The notes under the pieces are model-generated. The model worked only from the letters and a program-made list of their open reading frames with translations. It did no database searches and was not told the DNA's origin. From a virus, in IMG/VR virus record IMGVR_UViG_3300045125_000071, positions 186,001-250,000 of that record: a DNA stretch of 64,000 nt; one strand, written 5' to 3'. Each line of letters starts with the position of its first letter. Positions within the stretch are counted from its first letter, which is position 1. Shown piece after piece: positions 1 to 64,000 of the stretch. Both the position numbers and the translations under genes were made by a program.

Positions 1-214
1 ATAATCACATTCATCCCCATCGGTTCTTGCGGATTCATGACAAAATTTGCAAAATGCCGAATTGGTCTTTGGATTATATCCATATGCGCATTTTGTGCTT
101 AACCCTTATGTCGATGTTCAAAGGATAATCCAATTCAAGCGTGTTCTCAAATTGAATTACCCTTGTCCCATCTCCATGCAATTCAATCATTGCATTTCCG
201 TTATTGTATATCAT
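1..214 (-). CDS. Cysteine-cluster protein, radical-SAM-like (partial)
   Basis: The gene starts at an ATG at 214 behind an A-rich leader and runs off the left edge. After about 45 residues the frame must shift once (around 60-75) to continue as CAYGYNPKTNSAFCKFC followed by HESARTDGDEC. The C-x12-C-x2-C spacing resembles cysteine clusters in phage radical-SAM-like proteins rather than the canonical CxxxCxxC. The catalytic core lies outside the window, so function is inferred only weakly; a zinc-binding protein is the alternative. Confidence 0.4.
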
Positions 215-239
215 TGTTTGTCCCGCGAAATTATAAATC

Positions 240-1118
240 TTATATCTCCGTTATGGTGAACCTGATAACCTTGACCAAACCTGGAACCTTTCTCATCTCA
301 TCCGTTATCAACTTATAACGTTTCCCCCAATCATTGTCATTTTTATTAATCAAACCCTTCCGCTCCAATTCCTTCTGAATCTCATAATAACGATTATCAT
401 CCTCCCTTTCCAAAAGGATTTCGCCATTTGAAAAATCCTGATGCAAATGGTGTCCAAGTTCATAGAAAACTCCGCGATGTCTGGTGATTTTCCATAAAAT
501 CGAATCATCGCTATTAAAACGACCATCCTCGCTTACCAACACGCCCCCCAAAAGCGAATGAATCGCATCACTTATCTCTTCATCCGTTGGCTTGGTCAAA
601 AACTTTGCGGTTGTCTTGAAATTATCAATGGTTAACTCAAACTTGAATTGCGGACGAATCATCTTCCCCATCCCTGTACTCAGGAACATGATAAAATTCG
701 GGAGCAGCCGTGCTGTTGTCATTGCCACCAAATAACCATGAATTCTTGTTGAATATGAAATTCCTCAAATCATGCTTGCCATTCGGAACAATGCCATATG
801 ATTCATGGTCAATGTAGCCATCATCCAACCCATTAAATCGAACATCCGTCGCCCCAGTCTGCTCCATGATTACCTCTTTCAACATTTCCAACTTTTCATC
901 ATTATTGGCGAACGATTGGGCGGCATAACTCGCCTTGGTCGGAGCATCATTATTTTTGAACCAATCCCAACCATATTCCCCACCAAATATTTCCACAACA
1001 CCATATTGGTCTGGATATAAGGTGTCAAGAACAAATTGCTTATCCTCCGATGCAAGCGAAATGGAATGTGACGATGAGCTGTTTGTCTCAAAACCCCCTT
1101 TCTGATTAATTTCTTCAT
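240..1118 (-). CDS. Conserved hypothetical protein with FETNSSSSHS motif
   Basis: Reconstructed from three frames. The start MKKLIRKGV continues after an indel in the G/T run near 1095 as FETNSSSSHSISLAS, and a second indel near 640-730 joins the C-terminal part ending TITEI. About 290 residues. The opening basic stretch followed by FETNSSS(S/T)HS is a hallmark of a family found in many phages and some Firmicutes with no known function. The serine-rich stretch is the most conserved element. No membrane segment is visible. Confidence 0.6.
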
Positions 1119-1135
1119 GATTCCGTTTGTTTGTA

Positions 1136-1700
1136 TTAATAGATATTTGATTTGACCTGGTCCATCTCAACGCTTCTCTTCTGCATCAATATTTCATTCT
1201 CATATGTTATCTTCACCTGTTTGTATTTGGATATCTCAACCTGAACATTTGTGTTATCCTTATATAACCATGTTGTGGAATATTGGCAATTTTCAGATTG
1301 AACCGCAACCATTTCATAACCATCATTCAATTCATATGGTGCGGTGAATTTTTCCGATATATAATCTGGTTGACCATATTTCTTTGTCAAAGTTTCAACC
1401 ATCTCTTCGTATTTTTCATTTAACATATCCCAGGTTTCCTGCTTTTCCAAATATACGGTTAATCTACAGAACTGTTTTGATTTTGGTGTCAAAATCAAAT
1501 ACAATTCAACATCCTGCAACATGATTTTTCCGCTCATGTAGATTGCAAGGTCGTCGGTTTTCATTACTTTGAACCCCTTCTGTTTGAACCTCTCAACTGC
1601 CACCGAAGCATTGCCAGAAATGTTAACCCCATAAAATTGTTGGGAATAAGATTGAAAGCGAGAATAAAACGAAAGCCAGGATTGAAATAACTGTTCTCAT
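1136..1700 (-). CDS. Exported protein with N-terminal signal peptide, Bacteroidota-type
   Basis: The ATG at 1700 gives a hydrophobic signal sequence (MRTVISILAFVLFSLSILF). A one-base shift near 1635 leads into QQFYGVNISGNASVAVERFKQKGF and on to the C-terminus SNIY. The mature part of about 165 residues alternates short strands and resembles exported proteins of unknown function common in Bacteroidota (a GxxxxAVERFKxKGF opening, then strand-rich repeats). Function unknown. It is the last gene before a clear gap holding a terminator for the gene upstream. Confidence 0.6.
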
Positions 1701-1787
1701 GATATATTTTTTGTAAAAATATGCAATTCTTTTTCTATTTACCAAATATTTTTATTTATTTGGAAAATTTTTGTTTCCCGCGAAATC

Positions 1788-1815
1788 AAAAAACGGCACC
1801 GTTTCATGGGTGCCG
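1788..1815 (-). terminator. Rho-independent terminator
   Basis: The arms CGGCACC (1794-1800) and GGTGCCG (1809-1815) form a perfect 7-bp stem with an 8-base loop. On the minus strand the hairpin is followed by six Ts (1793-1788). It lies just downstream of the gene at 1848-2354 and faces that transcription. Confidence 0.8.
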
Positions 1816-1847
1816 CCTTTGGTGTGGTTTTATTTAATTTAAAACCC

Positions 1848-2354
1848 TTAACACATGTTGGTCGTTATGGCTGAATAATCCTTAAACCCATCAGATGGCA
1901 TGTCCTTATATTCCCACCCTTTCTTCCCATAAAAACATCTCCTAAAATCAAGAAACTCACTGCATTCTCATATTCCTCCTTCGCCAAGAGCATCATCAAA
2001 GCAATATCACACATGTCATCAAACTCTTCCAAGGTATAATCCTCATACTTATCCTTTATGAACATCTCAACAAAATCACTGGGCAATGTTATGGACTTGT
2101 TGGTGACCTCTTTTACATGGATAAGCAATCGGCAGAATTGCAACATGTTCGGCATCTCCCTCGTAAAAACATTCATCAATATCTTCTTCATCTTCTTCCG
2201 TGTATTTGGTCAATGTAATGGTATTCTCCACCTTCATCCCAAATCAATTCATAAAACGCATCATCCCGTCTGATTGTGAAAGCAAGCACCTTTCCTCGAT
2301 ATTGGTTTCATACCTAAAACCTTGTAATTCAATGAATTCTCTTGTCAACCTCAT
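1848..2354 (-). CDS. Hypothetical protein
   Basis: Starts MRLTREFIELQGFRYETNIEER at 2354 and needs about three frame corrections (near 2285, 2150 and 1910) to reach DGFKDYSAITTNMC and a stop at 1848. The middle is acidic (TEEDEEDIDECFYEGDAEHV), followed by a helical part (LQFCRLLIHVKEVTNK). No recognised domain. The reconstruction makes one continuous protein of about 165 residues ending just before the terminator at 1788-1815. Confidence 0.45.
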
Positions 2355-2411
2355 GATAATGGATTTAGTTACCTGTGAAGGTAATAATGTTTATCCATAT
2401 AACCAAATTTA

Positions 2412-2933
2412 TCATTCATATTTGTCCATGTCCGCCCCATCAAGATGGTCGTAAATCCAATCCAAAGCATTGGTAAAGAACAATCCCATACAAATCAAGA
2501 CAAGAACGGTGATTAGAAACATCATATGGTTTAAAGCTTGAACGGTTTCGGTTACATAATACTTTTTCTCGATATTAACGATTCTATCTGGGTCCACGAA
2601 CGACCTATTGCTGACCCAATATCTTCCTTCATATAGAAAGGTTCTAACCTTCCTCTCAATGCCATTATCGATTGCAGTTACCTCATATTGGTTATTTGGG
2701 TCGAACCTGGCATGAAATATCAACGTATCTTCTTCTTGCCTGGATAAACTTTCCTGATATGTTGAATTCTTATTCAACCATTCAAACATGTGAATCCTTT
2801 CATTCTCCGACATTTCATTCCAATACCTGCTCGTTAAACTCTGCCAAAACATGGCTCTTGCGATGGGTCTAGGCGGAATGCAAGCTTCTGCAAGGAAAGC
2901 AAGTTCAAAAAAATCAATCGTGAAGTTGCTCAT
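2412..2933 (-). CDS. Phage hypothetical protein with C-terminal membrane anchor
   Basis: The start is taken at the ATG at 2933 (MSNFTIDFFELAFLAEACIP), not the longer upstream extension, because the conserved family begins FFELxFLAEACIPPxPIARxMFW. About 173 residues. One transmembrane helix near the C-terminus (MMFLITVLVLICMGLFF) is followed by an acidic tail. It overlaps the end of the preceding gene by about 20 bases, as in an operon. Related proteins occur widely in large phages; function unknown. Confidence 0.65.
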   Translation of the reverse strand: MSNFTIDFFELAFLAEACIPPRPIARAMFWQSLTSRYWNEMSENERIHMFEWLNKNSTYQESLSRQEEDTLIFHARFDPNNQYEVTAIDNGIERKVRTFLYEGRYWVSNRSFVDPDRIVNIEKKYYVTETVQALNHMMFLITVLVLICMGLFFTNALDWIYDHLDGADMDKYE

Positions 2934-3240
2934 TTTGTTGTGGTATTGTGTCGTTGATAATACTATAAAATTCTTGGGCAGATTTCGGGTTTTGTTGTTC
3001 GAATAATTTGAACGCCAACTGATATTTGATATATGAATCTCGCATATACTCCAATTCAGATACCATGGAATCACTCACATCTTTTTGTCTGGACAATTCA
3101 TTCAAATTGGTATTGAGCGTTTCAATCTTTAATTCGGCATCACTTAACTTGTCGCCCAAATTAATCAGATAGAATAACATTAATACCAATGTTATAATAC
3201 TTAATACATTATATGTGATAACAAACCCTTTTCTATTCAT
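2914..3240 (-). CDS. Small membrane protein with coiled coil
   Basis: 108 residues: an N-terminal membrane helix (ITYNVLSIITLVLMLFYLI) followed by a heptad-rich stretch (KLSDAELKIETLNTNLNEL). The topology of one N-terminal anchor plus a coiled coil resembles inner-membrane spanins, but there is no nested outer-membrane partner, so this is only a topological similarity. Start and end overlap both neighbours. Confidence 0.6.
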   Translation of the reverse strand: MNRKGFVITYNVLSIITLVLMLFYLINLGDKLSDAELKIETLNTNLNELSRQKDVSDSMVSELEYMRDSYIKYQLAFKLFEQQNPKSAQEFYSIINDTIPQQNEQLHD

Positions 3241-3467
3241 AAAGCTTTGGTTTTTTGAATTGATAAAATTTTTATACTTGCGTGTGGAACGGATTCTGAT
3301 GGGTCTGTTTCCAATAATACATATTTCAAGATGAAATCAACATCAACATTTTCATCATGCAGCATCCACACATCGTCTGGATGAATGGGGTATTCGACGA
3401 TACTTCCATCTATTTTTTTGCAGGATACAATCCAGCTATCCTCTCTCTGATATACAGTCCCTCTCAT
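3237..3467 (-). CDS. Small hypothetical protein
   Basis: 76 residues (MRGTVYQREDSWIVSCKKID), soluble and strand-rich, ending in the lysine-rich SIQKTKAL. Its stop overlaps the next start by four bases (ATGA-type coupling). No recognised family. Confidence 0.55.
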   Translation of the reverse strand: MRGTVYQREDSWIVSCKKIDGSIVEYPIHPDDVWMLHDENVDVDFILKYVLLETDPSESVPHASIKILSIQKTKAL

Positions 3468-3673
3468 TATCTGTTTCTATTCGGTGAAGTTAACAAATAT
3501 CTTGCAATCAATACCAAAATCATTATCCCCCATATGGTGAAAATTATCATGGCTCTTTTTGTTCCTGTTGAATATTCATGCCATGACTTGCTGGTCAATT
3601 TATTTAAGATGTCACAACCCTGGGTTTTGGTGATGATTGCTATATAAATTGCCAACAAGGATATTGATTTCAT
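3467..3673 (-). CDS. Two-helix membrane protein
   Basis: 68 residues with two hydrophobic segments (SISLLAIYIAIIT and AMIIFTIWGIMILVLIARYLL) and a basic tail. The start ATG at 3673 follows the leader ATAGAAATAAC typical of this genome. Function unknown. Confidence 0.55.
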   Translation of the reverse strand: MKSISLLAIYIAIITKTQGCDILNKLTSKSWHEYSTGTKRAMIIFTIWGIMILVLIARYLLTSPNRNR

Positions 3674-3680
3674 GTTATTT

Positions 3681-3989
3681 CTATTTTAACGAATCCCGTT
3701 TTTTTGTTCTTTCAATACATTTTACACAATCAATGTAGTGTTCAATGTTACACCTATCATTAAGTTTGTAGATAAGTAAATATTCATGACCATCACTACC
3801 TAATACAATGCCATTACCATCCCAATCAATTTCATCATCAAACATTATTTTAAATGGTTTTGGGTATGTAGATGTAATTGTATCTCCAATTAATCTTTTG
3901 TACTCTTTTTTGGAGATTGTTATTGTATCGTTACTACCACACGAAAAAAGTGTAAGAGTGATAATTGAGAATAAAATTGTCTTTTTCAT
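3681..3989 (-). CDS. Putative lipoprotein
   Basis: 102 residues. MKKTILFSIITLTLFSCGSND is a lipoprotein signal with lipobox LFSC; Cys17 would be the lipidated residue. The mature part is soluble with the motif DDEIDWDGNGIVLGSDGHEY. Likely exported to the host envelope during infection; function unknown. Confidence 0.6.
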   Translation of the reverse strand: MKKTILFSIITLTLFSCGSNDTITISKKEYKRLIGDTITSTYPKPFKIMFDDEIDWDGNGIVLGSDGHEYLLIYKLNDRCNIEHYIDCVKCIERTKKRDSLK

Positions 3990-4006
3990 TATTTGTTGGT
4001 AATTAA

Positions 4007-4483
4007 TTATATTTTATTTATTTTTCTATACGGACCATCATCATTATAATGATGAAACTCCCAGTCAACATCTCCACTAACTTTTTGATTTCTATCAATC
4101 AATTCATTTATAGCTTGATTGAACATATAATTTATATTTGGTTTTATCGGTTCCATATTCTGGATATAAGCCAAGCAAGCATATAAACCATCATATGCAT
4201 ATTTTTCAGTATGTTCCAATATCCAATCAAAATCTTCTTCAGCTATCGATACGGATTGTGCGGTTGCAAACGCAAAGAAATCATTGGCATTCATATCAGC
4301 ACTGAACATCGATTGATGGAACATCTTAACCGCTTCGTGCTTCGATTTTTCCATTTCCCTTGCTTGTTCAAGAAACTCCATAAGTGTTTCTTTATCCCAA
4401 ACTTTATTACCATTTATATGGTCGCAAAATTTATCCGATTCTATCTGTTCTATTAACCAATTAGTTACCTTATGTTCAGTCAT
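4007..4483 (-). CDS. TAVxWL/YYN paralogue family, diverged member
   Basis: The start is chosen at the ATG at 4483 because it follows the leader AAACAAATAAC seen at many starts here, giving MTEHKVTNWLIEQIESDKF. The centre carries FLEQAREMEKSKHEAV, the A-(K/R)-x-ME-K element shared with genes at 4705, 5057 and 7784. At about 158 residues it is longer than its relatives. Function unknown. Confidence 0.55.
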   Translation of the reverse strand: MTEHKVTNWLIEQIESDKFCDHINGNKVWDKETLMEFLEQAREMEKSKHEAVKMFHQSMFSADMNANDFFAFATAQSVSIAEEDFDWILEHTEKYAYDGLYACLAYIQNMEPIKPNINYMFNQAINELIDRNQKVSGDVDWEFHHYNDDGPYRKINKI

Positions 4484-4493
4484 GTTATTTGTT

Positions 4494-4718
4494 TTAGATA
4501 AGCCTACCTTCACCGCTCTCATACCATTTTTCAACACTTCCATACTTATCAATCATCGCATTAGTTTCCGACTCTACTTTTCTGTAAGCGTTCCTCCAAT
4601 AAATTCTTGTTTGTTCATCTGCGGATTTATTATATGTACCCGTAAATAACATCAATTCATCTATTTCTTTATCAGACAAATGAAATGGGTCTTTATGATT
4701 TAATTTATTTTTTTCCAT
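4494..4718 (-). CDS. Small hypothetical protein
   Basis: About 74 residues, MEKNKLNHKDPFHLSDKEID, ending WYESGEGRLI. Helical and acidic. The ATG at 4727 (MKDMEK) is an alternative start. It lies between two members of the TAVxWL family on the same transcript. Confidence 0.5.
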   Translation of the reverse strand: MEKNKLNHKDPFHLSDKEIDELMLFTGTYNKSADEQTRIYWRNAYRKVESETNAMIDKYGSVEKWYESGEGRLI

Positions 4719-5073
4719 ATCTTTCATTGTAATATTCTTCCGCTTCTTCCAAGTACACTTCTTTGTCAGGAGTTGGTAGAAATGGTGCTGTTACTCTTGC
4801 TTCTATCATCTGCTGCTTCTCCATTTCTTTGGCTTGCTCAATTATATAATTGAGTTCAATCATTTCTGGTTTATCAGTAATCCACAAAAATCCTGCATCA
4901 AATGCAGCATTTATAAACCATTGAACTGCTGTCTGTGCCATTGCTGGTTTTGTTTCTTTTTCTGTGAGTTCGTTCACTTTATCATACAGCTCATTCAGTT
5001 CTTCCTCTGTTGCGTTCTCAAAGAATGAGTCAAGCTTGTCAAGGATTTGTTGGTGTTTATTGTTCTGTTCCAT
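4705..5073 (-). CDS. TAVxWL/YYN paralogue family
   Basis: Starts MEQNNKHQQILDKLDSFFE and has a helical N-terminal segment of about 45 residues, then the family core: MAQTAVQWF, IIEQAKEMEKQQMIEAR and a C-terminal AEEYYNERYG. The core may have been a separate gene, since a second ATG precedes AQTAVQWF. Families with this three-part core are frequent in Bacteroidota phages; no function is known. Confidence 0.6.
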   Translation of the reverse strand: MEQNNKHQQILDKLDSFFENATEEELNELYDKVNELTEKETKPAMAQTAVQWFINAAFDAGFLWITDKPEMIELNYIIEQAKEMEKQQMIEARVTAPFLPTPDKEVYLEEAEEYYNERYGKK

Positions 5074-5296
5074 GTGTTTGGTTGTAAAATTTTTCAATAT
5101 ACGGTGCTTCTACTTTTGTCAACCCCCAATTTTCAGCAACCTTGACACCAAATTCAATCATACGCTCCTTCTCCATTTGTTTTGCTCTTTCAAATAATCC
5201 TTCATACGCCATCTCCTGTTCGTGAGTGAAACTATCGTACAAACATTCCCGTAGCCAATCAACTGCCGTCTGTTGTGCCATATTATTATTTTGCAT
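5057..5296 (-). CDS. TAVxWL/YYN paralogue family
   Basis: Reads MQNNNMAQQTAVDWLRECLY, then FERAKQMEKERMIEFG and KFYNQTHGTEQ, the three signature elements of the family at 4705 and 7784. As sequenced it is in frame with the upstream membrane protein (5294-5482); the fusion is probably due to a lost or gained base, since the two parts have unrelated character and the core has its own ATG at 5296. Confidence 0.55.
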   Translation of the reverse strand: MQNNNMAQQTAVDWLRECLYDSFTHEQEMAYEGLFERAKQMEKERMIEFGVKVAENWGLTKVEAPYIEKFYNQTHGTEQ

Positions 5297-5482
5297 CGGT
5301 GTTTTTATCTTGAGTTTTGATATCAAGCCTTTTCTTCGAACCTTCCAAAAAAACAATAAACCAAATATGGTTATAAACCACCTCAAAAATGGGACGGTAT
5401 CATGGTATATGAAATGTCTACATACATACAGACCAATCAAACCAGCATAAACATAAGATAAAAAACTGAACAACTTTCTCAT
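5294..5482 (-). CDS. Small membrane protein (fused in frame to next gene)
   Basis: About 62 residues with two hydrophobic helices (LFSFLSYVYAGLIGLYVC and LRWFITIFGLLFFW) and a basic C-terminus. No stop separates it from the following TAVxWL gene in this sequence; I infer a missing stop through an indel rather than a real fusion. Function unknown. Confidence 0.4.
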
Positions 5483-5703
5483 ATTTTACATTTTTTTATT
5501 TCATCTTCCACTTTGCTCCAATAGATGGCATATATGGCTGATACGTCATTGCTAAGGTTTTCTATAAGTTGTTTTTTTACCTCAGCACATACGTATAAAG
5601 CAATGTCTTTAGCAGTGAGATGATTCTTATCATCTGATGGTTCATGACACCATCTTGTATAAGCATCTTCATAAAGTCTGTCTGCCATTTTTTTCGGTGT
5701 CAT
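5479..5703 (-). CDS. MTPKE paralogue family, copy A
   Basis: 74 residues, MTPKKMADRLYEDAYTRW, then AKDIALYVCAEVKKQLIENL and AIYWSKVEDEIKK. The family pattern is MTPKE at the start, a central C-A-x-x-V(D/K) helix and a terminal Y-W-x-(E/K)-V-x-x-EI. Nearly identical in DNA to copy B at 6500-6721. The start overlaps the previous stop. Function unknown. Confidence 0.65.
   Translation of the reverse strand: MTPKKMADRLYEDAYTRWCHEPSDDKNHLTAKDIALYVCAEVKKQLIENLSNDVSAIYAIYWSKVEDEIKKCKI
5509..5703. repeat. Direct repeat, copy A (paired with 6523-6719)
   Basis: About nine bases in ten match the segment at 6523-6719 in the same orientation. The repeat covers almost the whole of an MTPKE-family gene, so it is a recent gene duplication bracketing the Ala-repeat gene. 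Confidence 0.75.
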
Positions 5704-6281
5704 AACTTTGTGATTTCTTGTTTTGTTTTATCAATAATTAGCTGTCCTATATATTTTCTACATATGTCTGCTGTTTCTAATTGATTTTGTTTTTTTGCAG
5801 CATCATAAGCAGCAGCAGTATAAGCAGCATAAGCAGCATCAGCAGCATAAGCAGCATCAGCAGCAGCAGCAGTATAAGCAGTATAAGCAGCATCAGCAGC
5901 ATAAGCAGCATCAGCAGCAGCAGCAGCAGCAGCAGTAGCAGTATAAGCAGCATAAGCAGCATCAGCAGCATAAGCAGCATCAGCAGCAATATCCAATTGT
6001 CTTCTATTTATTTTCCCTTCTCCAAAAGAAATTGCAGCATCAACTGCCGCTATACTTCTTTCATCCTTCATTAAGTGTCTGACAGTGTTCGCACAATGTC
6101 CTTTTGCTAACGTTATAGGTTGTAATTTAATGTCCACTCTTTGTGCTAACCACAAAAGCCAATCGCCTCTATGGCATTTTTCGACCACCTCTTCAATAGT
6201 CATATCACTAGCCCAGTCTTTGGCTTCTTGACAGGCATTTAGGTTTATTAGCAGTTGTGCGAATGTTTTTTCTGTTTTCAT
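5700..6281 (-). CDS. Ala/Asp/Tyr-repeat protein (putative-immunity-protein-like family)
   Basis: The start is taken at the ATG at 6281 (MKTEKTFAQLLINLNACQEA), which follows CGAATAAC. The N-terminal domain has HRGDWLLWLAQRVD and LAKGHCANTVRHLMKDERS, then AVDAAISFGEGKINRRQLD, a pattern known from phage and bacterial proteins sometimes labelled putative immunity protein. The C-terminal third is a degenerate repeat of AADAAYAADAAYAAY encoded by a GCA/GCT-rich tract, ending IGQLIIDKTKQEITKL. Repeat length is expected to vary between relatives. Function unproven. Confidence 0.6.
   Translation of the reverse strand: MKTEKTFAQLLINLNACQEAKDWASDMTIEEVVEKCHRGDWLLWLAQRVDIKLQPITLAKGHCANTVRHLMKDERSIAAVDAAISFGEGKINRRQLDIAADAAYAADAAYAAYTATAAAAAAADAAYAADAAYTAYTAAAADAAYAADAAYAAYTAAAYDAAKKQNQLETADICRKYIGQLIIDKTKQEITKL
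5803..5993. repeat. Trinucleotide-rich coding repeat
   Basis: On the plus strand, runs of agcagc broken by ataagc and atcagc units; on the minus strand they encode the AADAAY/AAYTA repeats of the gene at 5700-6281. The array is imperfect and in phase with codons. Confidence 0.85.
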
Positions 6282-6488
6282 GTTATTCGGTTTTTGTTTG
6301 CGGTCTTGCAAAATCCTAAATCTTTTTCCGTCTTTATCTTTAAATTCTAATACATCGTTTTCAATTGCAGCTATTGTCATTTCCAATATTTCTTTGCCAT
6401 ACGCAAATTGCACAGGTTCATCATCATCGAATTGAAAACAGTATTCTACAGAGTCTTGTATCCATTCTTCGTATGTTTGTATTGCCAT
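6282..6488 (-). CDS. Small acidic hypothetical protein (reads through into next gene)
   Basis: About 69 residues, MAIQTYEEWIQDSVEYCFQF, DDDEPVQFAYGKEILEM and ENDVLEFKDKDGKRFRIL. The start follows the leader AAATCAAATAAC. No stop separates it from the Ala-repeat protein in this sequence; since that protein has its own strong start context I treat the fusion as a probable indel artefact. Confidence 0.5.
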
Positions 6489-6499
6489 GTTATTTGATT

Positions 6500-6721
6500 T
6501 TACTTTTTACTTATTTCACTTTCCACCTCACTCCAATAGATGGCATGTATGGTTGATACGTCATTACTAAGGTTTTCTATTAGTTGTTTTTTCACCTCAG
6601 CACATACGTATAAAGCAATGTCTTTAGCAGTGATGTGATTCTTATCATGTGATAGTTCGTGACACCACCTTGTATAAGCATCTTCATAAAGTCTGTCTGC
6701 CATTTCTTTAGGTGTCATCAT
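6500..6721 (-). CDS. MTPKE paralogue family, copy B
   Basis: 73 residues, MMTPKEMADRLYEDAYTRW, differing from copy A (5479-5703) at about a dozen residues, mostly in the C-terminal tail (SEVESEISKK). The two copies flank the repeat-protein gene in the same orientation. Confidence 0.65.
   Translation of the reverse strand: MMTPKEMADRLYEDAYTRWCHELSHDKNHITAKDIALYVCAEVKKQLIENLSNDVSTIHAIYWSEVESEISKK
6523..6719. repeat. Direct repeat, copy B (paired with 5509-5703)
   Basis: Second copy of the roughly 195-bp repeat containing an MTPKE-family gene; the differences are single substitutions spread along its length. Confidence 0.75.
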
Positions 6722-6736
6722 ATCTCTATTTTTGAT

Positions 6737-6910
6737 TTAATACCCATAGTCCATTCGTTTTTGAATTTCTTGTTGTAATTCACTATAAGAATAACCAGAC
6801 TTGTTATAGTCTTCTGATGATGGGTTGTAGTTTCTATCACATACAGCATCTTTAAAATGCTCTAATAACTCACTATTTGAATAGTCTTCAAGTTCGATTT
6901 TCTTTGTCAT
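6737..6910 (-). CDS. Small hypothetical protein
   Basis: 57 residues read directly from the sequence: MTKKIELEDYSNSELLEHF, a central DRNYNPSSEDYNKSG and the C-terminus LQQEIQKRMDYGY. The opening K-I-x-LEDYS is shared with the gene at 8975-9265. The start overlaps the stop of the upstream MTPKE gene by four bases, which supports translation. Confidence 0.55.
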   Translation of the reverse strand: MTKKIELEDYSNSELLEHFKDAVCDRNYNPSSEDYNKSGYSYSELQQEIQKRMDYGY

Positions 6911-7155
6911 AGCTTTTCTATTTCTTGTTTTACTTCCTGTAAATAAACGCTTTGAGTAGATTCTGCAATATCTTTTTCCATACCCATAGCGTGCAAAGCT
7001 GATGCATATACATTCATCATTTCATCCACAGCTATTAATGCACATTGTTTCTTACAGTACGTTTTATCAAAACCTCTACCATCTTCAGAGATTCTTGTTT
7101 CTACATACTCACCAAACATCTCAAATAATTCTTTTGCTTTTTCTTTTGGTGTCAT
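6907..7155 (-). CDS. MTPKE paralogue family
   Basis: 82 residues: MTPKEKAKELFEMFGEYVE, CALIAVDEMMNVYASALH, ending YLQEVKQEIEKL. The KELFxxF and CAxxAVDE elements place it with the gene at 7152. It overlaps both neighbours by four bases (ATGA). Confidence 0.65.
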   Translation of the reverse strand: MTPKEKAKELFEMFGEYVETRISEDGRGFDKTYCKKQCALIAVDEMMNVYASALHAMGMEKDIAESTQSVYLQEVKQEIEKL

Positions 7156-7415
7156 AGTTTTTCTATTTCTCTTTTAACCTCTTGCCAATAAATCAACGCC
7201 TCTTCTCGTTGTGCTTCATAATAATACTGATGAGTTCCACCAACATCGTCCCAGTCGACGTTAGACGGGCTTCTTGGCTCTGACTTTATTATCTCATCCA
7301 CCGCTTTCGATGCACAGTTTTTAGCATTTCGGTCTTTCATATTATCAGTTAAAAATGATAATATTAATTCTCTAAATTCTTCAAATAATTCTTTCGCTTG
7401 TTCTTTAGGTGTCAT
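7152..7415 (-). CDS. MTPKE paralogue family
   Basis: 87 residues: MTPKEQAKELFEEFRELILS, NCASKAVDEIIKSEP, ending YWQEVKREIEKL. Closest to its downstream neighbour at 6907 in both halves. A short insert (SPSNVDWDDVGGTHQYYYEA) lengthens the linker. Function unknown. Confidence 0.65.
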   Translation of the reverse strand: MTPKEQAKELFEEFRELILSFLTDNMKDRNAKNCASKAVDEIIKSEPRSPSNVDWDDVGGTHQYYYEAQREEALIYWQEVKREIEKL

Positions 7416-7797
7416 GATTTATTATACCTATAAGTTTGATTGTAATATTGTTAATAATATCAAAAACTTTTGGCATATCAAAATATTTGCCATTTTTTTT
7501 ATCATTTTTTACCAAAATATTTGTTTCTCCATTCGGTGACTTGTCTTTTATATTCGTTCTTTTTTCTCTATGCCTGGCGATTTCTTCAAGCAATGACTTA
7601 ACATAATCGTCTTTTTTATATTCTTCGTTTCTATTTTTGTATTTGTCTTTTAATTCATCCAATTCACTTTTAAGTTCTCCAATATGAAACTTCAGAGATT
7701 TATTCTCTTTCATTAAAAGTGATATGATTTCATTTTCAGACCAGTTCCTTTTAATCTGTAAAAGGAGTTCTCGCTTTAAGTATTTATTCTGTTCCAT
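7405..7797 (-). CDS. Coiled-coil hypothetical protein
   Basis: Starts MEQNKYLKRELLLQIKRNW at 7797; an upstream in-frame extension is out of character and overlaps the neighbour. The centre is a coiled coil (LLMKENKSLKFHIGELKSEL), then a basic linker and FDIINNITIKLIGI near the end. The L-MKEN-LK-x-x-IGELKSE element is familiar from small Bacteroidota-phage proteins. Function unknown. Confidence 0.55.
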   Translation of the reverse strand: MEQNKYLKRELLLQIKRNWSENEIISLLMKENKSLKFHIGELKSELDELKDKYKNRNEEYKKDDYVKSLLEEIARHREKRTNIKDKSPNGETNILVKNDKKNGKYFDMPKVFDIINNITIKLIGIINHDT

Positions 7798-8029
7798 AAT
7801 ATTTGTTATAATATTCCATACCTTGTTGATACGCCTCGGTTTCCAACGGTGAAACAAGTCCAACCACATGGGCATCCACAATTTGCTTCATTTCCATTGT
7901 TTTTGCGCTCGATACAGCGGCTGATAATTCCAAAAGTTGTTTTGGTGTTAATGATTGTGGACCCAGGATGGTCTCAAGTCTCATTTCCAAATAATCAACC
8001 GCAGTTTTTTGTTTAATTTCATTTTCCAT
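7784..8029 (-). CDS. TAVxWL/YYN paralogue family
   Basis: 81 residues: MENEIKQKTAVDYLEMRLE, SSAKTMEMKQIVDAHV and the C-terminal GMEYYNKYYGTE. All three family elements are present with one missing lysine in the central motif. The start follows AAAAAACAAATAAC. Confidence 0.6.
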   Translation of the reverse strand: MENEIKQKTAVDYLEMRLETILGPQSLTPKQLLELSAAVSSAKTMEMKQIVDAHVVGLVSPLETEAYQQGMEYYNKYYGTE

Positions 8030-8041
8030 GTTATTTGTTTT

Positions 8042-8095
8042 TTACAATTTACTCACTTCAAAAGAACAATGTGGTTCTTCAATATTGTTGTTCAT
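8042..8095 (-). pseudogene. 17-residue remnant of a CSFEVSKLL-type protein
   Basis: ATG at 8095 gives MNNNIEEPHCSFEVSKL and then a stop. CSFE(V/L)SKLLKEKGF is a conserved opening of a small phage/Bacteroidota protein family; here the reading frame ends right after the motif. It could be a true remnant or the result of one indel, but no continuation is visible in other frames before the next start. Confidence 0.4.
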
Positions 8096-8099
8096 GGTA

Positions 8100-8614
8100 T
8101 TAAGTTTTATTATAAATGTATTTACCCACCCATTCGGTTCTCCCATCCTGGTTGGTAAATGTTTTTGGTTTGTCAGCATTTTTATTCTTAATCCTACTAC
8201 CACTCCCCTTTACTCCCTTTTCTGCCCCGATATGATTATACTTGGGTTCCTCCTCAATTCAAACCCAATAGGTAGTTTGGATTGGATGGATTGAATATAT
8301 TCCGCAAGTATTTTTCTATTAATATTATTATTATATACTTTTTCAGAACCATCCATTGTTGGATATTTATATCTGTATTCAGATTTATTAAGGTCGAAGG
8401 AATTATAATAGTTTAAAAAACCAAGAAGATGTTCCTCCGTGAACATACACTTTTCACGGGCTTTATTATGGCCAGCTACAAAACCAATAACCATATCAGG
8501 ACGTGAGTTTTCAGCCATCATTCTATCAGGGTTTCTTTTCCAATAAAAATCTCTAGCCAATTGGTCAACATCGTCTTCATCCTCAAGATATTTTTGGAAT
8601 TTTAACAACTTCAT
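8100..8614 (-). CDS. Hypothetical protein
   Basis: Starts MKLLKFQKYLEDEDDVDQL; after a frame correction near 8215-8240 it continues EEPKYNHIGAEKGVKG and ends TFTNQDGRTEWVGKYIYNKT at 8100. Includes HNKAREKCMFTEEHLLGFL. The C-terminal GRTEWVGKYIYNK recalls the end of short phage proteins of unknown role. About 170 residues. Confidence 0.5.
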
Positions 8615-8978
8615 CGTAATGTTTAAAATTATCCAAATTAAAATCTTTCATTGTTTGTAGACATATTTCATATTCCATCCCAGTTTCGTAGTAATTATCT
8701 ACAAACCACCTAATCCTCTCTTCATAGGATAATTCCCTCATCTTTTTAATTGGGGGTAACACTGATATACCATCCAAATATTTCGCACCATTAAGTGGTA
8801 AATGTGCAAGTATTTGGTATTGATTTTTCTCATCCCAATCGTTTGGATTATCTACTTGCCAAACATGATACTCGCCAGTAGTTAGTTTTTCTATGACCAA
8901 ATATGGAAATATATCAGACTTGTAGTTCTCACCTATGGTAAATAAGTAATCATCTATCTTTACTATTGGATGTGTCAT
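8583..8978 (-). CDS. Hypothetical protein
   Basis: 131 residues. Contains ILAHLPLNGAKYLDGISVLP, a conserved stretch in a phage/Bacteroidota family, then ELSYEERIRWFVDNYY. Overlaps the next gene by about 30 bases and the previous one by four. Function unknown. Confidence 0.6.
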   Translation of the reverse strand: MTHPIVKIDDYLFTIGENYKSDIFPYLVIEKLTTGEYHVWQVDNPNDWDEKNQYQILAHLPLNGAKYLDGISVLPPIKKMRELSYEERIRWFVDNYYETGMEYEICLQTMKDFNLDNFKHYDEVVKIPKIS

Positions 8979-9265
8979 AGTTCTATTTCTGATGTGAGGA
9001 ATGTTTGTTTATCTTCTTGGTATAACCCATTCATGTTATCATGTTCACAGTTATAATTTATGATTCCAATAGATTTACCTTCTTCAAAACACTTCTCAGC
9101 AAGAAGTGCTGATGGGATGAGTTGTTCTTTCACTTTCTTTAATGACGTTGCCATCTGGCTATCAATAGTTGTAACTGTTTTTCCCAAATTTGATTCTTTA
9201 ATTAATGCGTCAAGCACAGCATTACTGATAAGAGAATAATCTTCAAGTTTTATTTTCTGCTTCAT
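8975..9265 (-). CDS. Hypothetical protein
   Basis: 96 residues, MKQKIKLEDYSLISNAVLDA, mostly helical, with EKCFEEGKSIGIINYNCEHD near the centre. First gene of the run downstream of the RNA-repair block. No recognised domain. Confidence 0.5.
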   Translation of the reverse strand: MKQKIKLEDYSLISNAVLDALIKESNLGKTVTTIDSQMATSLKKVKEQLIPSALLAEKCFEEGKSIGIINYNCEHDNMNGLYQEDKQTFLTSEIEL

Positions 9266-9304
9266 AATCCGATAGTTTAATGATACAATATTAACAATAA
9301 ACTG

Positions 9305-10385
9305 CTATAAATCCAATTTTTCCATAAAGGGTTTGCTCCATTTAGGTTTAATCATTTTCCATATCATATCATCTAAATCGGGTGAATATGAATTTAATCT
9401 CTTGAATAACAAAGATTTAATTGGGTTATCAACAACCTTTTGCGCAAATTCCTTTTATCTACCAATTGGGCAAATTCGGCCTCCATATTGGTTTTGATTT
9501 CGTCAAATTGTTGTTGTAGATTATAAACAACACCTCGTACCCAGTTATCAAACTCGTCAGGAACACTATCCAGGTATCGGTGAATATCTTCCCCAGTACT
9601 AAGAATTTCCCATATCATAGTGGTCGAAAAATTAGTCAATATCCTATGGAGTCTGATGTACTCATTCCCCTTTATTTTACACATACTTCCATTGGAAAAT
9701 TTAACAACAAACCCCTCTTGGTTATCTTTTATTATACCCTTTAGTATGTTTAAATCAGAAACACCATCATATTGTTTAACAATCGGACACCCAATTATTT
9801 CAGATATTTTTTTGACTTGAGAATACGTTAACTCTTTCCCTGTCTTTGTATGAATACAAGATAATAAGAAAAGTTCTTCAGTATCACCATAATCAACAAC
9901 TATCCTATTATTTTCTTTTATTAACTCGAACATATAGGTTAGTTCATCACCACTATAATTATAATCTGTTGCCTCATATACGTCTTTATCTGTTAGTAAA
10001 GTAGTTCGATATTTTTCATCCATTATTTTTTTGACCATATTGCTTGGTCCGAAATAAATGAACCTTTAGATGATATGATTAATTCTCCGTTATAAAAAAA
10101 CGCCAAAATAAATGAACCATCTAATTTTTCTTGGACAATAAAATCTTGAGTTGGGATATGATAATTTTCTTCAATATTCCAAAATTTTTTAAATGGTTTG
10201 GCAACAACATTCCCTTCGTTGTCTAAAACAAGACCACGGCACATAATTGTCACATCATCCCAAGCATTATCATATTGACACGCTCTTGAATAGTTATAAA
10301 TGGACAAAGGTAGAGTCGGATGGTCTTGTTTAACCACCAAACCTCTACCAATATAATCGTTTAATATGTTCAAATCTATTTTCAT
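9305..10385 (-). CDS. rnlA: T4 RNA ligase 1-like RNA ligase
   Basis: Nucleotidyltransferase that seals 5'-phosphate and 3'-hydroxyl RNA ends through a lysyl-AMP intermediate. The N-terminal part has MCRGLVLDNEGNVVAKPFKK followed by motif I, EKLDGS, with the adenylated lysine, and ELIISSKGSF (motif Ia/III region). A shift near 10035 joins the middle part with GFVVKF (motif IV). A second shift near 9450 gives the tail ending WKMIKPKWSKPFMEKLDL. About 355 residues, near the usual Rnl1 length. Lies two genes from a polynucleotide kinase, as expected for repair of tRNAs cut by host anticodon nucleases. Confidence 0.85.
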
Positions 10386-10982
10386 TCTAATGAATTTGGT
10401 AAAAAAATTAATGTCGGATTTTTTTTCTGTATTTCTATTTCAGGGAATTGCTTTTTGAATTCCATAACATCAAAACGTTTTGTGATAAAATGAAAACCAT
10501 TTTTGGTTGGAATAATGGCTACTACTTTATCACCCAGTTGGTCTACAATAATCAATATGCTGTTTTATTGCCAATGTGGACATCCATAATCTGGTATCCA
10601 CATCAACGACCCACCTTTTCTCATTTGTTTTGATTTGACCAACAACGGAGTCAAAAACATTCTTTTGATTTATTTGTCCTGATTGAATCCGATTGACAAT
10701 CTCGGTTATCATGTTCATACCAACATCCCTATGATTCTGTTTCTGAACATGGATATATGCACGAGCCTTGAAGAATTCACACATCTGCTTTATCTCCTCG
10801 TATCTCTTCTCCAGGTATTCAATTGAGTTGATGCAATATGTTTTAATTGTCCTAACCGATTGATGATTATCTTTCTCACCTTCGGGTTGGTCCTTTTTCC
10901 TTTTGAGAATGAGACAAAAATAAAAATCACCCTCGTTTTCGAAGTTCAACAAGGGTTTGATTAATTCGATGTTGTCAATCAT
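10382..10982 (-). CDS. Conserved phage protein, possibly primase-polymerase-like
   Basis: Reconstructed across a shift near 10545. MIDNIELIKPLLNFENEGDF is followed by the helical SIEYLEKRYEEIKQMCEFF, WVVDVDT, IPTKNGFHFITKRFD and KNPTLIFLPNSLE. About 200 residues. The DxD in WVVDVD and the later NGFHFIT could correspond to archaeo-eukaryotic primase motifs, but this is a pattern resemblance only. The stop overlaps the RNA ligase start (ATGA), so the two are probably co-translated. Confidence 0.55.
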
Positions 10983-10991
10983 AAAATTATT

Positions 10992-11391
10992 TTATAGACG
11001 GATTTCAAATCTGTCCTTCATTTGTTGTATCTTCTCTTCAGGGACACCATGTTGGTTCACACCATTATGTCTATTTTCCAAAATTACTGAGAACACACGA
11101 TACCCATATGTTTCAGCCAATTTGTAGTAGTCTTCCATCTCCCATTCTTGGGTGAATGTATTTGATACCACAACTGGTGAATGGTCATATTTCATAAGGA
11201 ATTCGACCTCCATTTTGCACCAATTGTGTGCATCCTTTATTTTGGATGGTTCGAATTTGTAATTACCATCTCGGTCAACAAAGTACATATCCGCCTCCTT
11301 GTGACAAAAAGTCTTTTCGCCAACCAATAATTTGGCTAACGTGCTTTTACCGCTCCCAGGAATTCCTCTCAATAGTATTAGTTGTTTCATA
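10992..11391 (-). CDS. Polynucleotide 5'-kinase (P-loop kinase)
   Basis: Starts MKQLILLRGIPGSGKSTLAK at 11391. P-loop GIPGSGKST at residues about 9-17; ADMYFVDRDGNYKFEPSKI and HNWCKMEVEFLM follow, then PVVVSNTFTQEWEMEDYYKL and a C-terminal helix. At about 132 residues it matches the kinase half of T4 Pnkp without the phosphatase half. It supplies the 5'-phosphate that the ligase at 9305 needs; the phosphatase activity might come from one of the HAD proteins nearby (inference). Confidence 0.75.
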
Positions 11392-11411
11392 ATTCGTATT
11401 TTTTGCAAATG

Positions 11412-11824
11412 TTATTTGTTTTTTTCGATTTTAATAATTTCGAAACCAAATTCTTTCATGTCAGAGCGGAGTTTTTTGAATCGAATCATACCATCTTCTA
11501 ATACCCTATCTTCATAAGACGATAATTGGTCCCCCCATGGATTCAATGGCATTGATTTTATGGTTTCTGTTCTTATGTTTTCCGCAGTTATTAACCGCCT
11601 CCAAATCCTACCATCCTCAAGAGAAAGTCCTTAAATACTGCCAACTCGTATTTGTTTTTAGTTTGGATTAATATAAACTGGTCAACATAGTCTTTATACT
11701 TTTCATTCAATTCTACAACCCTATCTTTCAGTTTTTGATTTTCTTCCTCTTTCTTCACCCTTTTCTCCTCTTCTTTTTTCTTCTGTTCTTCGGGTGTCGT
11801 TTTTTTGAAAAGATTCTTGAACAT
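11412..11824 (-). CDS. Hypothetical coiled-coil protein
   Basis: Starts MFKNLFKKTTPEEQKKKEEE, a highly charged coiled coil to about residue 60. After one shift near 11610 it continues LEDGRIWRRLITAENIRTET, MPLNPWGDQLSSYEDRVLED and ends FEIIKIEKNK. About 135 residues. Function unknown. Confidence 0.5.
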
Positions 11825-11825
11825 A

Positions 11826-12098
11826 TTAGTTGGTTTTTTTAACTATTTCATTAATCTTGTTTTCAATATGGAATTCCAAAGCAGATTCCAAATGTTTGTT
11901 CACCCATTTGCTATCAAAGTAGAATCTTGCCATACCAAACTTCATTTTGATTTGATTTAACTCAAACCCTGGAATGGTTATCATATCTTGCATAACTCCA
12001 TCAAGATAGGTTGTTACCTCTGGAATGTCAAACTCCAATCCACCCCATCCATCAGGAATGTATTGTTTATACTTCTCGTTGAATTCGTCTGCTGTCAT
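11826..12098 (-). CDS. Conserved hypothetical protein
   Basis: 90 residues: MTADEFNEKYKQYIPDGWGG, FDIPEVTTYLDGVMQD and KFGMARFYFDSKW. This EFNxKYxxY...IPEV...KFGMARFY pattern is familiar from small proteins in large phages. Function unknown. Confidence 0.6.
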   Translation of the reverse strand: MTADEFNEKYKQYIPDGWGGLEFDIPEVTTYLDGVMQDMITIPGFELNQIKMKFGMARFYFDSKWVNKHLESALEFHIENKINEIVKKTN

Positions 12099-12110
12099 GA
12101 TTGATTGTTT

Positions 12111-12317
12111 TTACCAATTAAATGCTTTGCCTACAATGTATTTTACCATTTTACTGGGTTCTTTGTCTTTACTAAAGGGAATAAGAACACCCTCTATCGG
12201 TGCCATAAGTACAAAAACATAGAGCCAAAAGTAATTTTTAATTAACTTCTTCGATGCTAAACGAAACATAAAGATTGGAATTAAACAAGCCACTAAATAA
12301 AGAATGAAATATTTCAT
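12111..12317 (-). CDS. Small membrane protein
   Basis: About 68 residues from the ATG at 12317 (MKYFILYLVACLIPIFMF); an alternative start lies at 12335. Two hydrophobic helices (IPIFMF region and WLYVFVLMAPIEGVLI). Function unknown. Confidence 0.5.
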   Translation of the reverse strand: MKYFILYLVACLIPIFMFRLASKKLIKNYFWLYVFVLMAPIEGVLIPFSKDKEPSKMVKYIVGKAFNW

Positions 12318-12391
12318 AGACATTTGTAATGACAATGTATTTTTTGGTTATATTGATACAAATATAACATAATATAACACATAAACAAAAA

Positions 12392-12411
12392 AATATGGGT
12401 TAACCCATATT
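12392..12411 (-). terminator. Palindromic terminator overlapping the HAD stop codon
   Basis: Perfect 20-bp palindrome AATATGGGTTAACCCATATT. On the minus strand it is followed by a run of seven Ts. It sits at the stop codon of the HAD gene at 12410-12955. Confidence 0.7.
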
Positions 12412-12955
12412 ATTTGTTTAGTTTTTCAATACATTCATCGATTTTATCCCGCAATCGACCGCCTTGCCCATTATCCCCATCGACATGGATATGCCGCCAT
12501 TTGGGGATTCTTGGTTTAAAATGTGTGAATTGATTACCAATGTTCAAGTCATCAATGGCAATCCAATTCCGTATCTTATTGTCTTTCACCCATTTGGCAA
12601 TCTGAGCAGCCCTCTCCCATTCCAATGGTGGTCGGCTCAATTTCATCCATAAGTCCATGTGGGTGGTGGTGTCAATCAAATGGTAACCTGGAATACCATA
12701 GTATTCAAAAATCCTCCTCATTTGAAGAAGACTATAGTGCATTCTCCAATCGGAACTTAATACCAGTTTGGCTTCGGTTTCATCAATAATCTTCCGAAGA
12801 GCGGCGCAATCCTCCTCAACCCATGGGTATGGTATTGTGAACATACTCGACCCTTGACTCAAAGACACACGACCCTTTCCCCATGTCAGCCATGCCAAGG
12901 GTCCGTCAATATCAATGAATATGATTTTTTGGGTTGATTGATTAATCGTTGCCAT
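12410..12955 (-). CDS. HAD-like protein (Swiss-army-knife RNA-repair type)
   Basis: 181 residues. FIDIDGPL is the HAD motif I (DxDGP); VLSSDWRMHY supplies motif II, and IAIDDLNIG the acidic motif IV. The overall pattern (motif I, SSDWR, then DLWMKLSRPP and a distal DD) is that of the HAD domain found in multidomain RNA-repair proteins and as a stand-alone phage gene. Given the ligase and kinase nearby, a phosphatase role in RNA end healing is a plausible inference. Confidence 0.7.
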   Translation of the reverse strand: MATINQSTQKIIFIDIDGPLAWLTWGKGRVSLSQGSSMFTIPYPWVEEDCAALRKIIDETEAKLVLSSDWRMHYSLLQMRRIFEYYGIPGYHLIDTTTHMDLWMKLSRPPLEWERAAQIAKWVKDNKIRNWIAIDDLNIGNQFTHFKPRIPKWRHIHVDGDNGQGGRLRDKIDECIEKLNK

Positions 12956-13223
12956 TAGGTTTTGCTTAACTTCTCAATGTGTTTCTTAATCCACTTGATT
13001 CTTGGTTTGATTTTATCTACTTTCCACCAATATCCTAAGAAAAAACACGAGCCCACCAAGGTTTGTTTCCATTTATGTACATTCTCAAATCACGTAATTC
13101 AGAATGTGTTATAATATTACTATAACATAAATTTAGAGACCATAAACACAAACCAAGTTCAAAATGTTTCTCGTTATCAAGCATAATCTGAAGCAACTCC
13201 TTGATGGGTCTATTCTGTTCCAT
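12955..13223 (-). CDS. Hypothetical protein
   Basis: Starts MEQNRPIKELLQIMLDNEKH behind AACAACAAATAAC and, after a shift near 13035, ends WWKVDKIKPRIKWIKKHIEK plus LSKT at 12955. About 88 residues with a conserved-looking HSELRDLRMYINGNKP. Its stop overlaps the HAD start. Related short proteins are common in Bacteroidota phages; function unknown. Confidence 0.5.
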
Positions 13224-13224
13224 G

Positions 13225-13749
13225 TTATTTGTTGTTTACGTAATCAACCAAATACTTCAAGTCATTGTAGACCTGGATGAGTCCAGCCCTATCATCCAAC
13301 AGAGCCGAAAAGAATGGTTTTGCTGATTCCCAACCCAAATTAATTCCCTTGGTATTAATACCATCGAATGGGATATTGTGTTCCTTTAAGAAGGCATCAA
13401 CATAATCCAATTCTTTATATGCTGTCCAACAAATCAACTTGCAACCGATTGCCTTCAAGTCACGGAGCAACTGACGAACTTGCTCGTAGGTTGCACCCGT
13501 CTTATGGTAGTCATGGACGGTTCCGTCAAAATCGAATCCAATTGTTAATGAACCATACTTTTTGTACTCAGCAACAAGTCTTTCGCAAGACTTGTTGTGT
13601 ATCAAAAACTCATCGGTATTGAGTGAATTGCTAACCAATTTTTCATACAACCATTTGAATGAAACATATTGGTCTTTGAAGCAACCAACCGAATTTGGAT
13701 TCTCAATTCTGAAATCCTCCCACAAATTCTCAAAATTTTTATTTAACAT
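13225..13749 (-). CDS. HAD-superfamily hydrolase
   Basis: 174 residues. The N-terminal helical stretch of about 60 residues precedes GFDFDGTVHDY, the HAD motif I with nucleophile DxDGT, and then CKLICWTAY and SALLDDRAG (distal acidic motif). The start ATG overlaps the stop of the nicotinamide phosphoribosyltransferase C-terminal half by a few bases, so the two are coupled. Probably a small-molecule or nucleotide phosphatase acting with NAD metabolism; substrate unknown. Confidence 0.75.
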   Translation of the reverse strand: MLNKNFENLWEDFRIENPNSVGCFKDQYVSFKWLYEKLVSNSLNTDEFLIHNKSCERLVAEYKKYGSLTIGFDFDGTVHDYHKTGATYEQVRQLLRDLKAIGCKLICWTAYKELDYVDAFLKEHNIPFDGINTKGINLGWESAKPFFSALLDDRAGLIQVYNDLKYLVDYVNNK

Positions 13750-14530
13750 TTTCTTTCATTTTTGTTTTGATTTCTTCCAACGTTGCAAGGTAAGTAAATT
13801 GACCGTCCTTGTAGAGTGTTTTCAATTCGCTATTAACTTCATAACCCCATGAAACTCTGTCAACTAAAGGTAATCACCGTCATAGTTTTTGGTAACTTGT
13901 AACAAACCAGTCGCAGATTTCTTTGTTCCATCATCGGTAACAGGATTCTTGAAAATCTCACGACTTTCACCATTCACCTCGACATAGGTTGCTTTCATTG
14001 CAAAACCAAAAGTGTCGCGGGTATTGTACTGATATGTGAATGAACCAACACCAAATACAATGTTCGTGGATGCGAACCCTTTGGATGCAAAGTCGTTTGC
14101 AGATTTCCTCTGCCCTCTCAAGCGTAATAGAATCCCCATAAATGACTCCAATGTGCGGGTCCAATACTTTGTATCCTTGGTCATTTACGGTGCCACCAAA
14201 GACATCCCAAAGCAGTTCTACAACACCTTTGAAAGATGGGTGATTGGCATCGTAATCGTGGTACTCAAGAATCTCTGCGGTGTTGTATCCACAAACGATG
14301 TCAGCTGGGTTTCCGCTATCAGGACGAATAACCAATTTACCATCACGGGCGACAATTTTGTCTTTCAGAATCGGAAGATATTCAGTACACATCCTCCAAA
14401 TATCAAAAGTGTCGCTAACCATTGAGAAAATACCTGTTGGGAATTTGTCCAATAGTTCATTAATCCCATTCAATTCGTTGGTGACTTTCTTTTTGACGAC
14501 TCTCTTTCTTGTTTCGATAACGGTTTTCAT
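13739..14530 (-). CDS. nadV: Nicotinamide phosphoribosyltransferase, C-terminal half
   Basis: Type II phosphoribosyltransferase of the NAMPT/NadV family. This half starts MKTVIETRKRVVKKK at its own ATG (14530) with the A-rich leader AAAAACAAAAAAATC, then LLDKFPTGIFSMVSDTFDIW, RDGKLVIRPDSGNPADIV (phosphate-binding Arg and Asp), and HIGVIYGDSITLERAEEI. Shifts near 14115 and 13860 lead to GVGSFTYQYNTRDTFGFAMK and the end KTKMKENVK. Together with 15297-16121 it accounts for a complete enzyme. In NARP1 phages this protein (Namat) joins nicotinamide to ADP-ribose pyrophosphate to make NAD+. Confidence 0.85.
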
Positions 14531-15300
14531 GATTTTTTTGTTTTTAATGTCATTTGTGTAGGTAACAATATATTTATTGTTATGAATCACAAACAAATAT
14601 ACCAAAATATTATTGACAAAGCAAAATCCCAAAACAGAAATAAAAAAGAATCATATTTTGAGAAACATCACATTATACCAAAAAGTGTTGGTGGTAACAA
14701 CTCAAAAGATAATTTAGTATTATTGACTGCTAAAGAACATTTTGTTTGTCATCGTCTATTATGTTTTATATATCCCGAATCCAAATCTCTTTATTTCGCA
14801 TTTTGGGCAATGTGTAATCAAGTAAAAGGTGATGTTAAACGTGATTACAGAATTAGTTCCAGGATTTATGAAAACGCAAAATTAAAATTTAAAGAAGTTA
14901 ATTCTTTGTTACATAAGGGTAAAAAACTTTCCGATGAACATATATCTAAAATCAGAGAAAGAATGTTATCTGACAAGAATCCAATGAAAAATCGGAAAGG
15001 TGAAAATAATCCTCTATATAAAAAAGAACGTAACTCAAACATTAAATCTAAAATTTCAAAAACCAAACTCTTAAACCCCACAAAAAATTGTAATTTCAAG
15101 GGGATTTACATTACTCCTTTAGGTGAATTTTTCACATCTACCCAAGCATCCGAAAAACATAATTTAGATAGGTCGGTAATAATTGAAAGATGTAAAGAAA
15201 AATCTAATAAAGTCATAACTAAAAAAAGTGTTTGTTTTTCAAAAGATTTAACATCTAACGACATTGGAAAAACATATAAAGAAATTGGTTGGTATTTTAT
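14521..15300. mobile_element. Homing-endonuclease insertion splitting nadV
   Basis: Removing exactly 14521-15300 (780 bases) rejoins the two coding halves in frame as ISETE-V-IETRKRVV. The insert is almost filled by an antisense HNH gene (14582-15319), leaving too little free sequence for an obvious ribozyme core. The 5' flank ends in T and the insert ends in G, as group I introns do, but I prefer a gene split by a homing gene, because the C-terminal half has its own start codon and leader. The exact boundaries are inferred. Confidence 0.6.
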
Positions 15301-15319
15301 ACCTCAGTTTCCGAAATGA
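14582..15319 (+). CDS. HNH homing endonuclease, antisense within nadV
   Basis: 245 residues. HNH core ESYFEKHHIIPKSVGGNNSK followed by NLVLLTAKEHFVCHRLL (residues about 25-60). A NUMOD3-type DNA-binding stretch (GKKLSDEHISKIRERM, then NPMKNRKGENNP) follows, and the C-terminus has a NUMOD1-like ITPLGEFFTSTQASEKHNLD. Intact in one frame. It is encoded on the strand opposite its host gene; its last 23 bases overlap the N-terminal half of nadV. Confidence 0.85.
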   Translation: MNHKQIYQNIIDKAKSQNRNKKESYFEKHHIIPKSVGGNNSKDNLVLLTAKEHFVCHRLLCFIYPESKSLYFAFWAMCNQVKGDVKRDYRISSRIYENAKLKFKEVNSLLHKGKKLSDEHISKIRERMLSDKNPMKNRKGENNPLYKKERNSNIKSKISKTKLLNPTKNCNFKGIYITPLGEFFTSTQASEKHNLDRSVIIERCKEKSNKVITKKSVCFSKDLTSNDIGKTYKEIGWYFIPQFPK

Positions 15320-16121
15320 TATTTCCATTATCATCATAAACTACTTGAACTTTATACTCCTCTTCGATTTCAATTTCACTAAATTCAGTTATAGAGCACA
15401 TCACCGAATGTTCGGTTGCATTTACACTACCAACAATCGTCCCTTGTGCCCCATAGAATTTCCTTGCACCATGAATGACTGGGAGACTATCGGAGCCTGA
15501 GAATGAGATTGCGTGTCCAAGACCCGAACTAACACAAGCTTCGACAGAATCAAGTCCCCGCATGGAGAAGTCATGTGCTTGCCAATCGACAAACCATGAT
15601 TTTTCCTTGTCGGTTTTTTCTTGCCAACTTGTCAAAACCTTGCGATATTGGGCTGCGATGGTTGCGGAAGTCATTGGTTTCCAAAGCAGATTGGAAATGA
15701 TTGTTTCCAAGTAGTTGGTAATCCAATAAAAGTCTGGGTGCGTGTTGTAAATTGTCAACACAGGAACCTTGATGCCAACAATTTCACCTTCGGGAATGAT
15801 TTTGACATGAATGGGTAAATAACCCAAATCATGGAGTTTCTCGAAGTGTGAAACATCGTAATCTGTATTTAAGTACAAACTCAATTCTCTTTTCATTTCA
15901 CCACAAACCTCTTCCTTAGGTCTTGAGAAAAACTCTTTTTGGAATGCCTCATGAATTTGCATCATGACCATTTGTTGCCCGAATGAAACGACTTTATCGC
16001 AACCTTTCGGGGCGTGTTTATTGCTTCGGGGTGTGAAATTGGAGTACACCAGGGTTGTTCCTTGAGGGTACATCAAGTGGTGGCCTGTCTTATAGCCATC
16101 AGTTAAAAGCAACGGATTCAT
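15297..16121 (-). CDS. nadV: Nicotinamide phosphoribosyltransferase, N-terminal half
   Basis: 274 residues. MNPLLLTDGYKTGHHLMYPQ, GTTLVYSNFTPRSNKHAP and VSFGQQ match the NAMPT/NadV opening. WQAHDFSMRGLDSVEACVSS, FSGSDSLPV (the aspartate that selects nicotinamide over nicotinate) and GSVNATEHSVMC (catalytic-site histidine) follow. The frame ends ISETEV just inside the insertion. In uninterrupted relatives the chain continues directly to the PTGIxSxVSDT segment, which lies in 13739-14530. The two polypeptides could associate into an active enzyme, as known for other phage enzymes split by homing genes. Confidence 0.9.
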   Translation of the reverse strand: MNPLLLTDGYKTGHHLMYPQGTTLVYSNFTPRSNKHAPKGCDKVVSFGQQMVMMQIHEAFQKEFFSRPKEEVCGEMKRELSLYLNTDYDVSHFEKLHDLGYLPIHVKIIPEGEIVGIKVPVLTIYNTHPDFYWITNYLETIISNLLWKPMTSATIAAQYRKVLTSWQEKTDKEKSWFVDWQAHDFSMRGLDSVEACVSSGLGHAISFSGSDSLPVIHGARKFYGAQGTIVGSVNATEHSVMCSITEFSEIEIEEEYKVQVVYDDNGNIISETEV

Positions 16122-16158
16122 AATTCTTATTTTAATTGTGAGGTAAAGTTAATACATT

Positions 16159-16617
16159 TTATTGTTTGATACCCATATCAACAAATAAAACTTCAAAAGT
16201 TTCATAAACGGGTATGTTATAATACTGACAAACTATGTCAACATTCCCCTTTCTCCAAAATCCTTGTGGACAAACGACCCGAATCTTGCCAGAATGGGCG
16301 AATAATCCAAGTTCCAACAAGGATATTGGGGATTTGGTGTCAGGGGCGAAGTACATTATAATCAAGTCAGCGTTCTCCAAGGCATTTAATTCCCAGGTGA
16401 CTTGTTGAAAGAATTGCGGGTTCTCAAACTCTTGTGTCCAAGAGGAATCCCAATCGTCCCTTCTTGGGTTCAGAATGTCATATCCGCAATCACCCAAAAT
16501 GGTTTCAAGTTTTTTCTGCCAATCTTCGGCTTTACCCATTTCGATTGAGCCAGCAAGAAAGACTGACTTTCTGTCTCTGTCCCTCTTTGCAATATTCATT
16601 GGTGGTTTGTAAATCAT
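16159..16617 (-). CDS. Nucleoside 2-deoxyribosyltransferase-like protein
   Basis: 152 residues. RKSVFLAGSIEMGKAEDWQK is the family opening (GSIxM-x5-W), then DILNPRRDDWDSSWTQE, QVTWELNALENADLIIMYF and SLLELGLFAHSGKIRVVCPQ with the catalytic-type glutamate in LELG. The family cleaves or transfers glycosidic bonds of nucleosides and related N-glycosides. It lies between the two halves of the NAD+ pathway, so an NAD- or nucleotide-related substrate is a reasonable inference. Confidence 0.75.
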   Translation of the reverse strand: MIYKPPMNIAKRDRDRKSVFLAGSIEMGKAEDWQKKLETILGDCGYDILNPRRDDWDSSWTQEFENPQFFQQVTWELNALENADLIIMYFAPDTKSPISLLELGLFAHSGKIRVVCPQGFWRKGNVDIVCQYYNIPVYETFEVLFVDMGIKQ

Positions 16618-16798
16618 AGTTATTTAATTTGTTGTATAATTGTTCTATCGATTGGAAAAAGTTTTGCAATCCATCTTCGGTTTCAAAATAATAATACCCG
16701 CTTATTGTATGAAACTTTTTAACATTTATAAGATGAATGACATCGTAATATGCTGAAGTACCACTACTTAAAATGACCGAAACTTTAAACTCTTTCAT
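16532..16798 (-). CDS. Small hypothetical protein
   Basis: MKEFKVSVILSSGTSAYYDV, then YYYFETEDGLQNFFQSIEQL. Strand-helix character, about 60 well-behaved residues. As sequenced it overlaps the next gene by 85 bases; a one-base shift would end it at about 16625 (QIK then stop) just ahead of the deoxyribosyltransferase start, which I think is the true end. Function unknown. Confidence 0.45.
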   Translation of the reverse strand: MKEFKVSVILSSGTSAYYDVIHLINVKKFHTISGYYYFETEDGLQNFFQSIEQLYNKLNNYDLQTTNEYCKEGQRQKVSLSCWLNRNG

Positions 16799-17126
16799 AA
16801 TCTATGTATGTTATTTTAATTCCCTTCTTTGTTGCAAACTCAATCTCCTCTTTAACACCTCTTGATTTGTCCCAACCATCCATTTTGTATACAATCATTT
16901 CATCACATTTATCAAGAAGAGTTAAACAAAAGTTTTTCCAAGATTCCCAATCGGTTGGCATTGTTACATGACTCACCAAGGTATGGCCATATACAATTGG
17001 TGAGATGGCAACATCACCCATCGAACAAAGAAACCCAGCGAATTTGGCAACCTTTAAATAATTCTCCTCAACCACATTCGCATCTTCATGTGAATATGGT
17101 GATGATATAAAAATTAGTTTAGACAT
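16785..17126 (-). CDS. DUF1937-type protein (deoxyribosyltransferase fold)
   Basis: 113 residues. MSKLIFISSPYSHEDANVVE is the characteristic opening (SSPYSH/D), with ISPIVYGHTLVSH, CDEMIVYKMDGWDKSRGVKE and a terminal GIKITYID. DUF1937 proteins share the Rossmann-like fold of nucleoside deoxyribosyltransferases. It is the second protein of this fold beside the NAD+ genes. Biochemical role unknown. Confidence 0.7.
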   Translation of the reverse strand: MSKLIFISSPYSHEDANVVEENYLKVAKFAGFLCSMGDVAISPIVYGHTLVSHVTMPTDWESWKNFCLTLLDKCDEMIVYKMDGWDKSRGVKEEIEFATKKGIKITYIDYERV

Positions 17127-17148
17127 AGATTATTTTCGTTTTAACACA

Positions 17149-17815
17149 TCAATAAAATTTCCTCAATATTTGAATTACGTCCCAAGCGTCTTCAAGTGCA
17201 TTGTGTGTAACAACACCATCAACATTCGCACGTTCTTTACATGTTGTTAGATTGGGTAATGATTTATCATTTTTCCAATCTGTCATTAAAATTGCTGGGT
17301 CCAAAATTCTTTGTCTTATTTTAATCAATTTTTCCACCAAGGAAGTTGTTCCAAAAACAATTTATCAAATGTCGCGAAGTTTTTTCCTGCAACATTTATT
17401 GTGATTGGAATAGTATCTTTATTAATTAGAGGGTGGGTTATACTGTTTACAACTTCAACATATCCACCACTATTCAGAATACCCTGATAATACCCATTAC
17501 CATGCAACCATTGATAAAATTTTTTAACGACCTCATCCTTTTCTAAAAACAGATAATCGGAATGTGTTTGGAGATTTTGTTTCGTTTCATCATCACCTTC
17601 AAGATATTCACCAATCATTGCGATGATATCTTTATTCATTGTAATTGCTCTCGGTGAACCAACAATCTCCCTTTGAAGTATTATGGTATTGAACTTTGGA
17701 CATTCATCATATGGTAATTTCTTTTCTGTGTCTTCTATAATTGCTCCCATTGAAAGAATACAGTTTTCTCTGGGTCTAAACCAGATGTCTCAATATCAAT
17801 ACTAATATACTTCAT
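17149..17815 (-). CDS. DEDDh 3'-5' exonuclease
   Basis: Starts MKYISIDIETSGLDPEKTVF at 17815, the ExoI motif with DxE. It must shift near 17745 to GAIIEDTEKKLPYDECPKF and again near 17335. NVAGKNFATFDKLFL fits ExoII (N-x-x-x-FD), and HNALEDAWDVIQIL is ExoIII with the HxxxxD of the DEDDh subclass. About 222 residues. RNase T/oligoribonuclease/DnaQ type; could trim RNA or DNA 3' ends next to the repair genes. Confidence 0.8.
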
Positions 17816-17877
17816 TTTTTTATTCTTTATATTTCCAAATAAATCCACTACAAGTTTTTTTATAACTCCTACGTAGA

Positions 17878-18313
17878 TTAAAACACATTTAATTGTTTAA
17901 CAAAACTGTGAATTGTTTTATGTTTTGAAAATGTGTCAACGATTGTACCATCCTGAATATCTTTGACACTATTTGTACAAAAGATACCATCGAGGTGTTG
18001 AACCAAGAAATCAAATCCGCACTGAATATTCCATGGGTTACAACCAAATAGACCTTACCACAATTTTTTGTTTTAATATTTTTGATAACTCAATAAACGT
18101 CCGACCCCCATCAATTACGTCATCGACTATTAAACAATCCATACCATTTAAATCATCTTTATATACTATCGTTTCAATGATGTTTCCAGTAGAGATATCC
18201 CTAAGTTTATCGCACCGTATTATTTCCCCATCATATCCGATAGATTTTGCCAAATCAAAAATTTTCTTATTTGACCCCGCGTCTGGACTGATTAAATAAA
18301 ACTTGTTATTCAT
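17878..18313 (-). CDS. prs: PRPP-synthetase-like enzyme, C-terminal half
   Basis: Starts MNNKFYLISPDAGSNKKIFD at 18313. The PRPP-binding loop is CLIVDDVIDGGRTFIELSK (DDVIDGGRT). After shifts near 18045 and 17995 it reads VTHGIFSAGFDFLVQHLDGI, FCTNSVKD and ends FVKQLNVF. With 19138-19605 it makes a full-length phosphoribosyl-pyrophosphate-synthetase-type enzyme. In NARP1 phages the homologous enzyme (Adps) pyrophosphorylates ADP-ribose. Confidence 0.85.
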
Positions 18314-18323
18314 TTTTAGAGTT

Positions 18324-19109
18324 TTATATTTGTTTTTTACGTTCTAAAAATATTGTTGATTCATCATAAAGATAATCTAATATTTTGATTACTTCTCGTT
18401 TTCCACTATATTCTAAACAAAATATTTTATCTTCACTTATGTAACCGCCAACATTTAATCGATTATTTAAATGTTTTTTTAATTCAGCGCAAAATTGTTC
18501 AGTACCTCTAAATGTTAATTTTTGTTTGTGTGTTTGTGTATTATCATTTTTATTGGTGTTAAGATACAAAGATAATCCCCCATCACCATCAAAATAACCT
18601 CTAATAAAATGTTTTATCATATTATTGGGTATAAAATTAGGAATGTAATTTTAAATGTTTTGTTTTGAACACACCTAAAATTTTTAATCTTTTGGATATC
18701 TGTTACATTGTTAATGTCCAAATATTTTTGTTTATAATTTTCACCTCTTGACGTATCAACACCTAAAGGTCTATTAGATTCCAAAACATTTTTTATTTTA
18801 ATCAATATTTCTTCATCACTTTCTTTTAGTGATAAACGAATTGATTTTCTTTTTCATTATGATATCCATCAGCATATAAAAACCCCAAAACGTATGAACT
18901 ATTCTCATTTAATTCATCAAAAAAATTCTCATTGATTGTATAAATTCTCCTACTTTCAGAAAAGTTTTTTAATTTTCTCCTCTTCTTTTCAATAAATTTC
19001 TCACCGAAGTTCTATGTATCTTATATTTCAATGAAAGTTCATTTAAACCAATACCATTTCGATAGTCATCAATTAATGTTATTTTTTCTGTATCTGTTAA
19101 TTTTCCCAT
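18324..19109 (-). CDS. LAGLIDADG homing endonuclease inserted in prs
   Basis: Starts MGKLTDTEKITLIDDYRNGI with an N-terminal helix-turn-helix (GLNELSLKYKIHRTSVRNLL). The two catalytic motifs are YVLGFLYADGY and FIRGYFDGDGGL, so it is a single-chain enzyme. Three frame corrections are needed (about 18955, 18845 and 18650). The C-terminus is FCLEYSGKREVIKILDYLYD and STIFLERKKQI. It lies on the same strand as prs and fills the gap between the two prs halves. Confidence 0.8.
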
Positions 19110-19137
19110 ATTATTTAATTGTGATGTCTTTGTGGTA

Positions 19138-19605
19138 TTATTCTTTTACCACATCACTATTATAAATACTATCAATTGCAAATAAAACCAATTCATTGTT
19201 TTTAATTTCAACAAAATTATTTAAACAACACTCTAAACTAGATGAATGCGGGTCAAGTGTAATAACCTTAGAATAGTTTTGACTATTGATGATAGGACAA
19301 ATTACTTGTTTGAGATAATTCACACCGCCCTCAACAAACTTCCTATCACTTCGTGACCCCAAGAAATATGGAACATATAGTTCAATCTTTCTACTTGGTT
19401 GAATATTGCGAATCGCCTGGGTTGCACAAATGATAAGTTCAGGGTCACGGAAGGAATTGAGTCGGGATTCAATCCTTACAGGGTCGGTATATCTTTCAAT
19501 ACATGACCAATCCGTAAGGTCGATTGTTTGTTGACCATCAGGGAAGTTAGATATTTTAAATTCTACTTGAGAATTTTCAGGATATGCTAAAGAAAGGCTA
19601 CACAT
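19138..19605 (-). CDS. prs: PRPP-synthetase-like enzyme, N-terminal half
   Basis: 155 residues: MCSLSLAYPENSQVEFKISN, FPDGQQTIDL (the FPDGE-like motif), IELYVPYFLGSRSDRKF and the catalytic-loop region ITLDPHSSSLECCLNN (DPHS in place of DLHA of housekeeping Prs). Ends FAIDSIYNSDVVKE at the insertion. Rejoining after that glutamate to NNKFYLISPDAG restores the usual order of motifs. Whether the substrate is ribose-5-phosphate or ADP-ribose cannot be decided by eye; the nadV neighbour favours the NARP1 reading. Confidence 0.85.
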   Translation of the reverse strand: MCSLSLAYPENSQVEFKISNFPDGQQTIDLTDWSCIERYTDPVRIESRLNSFRDPELIICATQAIRNIQPSRKIELYVPYFLGSRSDRKFVEGGVNYLKQVICPIINSQNYSKVITLDPHSSSLECCLNNFVEIKNNELVLFAIDSIYNSDVVKE

Positions 19606-19617
19606 ATGATTGTTTTT

Positions 19618-19836
19618 TTATGAAATAAAGGTATATGTTAAACTAACAACACTTAAAATTTGTAATATAACCCAGATAATAAAAATTATTGAATAATTCA
19701 AATTATTCTGTTCATAATTAACTGAAGTGAGATGTTCCGCAAATTTCTCAATGAAAAAAACACCTACTATGGGCACCCACCAATACCATATCATTTTTCT
19801 CATACTATTGATGTTTGATTGTTTAAATAATTTCAA
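19618..19836 (-). CDS. Small membrane protein
   Basis: 72 residues (start also possible at MRKMIWYWW). Two hydrophobic segments, MIWYWWVPIVGVFFIE and SIIFIIWVILQILSVVSLTY. Function unknown. Confidence 0.5.
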   Translation of the reverse strand: MKLFKQSNINSMRKMIWYWWVPIVGVFFIEKFAEHLTSVNYEQNNLNYSIIFIIWVILQILSVVSLTYTFIS

Positions 19837-19845
19837 TAGATTCTG

Positions 19846-20376
19846 TCACCCAATTTTTTCTTCCTTCACTTTTTTATAGTGTTTCCAAACTTTGGATGAT
19901 TTTTCATAATCTTCATAATCATTGAAAATTGTTATTAACATTTTTGAGAAAAGTTCGAATGTTTCTTCATCATACTCATAATCAGAATGAATAAATTTTT
20001 CATCGATATCTCTGGGTAATGAAAGTAACCCATTACTGACCACACCATAATCGGCAAAAACTTTTAGTAACACACCCACATGTGATATTTCTCCGAAAAA
20101 AACCATCGATGGGTCATCATCATCTGGTTTTAAATCGTTATTGTTAACTTTTAATAGCATTTTGATAGCTATTAATTTTGAAACTATATCACATTTATCC
20201 TTATCATCATTAATGCCTGGAAAATGATGTATACCAAGAATATTTGATTCATCAACCCAAAAAACAACACAAAACTTGTGCTCAATTTTTTTGGTATATA
20301 TAATGAACTTACCACCTTTATGGGCGTATTCACTATCAAAATCTTGACAAGCAATAATTTCACGAGTAACTTTCAT
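19846..20376 (-). CDS. Hypothetical protein
   Basis: 176 residues in one intact frame: MKVTREIIACQDFDSEYAHK, an acidic middle (NNNDLKPDDDDPSMVFFGEI) and a basic helical end (WKHYKKVKEEKIG). No recognised motif. Soluble. Confidence 0.55.
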   Translation of the reverse strand: MKVTREIIACQDFDSEYAHKGGKFIIYTKKIEHKFCVVFWVDESNILGIHHFPGINDDKDKCDIVSKLIAIKMLLKVNNNDLKPDDDDPSMVFFGEISHVGVLLKVFADYGVVSNGLLSLPRDIDEKFIHSDYEYDEETFELFSKMLITIFNDYEDYEKSSKVWKHYKKVKEEKIG

Positions 20377-20394
20377 ATATAATTTTTTTAATGG

Positions 20395-20635
20395 TTAATC
20401 ACCACCACCACTGTCTCCACCTCCGCTATCACTCCCACTGTCACTACCCCAATCACCACCAGAACCACCACCACCAAAATCACCGCCACCGTAACTGAAG
20501 TTTGATGTCATATGTGTCGTTACATCATCATCAAAACTAAAAACACTAGTATTAAACATTGATGAGTCAGATGTTGAATAAACATTGCCATCTTGTTCAT
20601 CTTTTTTCTTTTCTTTTCTTATTCCAGGGCCACAT
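20395..20635 (-). CDS. Gly/Asp/Ser-rich tail protein
   Basis: Starts MWPWNKKRKEKR at 20635 and after one shift reads DEQDGNVYSTSDSSMFNTS, then a disordered low-complexity tail of repeated GGG, GSDSGSDSGGG and GGD units to the stop. About 79 residues. Two bases separate it from the SPFH-domain gene, so the pair is probably co-translated. Acidic Gly-rich tails of this kind are seen in membrane-associated phage and bacterial proteins. Confidence 0.55.
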
Positions 20636-20637
20636 GA

Positions 20638-21517
20638 TTATTCAGATTTTGTTGTGTTATCTGATTTTGTTTCAACCGTTATTTTTGTTGCACCGCCCTC
20701 TCTCTCATAACTTCAAGACCAACATTTTCAATGCCTCTGCTCTTATAAACTTTCATTGCGGTGGCAACATCAATTGCTTGTCTTGTTTGTTCATCAAGGT
20801 CAAATGTAAGTGTGATGAAGTTTAATTTAACACCGAACGGTTCAAGAATTTTATTGCTCTCGACAAGTAATTTATCTTCCAAATCTGATTGGTCCAATTC
20901 AACAATATCTTCATCAACAAAAAGGCCTTTTGCAGCTTCTTTTATCCTTTTATCAATAACCATATTTTCAGCACCTTCAAAGTTGCTACCAATTGCAGCA
21001 TCATCATCAGCATCGCTATTGGCTTTACCCAAAAATTTTGCTTGTTTAATAAATGCAAGTGGTTCTGTTATTGAATAATCATAATCAATGTGAGTAACGG
21101 TTCTAACCTTGTCTTTTAGATTTGTAACGAACCTACTTTCACCTTGCATCGGAAAATTGGGGATTACAACTTTCATATAGCATGGGTTTACACCAGGCCT
21201 AGGAACAGCTTCGCCAGCATTAATTTTTGACCATGTTACACGCAGTCATCTGAAACAACAACTTGTTGATTTGATTTGGCGTAATAGCATCCTTGCAATG
21301 TGAATAGAAGACCAACAATTAGAAAGGTCCAAATTCTTTTGAGAACATCGAAACCATAATAAATAAAAAACACACCACCGAGTAGAAGAATCACGCCAAG
21401 TGAAAAAATTTGTTCTGAAATAATTCAAATCAAATAGTCTGTAGATGCCGAAAGCGATTAGAATTATAAAATTGATAACAGAAGTGCTGCAATTACTTTG
21501 TTGAATTTTTTCGCCAT
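20638..21517 (-). CDS. SPFH/band-7 domain membrane protein
   Basis: Reconstructed with corrections near 21465, 21415, 21245 and 20700. MAKKFNKVIAALLLSI starts two N-terminal membrane helices (second about VILLLGGVFFIYYGF), then LFTLQGCYYAKSNQQVVVSD and GEAVPRPGVNPCYMKVVIPN leading into the band-7 domain (DKVRTVTHIDYDYSITEPLA; DQSDLEDKLLVESNKILEPF; KLNFITLTFDLDEQTRQAID). Ends KITVETKSDNTTKSE. About 290 residues. SPFH proteins form large rings in membranes; phage versions can modulate host proteases, but nothing here fixes the partner. Confidence 0.7.
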
Positions 21518-21568
21518 GATGTTTAGTTTATGTTGTTAAAGATAAAAAACTTTTTGTTAAGAAAAAAA

Positions 21569-21842
21569 TTATAGAACAAATATTTCTGATAATTCCTTGA
21601 GTTTTTTTTCAGAGTATGTTTGTTTGTTTATACATCAGACCGTATTCATCATGATATACTTCCAAAATGTTTGTTTTTTCCATTCTTTTATAACCAAAAA
21701 CAATAAAGCAATTATGAATATCTGAGGAAGCAATACCATTAAATAAAAAGATTTGGTTATCTTTTATATCAGAGAATTCGATTTGACGATATTTTTTATT
21801 TTGCAAAACGTAAAAAAAATTATTTTGCAAAAACTTCGACAT
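21569..21842 (-). CDS. Hypothetical protein
   Basis: MSKFLQNNFFYVLQNKKYRQ, IEFSDIKDNQIFLFNGIASS and HDEYGLMYKQT; a one-base shift near 21625 gives the better ending YSEKKLKELSEIFVL at 21569. About 90 residues. No recognised domain. Confidence 0.5.
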
Positions 21843-21873
21843 TATGGGATATTTTATACGTCTATAAATTATC

Positions 21874-22062
21874 TTAGTCGTTAATTTTTTTCAAAATATC
21901 GTTACTGAGATACATTAACCAGGCAAAAATGGCTAGTGTTTGTAATGTTACTGCACTGGAGAAATCACCTTTGAATACGTTGTAGGTTATCCCGCCTATG
22001 CAGAACACATTAAAAGACATTAAAAGTCCCTTCACTAGTTTTCTTATTTTATCGATGTTCAT
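21874..22062 (-). CDS. Two-helix membrane protein
   Basis: Start chosen at the ATG at 22062 (MNIDKIRKLVKGLLMSFNVF), which overlaps the upstream stop. Hydrophobic segments GLLMSFNVFCIGGITYNVF and AVTLQTLAIFAWLMYLS. About 62 residues. Function unknown. Confidence 0.55.
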   Translation of the reverse strand: MNIDKIRKLVKGLLMSFNVFCIGGITYNVFKGDFSSAVTLQTLAIFAWLMYLSNDILKKIND

Positions 22063-22547
22063 ATGCAAATTTGTTTTTAAATGTTTCTTTATATTTTTCA
22101 CCATCATCTATTTCATCCAATTTAATCATGACATCCATTACCGCCATAAGACCATCGAACTGGTCTTCCATGATTTCTTTTTTCAGTTTTACGCCCATAT
22201 TCGATAAATTCTAATATTGTATTGTTTTCGAATGCAAATTCTATTTGTGCCAATTCTTGATGAGTATACCCTGTCAATTCTTTCAGCCTTGTACTATAAG
22301 ATAATAATTCACCATCAATAATTTTAGGTATTTCTTGATGTCCATGTGTCGTTATAAATAATTTTGACCAGAATGTGTTATTTCAGATTACACCGAAAAA
22401 AGAATCTTCATCGATTTTTATTTTGGCACCCATAGCATCTGCAACAATGTTTCCAACCGCACAAGCGGCACATGTTCCTTTTGCCAATGTGCCATTCATG
22501 AATGCGTTGTACAAAGCATTGTACGCCTTTTCGAATCTTTGGGTCAT
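22049..22547 (-). CDS. Conserved hypothetical protein with TCAACAVGN motif
   Basis: Starts MTQRFEKAYNALYNAFMNGT and KGTCAACAVGNIVADAMG. Corrections near 22385 and 22195 give FWSKLFITTHGHQEIPKIID, LKELTGYTHQELAQIEFAFE and DQFDGLMAVMDVMIKLDEID, ending KFAYEHR. About 160 residues. This order (RFEKAxxALxNAF, GTCAACAVGN, TGYTxxELxxIExAFE, GLMAVMDV) is a recognisable Bacteroidota/phage family of unknown function. The paired cysteines could bind metal. Confidence 0.6.
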
Positions 22548-22549
22548 GG

Positions 22550-22783
22550 TTATTGGTTTTGTTCTGAACCGTATGTTCTGTTGTAATAATCCTCGGAAGT
22601 TAATTGTTTGTCCTGGATGCTTCCGTTTATCATGGTAAAAATACCATCTTCTCTTGCTTTGATTATTTCTGCTTTTTCATCTGGAATGTAACATTCCACC
22701 ATCTCAACGCAATCTTGTGGAATATTCAATTTCAATTGGTTCTCTTTTAACCATTTTAGCAAATTAAAAAGCGGAGTGTTCAT
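22550..22783 (-). CDS. Hypothetical protein with YYNRTYG ending
   Basis: Start taken at MNTPLFNLLKWLKENQLKLN (22783), because the upstream extension would run into the tRNA. The centre has CYIPDEKAEIIKAREDGIF and the end SEDYYNRTYGSEQNQ, which echoes the YYNxxYG end of the TAVxWL family. 77 residues. Confidence 0.55.
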   Translation of the reverse strand: MNTPLFNLLKWLKENQLKLNIPQDCVEMVECYIPDEKAEIIKAREDGIFTMINGSIQDKQLTSEDYYNRTYGSEQNQ

Positions 22784-22801
22784 TTTGTTTGGTTTAGTTT
22801 G

Positions 22802-22885
22802 CGGAGAGGAAGGGAATCGAACCCCCAAAGCCATTACAGCCCAGCTGATTTCAAGTCAGTGTCCTCGTCCATTCGGACCCTCTCC
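22802..22885 (-). tRNA. tRNA-Ser (anticodon TGA)
   Basis: On the minus strand the acceptor arms GGAGAGG and CCTCTCC pair perfectly, with discriminator G. The anticodon arm reads CTGA-CTTGAAA-TCAG with anticodon TGA. A long variable arm (GCTGGGCTGTAATGGC) identifies it as class II serine, and the T arm holds GGTTCGATTCC. No encoded CCA. It is the only tRNA seen in the window. It reads UCA and, with wobble, other UCN codons. Confidence 0.92.
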
Positions 22886-22896
22886 ATATATAAATA

Positions 22897-23061
22897 CTAC
22901 CTAATCCTATCCTCTTTGATTTTTGTGCTGCTGATTTGTTGGTAATGAAAATATTTTCTTTCGTTTTCCAAAAGCTGATAATATTCATCGAATGATATCA
23001 GTTGACCAGCGTCATAAGATTTACCATTCAAAGATTTGAACGATGTGTTGCACTTGTACAT
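22897..23061 (-). CDS. Small conserved phage protein
   Basis: 54 residues: MYKCNTSFKSLNGKSYDAGQ, LISFDEYYQLLENERKYFHY, ending KIKEDRIR. The opening MYKCxxSFKSLNGKxYxxGxxIS is typical of a short phage family. It lies 12 bases upstream of the tRNA on the same strand. Confidence 0.6.
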   Translation of the reverse strand: MYKCNTSFKSLNGKSYDAGQLISFDEYYQLLENERKYFHYQQISSTKIKEDRIR

Positions 23062-23073
23062 TTTTATTGATTT

Positions 23074-23112
23074 AAAAATGGGTGAGGGAAATTAATCCCC
23101 CACCCATTTGAT
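23074..23112 (-). terminator. Rho-independent terminator
   Basis: AAATGGGTGAGGG (from 23076) pairs with CCCCACCCATTT (to 23109) around an AT-rich loop; T-rich sequence follows on the minus strand. It lies directly downstream of the AAA+ ATPase gene. Confidence 0.65.
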
Positions 23113-23118
23113 TTTTGA

Positions 23119-24515
23119 TTAACCGTTTGCAATGGCCTTCACCGTGTTGCTAATTTGACCGAAGTAACCTTCGTCATGGAGCATAGCCTTGAAAGCATTC
23201 ACAAATTGACTATCCTTGCTTGCGGATGTATCTTTCGTCTTGGACAATTGTACCTGACGGAGATATGAATCGATGCAAACCTTAAAGTGTAGTGCCTTGA
23301 TAGTTTGCTCATCCCGCATAACCATATTACTCTTCACATTTTCAATGATTTCAGCCATGAAAGCGGGGGCAATATCGTTCTTTTCAATCATCTCATAAAT
23401 CGGGGTGAAGTCACCTTCAAGTTCGATTCCCTGGCAGAAATGATTGATATACTTTTCAGCGGTTTTCGCGTTGAAGAGCCCATCGAAATGATGCTACCAA
23501 TCCTCTTCACCGCGAAGGAAGGTCGGTTCAATCAGATTGATAGCTGATTGGTGGTGAACAGAGAAATCACATTCATGTTCTTGGTATCGCCACCATCAAG
23601 GGTGTTGAGAATGTCTTGCAGAGCAGCATCCCTGTCACCTCTGGTAACTTGATCAATATCCTCAACGAATACGATGATACCGTTGCCATTTTTGTCAAGC
23701 GTCTTGGACATTCTCAGCGTATCTGCGAGGAGTTTCGGACTCTTGAGGTAGATGAATGACCAACTATTCTTGATGGCTTCTTTTGCCAATTTGAAGGCGA
23801 GAAGGGTCTTGCCCGTACCATACGGTCCTTCGAGAATGCAACCAAATTTCAGGGAATACCATTTGGACACATTTCTGAGGATGAATGATTCTTGCTTTAA
23901 GTGGACTCAAAGCATATTCGGTTTCATCCGAAAGAATCATAACCTCCTTGTCAATGTTCGAAAGGTCGATGATTTCAGGTTGACCATGATTAACATTCTC
24001 ATTTATCTCAAAAGCCTGATTCCTGTAAATGGAATCGGTATTCAAGAGATAAATTGTCCTGTCGATAATTTGGTCAATCAGACCATTGAATCTGAACTGG
24101 CAAGTTCCCTGAACGTGGAGAGTTTTGGAATCAAGGTGATAACGGATATCAATTTTGGCATCCTCACCCATGTCTGGCAAGCTAATCTCTCCATAAGGAA
24201 TCTTTTTCCTCACACCGTTTGCGAGTAACATCAATCGTGTCGATGGGTTGGTTGCCAGATGATGGTGATGTTTTCTGCTCCTTTACAGTGGATACACCGA
24301 TTATTTCCTCGATGCTGCGATAGAGTTGGTAAACACCATCATTCAAAAAAACACGGGATTTTGTAGTTGAAATTTGTCATCCGCTTTGACATCTCTATCT
24401 CATTTTCGAGATAGGACAGAATCTGCGAATACGGCTTCTTTCCCTGTCCAAGACTTACTAATTCCGCTTTCTTTTCCTTGTCCCAGGTCTTTTGGGCTAA
24501 TGCAATTTGTTGCAT
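23119..24515 (-). CDS. AAA+ ATPase
   Basis: Reconstructed across about four shifts (near 24350, 24240, 23890 and 23535). MQQIALAQKTWDKEKKAELV starts a helical N-terminal part; a strand-rich domain (IRYHLDSKTLHVQGTCQFRF) follows. The ATPase core has GPYGTGKTLLA (Walker A), GIIVFVEDIDQV (Walker B), RDAALQDILNTLDGGDTKNM and SLFTTNQ (sensor I). The C-terminal helical lid ends ISNTVKAIANG. About 460 residues, of the type that remodels protein complexes; relatives in phages have no assigned target. Confidence 0.75.
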
Positions 24516-24751
24516 ACTGTTCTGATTATTGATTTACATTGTTGGTGACTTAGTTCTAGACATCCGAATGATACCATATCATTACGGATTATCATCATCA
24601 TGTTTTGACTTAACCTGATTCTATCCATTCCCGATTCATAAGCTGCTTTTAGATTATCAAATAAGAACCTATTATCTTTATAAACCATTTCATTTGTAGT
24701 CTCATCGTACATGATTGGTAGTCCGTTCCTGCAATGGTCTAGTAGATACAT
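24497..24751 (-). CDS. Hypothetical protein
   Basis: 84 residues, MYLLDHCRNGLPIMYDETTN, then SGMDRIRLSQNMMMIIRNDM and a cysteine-containing tail. Overlaps the AAA+ gene start by about 19 bases, suggesting coupling. No recognised family. Confidence 0.5.
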   Translation of the reverse strand: MYLLDHCRNGLPIMYDETTNEMVYKDNRFLFDNLKAAYESGMDRIRLSQNMMMIIRNDMVSFGCLELSHQQCKSIIRTVCNKLH

Positions 24752-24812
24752 CTGTGTCTTGTTTAATTGCTTGACAAAAATAACAAGAATTTTTGAATAC
24801 CAAAAATTTTTT

Positions 24813-24929
24813 TTAAAATTCTTTTTCTTCGTCCTCGTCGTAGTTATCTTCTTTTATGACCTTTATGAAATCTATAATCACATAAACCATAAGTATAGCT
24901 ACAGCCAATCCAACGATTTTTATGAACAT
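24813..24929 (-). CDS. Single-span membrane peptide
   Basis: 38 residues: MFIKIVGLAVAILMVYVIID, then FIKVIKEDNYDEDEEKEF. One membrane helix and an acidic tail. Too short for most gene callers but cleanly framed. Confidence 0.45.
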   Translation of the reverse strand: MFIKIVGLAVAILMVYVIIDFIKVIKEDNYDEDEEKEF

Positions 24930-24943
24930 ATTACAATTATTTT

Positions 24944-25126
24944 TTAATATTTTATATAAGGCTTATGTTTTGAATATTTGTTTAACGATGTATTAAACTT
25001 CCTCATTCCAAAACCAACTATATGCATTTTGGGATTGCAGTTAGTTGCAAATATAATTATCGTGAATATTATCAATAATTTATATATGTTACCACATATT
25101 TGCGCAAGTAAGTTTTTTACCATCAT
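24944..25126 (-). CDS. Putative small lipoprotein
   Basis: Ends HKPYIKY. The hydrophobic stretch LLIIFTIIIFATNC looks like a lipoprotein signal with Cys in ATNC. The start is uncertain: the ATG near 25126 lies inside the upstream DnaA-like gene, and a TTG near 25075 just past that gene's stop is possible. About 45-60 residues. Confidence 0.4.
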   Translation of the reverse strand: MMVKNLLAQICGNIYKLLIIFTIIIFATNCNPKMHIVGFGMRKFNTSLNKYSKHKPYIKY

Positions 25127-25529
25127 AATCTATTTGAATTTGTTCAAATACTCTATCGACAGTATTCTTATAGTGTTGTTCTACAGTATATCTATCGTGA
25201 AAACTTCTCAATCCATGAATTACGGTTGTGTGGTCTCTATTTGCTACGATTTTCCCAATGTCTTGCAGACTTAATCCACATCTCAATTTAAATGCCGCAA
25301 AACATATATATCTCGCATCAACTATATTTTGTTTTCTAGATTTGGAAAGTATATCTTCCACTGTAACATCACACTCGTTAGCAACAATTTGAAGAATTTC
25401 GTTCTGTGTTATTTTTAAGGGTTTTGTTGCTTTTTTAGGGGTAACTTCTTTTGCGTATGTTTCCATAATTTCTTGATAATGAACACCAACAAATATATAT
25501 GGGTGTACTATCTGACGTTCTTTAGGCAT
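25089..25529 (-). CDS. Stand-alone DnaA domain IV (origin-binding domain)
   Basis: 146 residues in one frame. An N-terminal segment of about 45 residues precedes KITQNEILQIVANECDVTVE, DILSKSRKQNIVDARYICFA, LSLQDIGKIVANRDHTTVIH: the DnaA helix-turn-helix with the signature NRDHTTVIHG at residues about 104-113. The AAA+ domain of real DnaA is absent, so it can bind DnaA boxes but not melt origins. It might recruit host replication factors to phage DNA or block the host origin (inference). Confidence 0.85.
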   Translation of the reverse strand: MPKERQIVHPYIFVGVHYQEIMETYAKEVTPKKATKPLKITQNEILQIVANECDVTVEDILSKSRKQNIVDARYICFAAFKLRCGLSLQDIGKIVANRDHTTVIHGLRSFHDRYTVEQHYKNTVDRVFEQIQIDYDGKKLTCANMW

Positions 25530-25624
25530 TTGGTTTTAAATTAATATCCCCAAATATATAACATTCTATTGAATAAATAAGAAATAACGGAAAAATTAAA
25601 AATTCTAAAAAAACGGGATAATTG

Positions 25625-25861
25625 TTACTTTTTACCTAAAATTTCACCTGTTTGTGTATTAATCGCATAAACAGTACCATCTTTATCTTGTGTTAAAAGA
25701 AACCTAAAGGTGCGTCTGGATTTACAACTTCTGAATTTGAAGTAGCGTCATCACCTATTTCGTCAGTATCGATTTCTTCATAAGTATCCATTGATTCTTT
25801 CAACAATATTCTTAACGATAACCTCAATATCTTTCTGTTTGATTTTAACAACTTTTGACAT
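25625..25861 (-). CDS. Small hypothetical protein
   Basis: Starts MSKVVKIKQKDIEVIVKNIV, then (after shifts near 25785 and 25700) EIDTDEIGDDATSNSEVVNP and DGTVYAINTQTGEILGKK. About 79 residues. The MSKxxKIKxxDIxxIVxNIVxE opening is common in small proteins near structural genes of T4-like phages of Bacteroidota; role unknown. Confidence 0.5.
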
Positions 25862-25889
25862 ATAATCTTTTTATATAAATATTGGAAAA

Positions 25890-26440
25890 TTAGAAATAGT
25901 GTTTATTTAAATCGAAATACGGTAACGAATTATCTTTATCTGAAATTATAGCTTCTGAAGAATCAACACCCCAATTTATATTCAATGATGGGTCGTTGTA
26001 TTTTAAACCAGAATCGAATTCTGGTTTAAAAAAGTTATCTACTTTGTATTGTACAAAAGCTTGTTCTGATAAAACAGAAAATCCGTGTGCAAAACCTTTT
26101 GGTATGTATATAATCTTATTATCAGTTAATTCCACAGACATGTGCTTACCAAATGTTGGTTGATGAATTTCTCAAATCAACTATCACGTCGATTATTGTG
26201 CCATAAACACATCTGACAAGTTTTGCTTGTGCATATTTTTCCAACACTGGAAATGTAATCCTCTGATTACATTTTTTTTGAAAATGATTCATTGTCTTGT
26301 ATGAATTCGACATTGTAACCAAGAAGAGAACTGAATTCATTTTGATTATATGTTGTTGAAAAATGACCTCTGAAATCTCTGAAAACATCGAAGGCATATA
26401 ATTCAACACCAACAAGTATGGTTCCCTTATAATTTTCCAT
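25890..26440 (-). CDS. rmlC: dTDP-4-dehydrorhamnose 3,5-epimerase
   Basis: Converts dTDP-4-keto-6-deoxyglucose to the L-configured precursor of dTDP-L-rhamnose and related sugars. MENYKGTILVGVELYAFDVF, FRDFRGHFSTTY, NVIRGLHFQ (catalytic histidine), QAKLVRCVYGTIIDVIVDLR, IPKGFAHGFSVLSEQAFVQY (active-site tyrosine) and WGVDSSEAIISDKD are canonical. Corrections near 26270, 26240 and 26150. About 180 residues. It lies 25 kb from the glycosyltransferase block but supplies a sugar donor that block could use. Confidence 0.88.
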
Positions 26441-26448
26441 AGGTCAGA

Positions 26449-26740
26449 TTAATCTTCATTATATTCAGCTATCTCCCATGAAAATTTACGCTTACCATAT
26501 AGTTGATAAACATGATTATTTTCTTTCCAATCTTTTGCTGAGATATTTTTAATCTCTTTGAGGTATTCTTTTGCTTCCTTTAGATTGTTAAATACTTTTG
26601 GTGTGTATCTTTCATCTTTTGGTTTATTAATCTCCCAAAATTTCCACCAAATGTCTGTTCTTGAAGATGATTCTTCGGCTAAGTACATTTCCATTTCGGG
26701 GTCGTGATTGAAATCCCTGATTACGTACTTCTTTTTCCAT
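26449..26740 (-). CDS. Hypothetical protein
   Basis: Start taken at the ATG at 26740 (MEK, then KKYVIRDFNHDPEMEMYLAE after one indel). Contains TDIWWKFWEINKPKDERYTP, VFNNLKEAKEYLKEI and ends FSWEIAEYNED. About 97 residues. Function unknown. Confidence 0.5.
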
Positions 26741-26752
26741 TTTTTTTGATTT

Positions 26753-26995
26753 TTAGATTTCGATATAGATTGGGGTTTTTTCGCCGACGTAAGCTGACCA
26801 AGTGTTGTATTCAAGATATTCGACAGAATCTTCAAATGTCATATCCTGTGTCTTTACAAGAATATCAATCATTTTATTTCTATCATAAACTAAAACCATT
26901 GTATCTGGTTCAACACCAATAATGGCATCATCAAACCCATCCGCCTTTAGAAATTCTTCGTCTGGGTATAAGTCTAAAATTTCATCAAATGTCAC
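26753..26995 (-). CDS. Conserved phage protein
   Basis: 80 residues: MTFDEILDLYPDEEFLKADG, FDDAIIGVEP, DSVEYLEYNTWSAYVGEKTP. The pattern FDDAIIGV and AYVGEKTPI marks a small protein widespread in cyanophages and other T4-like phages. No function assigned. Confidence 0.65.
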   Translation of the reverse strand: MTFDEILDLYPDEEFLKADGFDDAIIGVEPDTMVLVYDRNKMIDILVKTQDMTFEDSVEYLEYNTWSAYVGEKTPIYIEI

Positions 26996-27041
26996 TAAAA
27001 TTCTTTGATATATGATAATATAGGAAAAATTTTTTGAAAAA

Positions 27042-27070
27042 AAAATCCCGACATGAAAGTCGGGATTTTT
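27042..27070. terminator. Bidirectional terminator
   Basis: AATCCCGAC-ATGAAA-GTCGGGATT is a perfect 9-bp stem flanked by an A run on the left and a T run on the right, so it can end transcription on either strand. The functional reader is the minus-strand gene at 27118-29250. Confidence 0.85.
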
Positions 27071-27117
27071 TTATCACTTTAAGTGCCTGGATTTTATTTC
27101 ATCCAGTATTCTTTTAA

Positions 27118-29250
27118 CTAAAAATTAGTCTCTTCTAAATTACCAAATGTTTTTTGTGAGATGTCAATACCAACCAACGCTTGCTGTGGGTCGATTGCTT
27201 TGACTTTATCCATAAAGTCATATATCACTTGTTCGAGACCTTCTCTAACAGGTAACAAATCAATAATAGTTGTTACTGTATAATGTACCTTATCTTTATC
27301 TGGTAATTGGTTGAATTCTTCAGCCGATATTACTTGTCCTTCTGGTACTGACATACCTTGGCTACTGGTATATTTTCTTTGAGATATGAATGTACTATCT
27401 AAATTCATATTTTCATCAAGACCAACCTCTACGGTACTTTCAATAACCGAACCATTATAAACATCATTGATAAATTCAGGGGATAAATTATAATCTTTAA
27501 AATCTACTTTACCACCAAAAACTTCATCATTTTCGTACCGTATTGTAATTTCATTTTAAGATTCATCACGAATTTATTGTTTTCCTTTTTCCCAAACAAT
27601 GTCCATAACTGTGATAATGTTGTAGATGGGTTTGGTTTCTGATAACCATATCTATCCAAAGAATATATTGGTGATGTACCTTCCCATCTTGTAATAGTTT
27701 TATCATCAGATGTTTCTTCAGGATTAAGTTCAAATTGCGCACCCTTATCAAGGTTCCAGTTACTATAAATTTTGTTAAATCTTCTGGCTACATAGTACAT
27801 ATTGGTTCCAAGATAGTTTAACGCCCACTTGTTACCGCTTTTTTGACCGACAACATCATCAATATTTATTGTTAACCTATTTCTTTTATTATCATAAGCA
27901 ACAATATGACCTTTAATATAGTTGTTTTTACCCAAACCAAATCCAATTTTATTATCAAACAACTCTAATACAACTGGCGCGTTTTCTTTTCTTGGACCAT
28001 CATATCTAACATCAACGTCTAATCTTATGGTGTCACCAATTTTTAATTCTTTTAAATTAAGAAAAGTTTCTATAATACGAAAATCGTATTTTTTACCTTG
28101 TGCTCTTGCTAAAATTTTGGTTAAGAAATCATCATCACTATCAAAACTTACATAATTTAAACCTTGATATAAGATAGTATTATTTGATAATTCACCTATA
28201 TGATTATTGAGGAATTTTCTAGAAAATATAATCGGTGGTATGCTTCTACTCGTAAAAAGATTATAATATTCTTTACCGTCTTCAAATTTTTCAGTCATTA
28301 AATCATTTATCTTTGTCTTAATCATTTCTGAAACCGAAGCTTTATTTCCAGTAACTTTTGCTGCACTTCTTACAGCAACATCTTTTGAATATTTTTCAAT
28401 ATCGATAGGTGTTGTTGGTGTTACAATATTAAGTTTACCTTTTGGTTGGTCAGTTGGTCTAATATTTTTTTGTAGTTCGCCGCCAACTCTTCTCTGGCAA
28501 CGAATAAATATGGGGTTTAATTTATGATACCTCTGGATTAATTTTAACCAATCAATATTATTTTTTATAAACTCATCAACATTTTCACATGTCAATGGAA
28601 TAACCATAAATTCTTCACCCTCAACCTTATTTGGATTTAAAATCCAATAATCTGGTTCTGGCGTTTTTCTGAATTTTTTTCCACATAGGGGCGGCTGCAA
28701 CAATATCGCGACGAGTTATGAATGCCCCATAATTTGGGTTTTAATCTTATTACCCTCAGGGTCTTCTATATATTTTCGATAATCTCTAGCTGGTTCTGCA
28801 CCATGTTCTTTATATCCAAGATATTTTCTTAATGTTCTTTGATATGGTAAAAGATGGCTCACATCCCTGGATTCAATTTCAGGAAAATATCTATTGTGAT
28901 TGGGATTTCTTGTCAATGGTGTAAAAGTTTGACCATTTGGTTTTTTTACTTCGACTGGTGGCGCATCCCCCAGCAATTATAAAAATTCTTTTGTTCGGTT
29001 GCTGGGTCCAATGCGGAATAATCTTTGAAAGATAAAATGGTTCCTTTTTTATTGTTTGACCATTGGATGTTGTAAAATCAATTTCTGCTTTCCATTTCCC
29101 ACCTCTCAAATCTTCATCATAATTCACAATGTCTCTATAACAATCACGAGGTTTTCTTGGTGTTGTGGCTTGTCTGGTCAACGCTTCATCTACCTCATTT
29201 TGTGCTTCAATAATTAAATTAATTATTTGTAATTTGTCTTTTTTTAGCAT
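27118..29250 (-). CDS. Large hypothetical protein
   Basis: About 710 residues, reconstructed across at least four shifts (near 28985, 28725, 28670 and 27520). Starts MLKKDKLQIINLIIEAQNEV; then APPVEVKKPNGQTFTPLTRN, HLLPYQR-type helices, RRDIVAAAPMWKKIQ, FIRCQRRVGGELQKN, a strand-rich middle (LKIGDTIRLDVDVRYDGPRK; KGHIVAYDNKRNRLTINIDD) and the C-terminus ISQKTFGNLEETNF. No recognised domain. Length and position next to the cell-wall hydrolase suggest a virion component, which is inference only. Confidence 0.55.
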
Positions 29251-29265
29251 TATAAAAATATTTTC

Positions 29266-29460
29266 CTACTCATTATTATTATCATAAATATTATGATTTT
29301 CCGAATTATCATCTGGTATTTCGGGATTCCTTAGTTTATATTCATAACAACTTTTACAAAATTGCCCAACACCTTCGACATAACCATACCGATAATATAT
29401 ATCGGTTTCAAAATCATAATTGGTTTCGCGACCGCACATAACGCATTTGTCCTTTGCCAT
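29266..29460 (-). CDS. Small zinc-ribbon protein
   Basis: Start taken at MAKDKCVMCGRETNYDFETD (29460). CVMCG and, 25 residues later, FCKSCYEY give two CxxC knuckles. The tail is acidic and Asn-rich. About 64 residues. A zinc-binding fold is likely; partner unknown. Confidence 0.6.
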   Translation of the reverse strand: MAKDKCVMCGRETNYDFETDIYYRYGYVEGVGQFCKSCYEYKLRNPEIPDDNSENHNIYDNNNE

Positions 29461-29506
29461 AAAATATGTTTTATGCAATATAAACAATTTCGGAATAAAA
29501 AAATTT

Positions 29507-31068
29507 TTATGATAAATTAGAACCAATAAATTTTTCTATTTTCCTACCACTTTGAGCTATTAGACTGTTCCCGCTATTCTTTCTCCTCTCAATCATCAAC
29601 TCGGCTAGTGTTTCAGGGTCCGTTGTTCCAGATTCCACCAAACTATTCATCGTTTTAGCAAATCTTTGAAACCAGCCAGGCCCATTGTATGTGCATATAT
29701 AAAATTAAATGTTAATTTTGGACTCGTACTGATTATTGATTTGGACTCATCGGATAAATAATTATTACTATTTTTAATATATTCATTTTTAATCATATCT
29801 GTGGCTAATTTTTGAAGTTTCGGTCTATAATTGCCACCCATATAATTGTAATTCCAATTTTTTCTAGCATTTAGCGAATCTAATATTGCAAAAAATTCTC
29901 TACCTTCTGCGTATCTTTTTCCCAATCACCAGTTTTTCTATCAATACCAAACATTGTTTCACCAGAACCACCATATCTGCCATCTTTAATTCTCCCATCC
30001 GTTAACATATCTGGATGGTAATAACCACCTTCTAATTTTTCGATGATGATATTCATCATACCATCAAAATCACCAGCAGATAACCCTTGAGTGAACCTGA
30101 AACTTTTGAAGTTTCAACATATCGTTTTAAATCATCGGATGTTATATTTTCTGATTTCAATTTTTCATACAATAAATCAACCATACTTTGTGTAACAACA
30201 GATAGATTACTACCCGTATTTGAAAAACCACTTAATTCAGCATCTGACGCTCCAGACCTATTTGATACATGTAGATGATTGTAATGATTACCACCAATAT
30301 TTGTCTGCCATAAAACAGCTTTGTCGTTTCCAGATTCCTTATTCCAGGTGTAACCAAGGGCAACCAAAGCATCCTTCAATCTAAATCCTAATTCCTAAAT
30401 TTTGGATTACCGTTTGATTGATTAGTTGCACCACCCGAACCAACACCATCAAGAATCGCAATATCAACCGCAGTTTGTGACATGTGACGACTTACTCTAT
30501 TTGAATTAGACACACTATGCTGATGCCCAGATTTTGCGGTAGTTATAGTTACAACTATACCAGCAGCCTCAGCCGCTTTCTGTAAATCATCCAACAAAGC
30601 TTTATTAACAGAATCATATTGTGTAGCATCATTATCAAACTTAACATTTGAATATGAAGTATCGGCTAATTGAATCATTTCAAGTTCATTCAATATCCTA
30701 AACAATTTTGATTCACTTAAAGGTTCATTTTGATTTAAATCATTATCTTTTTTAAATTTTTCAACCGCTTTTGCGGTTTCTGGACCAAATAAACCATCAA
30801 CACCGAATCTTGGTAATTGATAACCGAGAAGAATCAACGCTATCTGTATAGTTTCAACATCTTTCTGAAAATTCATACTACCTCTTTGTTGTTGAGAAAG
30901 AGGTGTTTTAATGTTCTTTAGATTATCAAAAAATTTGGTCACATCATCTGTGACCAATTCAGCTTTTTCGGCTTGCTCCCTAATTGTGTTTAATTTGGAT
31001 TTAACATCCTTTTCACCGTAGATAAGTGAATATATTCTAAATATCTGTTCGTTGAATTGTCTCCCCAT
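29507..31068 (-). CDS. Multidomain peptidoglycan hydrolase
   Basis: About 520 residues across three shifts (near 30385, 30075 and 29935, plus 29655). N-terminal helices, then a peptidoglycan-binding domain (ETIQIALILLGYQLPRFGVD; GLFGPETAKAVEKFKKD). Next comes an M15-like zinc peptidase with SRHMSQTAVDI (His and Asp ligands) and NHYNHLHVS (His ligand). The last third matches a GH108-type glycosidase: IEKLEGGYYHPDM with the catalytic Glu in EGGY, and YGGSGETMFGIDR. It probably cuts both peptide and glycan bonds, at entry or lysis. Confidence 0.75.
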
Positions 31069-31081
31069 GTTTAATAAATAG

Positions 31082-31804
31082 TCAGTCGTATAAATAAAAC
31101 TCTCTAAATTTTTTATTAAAATTTTCGATATATTTTCTCAATGTACTATTTTTTAACTTATCTGGTAATCCCGTCGATAAATAAGCCTGAATCTCATCAT
31201 CGATTATTTTCTTATTCTGTGAATAACCAATTTCTGTTAAATAATTCTTTGCGAATTGATATGTTTTCTTGTCTATTTTTTTTAATAATGTATTGATATC
31301 TTTTCTATATTCTGAGTTTATATAGTATAATCCATGTGCTATCTCATGTCTGGTCATTAAAGTGTTAATGTCATCAACACCTATAAGATAATATTTTTCA
31401 TTTAAACTATGTTCTTCACATTTTTCTATAATTTCTCTCATTAATAAATTATATTCATCAATTTGTCTTTCAAATACTTTATATGATTTTTGTAAACTAT
31501 CAGATGGTATATTATAACCGCCCCAATCAAGATGATACCTAAAAACATTCTTTTTTGTTTTAATCATGTAGTGTTTAACAAAATATTCCAAACTGAATTC
31601 TTTACCTCTGAATTCTTTATATGGTGATTCGTAAAATTCTTGATATCTACAAAATAACATTGCGCGGTCATAATCATTTTCGATTACGACCGCGTAAATA
31701 CCTGGAGCGACTATCTGAAGATACCCCTTTACAAGGGTTGTTTTGAAACTATGTATTAGTGGTTTTTTTACCACATGTTTTTTTATTCTTTTCCACCATG
31801 GCAT
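31082..31804 (-). CDS. Putative zinc metallopeptidase-like protein (HEIAH)
   Basis: 240 residues in one frame. TRHEIAHGLYYINSEYRKD contains HExxH, followed about 55 residues later by IIDDEIQAYLSTGL, whose glutamate could be the third ligand. The N-terminal half has DYDRAMLFCRYQEFYESPY. Related phage proteins carry the same MxRHExAHGLFYxNxxY stretch and are often mislabelled. Proteolytic activity is inferred from the motif only. Confidence 0.6.
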   Translation of the reverse strand: MPWWKRIKKHVVKKPLIHSFKTTLVKGYLQIVAPGIYAVVIENDYDRAMLFCRYQEFYESPYKEFRGKEFSLEYFVKHYMIKTKKNVFRYHLDWGGYNIPSDSLQKSYKVFERQIDEYNLLMREIIEKCEEHSLNEKYYLIGVDDINTLMTRHEIAHGLYYINSEYRKDINTLLKKIDKKTYQFAKNYLTEIGYSQNKKIIDDEIQAYLSTGLPDKLKNSTLRKYIENFNKKFREFYLYD

Positions 31805-32067
31805 TTTTTTTGGTGGTAGTGGTTTTGGAAAATGTTATGTGTGAATGTGACTTTATTTAGATACTTGGTTGTGAGCATATTCAAAAATATCTCTCGATAC
31901 TCTTCTGGTATCTGAACCATATCCGCAGTCACATCAACTTCTAGGCTGACTTCACCCTGCTCAGTGTAAATTGTAAATAACTCTTTAAGTTTCACAACAC
32001 ATGATGCTTGCATTAACAAATAAGAAGAGCCTAAAGCAAGTTCTGTTTTTTCATCATTCGATTTCAT
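31783..32067 (-). CDS. Hypothetical protein
   Basis: 94 residues: MKSNDEKTELALGSSYLLMQ, VSLEVDVTADMVQIPEEYRE and FLNMLTTKYLNKVTF. The C-terminal HNIFQNHYHQKKCHGGKE overlaps the next gene by 22 bases and may be displaced by an indel. Function unknown. Confidence 0.5.
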   Translation of the reverse strand: MKSNDEKTELALGSSYLLMQASCVVKLKELFTIYTEQGEVSLEVDVTADMVQIPEEYREIFLNMLTTKYLNKVTFTHNIFQNHYHQKKCHGGKE

Positions 32068-32135
32068 TCATTATTTTTTTATAGAGTTCTGGATTCTCCC
32101 TTTCTACCACTCCCCCATCATAACTTCGTACCTAC

Positions 32136-32318
32136 TTAATTGAATATCCCATACAAATATTTCTGTTTAATACTATCAACCTCACGTTTACAACGAACAT
32201 TCTCTAAATAGACTTGTGATGTTTTTTCCATTGTCTTATTGGAGAGCTTCATCACAAAGATTATCGAAAAAATATTGACGATTAATACAACAATCAAAAA
32301 AATTTTTAATTTATCCAT
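32136..32318 (-). CDS. Small membrane protein
   Basis: 60 residues with one N-terminal membrane helix (IFLIVVLIVNIFSIIFVM) and a charged helical tail (RCKREVDSIKQKYL). Function unknown. Confidence 0.5.
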   Translation of the reverse strand: MDKLKIFLIVVLIVNIFSIIFVMKLSNKTMEKTSQVYLENVRCKREVDSIKQKYLYGIFN

Positions 32319-32374
32319 AAATCAAATTTAACTAAAACTTTTAAATAAAAAAGTGTGGTTTGGAATATTTTTTA

Positions 32375-34086
32375 TTAAAAAAAGACATCTTCCACATAAG
32401 TCTCTGATTTTACGCGAGTTGTCTCGATTACGTTTAGTGAATTTTTTATAGCCAAAATTCGAGTTATATTAGTCAAATCTGTGATTGCGGTTAAAAAATG
32501 GTCTGGTGGATTTTGATTACAAAAATATCTTGATTGTAAAAGTTTCCCCGTTTTTACATCATGTTCACAAGTAACCCTGTCTTTACTTTTTGTATCTCTT
32601 ATAGATACTATTATTGAAGTTTCTTTATCAAAATATCCAGCAACACAATGATGCATATGGGAACCTTCATCAATGTATTCCAATTCAGTTGTCAACAATT
32701 TAAAATTAAATCTATACTCTGTATTTGTTTCCTGGTCAAAATAAGTTTTATTACTATCAATTGCTTTTATAGTATCATCATAAAATCTTTTAATACCATA
32801 ATATTGTTTTTTAATTTGTAATAGTAATCGTGCAAAAGATAAATGTTCATTATGAAACTCATCATAATTGTTAAATCTAAACCTCACATTAATATTGTAT
32901 TCAATTAATTTATTTAATTGGTCTATATGGTCAACTAATAAATTTAATTTATTAATAGTTAATGTAAGAGAATCACAAATAAATTCTGGTTCTCGTAAAA
33001 GTTTAATTACTTTCCTTTTATCGTGTTCAGAAAGATTATATTTCTCAATTCTTCTAAAAATGTGAGAAATACCAACTAATTCACCATTTGCCGAATTTTG
33101 AAAATCTTCGAGTCTAAATTTAGGTATTTCAATATTATTCAAATAATGACCGCTATTATCACCCATAATTTTAACTATATAGGTCAAAAAATGATATTCA
33201 AATCTGGCTTTTCATTGAATATTTTGATTGTTTTTTTTGATTTAATTCCGAATTTATCAAGAATCGCAACCAGAAGTTTTCTATCACTCTTTTTAAGATG
33301 TTTTTCAGTTGGATAAAAATGTCGAATCAACCAGCTTGGTGTATTGTTAGCTATTTTAATTTTTTTAAACTTAATGAAAGTATCTATTATGTTATCGTAA
33401 AATGATTTGTTAGATTTTTCATCAATACCTAATTCATCTAAAAAAATATACATGAAATTTTGAATATCATTGAAATCATCAAAAGCATCTCTTAATTTTT
33501 GATTTGCTAAAATATCAAGACCAAATTTTGTTAACAAACTACTCTGATATATCACACGATGTAATAAATTGAAATTGTTCACTCTAAAGGTTTTGGATTC
33601 ACCTTTATTATGTTTATTTAAAATGCTGATATGTATATTACCTGTTTTTGTATTGATAGTGATTGAATTTATGTTGGTTGTATATTTAAAAACATATCGT
33701 TGTAATCCCTGGATTTAGTATGATGAAAAATTTTAATGGTCAATTTATCACCATTCCTGATAATTTTTCTCTCAATATAATGTGTTATAATTGAAACAAA
33801 AGGTTTTCCATAATATTTTTTTATTTTATCATCTTCATTTGTCCATATCGTTTTATTTACACGTTCAAAATACCCATGATGATATACCCCATTCTGGTTA
33901 TTATGAAAAAATTTTGTTGTTCTATTTTTATATTTTGGTGGAATGTTTAAATTAACAAAAAGAATTACCTATTGAACCAAAAATATCTGATTCATTTTCG
34001 TAAAGGTGTTTTTTACTTATTTGGCAATAGTTTTTCACCATAGTAATAGATGCATAATTAATTTTCTTACAATACAAAATTTCCAT
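32375..34086 (-). CDS. PcfJ-like protein
   Basis: About 570 residues rebuilt across shifts near 33965, 33710 and 33185. The start is MEILYCKKINYASITMVKNY at 34086. The N-terminal region reads FVSIITHYIERKIIRNGDKL and HTKSRDYNDMF; the middle is helical. The C-terminal PcfJ-type region has YIDEGSHMHHCVAGYFDKET, IIVSIRDTKSKDRVTCEHDV and GKLLQSRYFCNQNPP. PcfJ was named from an enterococcal conjugative plasmid; homologues are frequent in phages, and the function is unknown. Confidence 0.7.
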
Positions 34087-34123
34087 GTTAAAATTTTTTG
34101 TTAGGATATTTATAAAAAAAATT

Positions 34124-34250
34124 ATGGCTAAAAGTAAAAGTGTAAGTGAGAAAACAAAGATTTCTTTTGGCAAGAGAAAAGAGGTAGGGTCGCAAGTCAT
34201 ATAATAAACATGACAGAAGCGAAAGAAATTATAACGGTCAAGGTCGTTGA
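34124..34250 (+). CDS. Small basic protein ending in YNGQGR (plus strand)
   Basis: Starts MAKSKSVSEKTKISFGKRKE, and after one shift near 34187 reads GRKSYNKHDRSERNYNGQGR and stops. 40-41 residues, strongly basic. Short proteins with this MAKKSxSVSxKTxISFGKR...(Y)RGQGR layout recur in Bacteroidota phages. It is the only small plus-strand gene inside the long minus-strand block; it diverges from the PcfJ-like gene across about 37 bases and its end converges on the next gene. Confidence 0.6.
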
Positions 34251-34480
34251 TTCCCCATAAGTGAATCTTGTATTTCATATTGCTTCTGAATCATAAAATC
34301 TATCTTTTGACTCATTGAATCCAATTTTATGTTTGTTAATTCCAACTGCTTTTCAACTGATGCTGAGTTAGAATGTGAATTTACTTTAACAACATCATTT
34401 ATTTTCTTGAGCATAATATAAAAAAATATGATTGTCACAATGATTGCAACAAAAAATTCGATATATTTTTGATTTTTCAT
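34238..34480 (-). CDS. Membrane protein with coiled coil
   Basis: 80 residues: a membrane helix near the N-terminus (IEFFVAIIVTIIFFYIML), then a coiled coil (VEKQLELTNIKLDSMSQKID). The start overlaps the stop of the receiver-domain gene by four bases, so it is probably co-translated and may work with it. Confidence 0.6.
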   Translation of the reverse strand: MKNQKYIEFFVAIIVTIIFFYIMLKKINDVVKVNSHSNSASVEKQLELTNIKLDSMSQKIDFMIQKQYEIQDSLMGNQRP

Positions 34481-35145
34481 GGTTTGAAGTTATCTAAACT
34501 TAGAGATGTGTTCACATTTTTATAGAATAGATATAAAAGATAAAAAATTATGATAATAGCACTTGTAATGACACCAGCGGTTGCTCCACGCATTATATTA
34601 TCACCGATATTAATTCCACTTTTTTCAATTTCTTCTTTGTTCTTTATTTTCTTTTCCATTCTTTTTTGTTCTATTAGTTGATATTCTTCATCCTGTTCAA
34701 AAATTTCAGGATTATTAACAACGGTTTTTAAAAGAGCCTTATTAGTTAGTTCGTTGAAAAAATATTCATTATTATGACAAGAGACTATGGCATTATAAAT
34801 CAATTCACTATCATCACTTTTTGTTAAATAAGAATTAGCACCAAGACTCATCATTCTACTAACCATACTTGTTTGATTATGCATGGATAATATGATGACT
34901 TTGATATTTCGATACTCTTCATTAGATTTCAATATTGGTAGTACCGCCATACCATCCATATTTGGCATGTTGATATCCAGCAATATCACATCTGGTTTTA
35001 TGTTTCTCAATTTATACAATAAATCGGAACCATCAACGGCCTCACCAACAATTTGAATATCATCCTTGGTTGATAATGCCATTTTAACACCTTGTCTAAA
35101 TAGGGTGTGGTCATCACAAATGAAGACTTTAATCGGACGATTCAT
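34477..35145 (-). CDS. Membrane-anchored response-regulator receiver protein
   Basis: 222 residues in one frame. The receiver domain (residues about 4-125) is complete: VFICDDHTLFRQGVKMAL (acidic pair), VILLDINMPNMDGM (phosphoacceptor Asp), VIILSMHNQ (Ser/Thr site) and SYLTKSDDSE (Lys). This is the NarL/FixJ type, but the expected DNA-binding helix-turn-helix is absent. Instead a charged linker (QKRMEKKIKNKEEIEKS) leads to a membrane helix (GVITSAIIIIFYLLYLFY) and a short tail. Output must be through the membrane or protein contacts. It lies just downstream of bilin-synthesis genes. Confidence 0.85.
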   Translation of the reverse strand: MNRPIKVFICDDHTLFRQGVKMALSTKDDIQIVGEAVDGSDLLYKLRNIKPDVILLDINMPNMDGMAVLPILKSNEEYRNIKVIILSMHNQTSMVSRMMSLGANSYLTKSDDSELIYNAIVSCHNNEYFFNELTNKALLKTVVNNPEIFEQDEEYQLIEQKRMEKKIKNKEEIEKSGINIGDNIMRGATAGVITSAIIIIFYLLYLFYKNVNTSLSLDNFKP

Positions 35146-35189
35146 AATTAACCCAATTATAGACGGTAAAGATAGGGTAAAGTATTCAA

Positions 35190-35816
35190 TTAATAAAATT
35201 TTATTTTAGGGAATAGGATATTTTCCATAAAATAAGTTGCGGAGACCTCGCCAATCTTCTTTTTCAATACATTATATGTCCTGGGATTTTTTGATTGGAT
35301 TTCACAGTAATTATTCTGAATCTCAATGATTTTCCTATAATCACCAGTCTCTTTTATATTCAAAATTTCATTAATATACCAACTATACTTTGATATTGCC
35401 CAATTGCAAAATCGTTTTAGCTCATCCATTGATGATGGTTTAATCAATATGAACCTATCGCTAAAAACAGTTGCCCATTCTGGTAATGGTTTCCTTTCAT
35501 CCCAACTAACACCCTCATCAAAGGGGTAGCTTTTGAGACCAGGACTTAAATCCATGTAAGCACCAATTGGGTTGTTATCACTTATAATGACATCAAATCC
35601 AAAAATAGGTTCTGACTCAATGGTGTGGAAATGTTGTTATATGAAGAACATCGACTTTGGAATCTGTGTATCTTTCAACATGTGCCATCCTAAAGATGTC
35701 AGATTTGAAACGATAATTACTCCACCCATAATCTTCAGTTGTTAATTCAACAACATTATTTGTTGCATTGATTACGTCTAAAAACTGTAAGAAACATCAT
35801 CTAGAAAATTATACAT
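35190..35816 (-). CDS. Ferredoxin-dependent bilin reductase
   Basis: Reduces biliverdin to a phytobilin using ferredoxin. Starts MYNFLDDVSYSF; corrections near 35780 and 35625. Family features: FRMAHVERYTDSKVDVLHIT, SEPIFGFDVIISDN, GAYMDLSP (conserved aspartate near the bilin), LPEWATVFSDRFILIKP and the C-terminal NNYCEIQSKNPRTYNVLKKK and YFMENILFP. About 210 residues, slightly shorter than the usual 230-250. The start overlaps the heme oxygenase stop by eight bases (ATGTATAA). Which double bond it reduces (PcyA, PebS or PcyX type) cannot be told by eye. Confidence 0.88.
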
Positions 35817-36351
35817 TGATTGTTTTTTTGTGCAATTTTTCGAATATATCAATTATAAAATCATAACCTTTATTAACCTCATCGGCCCATTCATCTTTCT
35901 GTCGCTCTCTTATGATTTTTATAACTTCTTGACTATTTTCAAAATCGTACATTTTACCTGACCCTGGAATTTTAGACTTCATCATTTGTCCACCAAACAA
36001 CAAAGCTAAATAATTTAAATAAACATGGGGCCAAATTGTTTCTTCATCCAATGTAGATAGATAATTACAATAACTATCAGCAATTTTTGTTTCTTGGTCT
36101 ATGATATTATTTTGGTTATTACCATTATAGTACGCAAGATTCATTTCTACAATATCCTGATATATTTTACCTGACCTTAGAAATTCATTCGGTAAAAGAA
36201 TGATACTTTCTATTTTTTCGAATATCTTATGTTGTGATTTTAAATATTCTAAGTATTGTAATTGAGTTAATTTGCCATCAAACATGATGAGATTGAATGG
36301 CATCCTTTCAGCTAACTTATGTTTTATTGCGGTAGCTTCTCTTAAATTCAT
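35809..36351 (-). CDS. ho1: Heme oxygenase
   Basis: Opens heme to biliverdin, CO and iron using ferredoxin and oxygen. 180 residues, one intact frame. MNLREATAIKHKLAERMPFN contains the proximal histidine (H11), matching LREATxxxHxxAE of HO1. HVYLNYLALLFGGQMMKSKI is the distal-helix signature (Y-L-x-x-L-x-GGQ). Coupled to the downstream bilin reductase, the usual biliverdin-to-phytobilin pair. Confidence 0.9.
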   Translation of the reverse strand: MNLREATAIKHKLAERMPFNLIMFDGKLTQLQYLEYLKSQHKIFEKIESIILLPNEFLRSGKIYQDIVEMNLAYYNGNNQNNIIDQETKIADSYCNYLSTLDEETIWPHVYLNYLALLFGGQMMKSKIPGSGKMYDFENSQEVIKIIRERQKDEWADEVNKGYDFIIDIFEKLHKKTINV

Positions 36352-36571
36352 TAAAAGAATTTACTTCCCTCATTTTATATTGGTTAACAATCTGTTTCGG
36401 TATATAACTTCTACCAAACATATCTAATTTTTCAATTGGTTTTCCAGTTTTAATTATTTCCTGAGCTTTAACTTTATTTGTCACAAAACCAACAATTTCA
36501 TACTGAGCATTAAAACCGATTAACTTTCCATTATCTGTCAATAACTCCTCTATTAAATATATTTTCTTCAT
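36317..36571 (-). CDS. Small hypothetical protein
   Basis: 84 residues, MKKIYLIEELLTDNGKLIGF, NAQYEIVGFVTNKVKAQEII, and FGRSYIPKQIV. The last dozen residues overlap the heme oxygenase start. Directly upstream of the bilin genes on the same transcript. No recognised family. Confidence 0.5.
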   Translation of the reverse strand: MKKIYLIEELLTDNGKLIGFNAQYEIVGFVTNKVKAQEIIKTGKPIEKLDMFGRSYIPKQIVNQYKMREVNSFNEFKRSYRNKT

Positions 36572-36933
36572 AAAATCCGATTATTATAATAATAAGAAAA
36601 AAATTTGAAAAAACAAAATTTTTTAATTATTTTTATTATCGAATTTTCTAATTGGTGAATTATTATTTTTTGGTTAGGTTGTTTTGGTGTATAAACCTTT
36701 CTTGGTTCTTTTTTAATATATGGTTGTTGTATTAAAAAATCAAAAGGTACATATGGATACCCATAATAAAATTGAGGAAAGAATTGTCTTTCCCAAAACA
36801 TTTGATTCCTGTAATTGTATTCTTCAAAAATATTTCTTGGATTGGAATAATACACATCGTCAGGATAATATTCTTTAGTTGTTACACAACCAACATTAAC
36901 CAATAGAAAAATGAATAATATATACTTTTTCAT
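36568..36933 (-). CDS. Putative lipoprotein
   Basis: Start chosen at MKKYILFIFLLVNVGCVTT (36933): a lipoprotein signal with Cys16. The mature part is Tyr/Phe/Pro-rich (YYGYPYVPFDFLIQQPYIKK). The final hydrophobic stretch after KQPNQK may be an out-of-frame extension. About 100-121 residues. Confidence 0.5.
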   Translation of the reverse strand: MKKYILFIFLLVNVGCVTTKEYYPDDVYYSNPRNIFEEYNYRNQMFWERQFFPQFYYGYPYVPFDFLIQQPYIKKEPRKVYTPKQPNQKIIIHQLENSIIKIIKKFCFFKFFSYYYNNRIL

Positions 36934-36934
36934 A

Positions 36935-37150
36935 TTAATAAATATGGTCAACTAAGTCAAATATTATTTCCAAAATATTTTGGTCATTAACTTTTTTACC
37001 GCTTTCATCTGTTACAGTATAATCAACCATATTTTCACCAGTACCATGTTGCTCAAACTCATCATAAGTGTATTTTTTACCATCTATGCTTATTTCATAA
37101 ACACGATATGTTGTTTTTGATTCATAATGATTAATAATTTTTGCGTTCAT
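36935..37150 (-). CDS. Small hypothetical protein
   Basis: About 71 residues from MNAKIINHYESKTTYRVYEI, with SIDGKKYTYDEFEQHGTGEN and an acidic helical end (ILEIIFDLVDHIY). Soluble; function unknown. Confidence 0.5.
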   Translation of the reverse strand: MNAKIINHYESKTTYRVYEISIDGKKYTYDEFEQHGTGENMVDYTVTDESGKKVNDQNILEIIFDLVDHIY

Positions 37151-37161
37151 ATTATTATTAT

Positions 37162-37706
37162 TTAATCCCACCAGGAGCGAATATCAGAACCATCAAAATT
37201 TTTATAATTATACTCAGTTTTTTTGTACCTCTGATAATATCCCATAATTCTTCCCATTCCATTTCTTTTAATCTCTCTGCTCTGAGATATATTCTACGAT
37301 TATAATCAACATCGTCTGGATTGTTATCGTTAGTAAAAATATTAATTTCTTTGAGTTCACCCATTTCTTTCTCCGCTTTTTCGATATAATGGAACTCATC
37401 AATATTATTTAATATTTCTACTGCCCTCCGCATTTTTTTTAACTTCAGGTTTTTTGTCTCAGGTATTTCCATACCTCTTTTATCGGTTTCTTTCTCCATT
37501 AAAACCAAACAACGAGAAAACATTTGTAATGTATATGAATAATCCCACCATTGGAAATTCATTAATTCTTTTCTGAAAAGCCAAATATTTCTAAAGAAAT
37601 TTGGTATATCGTATCTAAAATAATGATACAATTTATACCACCAGGTTTCGTGCATTTTCAATTTTTCTAATGACTTAAAAAATGTGTCTGCAAAAGTGAT
37701 TCGCAT
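37162..37706 (-). CDS. Conserved phage protein (FADTFFKSLEKL)
   Basis: MRITFADTFFKSLEKLKMHE at the start, which superficially recalls RelE-type toxins, then YKLYHYFRYDIPNFFRNIWL, WWDYSYTLQMFSRCLVLMEK and MRRAVEILNNI. One correction near 37205 gives the more natural end KNFDGSDIRSWWD. About 181 residues. Family widespread in large phages, without known function; the toxin resemblance is confined to the first dozen residues. Confidence 0.6.
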
Positions 37707-37708
37707 AA

Positions 37709-37894
37709 TTAATCGTTTTCGAGTTCGAGTTGTGATTCATTAAATATGTGTAACATACCATTATCCCTCATTTCAGCAACAACCCTGGTTTCACCAGATG
37801 TTGTTTTAAAGATTGCAACAACAATACCTGGGAATTTATAACCTTTTGGTTTATAAACCTTGTCTCCTACCTTGAATTTGTAATTATTTTCCAT
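37709..37894 (-). CDS. KOW-like small conserved phage protein
   Basis: Start at MENNYKFKVGDKVYKPKGYK (37894), then FPGIVVAIFKTTSGETRVVA and the acidic tail SQLELEND. About 61 residues with a KOW/SH3-like VGDKV...PGxVVAVF pattern. Frequent in large phages beside helicase genes. Function unknown. Confidence 0.6.
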   Translation of the reverse strand: MENNYKFKVGDKVYKPKGYKFPGIVVAIFKTTSGETRVVAEMRDNGMLHIFNESQLELEND

Positions 37895-37899
37895 ATTTT

Positions 37900-39353
37900 T
37901 TAATTTGTGTAAACATATACGCAATCAATTGCCCTTGACATTGCAACATACTTTAATTGTTGTTCAACTTGTTTATCGCTGAACCTTTTAATCGTATCTT
38001 CAAGAACAAAAACTCTACTGTAAGTTCCGCCTTGTGATTTATGAATGGTATGTGCATAACCATAACCCAATGTTTGCTTTATTTTATTTTTTCCAGAAAC
38101 ATCTTTGATGTTTTTCATAAATGCTAATTGTGATTCAATCATTCTAGCTTCTTTAAAACAAATCATCGCCTTATAATAATCTTTATCTTTCATAAATTGG
38201 CCACCCATTCTATTTTTATCCGCAATAGCTTCAACAAATAATTGTATTTTATCATTACTTTCATTATTATCAACAACAAAAATATTTTTGAAACTATCCT
38301 CATCATTCATAAGGTTTTTAAGAATAAGATAAAAACCAGAAAATTCAACATACTCATTTTCTATTTTTACATTTTTAGTACCCTTATTAACTTCATGGAC
38401 CAGATAATCACCACTATTGATTATCAAGGGTTCTTTTGTATCATAATCAATATCAAAATTATTATAACCCATCAATATATCGTTGACAACAATTTGTTCA
38501 TCTGTTTGAAATAATACATTTCTCACATAATCGTTTAAACTGTTTACACCAGAATTAGTACCAGATAAAATCCTGAAAAAACAATTTATTTTCATTGAAT
38601 TCTTTAGATTTAAAATTCTCATTTATGATTTTTCTAGCACTATCCGAATCATTCACATAATGAACACTACCATTATCTCTAATATCTGTTATGTAAGAAA
38701 AATCACCACCTAACCTTAAAATTGTAGATTCTTTTAAAATTGGATTATCGCCAGTTCTTTCAACTTTGGTCAATTGTATTTTTTTACCTTTTCTAAAAAC
38801 TGGTGAAACATCAGAATCTTTTACAGGTTTAAGTTGTGCGGGGTCACCTACATATATGATTTTAATTTTATACTTCGTTTTTCCAAGTTTCCAAAAATCC
38901 ATATAAAGATTCTGACACCATGGAAGATTCATCAACTATTATAATATCTCCACGTTTAATTTTTTGGTTTATTTTTTTGCGAATTCTAAATCCTTAATAT
39001 CGTAATCACCATTTTCAAATTTTAATATCTGGTGCTAACCCAAATAAAGAATGTAGTGTTATTACTTGAGCACCAGGATTTTTCATTTTAGTTACGGCAT
39101 TTGCCCTATGCGTTGGACTTGTATAATATTTTTTTACTTTACGGTGTTGTAGGTATTGGTCAAACAACGCAATAATTGTTGTTTTTCCTGTGCCAGCATA
39201 ACCCAAAAGTGTTATTTGGTTATCAAATTTTTCAGGATTTTCAATAAATTCTTCTAATTTTAATAACGCGTTTTTTTGTTCATCATTTAAACCAAATGAT
39301 AAATTTATGCTAAAACCATTTTTAAATTTGAATACATTCTTATTTTTTGCCAT
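37900..39353 (-). CDS. dda: Dda-like SF1B DNA helicase
   Basis: About 475 residues across three shifts (near 39015, 38935 and 38580). Motifs in order: LLGYAGTGKTTIIA (Walker A), TSPTHRANAV (Ia), TLHSLFGLAP, IIIVDESSMV (Walker B, DESS), YVGDPAQLKPV (III), KVERTGDNPI, YGYAHTIHKSQGGTY (V) and KYVAMSRAID (VI). RecD2/Dda family 5'-3' helicase, used in phage replication and strand displacement. The gene order with the small KOW-like protein downstream suggests an operon. Confidence 0.85.
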
Positions 39354-39373
39354 AGTTAAAATATAATAAAAAT

Positions 39374-39726
39374 TTACTCAAAATCAAAATCTTTTTGGTC
39401 TTTGTAAATTTCTTTTAAATAATGATTTGTTTTACTGTAAACTTCTTTTATATCATTTTGAAACTCGTCATATGTTTTTTCTTTACAACAACCACATTCT
39501 TCAAAATCTAAAAAATACATAGATGATTTATTTGAATAACAAGTACCAGTCCGACCATCATACCAATCACTACCTACTTTATAAATTGGGAATCTAGCAC
39601 CATTTTTTCATCAAATCGGTATTCGATTTTTTCTATCGTACTTTTATTATATCCACCCAATGAGTTTTGGCCCATTGATGTGTAACTATCCATGTATACA
39701 ACATCACCTACTTGTTTACTTTCCAT
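39374..39726 (-). CDS. Hypothetical protein with CxCC motif
   Basis: Starts MESKQVGDVVYMDSYTSMGQ; after one shift near 39600 continues FPIYKVGSDWYDGRTCYSNK, SSMYFLDFEECGCCKEKTYD and ends YKDQKDFDFE. About 117 residues. The CGCC could bind metal. Function unknown. Confidence 0.5.
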
Positions 39727-39976
39727 TTTTTCTTTTCTTTTTATACTCAACGGTACCTGCCGTTCCAATGAACGCACCGATTAATGCGGGTATCAATAAT
39801 GATTTATCCTCAACGTAGTTTGTGGTGACCACCGCACCAGCCAACATAATACTTGCTGACCATATTCCAGCTGCAATCGATTTTCTTTCTTCGACTTTCA
39901 TGAAATAAACAGTCCAACATACATCTGTTAGAATCATCGCAAACATTACAATAAAAAACTTAATAACGTAATCCAT
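39716..39976 (-). CDS. Three-helix membrane protein
   Basis: 86 residues: FFIVMFAMILTDVCWTVYFM, AGIWSASIMLAGAVVTTNYV and LIPALIGAFIGTAGTVEYKK, basic C-terminus. The layout with TDxxWTxYFxxxEER is familiar from large phages. Function unknown. Confidence 0.6.
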   Translation of the reverse strand: MDYVIKFFIVMFAMILTDVCWTVYFMKVEERKSIAAGIWSASIMLAGAVVTTNYVEDKSLLIPALIGAFIGTAGTVEYKKKRKNGK

Positions 39977-39978
39977 AT

Positions 39979-40215
39979 TTAATTTATTATATTAATTTCA
40001 GCTTCTGTTTCAATCACCACTCTAGCACCACAAGATAATAATGGTTTGGAGTCACAACCTGGTCCACCATAAATGATTCTGCTTGGACCCAATATCTCAA
40101 CTTCATTACAATAGATATTCTTTCTTCCTTGTTTGATTGTTATCACTGGAAGATTTGTGTCCTTTGTTTTATTGGACCTTATGTTATGCTGATTGACATG
40201 AATTCGTGTTTTCAT
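39979..40215 (-). CDS. Conserved phage protein
   Basis: 78 residues: MKTRIHVNQHNIRSNKTKDT, LPVITIKQGRKNIYCNEVEI, LGPSRIIYGG, CGARVVIETEAEI. The MKTRIHVNQH...CNEVEILGPS...SCGARVWIET series is conserved across many large phages, so this is a real gene, function unknown. Confidence 0.65.
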   Translation of the reverse strand: MKTRIHVNQHNIRSNKTKDTNLPVITIKQGRKNIYCNEVEILGPSRIIYGGPGCDSKPLLSCGARVVIETEAEINIIN

Positions 40216-40247
40216 ATTTTATAACCACATTAATGCAAGACATAACA

Positions 40248-40439
40248 TTATAAAAAAACAATTGTAAAACCGAATGATAGCCATACTAAAAATTGAAATA
40301 TTTCTATAACCCTATTCAAAAATCCTAATTTATTTTGTTTAGAAATGACTAACAATCCAGTACAAACGGACATTAAAATAAAACTAATTATAAGTACCGT
40401 TGACGAAATTTTACTTGCTAATAAAAGTATTTCTTTCAT
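40248..40439 (-). CDS. Small membrane protein
   Basis: 63 residues with two hydrophobic helices (TVLIISFILMSVCTGLLVIS and IFQFLVWLSFGFTIVFL). Function unknown. Confidence 0.5.
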   Translation of the reverse strand: MKEILLLASKISSTVLIISFILMSVCTGLLVISKQNKLGFLNRVIEIFQFLVWLSFGFTIVFL

Positions 40440-40444
40440 AATTT

Positions 40445-40699
40445 TTATTTTTTAGGTTCAATATAATCAATTCTTGTTATCCTATGTGGTGGTATATGTC
40501 TATACGCTATATTAGCGCTATATTCTTCTTTGGGTAATTCATATGAAAAACCAGTTCTAAAAACATTATCAATAAACATTTTTCTTTCATCGTAATTATT
40601 TACCCTATTAAGGTTAACCTCATACCAGTTTTCTCGGTTGTAATCTTCTTGGTAATATATGTAATAGCGAGCGGGATAATATTTTTCTTGATTTTCCAT
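40445..40699 (-). CDS. Small hypothetical protein
   Basis: 84 residues, Tyr/Arg-rich: MENQEKYYPARYYIYYQEDY, DERKMFIDNVFRTGFSYE, RHIPPHRITRIDYIEPKK. No recognised family. Confidence 0.5.
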   Translation of the reverse strand: MENQEKYYPARYYIYYQEDYNRENWYEVNLNRVNNYDERKMFIDNVFRTGFSYELPKEEYSANIAYRHIPPHRITRIDYIEPKK

Positions 40700-40816
40700 A
40701 TTTTTGCGTTAATCAATAAAAATTACACAATTTTTTTTGTTTTTCCAAATTTGGTAGGTGTTTTTTTCTACCAAACAATACATACATCTACGAGTTCCTG
40801 ATATGAGTCCCATAAC

Positions 40817-41003
40817 TTATGATTTAAGGTCTTCTTCAATTATATTGACCATCTCATCAAAAGAAACATTTTCGTTCTTCTGCCAATTTTTTTATATAAT
40901 CCTCACTTAGTTGAATATACGATGCCTTACTGTTTCTATTTGAATCTTCGATTAGTTTACTTGCTTCGAGTAGTTTTGATACTAATGATTTTTGATTATT
41001 CAT
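40817..41003 (-). CDS. Small hypothetical protein
   Basis: MNNQKSLVSKLLEASKLIED, YIQLSEDYIKKLAEER, and after one indel near 40880 NVSFDEMVNIIEEDLKS. About 62 residues, helical. The start ATGAATAA overlaps the upstream stop, the coupling arrangement typical of this array. The stretch 40700-40816 just downstream is non-coding. Confidence 0.45.
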
Positions 41004-41265
41004 AAACTTCTATTTTTTTGTTTTTTTCATTTTCAATATATGATTTTAACTTATTAATACACACCTTTACTTTACCATCGATGTCAATAACTGTTGGATT
41101 TTCTAATGCCCGTAAAAAATCATGTATTGTTTCTTCTGTTATGTTTCTTTTAATATATTTAATCCCATCATAAAGATGTTCCGCAGTATCAATATAATCA
41201 GAAGTTTCTAATATATTAAGGATTTCCAAAATAGTTTCTCGCCTTTTGCTATTTTCGTTATTCAT
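40996..41265 (-). CDS. Hypothetical protein with KIEVYE ending
   Basis: 89 residues: MNNENSKRRETILEILNILE, HLYDGIKYIKRNITEETI, ending NEKNKKIEVYE. The last six codons are the junction cassette shared with genes at 41258, 46286, 46777 and 47394. It overlaps both neighbours. Confidence 0.55.
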   Translation of the reverse strand: MNNENSKRRETILEILNILETSDYIDTAEHLYDGIKYIKRNITEETIHDFLRALENPTVIDIDGKVKVCINKLKSYIENEKNKKIEVYE

Positions 41266-41627
41266 AAACTTCTATTTTTTCTCCGTTGTATGTCTAATGT
41301 GATTTGTTTGGTTGGAATTTTATACGGTGTATTATCCACATTACTTGGAATCATGATACTGGATAAGAGTCCGTATTTCTCTTTCCATATAGGAAGCGCA
41401 AGTTGATATCGCTCATCCAAACTCAACTCTCGTTCTTCAATTTTTAATCCCCATCTATCGGAGAAGCCTTTATCGGTTTTGATTTTGTTGATGAATTCAT
41501 CTTTTGTTAATCTCAAACCAATTTCTGTCATTTTTTCTTTTGACATATTTGGTAAAATCTTCGCATCTTCTATTAAATAAATCCAATAAACCTCATCAAT
41601 GATTTGGTTGTATCGTTCTTTACTCAT
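41258..41627 (-). CDS. ERYNQIIDEVY paralogue family
   Basis: MSKERYNQIIDEVYWIYLIE, LTKDEFINKIKTDKGFSDRW, GLKIEERELSLDERYQLAL, IPTKQITLDI, and after one correction near 41285 the ending NGEKIEVYE. About 123 residues. This is the fullest member of the third paralogous family in the window. Function unknown. Confidence 0.6.
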
Positions 41628-41638
41628 AACTTACATTT

Positions 41639-41851
41639 TTACTCTTTATATTTGTTTGCTAAATAGGTTTTATCCTCACCATCCCAACATATCTTGTCGA
41701 TATAATGTGGTCCGAACCATTCGTGTCTGCCATCGATTTCTACACGATACCCAGTGCTCCATATCTTCTCCGCATGTTCTCTCGCTTTCTCTGCGGAGTC
41801 AACATCGTATGTGAACACGTTTCCGTTCTTAAAGTAAATGTACATTTTCAT
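41639..41851 (-). CDS. Conserved small phage protein
   Basis: 70 residues: MKMYIYFKNGNVFTYDVDSA, EKAREHAEKIWSTGYRVEID, GRHEWFGPHYIDKICWDGED. The FKNGNxFTYDVDxxEKAREHAxKIWxTGYR...EWFGPHYIxKICW series is a recognisable Bacteroidota-phage family. Function unknown. Confidence 0.65.
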   Translation of the reverse strand: MKMYIYFKNGNVFTYDVDSAEKAREHAEKIWSTGYRVEIDGRHEWFGPHYIDKICWDGEDKTYLANKYKE

Positions 41852-41879
41852 GGTTGAATATTTTATTTTTTCCGTGATT

Positions 41880-42151
41880 TTATTTATCAGTCAAAACAAA
41901 GTGTACCATCGGTATTTTTTTATCGTTGACATATACTATAACAGTATCTGTTTTTATTGTTTTATGGTTATGTGATTGAAACTCTACTCTATACTTTACA
42001 ATATCTATAAAATGTTCGACCATTTCTGTTGAAATATTTTCGTATTCAAAAAAGTATGGTCTGTTGATATACATCGACCAACACTAAATAATTGTTCAAC
42101 GACATGATTAACAATTCGAGTTGTTCTACCAGTTTGTCTATTATTTTCCAT
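41880..42151 (-). CDS. Hypothetical protein (RQTGRTTRIV)
   Basis: Starts MENNRQTGRTTRIVNHVVEQ, VGRCISTDHTF, then after a shift near 42065 EYENISTEMVEHFIDIVKYR, ending VHFVLTDK. About 90 residues. The RQTGRTTRI stretch is shared by small proteins of phages and Bacteroidota. Function unknown. Confidence 0.55.
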
Positions 42152-42161
42152 AATTTTTTAT

Positions 42162-42388
42162 TTAATCTTTTAATAACTCTAATACCCTTTGCTTCAGTTC
42201 TTCAAACTCCATATCTGTATGCGGGCGTTGGAAACACTCAAATTTAACCCCACCCCCCGTAAATTCATCCGCAGTTACTAAAATGTGATAATCTTCCGCA
42301 AGGGGGGATTTGTTTAATTTTTCCGAATACGCCTCTATTATTTCTAAATTACTTTTGGTAATCTTACTATAAAAATTGGTTTGCTCAT
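42162..42388 (-). CDS. Small hypothetical protein
   Basis: MSKPIFIVRLPK, then (after an indel near 42350) SNLEIIEAYSEKLNKSPLAE, DYHILVTADEFTGGGVKFEC and ELKQRVLELLKD. About 75 residues, reads well after correction. Function unknown. Confidence 0.5.
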
Positions 42389-42473
42389 GGTTTTGTTTTG
42401 ATTTTAAATTAAAAAGAGTACTCTCGCACTATAGTATCCTCCCCTATTTTATTGTTAAAAGTATCATTGTGTC

Positions 42474-42690
42474 TCATGTATAATCTTTTCAGCCTCTGCA
42501 ATATCTTTTGGGAATGAAGATAAATAGGATATAACATTTGTCAAAATTGTATTTCCTCCAATATCCTGCCAAACTTCACTTACTGTTGATTCGTACTGAT
42601 TATCTAGCGTGTACACTTTACTTGAGGAATGAAGACTGTACATTTCTTTGCTTCAATCGTGTATTTTTTCTGAATAATTCTGTATTCCAT
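42474..42690 (-). CDS. Small hypothetical protein
   Basis: MEYRIIQKKYTIEAKKCTVF, then after one indel near 42615 VYTLDNQYESTVSEVWQDIG, GNTILTNVISYLSSFPKD, ending IIHETQ. About 72 residues. Function unknown. Confidence 0.5.
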
Positions 42691-42712
42691 AGTTTATCAT
42701 TTAAAAGGTATA

Positions 42713-42913
42713 TTAATAACTAATCCGTGTTTCATATCCATTATCTATTTTCATAAACTCATCAATCTCTGCCTAGGATAATTCTTAGGAAATGCACAAA
42801 ATTTTGTTGCAGTTGGAGCCATATTTTGAATGTTCTCCTATCCTCTTTGTCAAGATTAACATGATTGGTTCATTGGATGTGTCATATATTTTATTGCCGA
42901 TTTTTACTTTCAT
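42713..42913 (-). CDS. Small conserved hypothetical protein
   Basis: MKVKIGNKIYDTSNEPIMLI, LTKEDRRTF, NMAPTATKFCAFPKNYP and EIDEFMKIDNGYETRISY, with two to three indels between the segments. The MKVKIGNxIYDSxxEPIMxIL...MxPxATKFCxFP pattern is a common small phage family. About 66 residues. Confidence 0.5.
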
Positions 42914-42925
42914 AATTTATTGTTT

Positions 42926-43102
42926 TTATTTAAATCTTCGAATTGGTTCTTTTTTGAAGAAAAACCCAACTACATCAACATAAGGAAGTAGTTCTTTGTC
43001 TCCTTCAATTGTTGTGTTTCCTTTACTAGCCTTCAACATTATTATTTTGAATCCAAATTTATTGGATAACCACTTGATGAATTTTACGTGTACTCTATTC
43101 AT
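42926..43102 (-). CDS. Small basic hypothetical protein
   Basis: 58 residues read directly: MNRVHVKFIKWLSNKFGFKI, IMLKASKGNTTIEGDKELLP and YVDVVGFFFKKEPIRRFK. No recognised family; it resembles the gene at 43330 in its WxxxKFGxxI region. Confidence 0.45.
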   Translation of the reverse strand: MNRVHVKFIKWLSNKFGFKIIMLKASKGNTTIEGDKELLPYVDVVGFFFKKEPIRRFK

Positions 43103-43109
43103 TTGTTTT

Positions 43110-43319
43110 TTAATTTATTTTATTAACAACAGGAAAAATTCCTTCATGTCTCAAGTACTCATAGTTTTCCATCTCTTCGGGTTTATCAATTGGCATTTGA
43201 ACCAAATTAACTGATGTTTCATTGTATTCAAGTAATGTCATCGTCATAACGTATAAGATTCCTTTATTGTTTTTATGTTCTAATTGTTCTTTAAAATGAG
43301 AAAGGTTTAATGTTTCCAT
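43110..43319 (-). CDS. Small hypothetical protein
   Basis: 69 residues: METLNLSHFKEQLEHKNNKG, ILYVMTMTLLEYNETSVNLV and DKPEEMENYEYLRHEGIFPV. Acidic, soluble. Function unknown. Confidence 0.5.
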   Translation of the reverse strand: METLNLSHFKEQLEHKNNKGILYVMTMTLLEYNETSVNLVQMPIDKPEEMENYEYLRHEGIFPVVNKIN

Positions 43320-43329
43320 GATTTTTAAT

Positions 43330-43491
43330 TTAATTTTCTTTTTTAACTATCTCGTACTCTTGAGTCTCATCATCATCATCACTCAAACATTTTATTTCGA
43401 TTCCGAAATTTTGTTTGAGAATCCAATTAATTGTATCCACCACTTCCCATGGTGTGTAATCAGTATTAATTTCAAATTTGTTTTTTTTCAT
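43330..43491 (-). CDS. Small acidic hypothetical protein
   Basis: 53 residues: MKKNKFEINTDYTPWEVVDT, INWILKQNFGIEIKCLSDDD, ETQEYEIVKKEN. Cleanly framed between two other small genes. Function unknown. Confidence 0.45.
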   Translation of the reverse strand: MKKNKFEINTDYTPWEVVDTINWILKQNFGIEIKCLSDDDDETQEYEIVKKEN

Positions 43492-43550
43492 GATTTTTTA
43501 ATTTGTTTGTTAATAAATGTATCAAATATATTTGTAATTACCAAATTTAC

Positions 43551-44381
43551 CTATATCGCAATTTCTAAAGGTGAAACAATTTTTAGAATATTTTCGGTTC
43601 CTAAAATATCAAAATCATTTATTGTGTAATCATAGAAATTTTTGTTCTCTTTCAACATTAATTTTGGTTGTACATTCATTGGTGTTCTATTTAATACCTC
43701 ATTAAGTGCATCAAAATGTCTGTCATATATGTGAAGATTTTGAACCAAATGACAAAATTTACCAACCCTATACCCACAATGTCCAGCAACCATCATTTGC
43801 AATGCGACATATTGAATCTTGTTTATATACCCCGCGACCAAGTAATCGTTGCTACGTTGAATCAATGTCATATCTAATATTAAACCATCATTATCTTTTC
43901 TGACCGAAAACATAACCTCGTATGCACAAGGAAACAAACCTTTTGTTTCAGACAAATCATGGTATTGAAACATGTTTATGATATGTCTTCTACCGAATGG
44001 GTCATCAACTAAACCTTTTAACTTTTCATCAATTAAGTTATATCTACATATTGTTGCACCGTACCTTTGTCCGATTGTGTCATCACCAATATTCCATTCA
44101 TCCCACCAATTAATACCCATTTCTCTTGCAACTTTAAGTGAGGATGTTTGTTTTTGGTATATCCAAAATATTTCTTTGATTCCAGTTTTGATTGCAGTAT
44201 TTCTTAGTGTAGGAATTGGATATTCACCTTTTGATATATCATATTCTTCGAATACTCCAGTGATAAACTTAGAGTGTGCTCGAATACCGTCAGGATATTT
44301 TGCTCTTGGATTTTCATCGAAACAGCCTTCGTTGATAATTCTGTTGAGATTATCAATATAATACTTGTCTGCTTTATTCAC
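43551..44381 (-). CDS. thyA: Thymidylate synthase
   Basis: Makes dTMP from dUMP with methylene-tetrahydrofolate. 276 residues, complete in one frame; the best start is a GTG (44379-44381), the only candidate after an in-frame stop. TIGQRYGATICRYN, GRRHIINMFQYHDL, LFPCAYEVMFSVRKD (catalytic Cys in PCxxE), LIQRSNDYLVAGYINKIQYV (RSxD and Asn) and VQNLHIYDRHFDAL (HxY) are the family's active-site elements. It belongs to the divergent branch with a Bacillus ThyA-like PCVYE rather than PCHxxF. The endonuclease gene ends in its first codons. Confidence 0.9.
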   Translation of the reverse strand: MNKADKYYIDNLNRIINEGCFDENPRAKYPDGIRAHSKFITGVFEEYDISKGEYPIPTLRNTAIKTGIKEIFWIYQKQTSSLKVAREMGINWWDEWNIGDDTIGQRYGATICRYNLIDEKLKGLVDDPFGRRHIINMFQYHDLSETKGLFPCAYEVMFSVRKDNDGLILDMTLIQRSNDYLVAGYINKIQYVALQMMVAGHCGYRVGKFCHLVQNLHIYDRHFDALNEVLNRTPMNVQPKLMLKENKNFYDYTINDFDILGTENILKIVSPLEIAI

Positions 44382-45237
44382 GATTTAAAATTTTATACTT
44401 CCATTTATATCCACCCGCAGTTTCGGCTTTACCCATACAAACATTACCAATATTTAAAATTTTTGTTTCATTTATTGCGTGAGATATACTTTCCCAACTT
44501 TTTATATAATTTCCAAATAAATCGTATTGGTCTACAGGTTTTCTTTTTCGATTCAGCATTTTTACATGGTATACCTTTCTTTATTTTGGATAGTGTTTCT
44601 GAAAATCCTTTTGGCTTAGGTTTTCTCATTTTTTGTTTGGTTTCCTCCGATAATTTCCTTCCTTTGAATGCGTTTTTAATTTTTTCCTTTGCTTCGGGTG
44701 AATGTGTCCATCCATTTTCCATTTTATACTTTTGATACTCGGATATTTTAAGTCTCCATTCTAAATGTCTTCTATTCGCTTCTTCCTCGCCATACTTCTC
44801 TACCCACAAAGCATACCTACCTTTTTTGTTAATGGTGTACCAATTTGTTTTAATGTATCTGATAATTTTTTTATTTGGTTTTTTCTCCTCTCTATTGCTT
44901 CTTCTTCCCCATATTTAGAAACCCAATAATTATATATTCCATTTTTTGCTATTTCATGTCCAATTTTTCTATCTCCTTCCTTACTACCTTCACTAATGTT
45001 ATAGCCAGATTCTCTGTCAGTACTATTATAATATTTTATCCAATATACCTCTCTTTCATTTAAATGATTTTCATCAACACATTCTTCTAATATATCTTTT
45101 TTAAAATTTTCTCTTCCATATTTTTTTATTGCCTTTATTAGTTTCAAACCACTACCATAATATGATGGATTGTTATTTTTATCTTGTCCAATGTAAATTT
45201 TTCCATCAATTAAATTTGTTGTTTTATAGATAATCAT
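44374..45237 (-). CDS. GIY-YIG homing endonuclease
   Basis: About 285 residues over two or three shifts (near 44805 and 44560). The N-terminal domain is MIIYKTTNLIDGKIYIGQDK, with YGSGLKLIKAIKKYGRENF and NEREVYWIKYYNSTD (catalytic Glu/Asn region). Two copies of WVxKYGEEEAxxRR follow, then NUMOD3-type SPEAKEKIKNAFKGRKLSEE and a C-terminal NUMOD1-type VDQYDLFGNYIKSWESISHA. The stop overlaps the thyA start. It lies directly downstream of the remnant of another thymidylate synthase. Confidence 0.85.
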
Positions 45238-45278
45238 AGTAAATTATTTACTATAAATATCTTTCTATCTTATTTATT

Positions 45279-45395
45279 CTACATAATCCTATCTTTTTTT
45301 GTTATATAAACAATGGTCCTATCCTTTTTCGTATTTCCGAATCGTAGGATGTGTTCAACAAGTTCTAAATACTGACGGTCGATGTTATTATTCAT
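45279..45395 (-). pseudogene. N-terminal remnant of a second thymidylate synthase
   Basis: MNNNIDRQYLELVEHILRFG followed by NTKKDRT, then IVYITKKDRIM and a stop. The first 27 residues match the canonical ThyA opening up to the conserved DRTGTGT phosphate-binding loop, then homology ends abruptly 40 bases before the homing endonuclease gene. The intact thyA at 43551 has its own N-terminus, so this is a leftover, not its first exon. Confidence 0.65.
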
Positions 45396-45603
45396 ATTCA
45401 ATTTCAAATGTATCGGGGTTAATGTATTTAATTTTTTTATCACCAGTTAAATCAACCATCTTATCATCAGGTATTCTATTTTTAATGATTAAATCTTTTA
45501 ACTCCTGTGATATATCAGGATTATTTAGAATTTCATCACGTAACTCTTCGTGTTTACGTGCTAATTCAGCTCCTTTCTCTATTAGTTTATCTATGTTATT
45601 CAT
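45388..45603 (-). CDS. Small helical hypothetical protein
   Basis: 71 residues: MNNIDKLIEKGAELARKHEE, LRDEILNNPDISQELKDLII, ending INPDTFEIEYE. The terminal GAATATGAATAA overlaps the next start, as in the EVYE cassettes. Function unknown. Confidence 0.55.
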   Translation of the reverse strand: MNNIDKLIEKGAELARKHEELRDEILNNPDISQELKDLIIKNRIPDDKMVDLTGDKKIKYINPDTFEIEYE

Positions 45604-45790
45604 TTTCGTTTTGTTTATTTATTAGTTGATAATTTAATTTATTGACGTAATAGTTATCATCACCATACCCATATTTAATTCTTGCTTCTTCAGCTTCTTT
45701 ACTTGTATTGAATGGCGCAAGTATTACTACATTCTTGTCTTTTCCGTGTCTCGGTTCTTTTTCATAAACCGCGTATTGTTCGCTATTCAT
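45596..45790 (-). CDS. Small hypothetical protein
   Basis: 64 residues: MNSEQYAVYEKEPRHGKDKN, VVILAPFNTSKEAEEARIKY, ending NKQNENE. Leader CAAAACGAAA before ATGAATA is identical to that before the next gene downstream. Function unknown. Confidence 0.5.
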   Translation of the reverse strand: MNSEQYAVYEKEPRHGKDKNVVILAPFNTSKEAEEARIKYGYGDDNYYVNKLNYQLINKQNENE

Positions 45791-45808
45791 TTTCGTTTTG
45801 TTTTAGCT

Positions 45809-45853
45809 TTAATAGACTTCATTAATGATTTGGTTGTATCTTTCTTTATTCAT
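45809..45853 (-). pseudogene. Truncated ERYNQIIDEVY family start
   Basis: MNKERYNQIINEVY and then a stop: exactly the conserved first 14 codons of the family at 41258, 46777 and 47394, with nothing of the remaining 100 residues. A remnant of a deleted family member or a duplicated leader. Confidence 0.55.
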
Positions 45854-46120
45854 ATACCATATTTTATTGTGTACAACATTGATTGAAGTTGGTATTTACT
45901 AATGTTATTGTCAAAAATTCTCCAATTACCAGAAGAATTATCAGAAGTGTCTAATTCAGCAACAACATCGCCATAAAAATAACTACAATTATTTTTTTTA
46001 TTGTATATTTCTACGGCTTGCTTTTTATTTTCAGCTTCTATTAACTGTCCATCAGTGTAATAAATTTCAGGAGATTCCATCAATCCTTCGCATTGCAATG
46101 CGACTATGTACTTACTTCAT
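45850..46120 (-). CDS. Conserved hypothetical protein (CEGLMESPE)
   Basis: An indel right at the start is needed: ATG at 46120, then KYIVALQCEGLMESPEIYYT, DGQLIEAENKKQAVEIYNKK, YFYGDVVAELD. About 89 residues. The YIVxxxCEGLMExPE opening is a small Bacteroidota/phage family that annotates as hypothetical. Confidence 0.5.
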
Positions 46121-46293
46121 AAACTTCTGTAAGATTTTTTATGTTTATTAACCAATATTTTTCCCCGCTTTTACAACCAAAAACCGTTTCCTTTATCCTC
46201 AACACACGTTACCACTTTTCCATTAGGTTCTAAATCGGGTCTTAAAGAATCCCATGATGACTGCACTATAAATTTTTTACCAATATTACTCAT
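46104..46293 (-). CDS. Small hypothetical protein
   Basis: MSNIGKKFIVQSSWDSLRPD, LEPNGKVVTCVEDKGNGF, and after one indel near 46170 GCKSGEKYWLINIKNLTEVY. About 62 residues. The TEVYE end echoes the junction cassette. Function unknown. Confidence 0.45.
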
Positions 46294-46545
46294 AAACTTC
46301 TATTTTTTCGTCTTTGTGTGTTAGACTTATTTGTTTGGTTTCGATTTTTAATACCCTATTTTAGTTCCTCTAACTATATACATTACTTCATTCATGACCC
46401 TACCATCGATTATGGAATTTTGTCTTTCTTCTATGATTTGATAAACATGAGTATAATTTTTATTTATGAAATCCTCCAATTCTTCTTTCACTCTTGAAGG
46501 GTCTTCCATTTCTGAATAAGTTTTGGTTAAATCATATTTCCTCAA
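46286..46545 (-). CDS. Hypothetical protein with KIEVYE ending
   Basis: MRKYDLTKTYSEMEDPSRVK, EELEDFINKNYTHVYQIIEE, VMYIVRGTKIGY, then one corrected indel near 46350 and KIETKQISLTHKDEKIEVYE. About 86 residues. Its C-terminal 20 residues are the same module as in the ERYNQIIDEVY family, on an unrelated N-terminus. Confidence 0.5.
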
Positions 46546-46784
46546 AATGGTATTTTATGCATAAAAACTGAATATCTATTCTTTTTGTAAATAAAATGAT
46601 GTGAATTTACAATTTCAATAGTTAGTGATAATTTATCCAACGGAATTATGTATCTCCATGATTTATGAATATCATCAATTTTAAGGGTTCGTGTTTCACA
46701 AAACTCATCAATTGATTCGTGCCACAATTGCCCCATATATCCACGCCAAGATTCTGTCCTTTCTTTTATAAATTCGCTATTCAT
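46542..46784 (-). CDS. Small hypothetical protein
   Basis: 80 residues: MNSEFIKERTESWRGYMGQL, WHESIDEFCETRTLKIDDIH and HFIYKKNRYSVFMHKIPF. Overlaps both neighbours by four to eight bases. Function unknown. Confidence 0.5.
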   Translation of the reverse strand: MNSEFIKERTESWRGYMGQLWHESIDEFCETRTLKIDDIHKSWRYIIPLDKLSLTIEIVNSHHFIYKKNRYSVFMHKIPF

Positions 46785-47198
46785 AAACTTCTATTTTTTC
46801 GTCTTTGTAATGTAATGTGATTAGTTTGGTTGGGATATTTTCTTTATCACAATCTTCGTGAGTTGTATATTTCGACACATCAAATCCAACATTAAATTTA
46901 GGTCCGTCATCATTAATTTCCAATTCAACCCCATTCGATAATTTAGTGTATAGAATTTTTAATCTTTCCTTTAAATTCAACTCTCGTTCTTCAATCTTTA
47001 GCCCCACTTATCTGAAAACTCTTGGTCGGTTTTACTTCTTCTGATAAATTCTTGTTTGGTGTATGGTCTACAGCCGTCATCCTCAGTCTCTAAAACTTTA
47101 TCATACTTAGTATCCCACGATTGTAACATTCTACGTATATCTTTACAATACCTCTCATAGACTTCATCAATGATTTGGTTGTAGCGTTCTTTATTCAT
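46777..47198 (-). CDS. ERYNQIIDEVY paralogue family
   Basis: MNKERYNQIIDEVYERYCKD, YTKQEFIRRSKTDQEFSDKW, (shift near 47003) LKIEERELNLKERLKILY, ENIPTKLITLHYKDEKIEVYE split here as IPTKLITLHYKDEKIEVYE. About 141 residues. All family elements present. Confidence 0.6.
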
Positions 47199-47401
47199 AT
47201 CTTAATTTTATTTGGTCATAATCTCTATCGTACCATTCACCATTTTCATTTTTATGGTTTCTAATAAGTTAGTGCTAACAATATCTCACATAATCCCACA
47301 CCTGAACAATCTCCTTTGTCCCACCTCTTGTAGTGGTTGAGAGTTTCACTATCTGTCATGTCGAGTAGTTCTTCTATCTTGTCTCTAATAGATTTATCCA
47401 T
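47191..47401 (-). CDS. Small hypothetical protein
   Basis: MDKSIRDKIEELLDMTDSET, LNHYKRWDKGDCSGVGLCEI, then one indel near 47265 and NHKNENGEWYDRDYDQIKLR ending YE. About 69 residues. Start and stop overlap both neighbours in the EVYE style. Function unknown. Confidence 0.45.
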
Positions 47402-47782
47402 ATACTTCTATTTTTCTTCGTTGTGTGTTAGTGTGATTAGTTTGGTTGGGATATTTTGTTCACTTAATGATTCTTCTTGTGTTTTACCATGCCCCCACAT
47501 TAACATTATACGTAATCCTTCAGTACGTTCATTCCAAATTTGCATCCTCTCATCCAAACTTAATTCTCGTTCTTTTATTCCCAATCCCCACCTTTCGGAA
47601 AATTCTTGGTCGGTTTTCATTTTGTTGATGAATTCTTCATTGGTCATCAGTCTGGTTCGATTCTGTGATGGGTCATCAACGTGGTACTCGTAGTCAGGTT
47701 CTTCAAGAAAACCCGCGAATTTTGAATAGCTTTCGTAAACCTCGTTAATGATTTGGTTGTAGCGTTCTTTATTATTTTTCAT
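47394..47782 (-). CDS. ERYNQIIDEVY paralogue family
   Basis: MKNNKERYNQIINEVYESYS, MTNEEFINKMKTDQEFSERW, GLGIKERELSLDERMQIWNE, NIPTKLITLTHNEEK, and with one corrected base IEVYG at 47394. About 129 residues. The protein differs from its relatives mainly in the linker before IPTKLITL. Confidence 0.6.
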
Positions 47783-48258
47783 TTAATATCTGTTTGTTTT
47801 CCATTGTTCATCACTTTGTTCTTCTAATTTTTTTAGAATATCATATGCCGATTTTGTGGTTTGAATTTTGCAATCAAAATCATACGCAATCATACCGACA
47901 TAATAAATTAAGTATCCCAGGTATTTCCTATCTACCGTTAAAGTATGTTCAGAATCGTATCGCACATTTCTTTGATGACATCTCTCTTGGTTCTTATCCA
48001 TTCATCAACTTCTTTATTACGAACAAGTATTGAGTGCAACCTTTCTTTTTGCTCATCGGTTAACTTATCAAGTTCAGATGTTATCCACCAATCAACATCA
48101 CCGATACCAGAGAAGAAGTTGTAACAATGAGCAAACTCTTCTTCACCTCCCAACATAACACCGTCACCATAAAAACAACCCGCCCAATATGGACTAAACC
48201 CTCTCCATTTACTCAAATACTCACCATTATCCAATTTTATCATCCAATCTCTTTTCAT
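47783..48258 (-). CDS. Hypothetical protein
   Basis: MKRDWMIKLDNGEYLSKWRG, FSPYWAGCFYGDGVMLGGEE, VDWWITSELDKLTDEQKERL, and after a shift near 47940 TVDRKYLGYLIYYVGMIAYD, ending EQWKTNRY. About 158 residues as one protein; two separate overlapping genes are the alternative. Function unknown. Confidence 0.5.
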
Positions 48259-48488
48259 ATCTCAATTTTTTTCTTTGTATTTTTCCACACTTTAAACATA
48301 TTCTTTCTTGAAATTCCTCTTACAACATTCAAAGTTTTATCTAAATGAGGAAAATAACGCATACTTTCTTTCCTGAATGTCGCCCACCTTGTCCATTTAT
48401 GAAAAAAGAAACATGAACCTTTTTTCTCGTTATTAAACGCTTCAAATGTTGTCATTCCGCTGACTGGTTGTGATGTATTGTTTTCCAT
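48255..48488 (-). CDS. Putative zinc-knuckle protein (CFFFHKWTRW)
   Basis: MENNTSQPVSGMTTFEAFNN, GSCFFFHKWTRWATFRKESM and FPHLDKTLNVVRGISRK. A one-base shift near 48300 turns the end into ECLKCGKIQRKKL, which pairs the first C-x-x-x-H with a CxxC and makes a zinc site. Similar CxxxHxW...CxxCG proteins occur in Bacteroidota and their phages. About 78 residues. Confidence 0.5.
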   Translation of the reverse strand: MENNTSQPVSGMTTFEAFNNEKKGSCFFFHKWTRWATFRKESMRYFPHLDKTLNVVRGISRKNMFKVWKNTKKKIEI

Positions 48489-48512
48489 GTTCATTAATTT
48501 TCATCAATTACA

Positions 48513-48695
48513 TTATATGAAACCCAAACCAAGATACACAAATACAAATATAAAATCCGTAACTAAAACCCATTTAAATGTGTTTATATATGTTTCGTCT
48601 TTTATATCAAAAGTTGCACCAATAATAAACATGCTTAACATGATTATTGTGTGTAAAATCATAAATGCTAATATTGGTTTATTAATTTTCTTCAT
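48513..48695 (-). CDS. Two-helix membrane protein
   Basis: 60 residues: ILAFMILHTIIMLSMFIIGA and FKWVLVTDFIFVFVYLGLGF. Function unknown. Confidence 0.5.
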   Translation of the reverse strand: MKKINKPILAFMILHTIIMLSMFIIGATFDIKDETYINTFKWVLVTDFIFVFVYLGLGFI

Positions 48696-48971
48696 AATTT
48701 TGTTTTTTGTATATTAGTTTGGCATCTTGAAACGATGTTGTAGATGCGAATTCATCATTTAAGTAATTTATAACTTGTTCTATTAACTCATAATCTCGTA
48801 TTCCATCTTTAAGATTAACACTCTTAACTACCAAAGAAATTGCAGATGCCATTATCATGGCAGCATTTTCAATTTGAATGTTTTCTGTATGGCCTATTTC
48901 AATATCAATACCACCCCTATCATTAGCCTTACAGGTAACCGAGACCTTCGCCTCAAAATCTTTATCTACCA
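48682..48971 (-). CDS. Hypothetical protein
   Basis: Start at MVDKDFEAKVSVTCKANDRG (48971), then GIDIEIGHTENIQIENAAMI, MASAISLVVKSVNLKDGIRD and a C-terminal LIYKKQNYEEN. About 96 residues; an alternating strand-helix pattern. It overlaps the downstream membrane-protein start. Function unknown. Confidence 0.5.
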
Positions 48972-48973
48972 TA

Positions 48974-49433
48974 TTAGATGTTTTTCTTCTCAATATATTC
49001 AAGGGTATTCTCGAATATAGTTTTAAGTTGTTTAGACATACCAAATCTTTGGGAATTGATTTCGATTGACCTCGCCATGTTCCCATCCTTGGTCCTTTCA
49101 CCAGCAGCCTTCCAATCGAAAACATCTCCATCAAATCGAATAGATTCATCCCATTGATGCGATTCTCATAGTGTTGCGGGTGATGACTATTAACGGAATA
49201 ATGATGGTCAAGAGCGGTTTAATCTGCCTGGTTGCTTCGGTATATTCCTCGCTCCCAAATGTTAAACCAGCAATAAGTGGTGTGACCTCATCAAAGGTGG
49301 ATTTTTCGGGTTCCTCCAATTTCGATTGGTCATGATTTTTTGCTCTTTCCAATAATTCACATGAAGCATTAATCAGATATTCATTAACCTTTCTGATGTG
49401 CTTCAATGTTTCTGCTGTCGAATCGTAATTCAT
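48974..49433 (-). CDS. DUF5662 family protein
   Basis: MNYDSTAETLKHIRKVNEYL, RAKNHDQSKLEEPEKSTFDE, FGSEEYTEATRQIKP, then (shifts near 49210 and 49115) ALDHHYSVNSHHPQHYEN, MNLFDLMEM, DWKAAGERTKDGNMARSIEI, FGMSKQLKTIFENTLEYIEK. These are the full set of DUF5662 landmarks (HDxSKLExPE, HHYxxNxHHPEHYEN, DWxAA, SIExNxxRF). The paired histidines and HD suggest an HD-like metal-dependent hydrolase fold. About 153 residues. Confidence 0.75.
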
Positions 49434-49437
49434 AATA

Positions 49438-49681
49438 TTAATTTACCAGTTTATCGAGATTAATATCTCTTTCTTTTAAGATTTCCCAAAATCTTTCATA
49501 CACAGCATCCAACAAATCTTCTTTGGTTTCATATTTGTCAATAGACCATTCAAACCCTTTCTTTGTGTTGTGACTAAATTCCCACAATGATAATGCCATA
49601 TCGGTTGATTTTGACCATTCTCATATGTGCCTCAATGTCATCTGGTTCGTTTAGGTCGAACTCGAATATTCCTTTTGCCAT
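49438..49681 (-). CDS. Conserved small phage protein
   Basis: MAKGIFEFDLNEPDDIEAHM, RMVKSTDMALSLWEFSHNTK (after one indel near 49605), WSIDKYETKEDLLDAVYERF, ending INLDKLVN. About 80 residues. The FDLxxPDD...VKSxDMALxLWEF pattern is known from many large phages. Function unknown. Confidence 0.6.
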
Positions 49682-50024
49682 AAATGATGGTTTTTTAAAA
49701 TGTAATCAAAAAATTTAATTCCCAAAATTTTTCCATATTTAATTTCCAAAATATTTTTTGGTGTTGGTGTATAATATGGATTATCAAAATCAGGTATATC
49801 AGGATAATATTTTTCCATACCTGTTTCGTAATTATTGAAGAACCAATAATCATAACGCTCAACATATTTTGCCTCCCTTTCGGTTATTTTGGTTTTCCAT
49901 TTTTTGGAAACTCATTATCCGTTTTAACTTTTTGAATGAAATCCTCTTTGGATAATGGTATAACAGTTTTATTTAAAAAATTATTATACGCCTTGTCCAA
50001 TATGTCGTCAAAATTATTTTTCAC
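49651..50024 (-). CDS. ERYNQIIDEVY paralogue family, diverged member
   Basis: Begins at a GTG (50024): KNNFDDILDKAYNNFLNKTV, IPLSKEDFIQKVKTDNEFP, then after one indel KKWKTKITEREAKYVERYDY, WFFNNYETGMEKYYPDIPDF. The xDDILDKAY, LSKEDFIxKxKTDxEF and KWKxKIxERE elements match the family at 41258. The downstream end is uncertain: it may stop at about 49690 or run to 49651. Confidence 0.5.
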
Positions 50025-50030
50025 GATTAC

Positions 50031-50240
50031 TCAGTATAATATTATTCCTTTGAAATCATAACCATCATTTTTATCCGCTTTTTCATGTTTACCATAATAC
50101 CATTCAGTATTGACATTTTCATTGAAAACCGATTCTTTAACATCCTCAACATCATCAAAACCACCCTCATAGCCACTGATTAACACTCTCATGTCTTCGG
50201 GATATGTTTTCAGAATTTCTATAAGCTCTTTGGTTGTCAT
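50031..50240 (-). CDS. Conserved small protein
   Basis: 69 residues: MTTKELIEILKTYPEDMRVL, ISGYEGGFDDVEDVKESVF, NTEWYYGKHEKAD. The TxxELIExLKxYPxDxxVLxSGYEGG pattern is common in bacteria and phages. Function unknown. Confidence 0.6.
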   Translation of the reverse strand: MTTKELIEILKTYPEDMRVLISGYEGGFDDVEDVKESVFNENVNTEWYYGKHEKADKNDGYDFKGIILY

Positions 50241-50261
50241 ATAAATGATTTATTCAAATAT

Positions 50262-50475
50262 ATTTAAAATTATTTTTCTTCTTTTAAAAATATTTAAACA
50301 ATTATACACAACATGTGACTCTTGAAATGTGTATAATCCATTATGTTTGTGCGTGTTGTAATGCTAACTCTATTAATTTAATAGCCATTTTTTTATCTTT
50401 TTGATTCGAATAACTTATTTTAATTCTTCGTGTGATTCAAATTCCTAATAATCCGTTGTATAGTATTTCCATAAT
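50262..50475 (-). pseudogene. Degraded small gene
   Basis: Fragments in different frames (MEILYNGLLGI; DKKMAIKLIELALQHAQT; HNGLYTFQESHVVYNCLNIF) line up in order on the minus strand, but need several corrections to join. Either a decayed gene or one hit by several sequencing indels. Confidence 0.3.
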
Positions 50476-50479
50476 GCAG

Positions 50480-50870
50480 TATTTTATTTCTATAATGTCA
50501 AGTTTACATGATTTATGGGATAGAAATTCCCAGCTCGAATATAATGCACCATACCAGAGGATATTGACAAGAGGTATGATGGGTCGAGAAAACCTGGATG
50601 GTTGCACGGTTTTTAAATGTTAATAAGGGGGCACCATTCCTCTGGACTGAAGAGACTGCAAAATACCTCTCGATATTGTTTTTACACGTTACAATAGGGT
50701 TAGTAGAATACACCCAAATTGTCCACGCAGCAGAGCCACATAGCATGAATCCGCCGAAATATTCTGGAAATTGGTGACCATGCTGTTGAATTCCCTGCTG
50801 GCATGGCTTCCAAATTTAAAGTTGGTGACCAAGTTCGTATGTACCTTGGTTCACCACAGAATCCAGTTCG
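50480..50870. other. Region of atypical composition without an intact gene
   Basis: More GC-rich than its surroundings, with no continuous frame that resembles a gene on either strand. A plus-strand tail reads MASKFKVGDQVRMYLGSPQN then PVR and a stop, like the end or start of an SH3-like protein. Its right end runs into the 3' part of the minus-strand gene at 50816-51487. It could be a foreign insertion, a decayed gene or an assembly join. Confidence 0.4.
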
Positions 50871-51487
50871 TTAATTAGTTTATTGTATTCAACTTCTTTA
50901 TACAAGAAGAATTGTCCGCACGTAAAACTACCTCTAAAATCAACTGGTAATTCTAAATAATGTATATTTTCATAAACTTTATGCCTGTTTTCTCTTTTTT
51001 CTCTACCCAGGAATGAACGGGTTGTTGCTGTGAAAAGATTAATAGCAAACATTTTATTATTATAACCAATAAGCATATCTATACCATCATTCACGTCTAA
51101 TTTTCTATTGTATATAACATCGCCAGCAAGATTTTCTTTTACATAACAAGTAAAATGAACATCCCTAACTAATGATGGTATGTTCTAAAAATCCTCGCTT
51201 TTAAAGCTAACATAATTTTATCATCAAAATTTTTTTATCAAAAATTTCTTGTTATCTTTTAAATAACATTCCCAAAATTCTTCTTGAGTTGGTATTGTCT
51301 TATTTTTATAAAGATATCTGTAAAAACTTGTTAAAAATGTCGGAAATTTCATTCTCCATTCAACATTATCATCTTTTATTGAGGAAAATGTTAATTTGTA
51401 ATTCAAGATTTGTTCTTCAATAGATTTGCTGGTTAATTCGACATAATCAAAAAAATTTTCAAAATCATCTTTATTGAGTATTCCCAT
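50816..51487 (-). CDS. Hypothetical protein, possibly truncated at the C-terminus
   Basis: MGILNKDDFENFFDYVELTS, PTFLTSFYRYLYKNKTIPTQ, and after shifts near 51240 and 51185 MLALKARIF, IPSLVRDVHFTCYVKENLAG, DVNDGIDMLIGYNNKMFAIN, LFTATTRSFLGREKRENRHK and YLELPVDFRG. About 215 residues. The last residues are antisense to the atypical region 50480-50870, so the natural C-terminus may be lost. No recognised family. First gene of the minus-strand block. Confidence 0.5.
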
Positions 51488-51577
51488 ATTTACTATTTAT
51501 TTTTTTATTTCAATTTTATATATTTAAAATATAGATAATAAAAACAATAAACCAAATATTTATAAAAAACAAAAATT
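51488..51577. promoter_or_regulatory. Divergent intergenic region at the strand switch
   Basis: About 90 bases, almost entirely A and T, separating the minus-strand block (start 51487) from the plus-strand block (start 51578). Divergent promoters must lie here or inside the flanking genes; I see no convincing TAnnTTTG-type Bacteroidota promoter. Confidence 0.35.
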
Positions 51578-51748
51578 ATGGGCGGTTGTGGGTGCAAAAA
51601 AAAGAAAACCGAAGCGGCTGTAGTAACGCAAACAAATACTACAAATTCAACAAATGCTGTCAATGAATCTCAAACTACAAAACAAACAGACGTGTTTTCA
51701 GCACAAGTTCAAGTAATTGTTGATAAAATCAAGGAACTTAATAAGTAG
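51578..51748 (+). CDS. Small Cys/Lys-rich phage protein (MGGCGCKKK)
   Basis: 56 residues read directly: MGGCGCKKKKTEAAVVTQTN, a Thr/Asn-rich spacer, and the helical end VQVIVDKIKELNK. MGGCGCKKK openings recur in short genes of large Bacteroidota phages. The cysteines at positions 4 and 6 could be lipid- or metal-linked. It is followed by its own terminator. Confidence 0.6.
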   Translation: MGGCGCKKKKTEAAVVTQTNTTNSTNAVNESQTTKQTDVFSAQVQVIVDKIKELNK

Positions 51749-51753
51749 TAAAA

Positions 51754-51787
51754 TAAAAACCACAAACTATGTGGTTTTTATTTTTTC
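51754..51787 (+). terminator. Rho-independent terminator
   Basis: AAAACCACA-AACTA-TGTGGTTTT forms a stem with a five-base loop, followed by TATTTTTTCT on the plus strand. It ends the transcript of the gene at 51578-51748. Confidence 0.85.
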
Positions 51788-51837
51788 TTACAATATATAC
51801 TTATTTATTTTTTATATAAATTTTTTTAAAACAAAAT

Positions 51838-52074
51838 ATGGAAAGAGATTTAACTAAATTGACGAGTGTTAAGATTATTAAAAAAATTATCTTGAATTCA
51901 AGAAAAACAACAATAAATACGGATTTAACATTACAGAAATTTGTTAATAGAACTATTGATTTGTATATGAGAGATTCTGATTTTAGAGAGAAAGTGAACT
52001 CTCATGAAACAAATGGAATAAAGAATTCAAAAGTATTAATAAATGAAGAAAAAGAAAATACTGTTATTGTCTGA
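51838..52074 (+). CDS. Ribbon-helix-helix-like small protein
   Basis: 78 residues: MERDLTKLTSVKIIKKIILN, TINTDLTLQKFVNRTIDLYM and RDSDFREKVNSHE. The KLTSVK strand followed by two helices, with SLQKxVNRxxxLYLxDxxFR, matches short Arc-like proteins common ahead of glycosyltransferase genes in T4-like phages. It overlaps the next gene by 32 bases. A regulator of this cluster is possible but unproven. Confidence 0.55.
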   Translation: MERDLTKLTSVKIIKKIILNSRKTTINTDLTLQKFVNRTIDLYMRDSDFREKVNSHETNGIKNSKVLINEEKENTVIV

Positions 52075-53427
52075 TGATTTAAGGTCAATGAGTGGTGTGG
52101 CAACAATGTCCAAAGAAATTGTTGTTGGTACATGTTTAAAATATGATTGGATTCAAGTGGGTTCAATGATTAATCATCCTGATTATGGTAAATTAATAGA
52201 TGTTAGTGAAGATTTAAGAAAACTTTATAATAAAGACGATATTAATGTTAAAATTCTAGCATATAACAATTATGGTGATATTCTCTTAATAAGAGAACTT
52301 ATCAAACATGAAAAACCAGATGCCATAATGCATTTTACAGACCCGCACTATTGGCAATGGTTATATGATGCTGAACATGAAATAAGACAACATGTTCCAA
52401 TTCTATTTTATCATGTTTGGGACAATGTGCCAGACCCAATATACAATAGAGATTATTATGAAAGTTGCGATTGGATTGGTTGTATATCAAAACAAACATT
52501 TGGTATTGTGCATCGAGTTGGAAAATTAGACATTTCAGATACATTTATACCATTAACAGATGACCAAATAAAATATGTTCCTCATGGAATCAATTCAAAT
52601 GTTTTTAAACCTGCACAAGTTAGTGATGACATCAAAATATAATTTATGATAAAGATTATGAATTCGTTTTATTTTTCAACAATAGAAACATAAGAAGAAA
52701 AAACCATCGGATGTAATATATGCATATAAAGTTTTTTGCGACCAATTTACCAAAGGAAAATCTGATAGGTGTTTATTATTAATGCATACAACACCTATAG
52801 ATGAAAATGGTACGGATTTGATTACGGTAAAGAGAAGCTTTATGTCCAGATTACAATGTGAAAATACTTAACAGTAAAACTTCAACAAGAACAATTAAAT
52901 GAATTATATAATGTTGTTGATTGTACTAATTAACATCTCAAATAATGAAGGCTTCGGTTTAACAACATGCTAGAAAGTATAATGGCTGGAACACCGATTA
53001 TCGTTAATGTAACAGGCGGATTACAAGACCAATGTGGTTTTAACATGTAAATAGGTAAAGAGTTTGATGAATATGATTATATAAAATATGGTTCATTGCA
53101 TGAAAAGAAAAATGGGACTTTATATCACACGGTGAATGGGTGTATACCTGTTTGGTCAGTATCCCATAGCTATAAATGGTTCACCATTAACACCATACAT
53201 TTTTGATGATTCAATTGAACCTGGATGATGTTTCAGATGCTATAATGAAAATGTATAATTATGGTAAATCCAAAAGAAAAGAAATTTGGGCATGAAAGGT
53301 AGAGAATGGGCGATTAGAATCTCTCAAGTGATGCAGCATGTGTAAAAAAATGATTGAAGGTATTGAAGAGGTTATAAATAATTTCAAGAATAAAGAAAAA
53401 TATCAATTTATAAAATTATATGAGTAA
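52043..53427 (+). CDS. Glycosyltransferase, GT-B type (GT4-like)
   Basis: About 450 residues. The first 199 are clean: KKKILLLSDDLRSMSGVATM, DAIMHFTDPHYWQWLYDAEH, VPILFYHVWDNVPDPIYN and YVPHGINSNVFKPA (linker to the C-terminal domain). The rest (52643-53427) needs roughly ten corrections but keeps INISNNEGFG, ESIMAGTPIIVNVTGGLQDQ, and ends KYQFIKLYE. The EGFGL...ESIMAGTPI stretch is the donor-sugar site of GT4-type enzymes. Start overlaps the upstream gene. Confidence 0.75.
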
Positions 53428-54675
53428 ACCGTTTTTATTATTTAGAGCACCAGTTGAAACAATATCTGGTTATGGGGCGCATTCAAGAGATATTTTAAAA
53501 TCATTATACAATACTAAATTATTTGATATTAAAATTGACAGTTGTTTGTGGGGAAATACTCCAATGACGGCATTAGATACTGAAAATGATTTGTTTCATT
53601 TGTGGATAAAAAATAATATGATTACGCATCTTGATAGACAACCAGATTATTATGTTCAAGTTACAGTACCTAATGAATTTCAAACATTAGGAAAATATAA
53701 TATTGGGATAACTGCTGGTGTGGAAACCACTATGATACCTAAAGATTGGATAACAGGTTGCAATAAAATGAATTTAATCATTGTACCATCCGCATTTTCA
53801 AAGAGTGTTATGTTAACAACACAATATAACGATATGTTACTAACAAAAATATGTACAAAAATAGATGTTATATTTGAAGGGGTTGATACTGGATTGTACA
53901 AAAAATTAAATTTTAATGAATTAAAAGATACCAAAATAAAAAATTATTTAGATGGTATTGATGCCGACTTTTGCTTCATTTTTGTTGGTCATTGGTTGAA
54001 AGGAGAACTCGGTCAAGATAGAAAAGATGTTGGAATGTTGATAAGAAAATTCGCTGAAGGTTTTAATGGTGTGGATAATAAACCAGCGTTGGTATTAAAA
54101 ACTTCTTCTGCGAATTTCTCGGTGAAAGAAAGGGAAAGATTAAAAAGAAGTATAAAAAACATATTATACGGTATTGAAAAACCCCCGTCTGTATACTTGG
54201 TTTTTGGTACGTTGGCGGATGATGAAATGAATGATATGTATAACCATCCAAAAATAAAGGCAATGGTTTCCTTCACAAAAGGTGAGGGTTTTGGTAGGCC
54301 ATTATTAGAATTCACTATGACGGGTAAACCTGTATTAACATCTAATTGGTCTGGCCATTTGGACTTTTAGACCCCGATTTATCAGTATTAATTAATGGTG
54401 AATTGAAAGATGTTCATCCCTCTGCCGTTGACCAATTTATTATTCAGGGTTCAAAATGGTTCCAGGTTGATTACGATGACGCGATATCTAAAATGAGAGA
54501 TGTTATAGCTAATTATGATTTATATTTAGAAAAATCGGAACTAATGAAAGTTAATAATATGAAAAACTTCTCATTGGGGGCAATGAACACAAAATTCAAT
54601 GATGTAATGAGTAAATGTCTTGGTGAACAAAGATTAAATGAAATTTCATTACCGAAATTAAATAAATTATCATGA
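53420..54675 (+). CDS. Glycosyltransferase, GT-B type
   Basis: MSKPFLLFRAPVETISGYGA, YYVQVTVPNEFQTLGKYNIG, TAGVETTMIPKDWITGCNKM, NLIIVPSAFSKSVML, FEGVDTGLY, FIFVGHWLKGELGQDRKDVG and VSFTKGEGFGRPLLEFTMTG. One shift near 54360 leads to LDPDLSVLINGEL and the end SLPKLNKLS. About 418 residues. EGFGRPxLEF is the nucleotide-sugar binding motif. Overlaps the previous gene by eight bases. Confidence 0.8.
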
Positions 54676-55294
54676 AATTAATTTATGCAATAACTGTTTC
54701 AACTGAAGAGGTTGAAGTATTGAATCTTATTCAATTCATAAAATCAAATTGTGATGACCAGATTGTTGTTCAGATAGATTCAACAAAAAGTAATGATTTA
54801 TTATTTAATAAAATTGCAAAATTAACATCAAGCGTTTACTTGTGTCCATTCAATAATAATTTTTCAGAATTCAAAAATAATTTAAATGAGACATGTCTAA
54901 ATTATAATGCTGATTTTGTTTTTCAATTGGATGCCGATGAAATGATAACCAATAAATTAATAGAGAATATCAAACAAATTCTGATTAACGATGCTAACGA
55001 TATTGATTTGATTTATTTACCAAGAATCAACACTGTTAGTGGAATTACACAAGAACATTTGATAAAATGGAAATGGTCAATGGATATCATGGGTAGGATA
55101 AACTACCCCGATTTTCAGGGAGAATATATAGACCAAACATGAAATGGATAAATAATATTCATGAGAGAATTGATGCTAAAAGAATTGCGTATATTGAGCA
55201 TGAAGATTATTGTATATTACATAATAAAACAATAGAGAAACAAATATCACAAAATCTTTTATATTCAACATTAAAAACTGATTTTATAATTTAA
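54672..55294 (+). CDS. Glycosyltransferase family 2-like protein
   Basis: MKLIYAITVSTEEVEVLNLI, DFVFQLDADEMITNKLIENI (DxDE metal motif at residues about 94-98), IYLPRINTVSGITQEHLIKW. After a shift near 55120: RIYRPNMKWINNIHERIDAK, HEDYCILHNKT. About 207 residues. GT-A fold of the type that follows FQLDADE with a conserved xxWxxxIHE. Confidence 0.7.
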
Positions 55295-55299
55295 ATTCT

Positions 55300-56700
55300 A
55301 TGATTACAATAGGTTTTTCAACAAGAGAAGATAATCCAGAATACATTGAACATTTACAGAAAACGTCAATGTATAAAGAAGTTCAAATTATCCAGAAAGT
55401 TAATAATGGCGAAAAGTCATTACCACAAGTATATAATGAAATTATCAATGAAGCAAAAAACGATATTGTTGTATTGGTTCATGATGATTTAATATTTGAA
55501 ACAAAAAATTGGGGTGAGAACATAATTAAACATTTTAAAAAAATCAAGATTATGGAATTTTAGGTTTAGCTGGTACAAAATATCTACCAGAAAGTGGTAC
55601 CTGGTGGGAAGTCATTGCCGCCGCATATGGTGTTGTAAATCATACAGACGGACAAAAGAAATGGGCATCCACATTCTCTAAAGATGGTGGTAAAAGGATT
55701 GATGAAACGGTTATTATTGATGGTTTATTTATCGCGATTGATAAAAACAGAATCAAACATAAATTTGACGAATCTTTTAATGGTTTTCATTTTTACGATT
55801 TGAGTTTTTGTCTTCCAAATTTTTTAGATAATGTTGGTGTTGGTGTGATATATGATGTTAGGGTTACACATTTATCTGTTGGAATGACAAATGAAAAATG
55901 GGAGGAAAACAGAAAAAAGTTTGTTGAAAAATATTCAAATGAATTACCAATTGATATTAGTGATGATGGTTTATGTGAAACATTTATATTTGTTCACGAC
56001 CAGGATTTAATTATCAATTTTGAAGAGAATAAAAAATTTGAAAATTTATACACCTATAGGTATGTATTTCTTGGTAACAGACCAATAGATAAAATATCCC
56101 ATATGGATAATGTCATCATAGCAAGAAACTATGAAGATAATTTAGAAGAATATCCTTTATTTACATCTTATACAGGGTGGTATTTGTTGTGGAAACATAA
56201 ATTAATAAAAACTAGATATGTCAATTTATTTGAATATGATATTGTTTTAGATAATAATTTTAGTGTTGTTCAATCTAAAATTTTATTTGAAGGAATTCAG
56301 ATGATGGGGTTACGTACCATTCCCTATGGCAAATTATCATTTCGTAAATAACGCCGATTGGAATGAACATATATTACCATTGATTTTCAAAATTAATAGA
56401 TTTGATGTTCGTTCATATGTTCAAAAACTTTTGAGACAAAATCCAAACGCTTTATGGTCATCAACATCTAATACAACATTCAGAGTTGATATTTTTGATG
56501 AATATATGAGATGGTTCCAGCCAATAGCACAAAAAATTAAAGATACCAGAACATGTGGTCATGCACATGAAAGGTCTATAACATATTTTTCATTTATTAA
56601 AAATAAGAAATTGGCTCTTACAAATAATTTATTGAAACATTATCAAATGGATTCACATAAAACACAAGGTCATGAAGTTAATGTAAATCTATTATCATGA
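55300..56700 (+). CDS. Glycosyltransferase-like protein (GT2 type, long)
   Basis: MITIGFSTREDNPEYIEHLQ, SLPQVYNEIINEAKNDIVVL, VHDDLIFETKNWGENII (HDD in place of DxD), GLAGTKYLPESGTWWEVIAA, GLFIAIDKN, DESFNGFHFYDLSFCLPNFL. A second module begins at CETFIFVHDQDLIINFEENK and continues IPYGKYHFVNNADWNEH to GHEVNVNLLS. Shifts near 55550 and 56335. About 465 residues. The first module matches phage and bacterial glycosyltransferases with STREDN openings; the second is unassigned. Confidence 0.7.
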
Positions 56701-57354
56701 ATTATGTTAGTTTCAGTGTTTGGGGTGATAAACCAATATATAATGTTGGTGTAATTAAGAACGCTGATTTGATGGTTGAATATTATCCAGATTGGAAAAT
56801 GGTTGTCTATTATAATGATAGCACACCAAAAGAAACGATTGAATTATTAAACAAAAAATGTTATAACAAAGTATTTCCAAGATACTTCAATTTTTGGAGA
56901 ATTTTGGAGATTTTTTGTTTTAGATATTTCTGATTGTGAATATGCGATTTTTAGAGATGCGGATTCTAGAATATCATTAAGAGAAAGTTTAGCTGTTAAT
57001 GAATGGATTAAAAGTGGTAAAACACTTCATGTGATGAGAGACCACCCATATCATAAAATCCCAGCTGGAACTAATCAAATGGGTATTTTGGCGGGTATGT
57101 GGGGTATTAAAAATAATGTTATTCCAATTACTGATATGATTAAAAATTCAAATAAAAGTAAAGAACATAGATATGGTAGTGACCAGGCATTCCTAAAAAA
57201 TGTTTATAATATATTGATTAATGATAGATGTACACATGATGAATTTTTTGAACAAAAACCGTTTCCAATAATAAGGGAGGGTAGAAGATTTATTGGTGAG
57301 AGAATTGATGAAAACGATAAACCATTAACAGACGACTATAATTTAATATCATGA
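56697..57354 (+). CDS. Glycosyltransferase-like protein
   Basis: MNYVSFSVWGDKPIYNVGVI, YPDWKMVVYYNDSTPKETIE; after a shift near 56885: FWRFFVLDISDCEYAIFRDA, DSRISLRE (DADSR metal motif), HVMRDHPYHKIPAGTNQMGI, YGSDQAFLKNVY. About 218 residues. GT-A architecture with a DAD motif and late DQxFL, as in phage and bacterial capsule transferases. Start overlaps the previous stop. Confidence 0.65.
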
Positions 57355-58079
57355 TGAATAAAATAGATTATGTTGTAATGGGTGCTAATAAAAACCCTTT
57401 GTATTTAGATTTTTGGCCAATAGTGTCCAAAATATGGAAAAAAAATTTGGAATCACCCCTGTTTTAGGGTTAATCGATGATTATGACACAGAAATCGAAA
57501 AATCTGAATATGGATTAATAAAAAGATTCAAATCTTCGAACAATGTTAGTACTGAATTACAATCTCAAATTGTACGATTATATTTACCAAAATATTTAGA
57601 TGGTTATTGTTTAATTTCAGATATTGATATGTTTCCACTATCCAAAAAATATTTTGAAGAATGTGCAAATAATTTGACAAATGACAATATGGTAATATAT
57701 TCTTCAAATCACCCTCAAACAATAAATAATAATATGTACCCTATGTGTTATGTATCTGCACATAGTAGTATATACAAAGAAGTATTCGATATAAATTTAG
57801 ATTGGGATAATTTTTGTGAATTATTATTTCAGAGAAATGAACATTGGTATACTGACCAAAAATATCTATATGAAAAAGGCTATCAATTTTCAAAGAAAAA
57901 CAAATAAGTTAATATTATTGAATAGAATCTGGAACGCACCGATTGATAATCGAGTTGATAGGTCAAGCTGGTCATATTCTCCAGAATTGGTTAAAGAAGA
58001 TTATTATATTGATTGTCATTCATTGCGACCATATAATCAATATAAAAAAGAAATAAATAAATTAATAGAGTTATTATGA
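57351..58079 (+). CDS. Glycosyltransferase-like protein
   Basis: MMNKIDYVVMGANKNPLYLD, WKKNFGITPVLGLIDDYDTE, LQSQIVRLYLPKYLDGYCLI, SDIDMFPLSKKYFEEC (DxD), WYTDQKYLYEKG; after shifts near 57425 and 57880 it ends RPYNQYKKEINKLIELL. About 240 residues. The SDIDMFPL motif and the DQKYL near the C-terminus fit a GT8-like or related GT-A enzyme. Confidence 0.65.
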
Positions 58080-58715
58080 CAATATACAAAAATGTTTTAT
58101 TAGAAAAAACAAATATCAAACCACAGACAGTGTTAGAAATTGGTTCTAGAGATGGTGATGATGCTGAAAAGTTAAGGTTACTATTTGGTATTGATTCAAA
58201 AAATGTTTGGGTTGTAGAACCAAACCCAATACAACAAAATAAAATATTAAAAAAATATCCAAATATTACTTTAATAAAAAAACCAATATTTAATGAAGAA
58301 AAAATAATTACATTCTATGGTGTCAATGTTGAAGACCAAACTTTAAATGGTGTTAGTTCATTATTGAATAGGGTTGACAATTTATATGATAAAATCAATA
58401 CTAATAAAATTGAAATTGAAACTATTTTAGGTTCTAAACTTCTTGAAATGATATCGAAAGATATTGATTTATGTAAAATAGATGTTGAAGGTGCTACTTT
58501 TTGAAGTGTTGGAAAGTTTTGGTAATGATATTGAAAAAATTAAATCAATGCACATTGAATGTGAGCATAGGGTTGTTTGGACAAATCAAAAATTGTATAA
58601 TGATGTTTCAGAATATTTAAATAAAAAAGGTTTTAAAGAAATATATTTTAATTATTGTAGTAATGATACTTTACAATCAGATAGTATTTGGGTACAATCA
58701 AATTATTTAAAATGA
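58076..58715 (+). CDS. FkbM-type methyltransferase
   Basis: MTIYKNVLLEKTNIKPQTVL, EIGSRDGDDAEKLRLLFGID (SAM-binding EIGSRDG), VWVVEPNPIQQNKI, GVSSLLNRVD, LCKIDVEGATFEVLES across one shift at 58495, and SMHIECEHRVVW. About 212 residues. The KIDVEGxxxEVL motif is the FkbM signature; it usually O-methylates sugars, which fits the surrounding transferases. Confidence 0.8.
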
Positions 58716-59385
58716 AAAAATATTGATTTTAGTAATGTCACATTATGGTGATGAAATATTCGATAACTATAAACATATTTGGGATATAAAGATATCATTA
58801 ATTAAAGAAAAATATCCAATAGACGTTTTGTTTTTATATAGTGATGATAAAATTGAAAATGATTATATTGTAGTTGGTAATAAATTAATTTCTAAATGTA
58901 TAGAAAATTATTGGACAGCATTATTAACTAAAGTTATGAATGGTTTTGATTATTTTAAAAATAATAATTATGATTTAGTTTTTAAAACCAACTTATCAAC
59001 AATAATAAATTTTGATAAATTTTATGAATATTGTTCTTCCATAAACACTGATGAAATTATTTATCAAGGTGTTACTGGTAGTTATTTGGATTATGTTTTT
59101 TGTTCTGGCGCTGGAATGTTATTGAATCAAAAAATCTGTTGATATTGTTTTAAATAATAAAGATAAAATTGATGATACTTGGACTGATGATATTTTTATA
59201 GGATATGTTTTAAATAAATTGAATAAAATACCAGCAAGTCAAGGTGGGTTGAGTAGGCTAGATATATCTAAAAATATAAACTTGAATGAGACTATAAAAA
59301 ATTATACACATATTCGTATAAAAATAAGAACGGAGAAAAAGATATTTTTTATACAAATAAAGTTTTTGAAATACTTTATGGTTAA
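58712..59385 (+). CDS. Putative glycosyltransferase-like protein
   Basis: MKKILILVMSHYGDEIFDN (after an indel at the start codon region), IDVLFLYSDDKIENDYIVVG, NYDLVFKTNLSTIINFDKFY and CSGAGMLLNQKSVDIVLNNK, DDTWTDDIFIGYVLNKLNKI, ending FYTNKVFEILYG. About 223 residues. The late DDIFIG and K(T/S)NLST match a family in sugar-transfer clusters (GT-A-like). Function inferred from context. Confidence 0.55.
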
Positions 59386-59402
59386 AAAATGAAAAGCATA
59401 AT

Positions 59403-60416
59403 ATGAAAATAGCTATTATTGGTGGTGGTTGGGTTGGTTGTCATCTTGCTTATAAATTACGAAATAATCATGATGTTGTCATTTATGAAAAAAATGATAA
59501 ATTATTTTTAGAGACATCATATAATAATCAAAATAGATTGCATAATGGGTATCATTATGCCAGAAATTATCGTACCAGAAATCTTTGTATATCAACTTTT
59601 GAAAATTTCATTAATGATTATGGATTTTTAATCGGTGATATTGACAAAAACTACTATTGTGTACCTGGAAAAAAATCATTTATAGATTTTAAAACTTATT
59701 TACAAATATTTGAAAATAAAGAAAAGATTATTGATGTTAATATTTTACAAAATATTGATGGTTGTATAAATACAAATGAAAAATATATAAATTTTAAAAA
59801 AGCACACATTTTCTTCAATAATAAACTATCAGATTTATTTGTACAAGAAACTATATGTAAAAATAAACTTAAACGGTTATTAAAAAAATTTGATTTGGTA
59901 ATAAATGCTACTAATAACACATTAAAGGATAAAAAATATCATGATAGTTTTTTGAATTAACTATATCATTATTATATGAAAAAATTAATGATATATCATT
60001 CGATGCTTTAACATTGGTTGACGGCGACTTTTTCTCCATATATCCTTACATTGATAATTTATATACTGTAACTGATGTTCAATATACACCGATTAAAAAA
60101 TTTAAAACAAAAGAAAATTCATTAGTTTATGCTAAAAAAATTGATGATATTTTTTGTGGAAAAAAGAAAAATGATATTGAAAAAAAAATATTAAATTATT
60201 ATACAAATTTCAAAAATAATTTTATTTACAAAAGACTTTTTCTTATCAATCAAATCTAAATATAAAAATGCATCTGATGATAGATATCCAATTATCACAT
60301 TAGAAAATAATATTCTTAATTGTTTCACTGGTAAAATCCAGGGTATCTACATTATAGAGAATGAGGTTAATAATATTATAAAAAACTTAAAGAACAATAT
60401 TAATACTATAGATTAA
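59403..60416 (+). CDS. FAD-dependent oxidoreductase (DAO-like)
   Basis: MKIAIIGGGWVGCHLAYKLR is a GxGxxG dinucleotide fold (GGGWVG), then VVIYEKNDKLFLETSYNNQN, LHNGYHYARNYRTRNLC, and LVINATNNT. Shifts near 59952 and 60232; ends GIYIIENEVNNIIKNLKNNI. About 335 residues. NQNRLHxGYHYxRxxxT is a distinctive element of DAO proteins found in phage and capsule gene clusters; the probable substrate is a sugar or amino sugar. Confidence 0.75.
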
Positions 60417-60455
60417 ATCACAATAAAAGTTTATATTATTATATAAATTAATAAG

Positions 60456-61231
60456 ATGAAAAATATAATCATTGGCTACACTGGTGTAGTTGGAAAAACA
60501 TTGGTTGAAAAAAATACGTATAATTTATTATACAATTCAACAAATATCAATGATTTCAAAAATCAAGTTGAAGATGGTGACGAATTAACATTATGTTGTT
60601 TACCAGCAACAAAGTGGTTAGTAAATAAAAATCCAATCGCCGATTTAAACAATATAAGAAATATTATAGACATTATATCACAAAAAATATTCTAAAGTAA
60701 TTTTAATATCAACTATAGACATTTATAGTGATTCACCATTATATGTTGATGAAGAATATTCACCAAATATTAAATCATTATCATATGGTTCAAATAGATA
60801 TTTCTTTGAATTATTAGTTAGAGAATATGTTAAAACTGATGATTTAAAAAATATTTAGACTTCCAGCCGTATTTGGTAAACATATTAAAAAAAATATATT
60901 ATACGATTTACTTTATGACAATAATGTTAATGAAATTACTATTGATTCATCATTTCAATGGTATGATTTGGAATTGTTAAATTTAGATATTCGTAAATAT
61001 AGTGAATACTACCCTGGAGCGACATTGTTCAATTTTTTTACCGAACCATTACATACTAGTTTTATTGTTGATTTATTTCCACATTTAAAGGATAAGATAT
61101 TTTATTTCAAGAAAGACTCAATACAATACGACTATAAGACAATGTACAATAGTATTAATGGATATATGTACAATAAAAATCAAATATTCAATAGTATCAA
61201 AAGGTTTGTAGATGGCTTTAGCGTTAAGTAA
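60456..61231 (+). CDS. NAD-dependent epimerase/dehydratase-like protein
   Basis: MKNIIIGYTGVVGKTLVEKN carries a Rossmann GxTGxxG, then ELTLCCLPATKWLVNKNPIA, VILISTIDIYSDSPLYVDEE, YGSNRYFFELLVREYV (the Y-G-x-N-R-x-x-x-E in place of YxxxK) and RLPAVFGKHIKKNILYDLL. Shifts near 60690 and 60855. About 256 residues. The RLPAVFG motif is typical of nucleotide-sugar epimerases; loss of the YxxxK lysine is notable and may change the reaction. Confidence 0.65.
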
Positions 61232-61997
61232 TTTTGCGTGGGATAGAGAAGATGATGATATAATCTTCAATAAAATTAAAGAAATTGGGTTCTCAAATAT
61301 TGAATGTGTACTAACAAAAATTAAAGACTGGTCAGATTTATCTACGCAAGACATAATCGATTATAAGCATTTTTAAATAGTGAAAAAATTAATCCACATT
61401 CAATACAATCATTATTCTATAATGTAAAATGTTCTGGTATTAATGATATTGAAATTATTATATCACATTTTGATAGATTAATTCATTATGGTAAAATATT
61501 GGAAACAAAAGTTTTAGTTTTTGGTTCCCCAGGTTTAAGAAAAGCTATTGATAATTGGGAAAAACACATATCAATAATTTTTAAAGAAGTTGATAAATTA
61601 TTATCGAACACCAATATAACTGTTGTTATTGAACCAAATGCTCCAGATTATGGTGGTGATTTTTTTATAGTGTTTCTGAAATTGTTAATTTTATTAAAAA
61701 ACATGATTTAATCAATATTAAAACAATGATAGATACGCATAATTTGGAAATGCAAGATTTTAACCCAACAATTGTTTATTTAGACAATATTGATTATATT
61801 AGACATATACATGTATCTGAAATTGGATTAAACGAAATTAAACCAAAAATGTTACATTATTCATTATCAGATACATTAAAAAAAACAATTACAGTGGTAT
61901 AATAACTTATGAGGTCAATAAATGTAAAAATTTGTTAGCTTCAATTAATGAATTCTATAAAATTTATGAAAACAACATTAGTATTAGCAGTATATAA
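61212..61997 (+). CDS. Sugar-phosphate isomerase/epimerase-like TIM barrel
   Basis: MALALSNFAWDREDDDIIFN, GFSNIECVLTKI, SIQSLFYNVKCSG, TKVLVFGSPGLRKAI, ITVVIEPNAPDYGGDFF, INIKTMIDTHNLEM, DYIRHIHVSEIGL. Metal-site acids (E in IECV, E in IEPN, D-x-H in IDTHN, E in HVSEIG) follow the xylose-isomerase-like barrel. Shifts near 61375, 61670 and 61895. About 260 residues. Overlaps neighbours on both sides. Confidence 0.7.
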
Positions 61998-63064
61998 TAA
62001 TTTTGAATTGACAAAAAATTGTTATAATAGAATCAGAGAGATTTACCCAAAGGCACCATTGGTGATAAGTAGTGGTGGGTCAAATGATGAAACATTAGAT
62101 TGGATACATACTATTAATGACGATTTTACAACATTCACACATACCAATGATAGAATAACATTCTCTGATACATACAACAGGTGTGTTATTTGTAAAAACG
62201 GAAAAATTAGTGTTTATCCATAACGATATGGTCATTGGTAAACACTTGGAAAACATAGATAAGATGTTGGAAGAGGATATGATATTATCCTATACAACAA
62301 TAGAACCACCAGTATTTGCGGGGCACAATAGGCCAGGAAAGATTTTATTAAATATGGGTGATGATTTTGATAAGTTCAACTATCAATTATTTGACAAATA
62401 TGTTGAAGAACATAAAGATGATTGTAAACTATACGATGGTGCCGTATTTTTCATGTCTATGTATAAGAAAGTATTCGAAGATATTGGCGGTTTTGATGGT
62501 AAAACATTTACACCCGCATTTTGCGAGGACGATGATTTTCTTTTGAGAGCCAAATTAAAGGGGTACAAATTAAAAACAACAGAATGTGCAATAACATACC
62601 ATTTTGTTTCAATGACATCAAGGTTCGGAAAGGATATGAAAGAAGATTCATCAAAATATGAATTAAATTCAAATAAAAACTTTGTAAGAAAATGGGGATT
62701 CCAACCATGTTCTTCACTCAATGGGTTATTTAATAAAAGACGATATAAAATACGAAAGAAAACAATGTGTCTTGTATGTGATAACAAGACCCTATTTGTA
62801 AATTACATATTTCATCTTGAACCGTTCTTTTGATAAAATCATAACAACATCTGATGTTGAACCATTTATAAAACTCGAACAAGGGTTCGCTAATGTTGAT
62901 TTAAAATCCAAATTTGAATCACCGTTTGATTGTGATATCGTTGTCTATATTAACGATGAGATTACAAATGAGGATTTCGATACCATTCAGAGATTAAGGA
63001 TTATACACTCCCTATATGAAAAGGAAAGTATAATGTTGGTACATTGACAGTCGAAATCAACTGA
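61966..63064 (+). CDS. Glycosyltransferase family 2
   Basis: MKTTLVLAVYNNFELTKNCY, PLVISSGGSNDETLDWI, SVFIHNDMVIGKHLENI (HND in place of DxD), DGAVFFMSMYKKVFEDIGGF and PAFCEDDDFLLRAKLKGYKL (ED-D acceptor motif), then FVRKWGF. A C-terminal extension CLVCDNKTLFVNY, FFDKIITTSDVEPFIKLEQG ends GTLTVEIN. Shifts near 62190, 62205, 62705, 62810 and 63030. About 360 residues. The GT2 core is clear; the extension is unassigned. Confidence 0.8.
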
Positions 63065-64000
63065 TTATCTTATTGATTTGATTCTATTACCATGTCGGGT
63101 GTTATCTGTTTTAGCACGATTCGAATTGCCTTGGTGTGTCTTTATGTTCAGGGCACCAATACCAATCTCCTGGGTCAAATTCGTGTCTACTCCTAACATC
63201 CATGGCAAACATTCTTGTTAATCACACGATATACACCATCTCTTGGGCTCTAAATCATCATCTGTAAATCCACTGATTAATACTGTTGGGACATCACAAG
63301 CCCATGCAAGCCAAGATAAACCACTACTTAATCCGATGAACATTTCCCGATCTCCTGAATGGTTCTAATCACGTTCTTAATGTCTCCAGGAGGGTGCTGG
63401 GTAGCTCCTAGCAGGGTTTGTATTCCCCATATATCCATCTCCTTCAAATTTGACCAATGTCTTCGACTTCATATCCCTTTGATTTGAGGTAATCAACGAC
63501 TTCCTGCCAACCATTCTGGTTGTTCCAATACTTAGCTTGCGCGGTTGAATGAATTGCTATAGATACTTTTTTCTTTTTATTGACATTGTGTTTTATAATC
63601 GTGGTTTTAGTTCTATATAATCAAGACCTAATATATCAGACGCAATTTTAGTTAAAGGTCCAGATATTGGATTGGTTGGATGATAATCCATATCAATATT
63701 TTTATCTTTTTAAACAACCCTAATCTATATTGCGCATATATATTATTAACAACAGAACCTGGTTTAACAAATTTGATGTCTGTATATGTTTCTCTGAATA
63801 ATTTATTCCAAAATGTTGAACATACGATTTCAACGTTGTATTTCTTTCTGAATTCTTCCACATATGGCATCCATGCTAATGTATCTCCTAATGATTTAGA
63901 TTCAAATGTTATCAATATTTTTTATTACTATAGTCACTGATTAATATCTTTTCATATTCATTAGATTTAATCACCATCTTCCAATCAACAAAATATTTTT
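63065..64000 (-). CDS. TibC-like autotransporter heptosyltransferase family protein (partial)
   Basis: Runs off the right edge (N-terminus missing) and ends at 63065, one base from the convergent GT2 gene. ITFESKSLGDTLAWMPYVEE, FRKKYNVEIVCSTFWNKLF, PGSVVNNIYAQYRLGLF; AIHSTAQAKYWN, GWQEVVDYLKSKGYEV; IGLSSGLSWLAWACDVPTVL, ISGFTDDDLEP; NVCHGC, RHEFDPGDWYWCPEHKDTPR, QFE. The four-Cys arrangement (CxxC, WCP, FEC) and FESxSLGD opening mark strand-loop-strand autotransporter O-heptosyltransferases that use a bound metal. At least six frame corrections. Confidence 0.7.

Follow-up and report, generated by a model that had tools for sequence, protein, structure and literature searches.

A heme oxygenase and PcyA-like bilin reductase cassette in a T4-like jumbo phage most likely of Bacteroidota

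Introduction

Bilin genes in phages have mostly been explained by cyanobacterial light harvesting, and members of the ferredoxin-dependent bilin reductase (FDBR) family are carried by T4-like cyanophages (PcyA and PebS; P-SSM4, P-RSM4, P-SSM2). Viruses that infect cyanobacteria or Proteobacteria were already known to carry cassettes similar to the one described here. Pairs of heme oxygenase (HO) and FDBR have also been published for phages of non-photosynthetic hosts, namely the pelagiphage Mosig, CB_2 (Methylocystis proposed as host) and TP6_1, which carries valaS (Methyloparacoccus) (PMC11480375).

Here we describe an HO-FDBR cassette within a 64,000-base window, the whole stretch of DNA that was analysed, which corresponds to bases 186001-250000 of the 251,358-base virus record G000. 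Like the window, the vHemO-vPcyA pair of CB_2 combines a phage HO with an FDBR lacking the Asp55 of PcyX in a phage with a proposed non-photosynthetic host, and phycocyanobilin (PCB) has been reported as its product (PMC11480375); CB_2 differs in its proposed alphaproteobacterial host (Methylocystis) and its linked 5-ALA synthase, and is compared here by description, outside the tree. The HemO-PcyX pair of Mosig (EXVC030M), also found in a T4-like phage whose host is not a cyanobacterium, resembles the window in that HO and a short FDBR are adjacent, but its reductase has Asp at the Glu76 position and falls in a separate, well-supported clade, phycoerythrobilin (PEB) being the product reported for PcyX. 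Mosig further differs from G000 in having a Fer2 ferredoxin, a neighbouring ferrochelatase and strong use of Shine-Dalgarno (SD) signals. Cyanophage PcyA proteins share Glu76, His88 and Asp105 with the window reductase, yet they are 25-29% identical to L002 of the window clade, come from phages of cyanobacterial hosts and form a separate tree group, while cyanophage PebS lacks this triad. At the level of the whole genome, G000 (251 kb, T4-like) resembles the Bacteroidetes jumbo myoviruses in which a bS21 gene lies on the opposite strand to the portal and terminase genes; unlike in G000, heme or bilin genes are unmentioned for them in the text of that study (PMC9723584).

The window cassette is a new lineage within the already published phage HO-FDBR cassettes, and in the open-licence literature we found no paper on such a cassette in phages of Bacteroidota or Flavobacteria, nor any report linking a PcyA-type lineage, as defined by its residues, to jumbo phages of Bacteroidota. 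The explanation that we favour, with good though incomplete confidence, is that a T4-like jumbo myovirus of Bacteroidota carries a two-gene pathway from heme to a bilin, most likely to PCB.

Results

Identity of the two genes

A preceding sequence-only reading of the window had proposed an HO followed by a bilin reductase from their family motifs, and both identities are now supported by the tree, by active-site residues and by folds (Table 1). The HO matched the Pfam family Heme_oxygenase (PF01126) with E=1.5e-10 and 41.7 bits, above the curated cut-off of 23. In an alignment of 17 sequences the HO1 signatures that had been quoted were recovered, the proximal histidine (H11) and the glycines G120 and G121 being invariant and GGQ being present in most. 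A model of the window HO made with 16 relatives reached a pLDDT of 92.3, and its top PDB matches were all heme oxygenases (TM 0.74-0.81, query length). For the reductase, the largest piece in the window matched Fe_bilin_red (PF05996) with E=1.1e-12 and 45.2 bits (cut-off 31), and every motif quoted earlier was found. The reductase chosen for modelling was that of relative L034 (pLDDT 88), for which PcyA structures were the best matches (TM 0.82-0.86, query length), ahead of PcyX, PebB, PebA and PebS. Structure modelling, which had been named as a possible source of refutation, thus gave HO and PcyA folds for the two families. Two intact relatives scored 85-97 bits against the NCBIfam PcyA equivalog NF002760, which was their best match but has a cut-off of 206; we therefore call the reductase PcyA-like.

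Table 1. Features of the cassette and its surroundings (window positions unless G000 is given)
Feature	Position	Strand	Basis
Response-regulator-like protein	34477..35145	-	PF00072 E=1.6e-25; N-terminal REC domain, C-terminal hydrophobic segment
Ferredoxin-dependent bilin reductase, PcyA-like, two frameshifts in record	35190..35816	-	PF05996, alignment, active-site residues
Reductase frame break 2	35612..35628, approximate, near ~35620	-	sequence, alignment
Reductase frame break 1	35780..35784, approximate	-	at or near T5 run
8-base overlap ATGTATAA, HO stop / reductase start	35809..35816	-	sequence; overlap in most relatives too
Heme oxygenase (HO1/HemO type), 180 aa, intact, single open frame	35809..36351	-	ORF, PF01126, fold model
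Conserved phage gene upstream of HO	37158..37706	-	neighbour clustering, 12/71 loci
bS21 gene, beside portal gene on opposite strand	G000 83456-83596	+	arrangement as in PMC9723584

The overlap of the two genes by eight bases, noted previously, was confirmed with the reductase start codon inside ATGTATAA, an arrangement that suggests coupled translation of HO and reductase. The first two scans yielded about 30 distinct relatives in which the reductase was an intact single frame of 205-234 aa that followed HO, usually with an overlap; a further scanned locus, L013, is cut off at the end of its contig. The remark that the reductase is short for its family holds in comparison with PcyA chains (239-253 aa), but not in comparison with its own phage clade. 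In L005, a second partial reductase C-terminus (10971-11057; 76% identical to the window) lies downstream of the full gene.

Frameshifts in the record

The reductase is recorded in three frame pieces, MYNFLDDVSYSF, FLDVINATNN...TTFPHH and SEPIFGFDV...KIKFY. G000 as a whole is rich in frameshifts: ORFs of at least 100 aa cover a fraction of 0.57, compared with 0.85-0.91 in the comparators, and there are 7.9 ORFs of at least 300 aa per 100 kb, compared with 25-33. Frame changes were also seen within several other G000 genes, as judged by homologues running across them. Because frameshifts extend across the whole record, ORF calls in the window need care, and the breaks in the reductase are taken as assembly error, which is probably a better explanation than decay. 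Many G000 genes are split over frames, including those at 37900-38935 and 52043-55273 of the window.

If the reductase were instead a decaying pseudogene, with HO working by itself, the two frameshifts would be its direct trace, and a Bacteroidetes MAG contig (L140) on which the reductase copy is truncated and interrupted by an internal stop would be in keeping with such decay. However, the excess of frameshifts affects the entire record, all catalytic residues are retained once the breaks are read through, HO still overlaps the reductase start and the gene is intact in relatives, so that we regard decay as quite improbable. We infer that the phage possesses an intact reductase gene that would be functional despite the frameshifts in the record.

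Active site and predicted product

The phylogenetic placement proposed earlier as a check was carried out with a maximum-likelihood tree of 77 rows, from which the CB_2 sequence was left out. The window reductase fell in a PcyA-like phage clade of 37 rows (support 100/99), separate from the PcyX/Mosig clade and from cyanophage PcyA, with PebS of P-SSM2 as a distant outgroup; some basal branches of this tree are long and the order among its major groups is not resolved. A PebS identity was rejected on the tree position, and a PcyX identity both on the clade and on Glu at the position of Asp55.

Glu76, His88 and Asp105 (Synechocystis PcyA numbering) are kept in the window reductase and in all 37 rows of the clade, whereas the position of Glu76 is occupied by Asp in PcyX (Asp55), in Mosig and in most of their clade. 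Glu76 is specific to PcyA and is needed for reduction of the 18-vinyl group (PMC10151467), and a freshwater phage reductase without the PcyX Asp55 makes PCB (PMC11480375). Because the clade keeps Glu76 where PcyX has Asp, the product of the window reductase is predicted to be PCB and not PEB; product specificity, previously left open, is narrowed to that extent. The position of PcyA Asp220 is Pro in the window and Pro, Glu, Lys or Gln across the 37-row clade; it was not taken as defining PcyA because annotated cyanophage PcyAs also have Lys. Other residues at the Glu76/Asp55 position were Ser (L105, L109, L129), Cys (L120) and Gln (L091).

Host assignment

The host phylum of G000 is most likely Bacteroidota. 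This assignment, already made on the sequence-only reading, is supported by SD and promoter statistics, by bS21 and by core genes in common with the Flavobacterium phage immuto. SD-like signals occurred in G000 at 0.05 against 0.07 after shuffling, that is, there was no signal, and the same was true of immuto and of PAU, whose host has been reclassified to Sphingobacterium (PMC3738902). In contrast, SD-like signals exceeded their shuffled controls in the cyanophage S-TIM4 (0.24 vs 0.12), the pelagiphage Mosig (0.47 vs 0.16) and Mel-JY01 (0.31 vs 0.10).

Promoters of Bacteroides have TAnnTTTG as their -7 consensus (PMC4747536). In G000 the arrangement TTTG-N19/20-TAnnTTTG was observed 30 times, where the counts at neighbouring gaps would predict about 10, and 63% of these sites lay 5-150 bases upstream of an ORF, compared with 16% of random positions. 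The related record G001 showed the same peak, while Mel-JY01 and S-TIM4 did not. The Bacteroidota isolates PAU and immuto also lack it, so the peak is supportive of a Bacteroidota host but not required. The placement of bS21 by the portal gene is known from phages whose predicted hosts are Bacteroidetes of freshwater (PMC9723584).

By ORFs in common with G000, the closest isolate was Mel-JY01 (PP395634.1; 32 ORFs), recorded as a phage of Microcystis elabens, followed by immuto (26), Mosig (9) and S-TIM4 (6). Together with the occurrence of pcyA in cyanophages, this closeness to Mel-JY01 could be read to mean that the host is a cyanobacterium and the cassette an ordinary cyanophage one. We consider this very improbable: G000 lacks the SD signals that Mel-JY01 and S-TIM4 both use and has the Bacteroidota promoter peak that both lack, it has only six ORFs in common with S-TIM4, and the cyanophage PcyAs form a tree group of their own. 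Mel-JY01 thus has core genes in common with G000, yet it uses SD signals, unlike G000 and immuto.

When contigs were pooled according to the subclade of their reductase, SD signals were absent and the promoter peak was present in A and B. Subclade C was weak; in D and in the PcyX-like E, SD use was strong and the promoter peak was missing. The exception in subclade A was L009, which is joined to the window in the tree and lies on a contig with an SD signal of 0.35; because of these signals, the cassette does not seem to be confined by host boundaries.

Distribution and neighbours of the cassette

When the C-terminal 121 aa of the reductase served as query, 16 viral loci matched; with HO as query 32 did, and at least 574 matching stretches were found in IMG/VR. 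The sequence-only reading had treated a bilin cassette in a non-photosynthetic host as a surprise; its Bacteroidota host is upheld, but the surprise was overstated, since such phage cassettes have been published (PMC11480375) and matches in IMG/VR are this numerous. All 71 loci that were analysed contained both HO and the reductase, and every other neighbour gene recovered by clustering was present in at most 14 of these. With these counts and those of the two scans, the cassette is no chance finding. One such neighbour, the conserved gene upstream of HO, is represented in L035 and L037, for example, by a homologue some 320 bases upstream of HO, which supports the view that the cassette sits on this molecule.

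The response-regulator-like gene lies 44 bases downstream of the reductase, and its link to the cassette is positional only. No DNA-binding domain was found in its product, and outside the window a homologue occurred only in L085, where some 6 kb separate it from the reductase; a response regulator as a general part of the cassette was rejected on this ground. No recognisable Fer2 ferredoxin, PHY (phytochrome) or GAF domain, or phycobilisome-type protein was found in G000.

In most of the PcyX-like contigs among L097, L098, L105, L106, L110-L112, L120, L124, L128-L130 and L137, genes for an IbpA-type small heat shock protein and for ClpS lie upstream of HO-PcyX. In subclade C (L018, L022, L024, L025, L028, L038) a GroES-like gene lies downstream of HO-reductase, with a GroEL gene in some.

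Role of the reduced bilin

From the family identities of the two proteins, a route from heme through biliverdin to PCB is expected, the activity of both enzymes being predicted from sequence. HO would open host heme to give biliverdin IX-alpha, iron and CO, and the PcyA-type reductase would then use four electrons from host ferredoxin to convert biliverdin, most likely into PCB. The reduced bilin could bind as a ligand to some protein of the host or the phage, or it could bring heme turnover to a safe end. We lean towards this end product as the selected trait, because the reductase was present in all 80 HO-seeded viral loci (best 80 of 415, drawn from the same collection as the 71 loci above), so that iron release would probably not be the only thing selected. 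Moreover, the pairing of HO with FDBR across subclades with differing expression signals implies a shared reason for making reduced bilin during infection.

The principal competing account is heme or iron salvage, in which HO frees iron for iron enzymes of phage or host and the only task of the reductase is to remove biliverdin. Iron salvage has been raised for such phages (PMC11480375), no phage bilin acceptor was found in G000, and in a sample of 118 Bacteroidota genomes a host HO (E<=0.001) was absent from 106 and present in 12; since most lack HO, the phage enzyme would add a new heme-opening route. However, HO alone suffices to obtain iron, the reductase step consumes a further four electrons, and no HO-only locus was found among the best 80 of 415 HO-seeded loci. 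Of the two uses suggested earlier, a bilin chromophore or heme/iron release, iron release by itself is therefore disfavoured, and we rate salvage as a serious but less probable explanation than selection for the reduced bilin.

PHY domains were detected in 9 of the 118 genomes, and by coordinates all nine have HO within about 2 kb of the PHY domain. Phytochromes accompanied by HO without a reductase would be biliverdin phytochromes, and the phage would accordingly shift the biliverdin pool to PCB. Infection might in this way alter host light sensing, with PCB as the chromophore of a host phytochrome; PCB made by the CB_2 phage enzymes does assemble a working phytochrome (PMC11480375), and the REC-domain gene lies downstream of the cassette. 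Yet over 90% of the sampled Bacteroidota lack a PHY domain and the REC gene is not a conserved neighbour of the cassette, which makes this use of PCB unlikely.

A reductase was found in one of the 118 genomes, as a truncated phage-like fragment on the MAG contig L140, and an intact reductase in none. Given this lack of an intact reductase and the presence of phytochromes in only nine genomes, light harvesting cannot explain these cassettes. The cassette marks a whole virus lineage whose hosts, most likely Bacteroidota, normally make no PCB. We tentatively propose, as a possibility rather than an expectation, that a lineage of Bacteroidota jumbo phages imposes a PCB pathway on reductase-less hosts, with PCB serving a non-photosynthetic role in infection through a bilin-binding protein or a host phytochrome.

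Finally, a scan of genome contigs with a narrower reductase alignment (A3) returned two loci, L140 and L141. The L140 fragment (5265-5732) may be a phage fossil or a product of chimeric assembly, and as a link to a Bacteroidota host it is suggestive only. L141 is an island in Falsiroseomonas with a phytochrome, HO and an E76 FDBR; like the window it pairs HO with such an FDBR outside cyanobacteria, but unlike the phage cassette it is adjoined by a phytochrome of its own.
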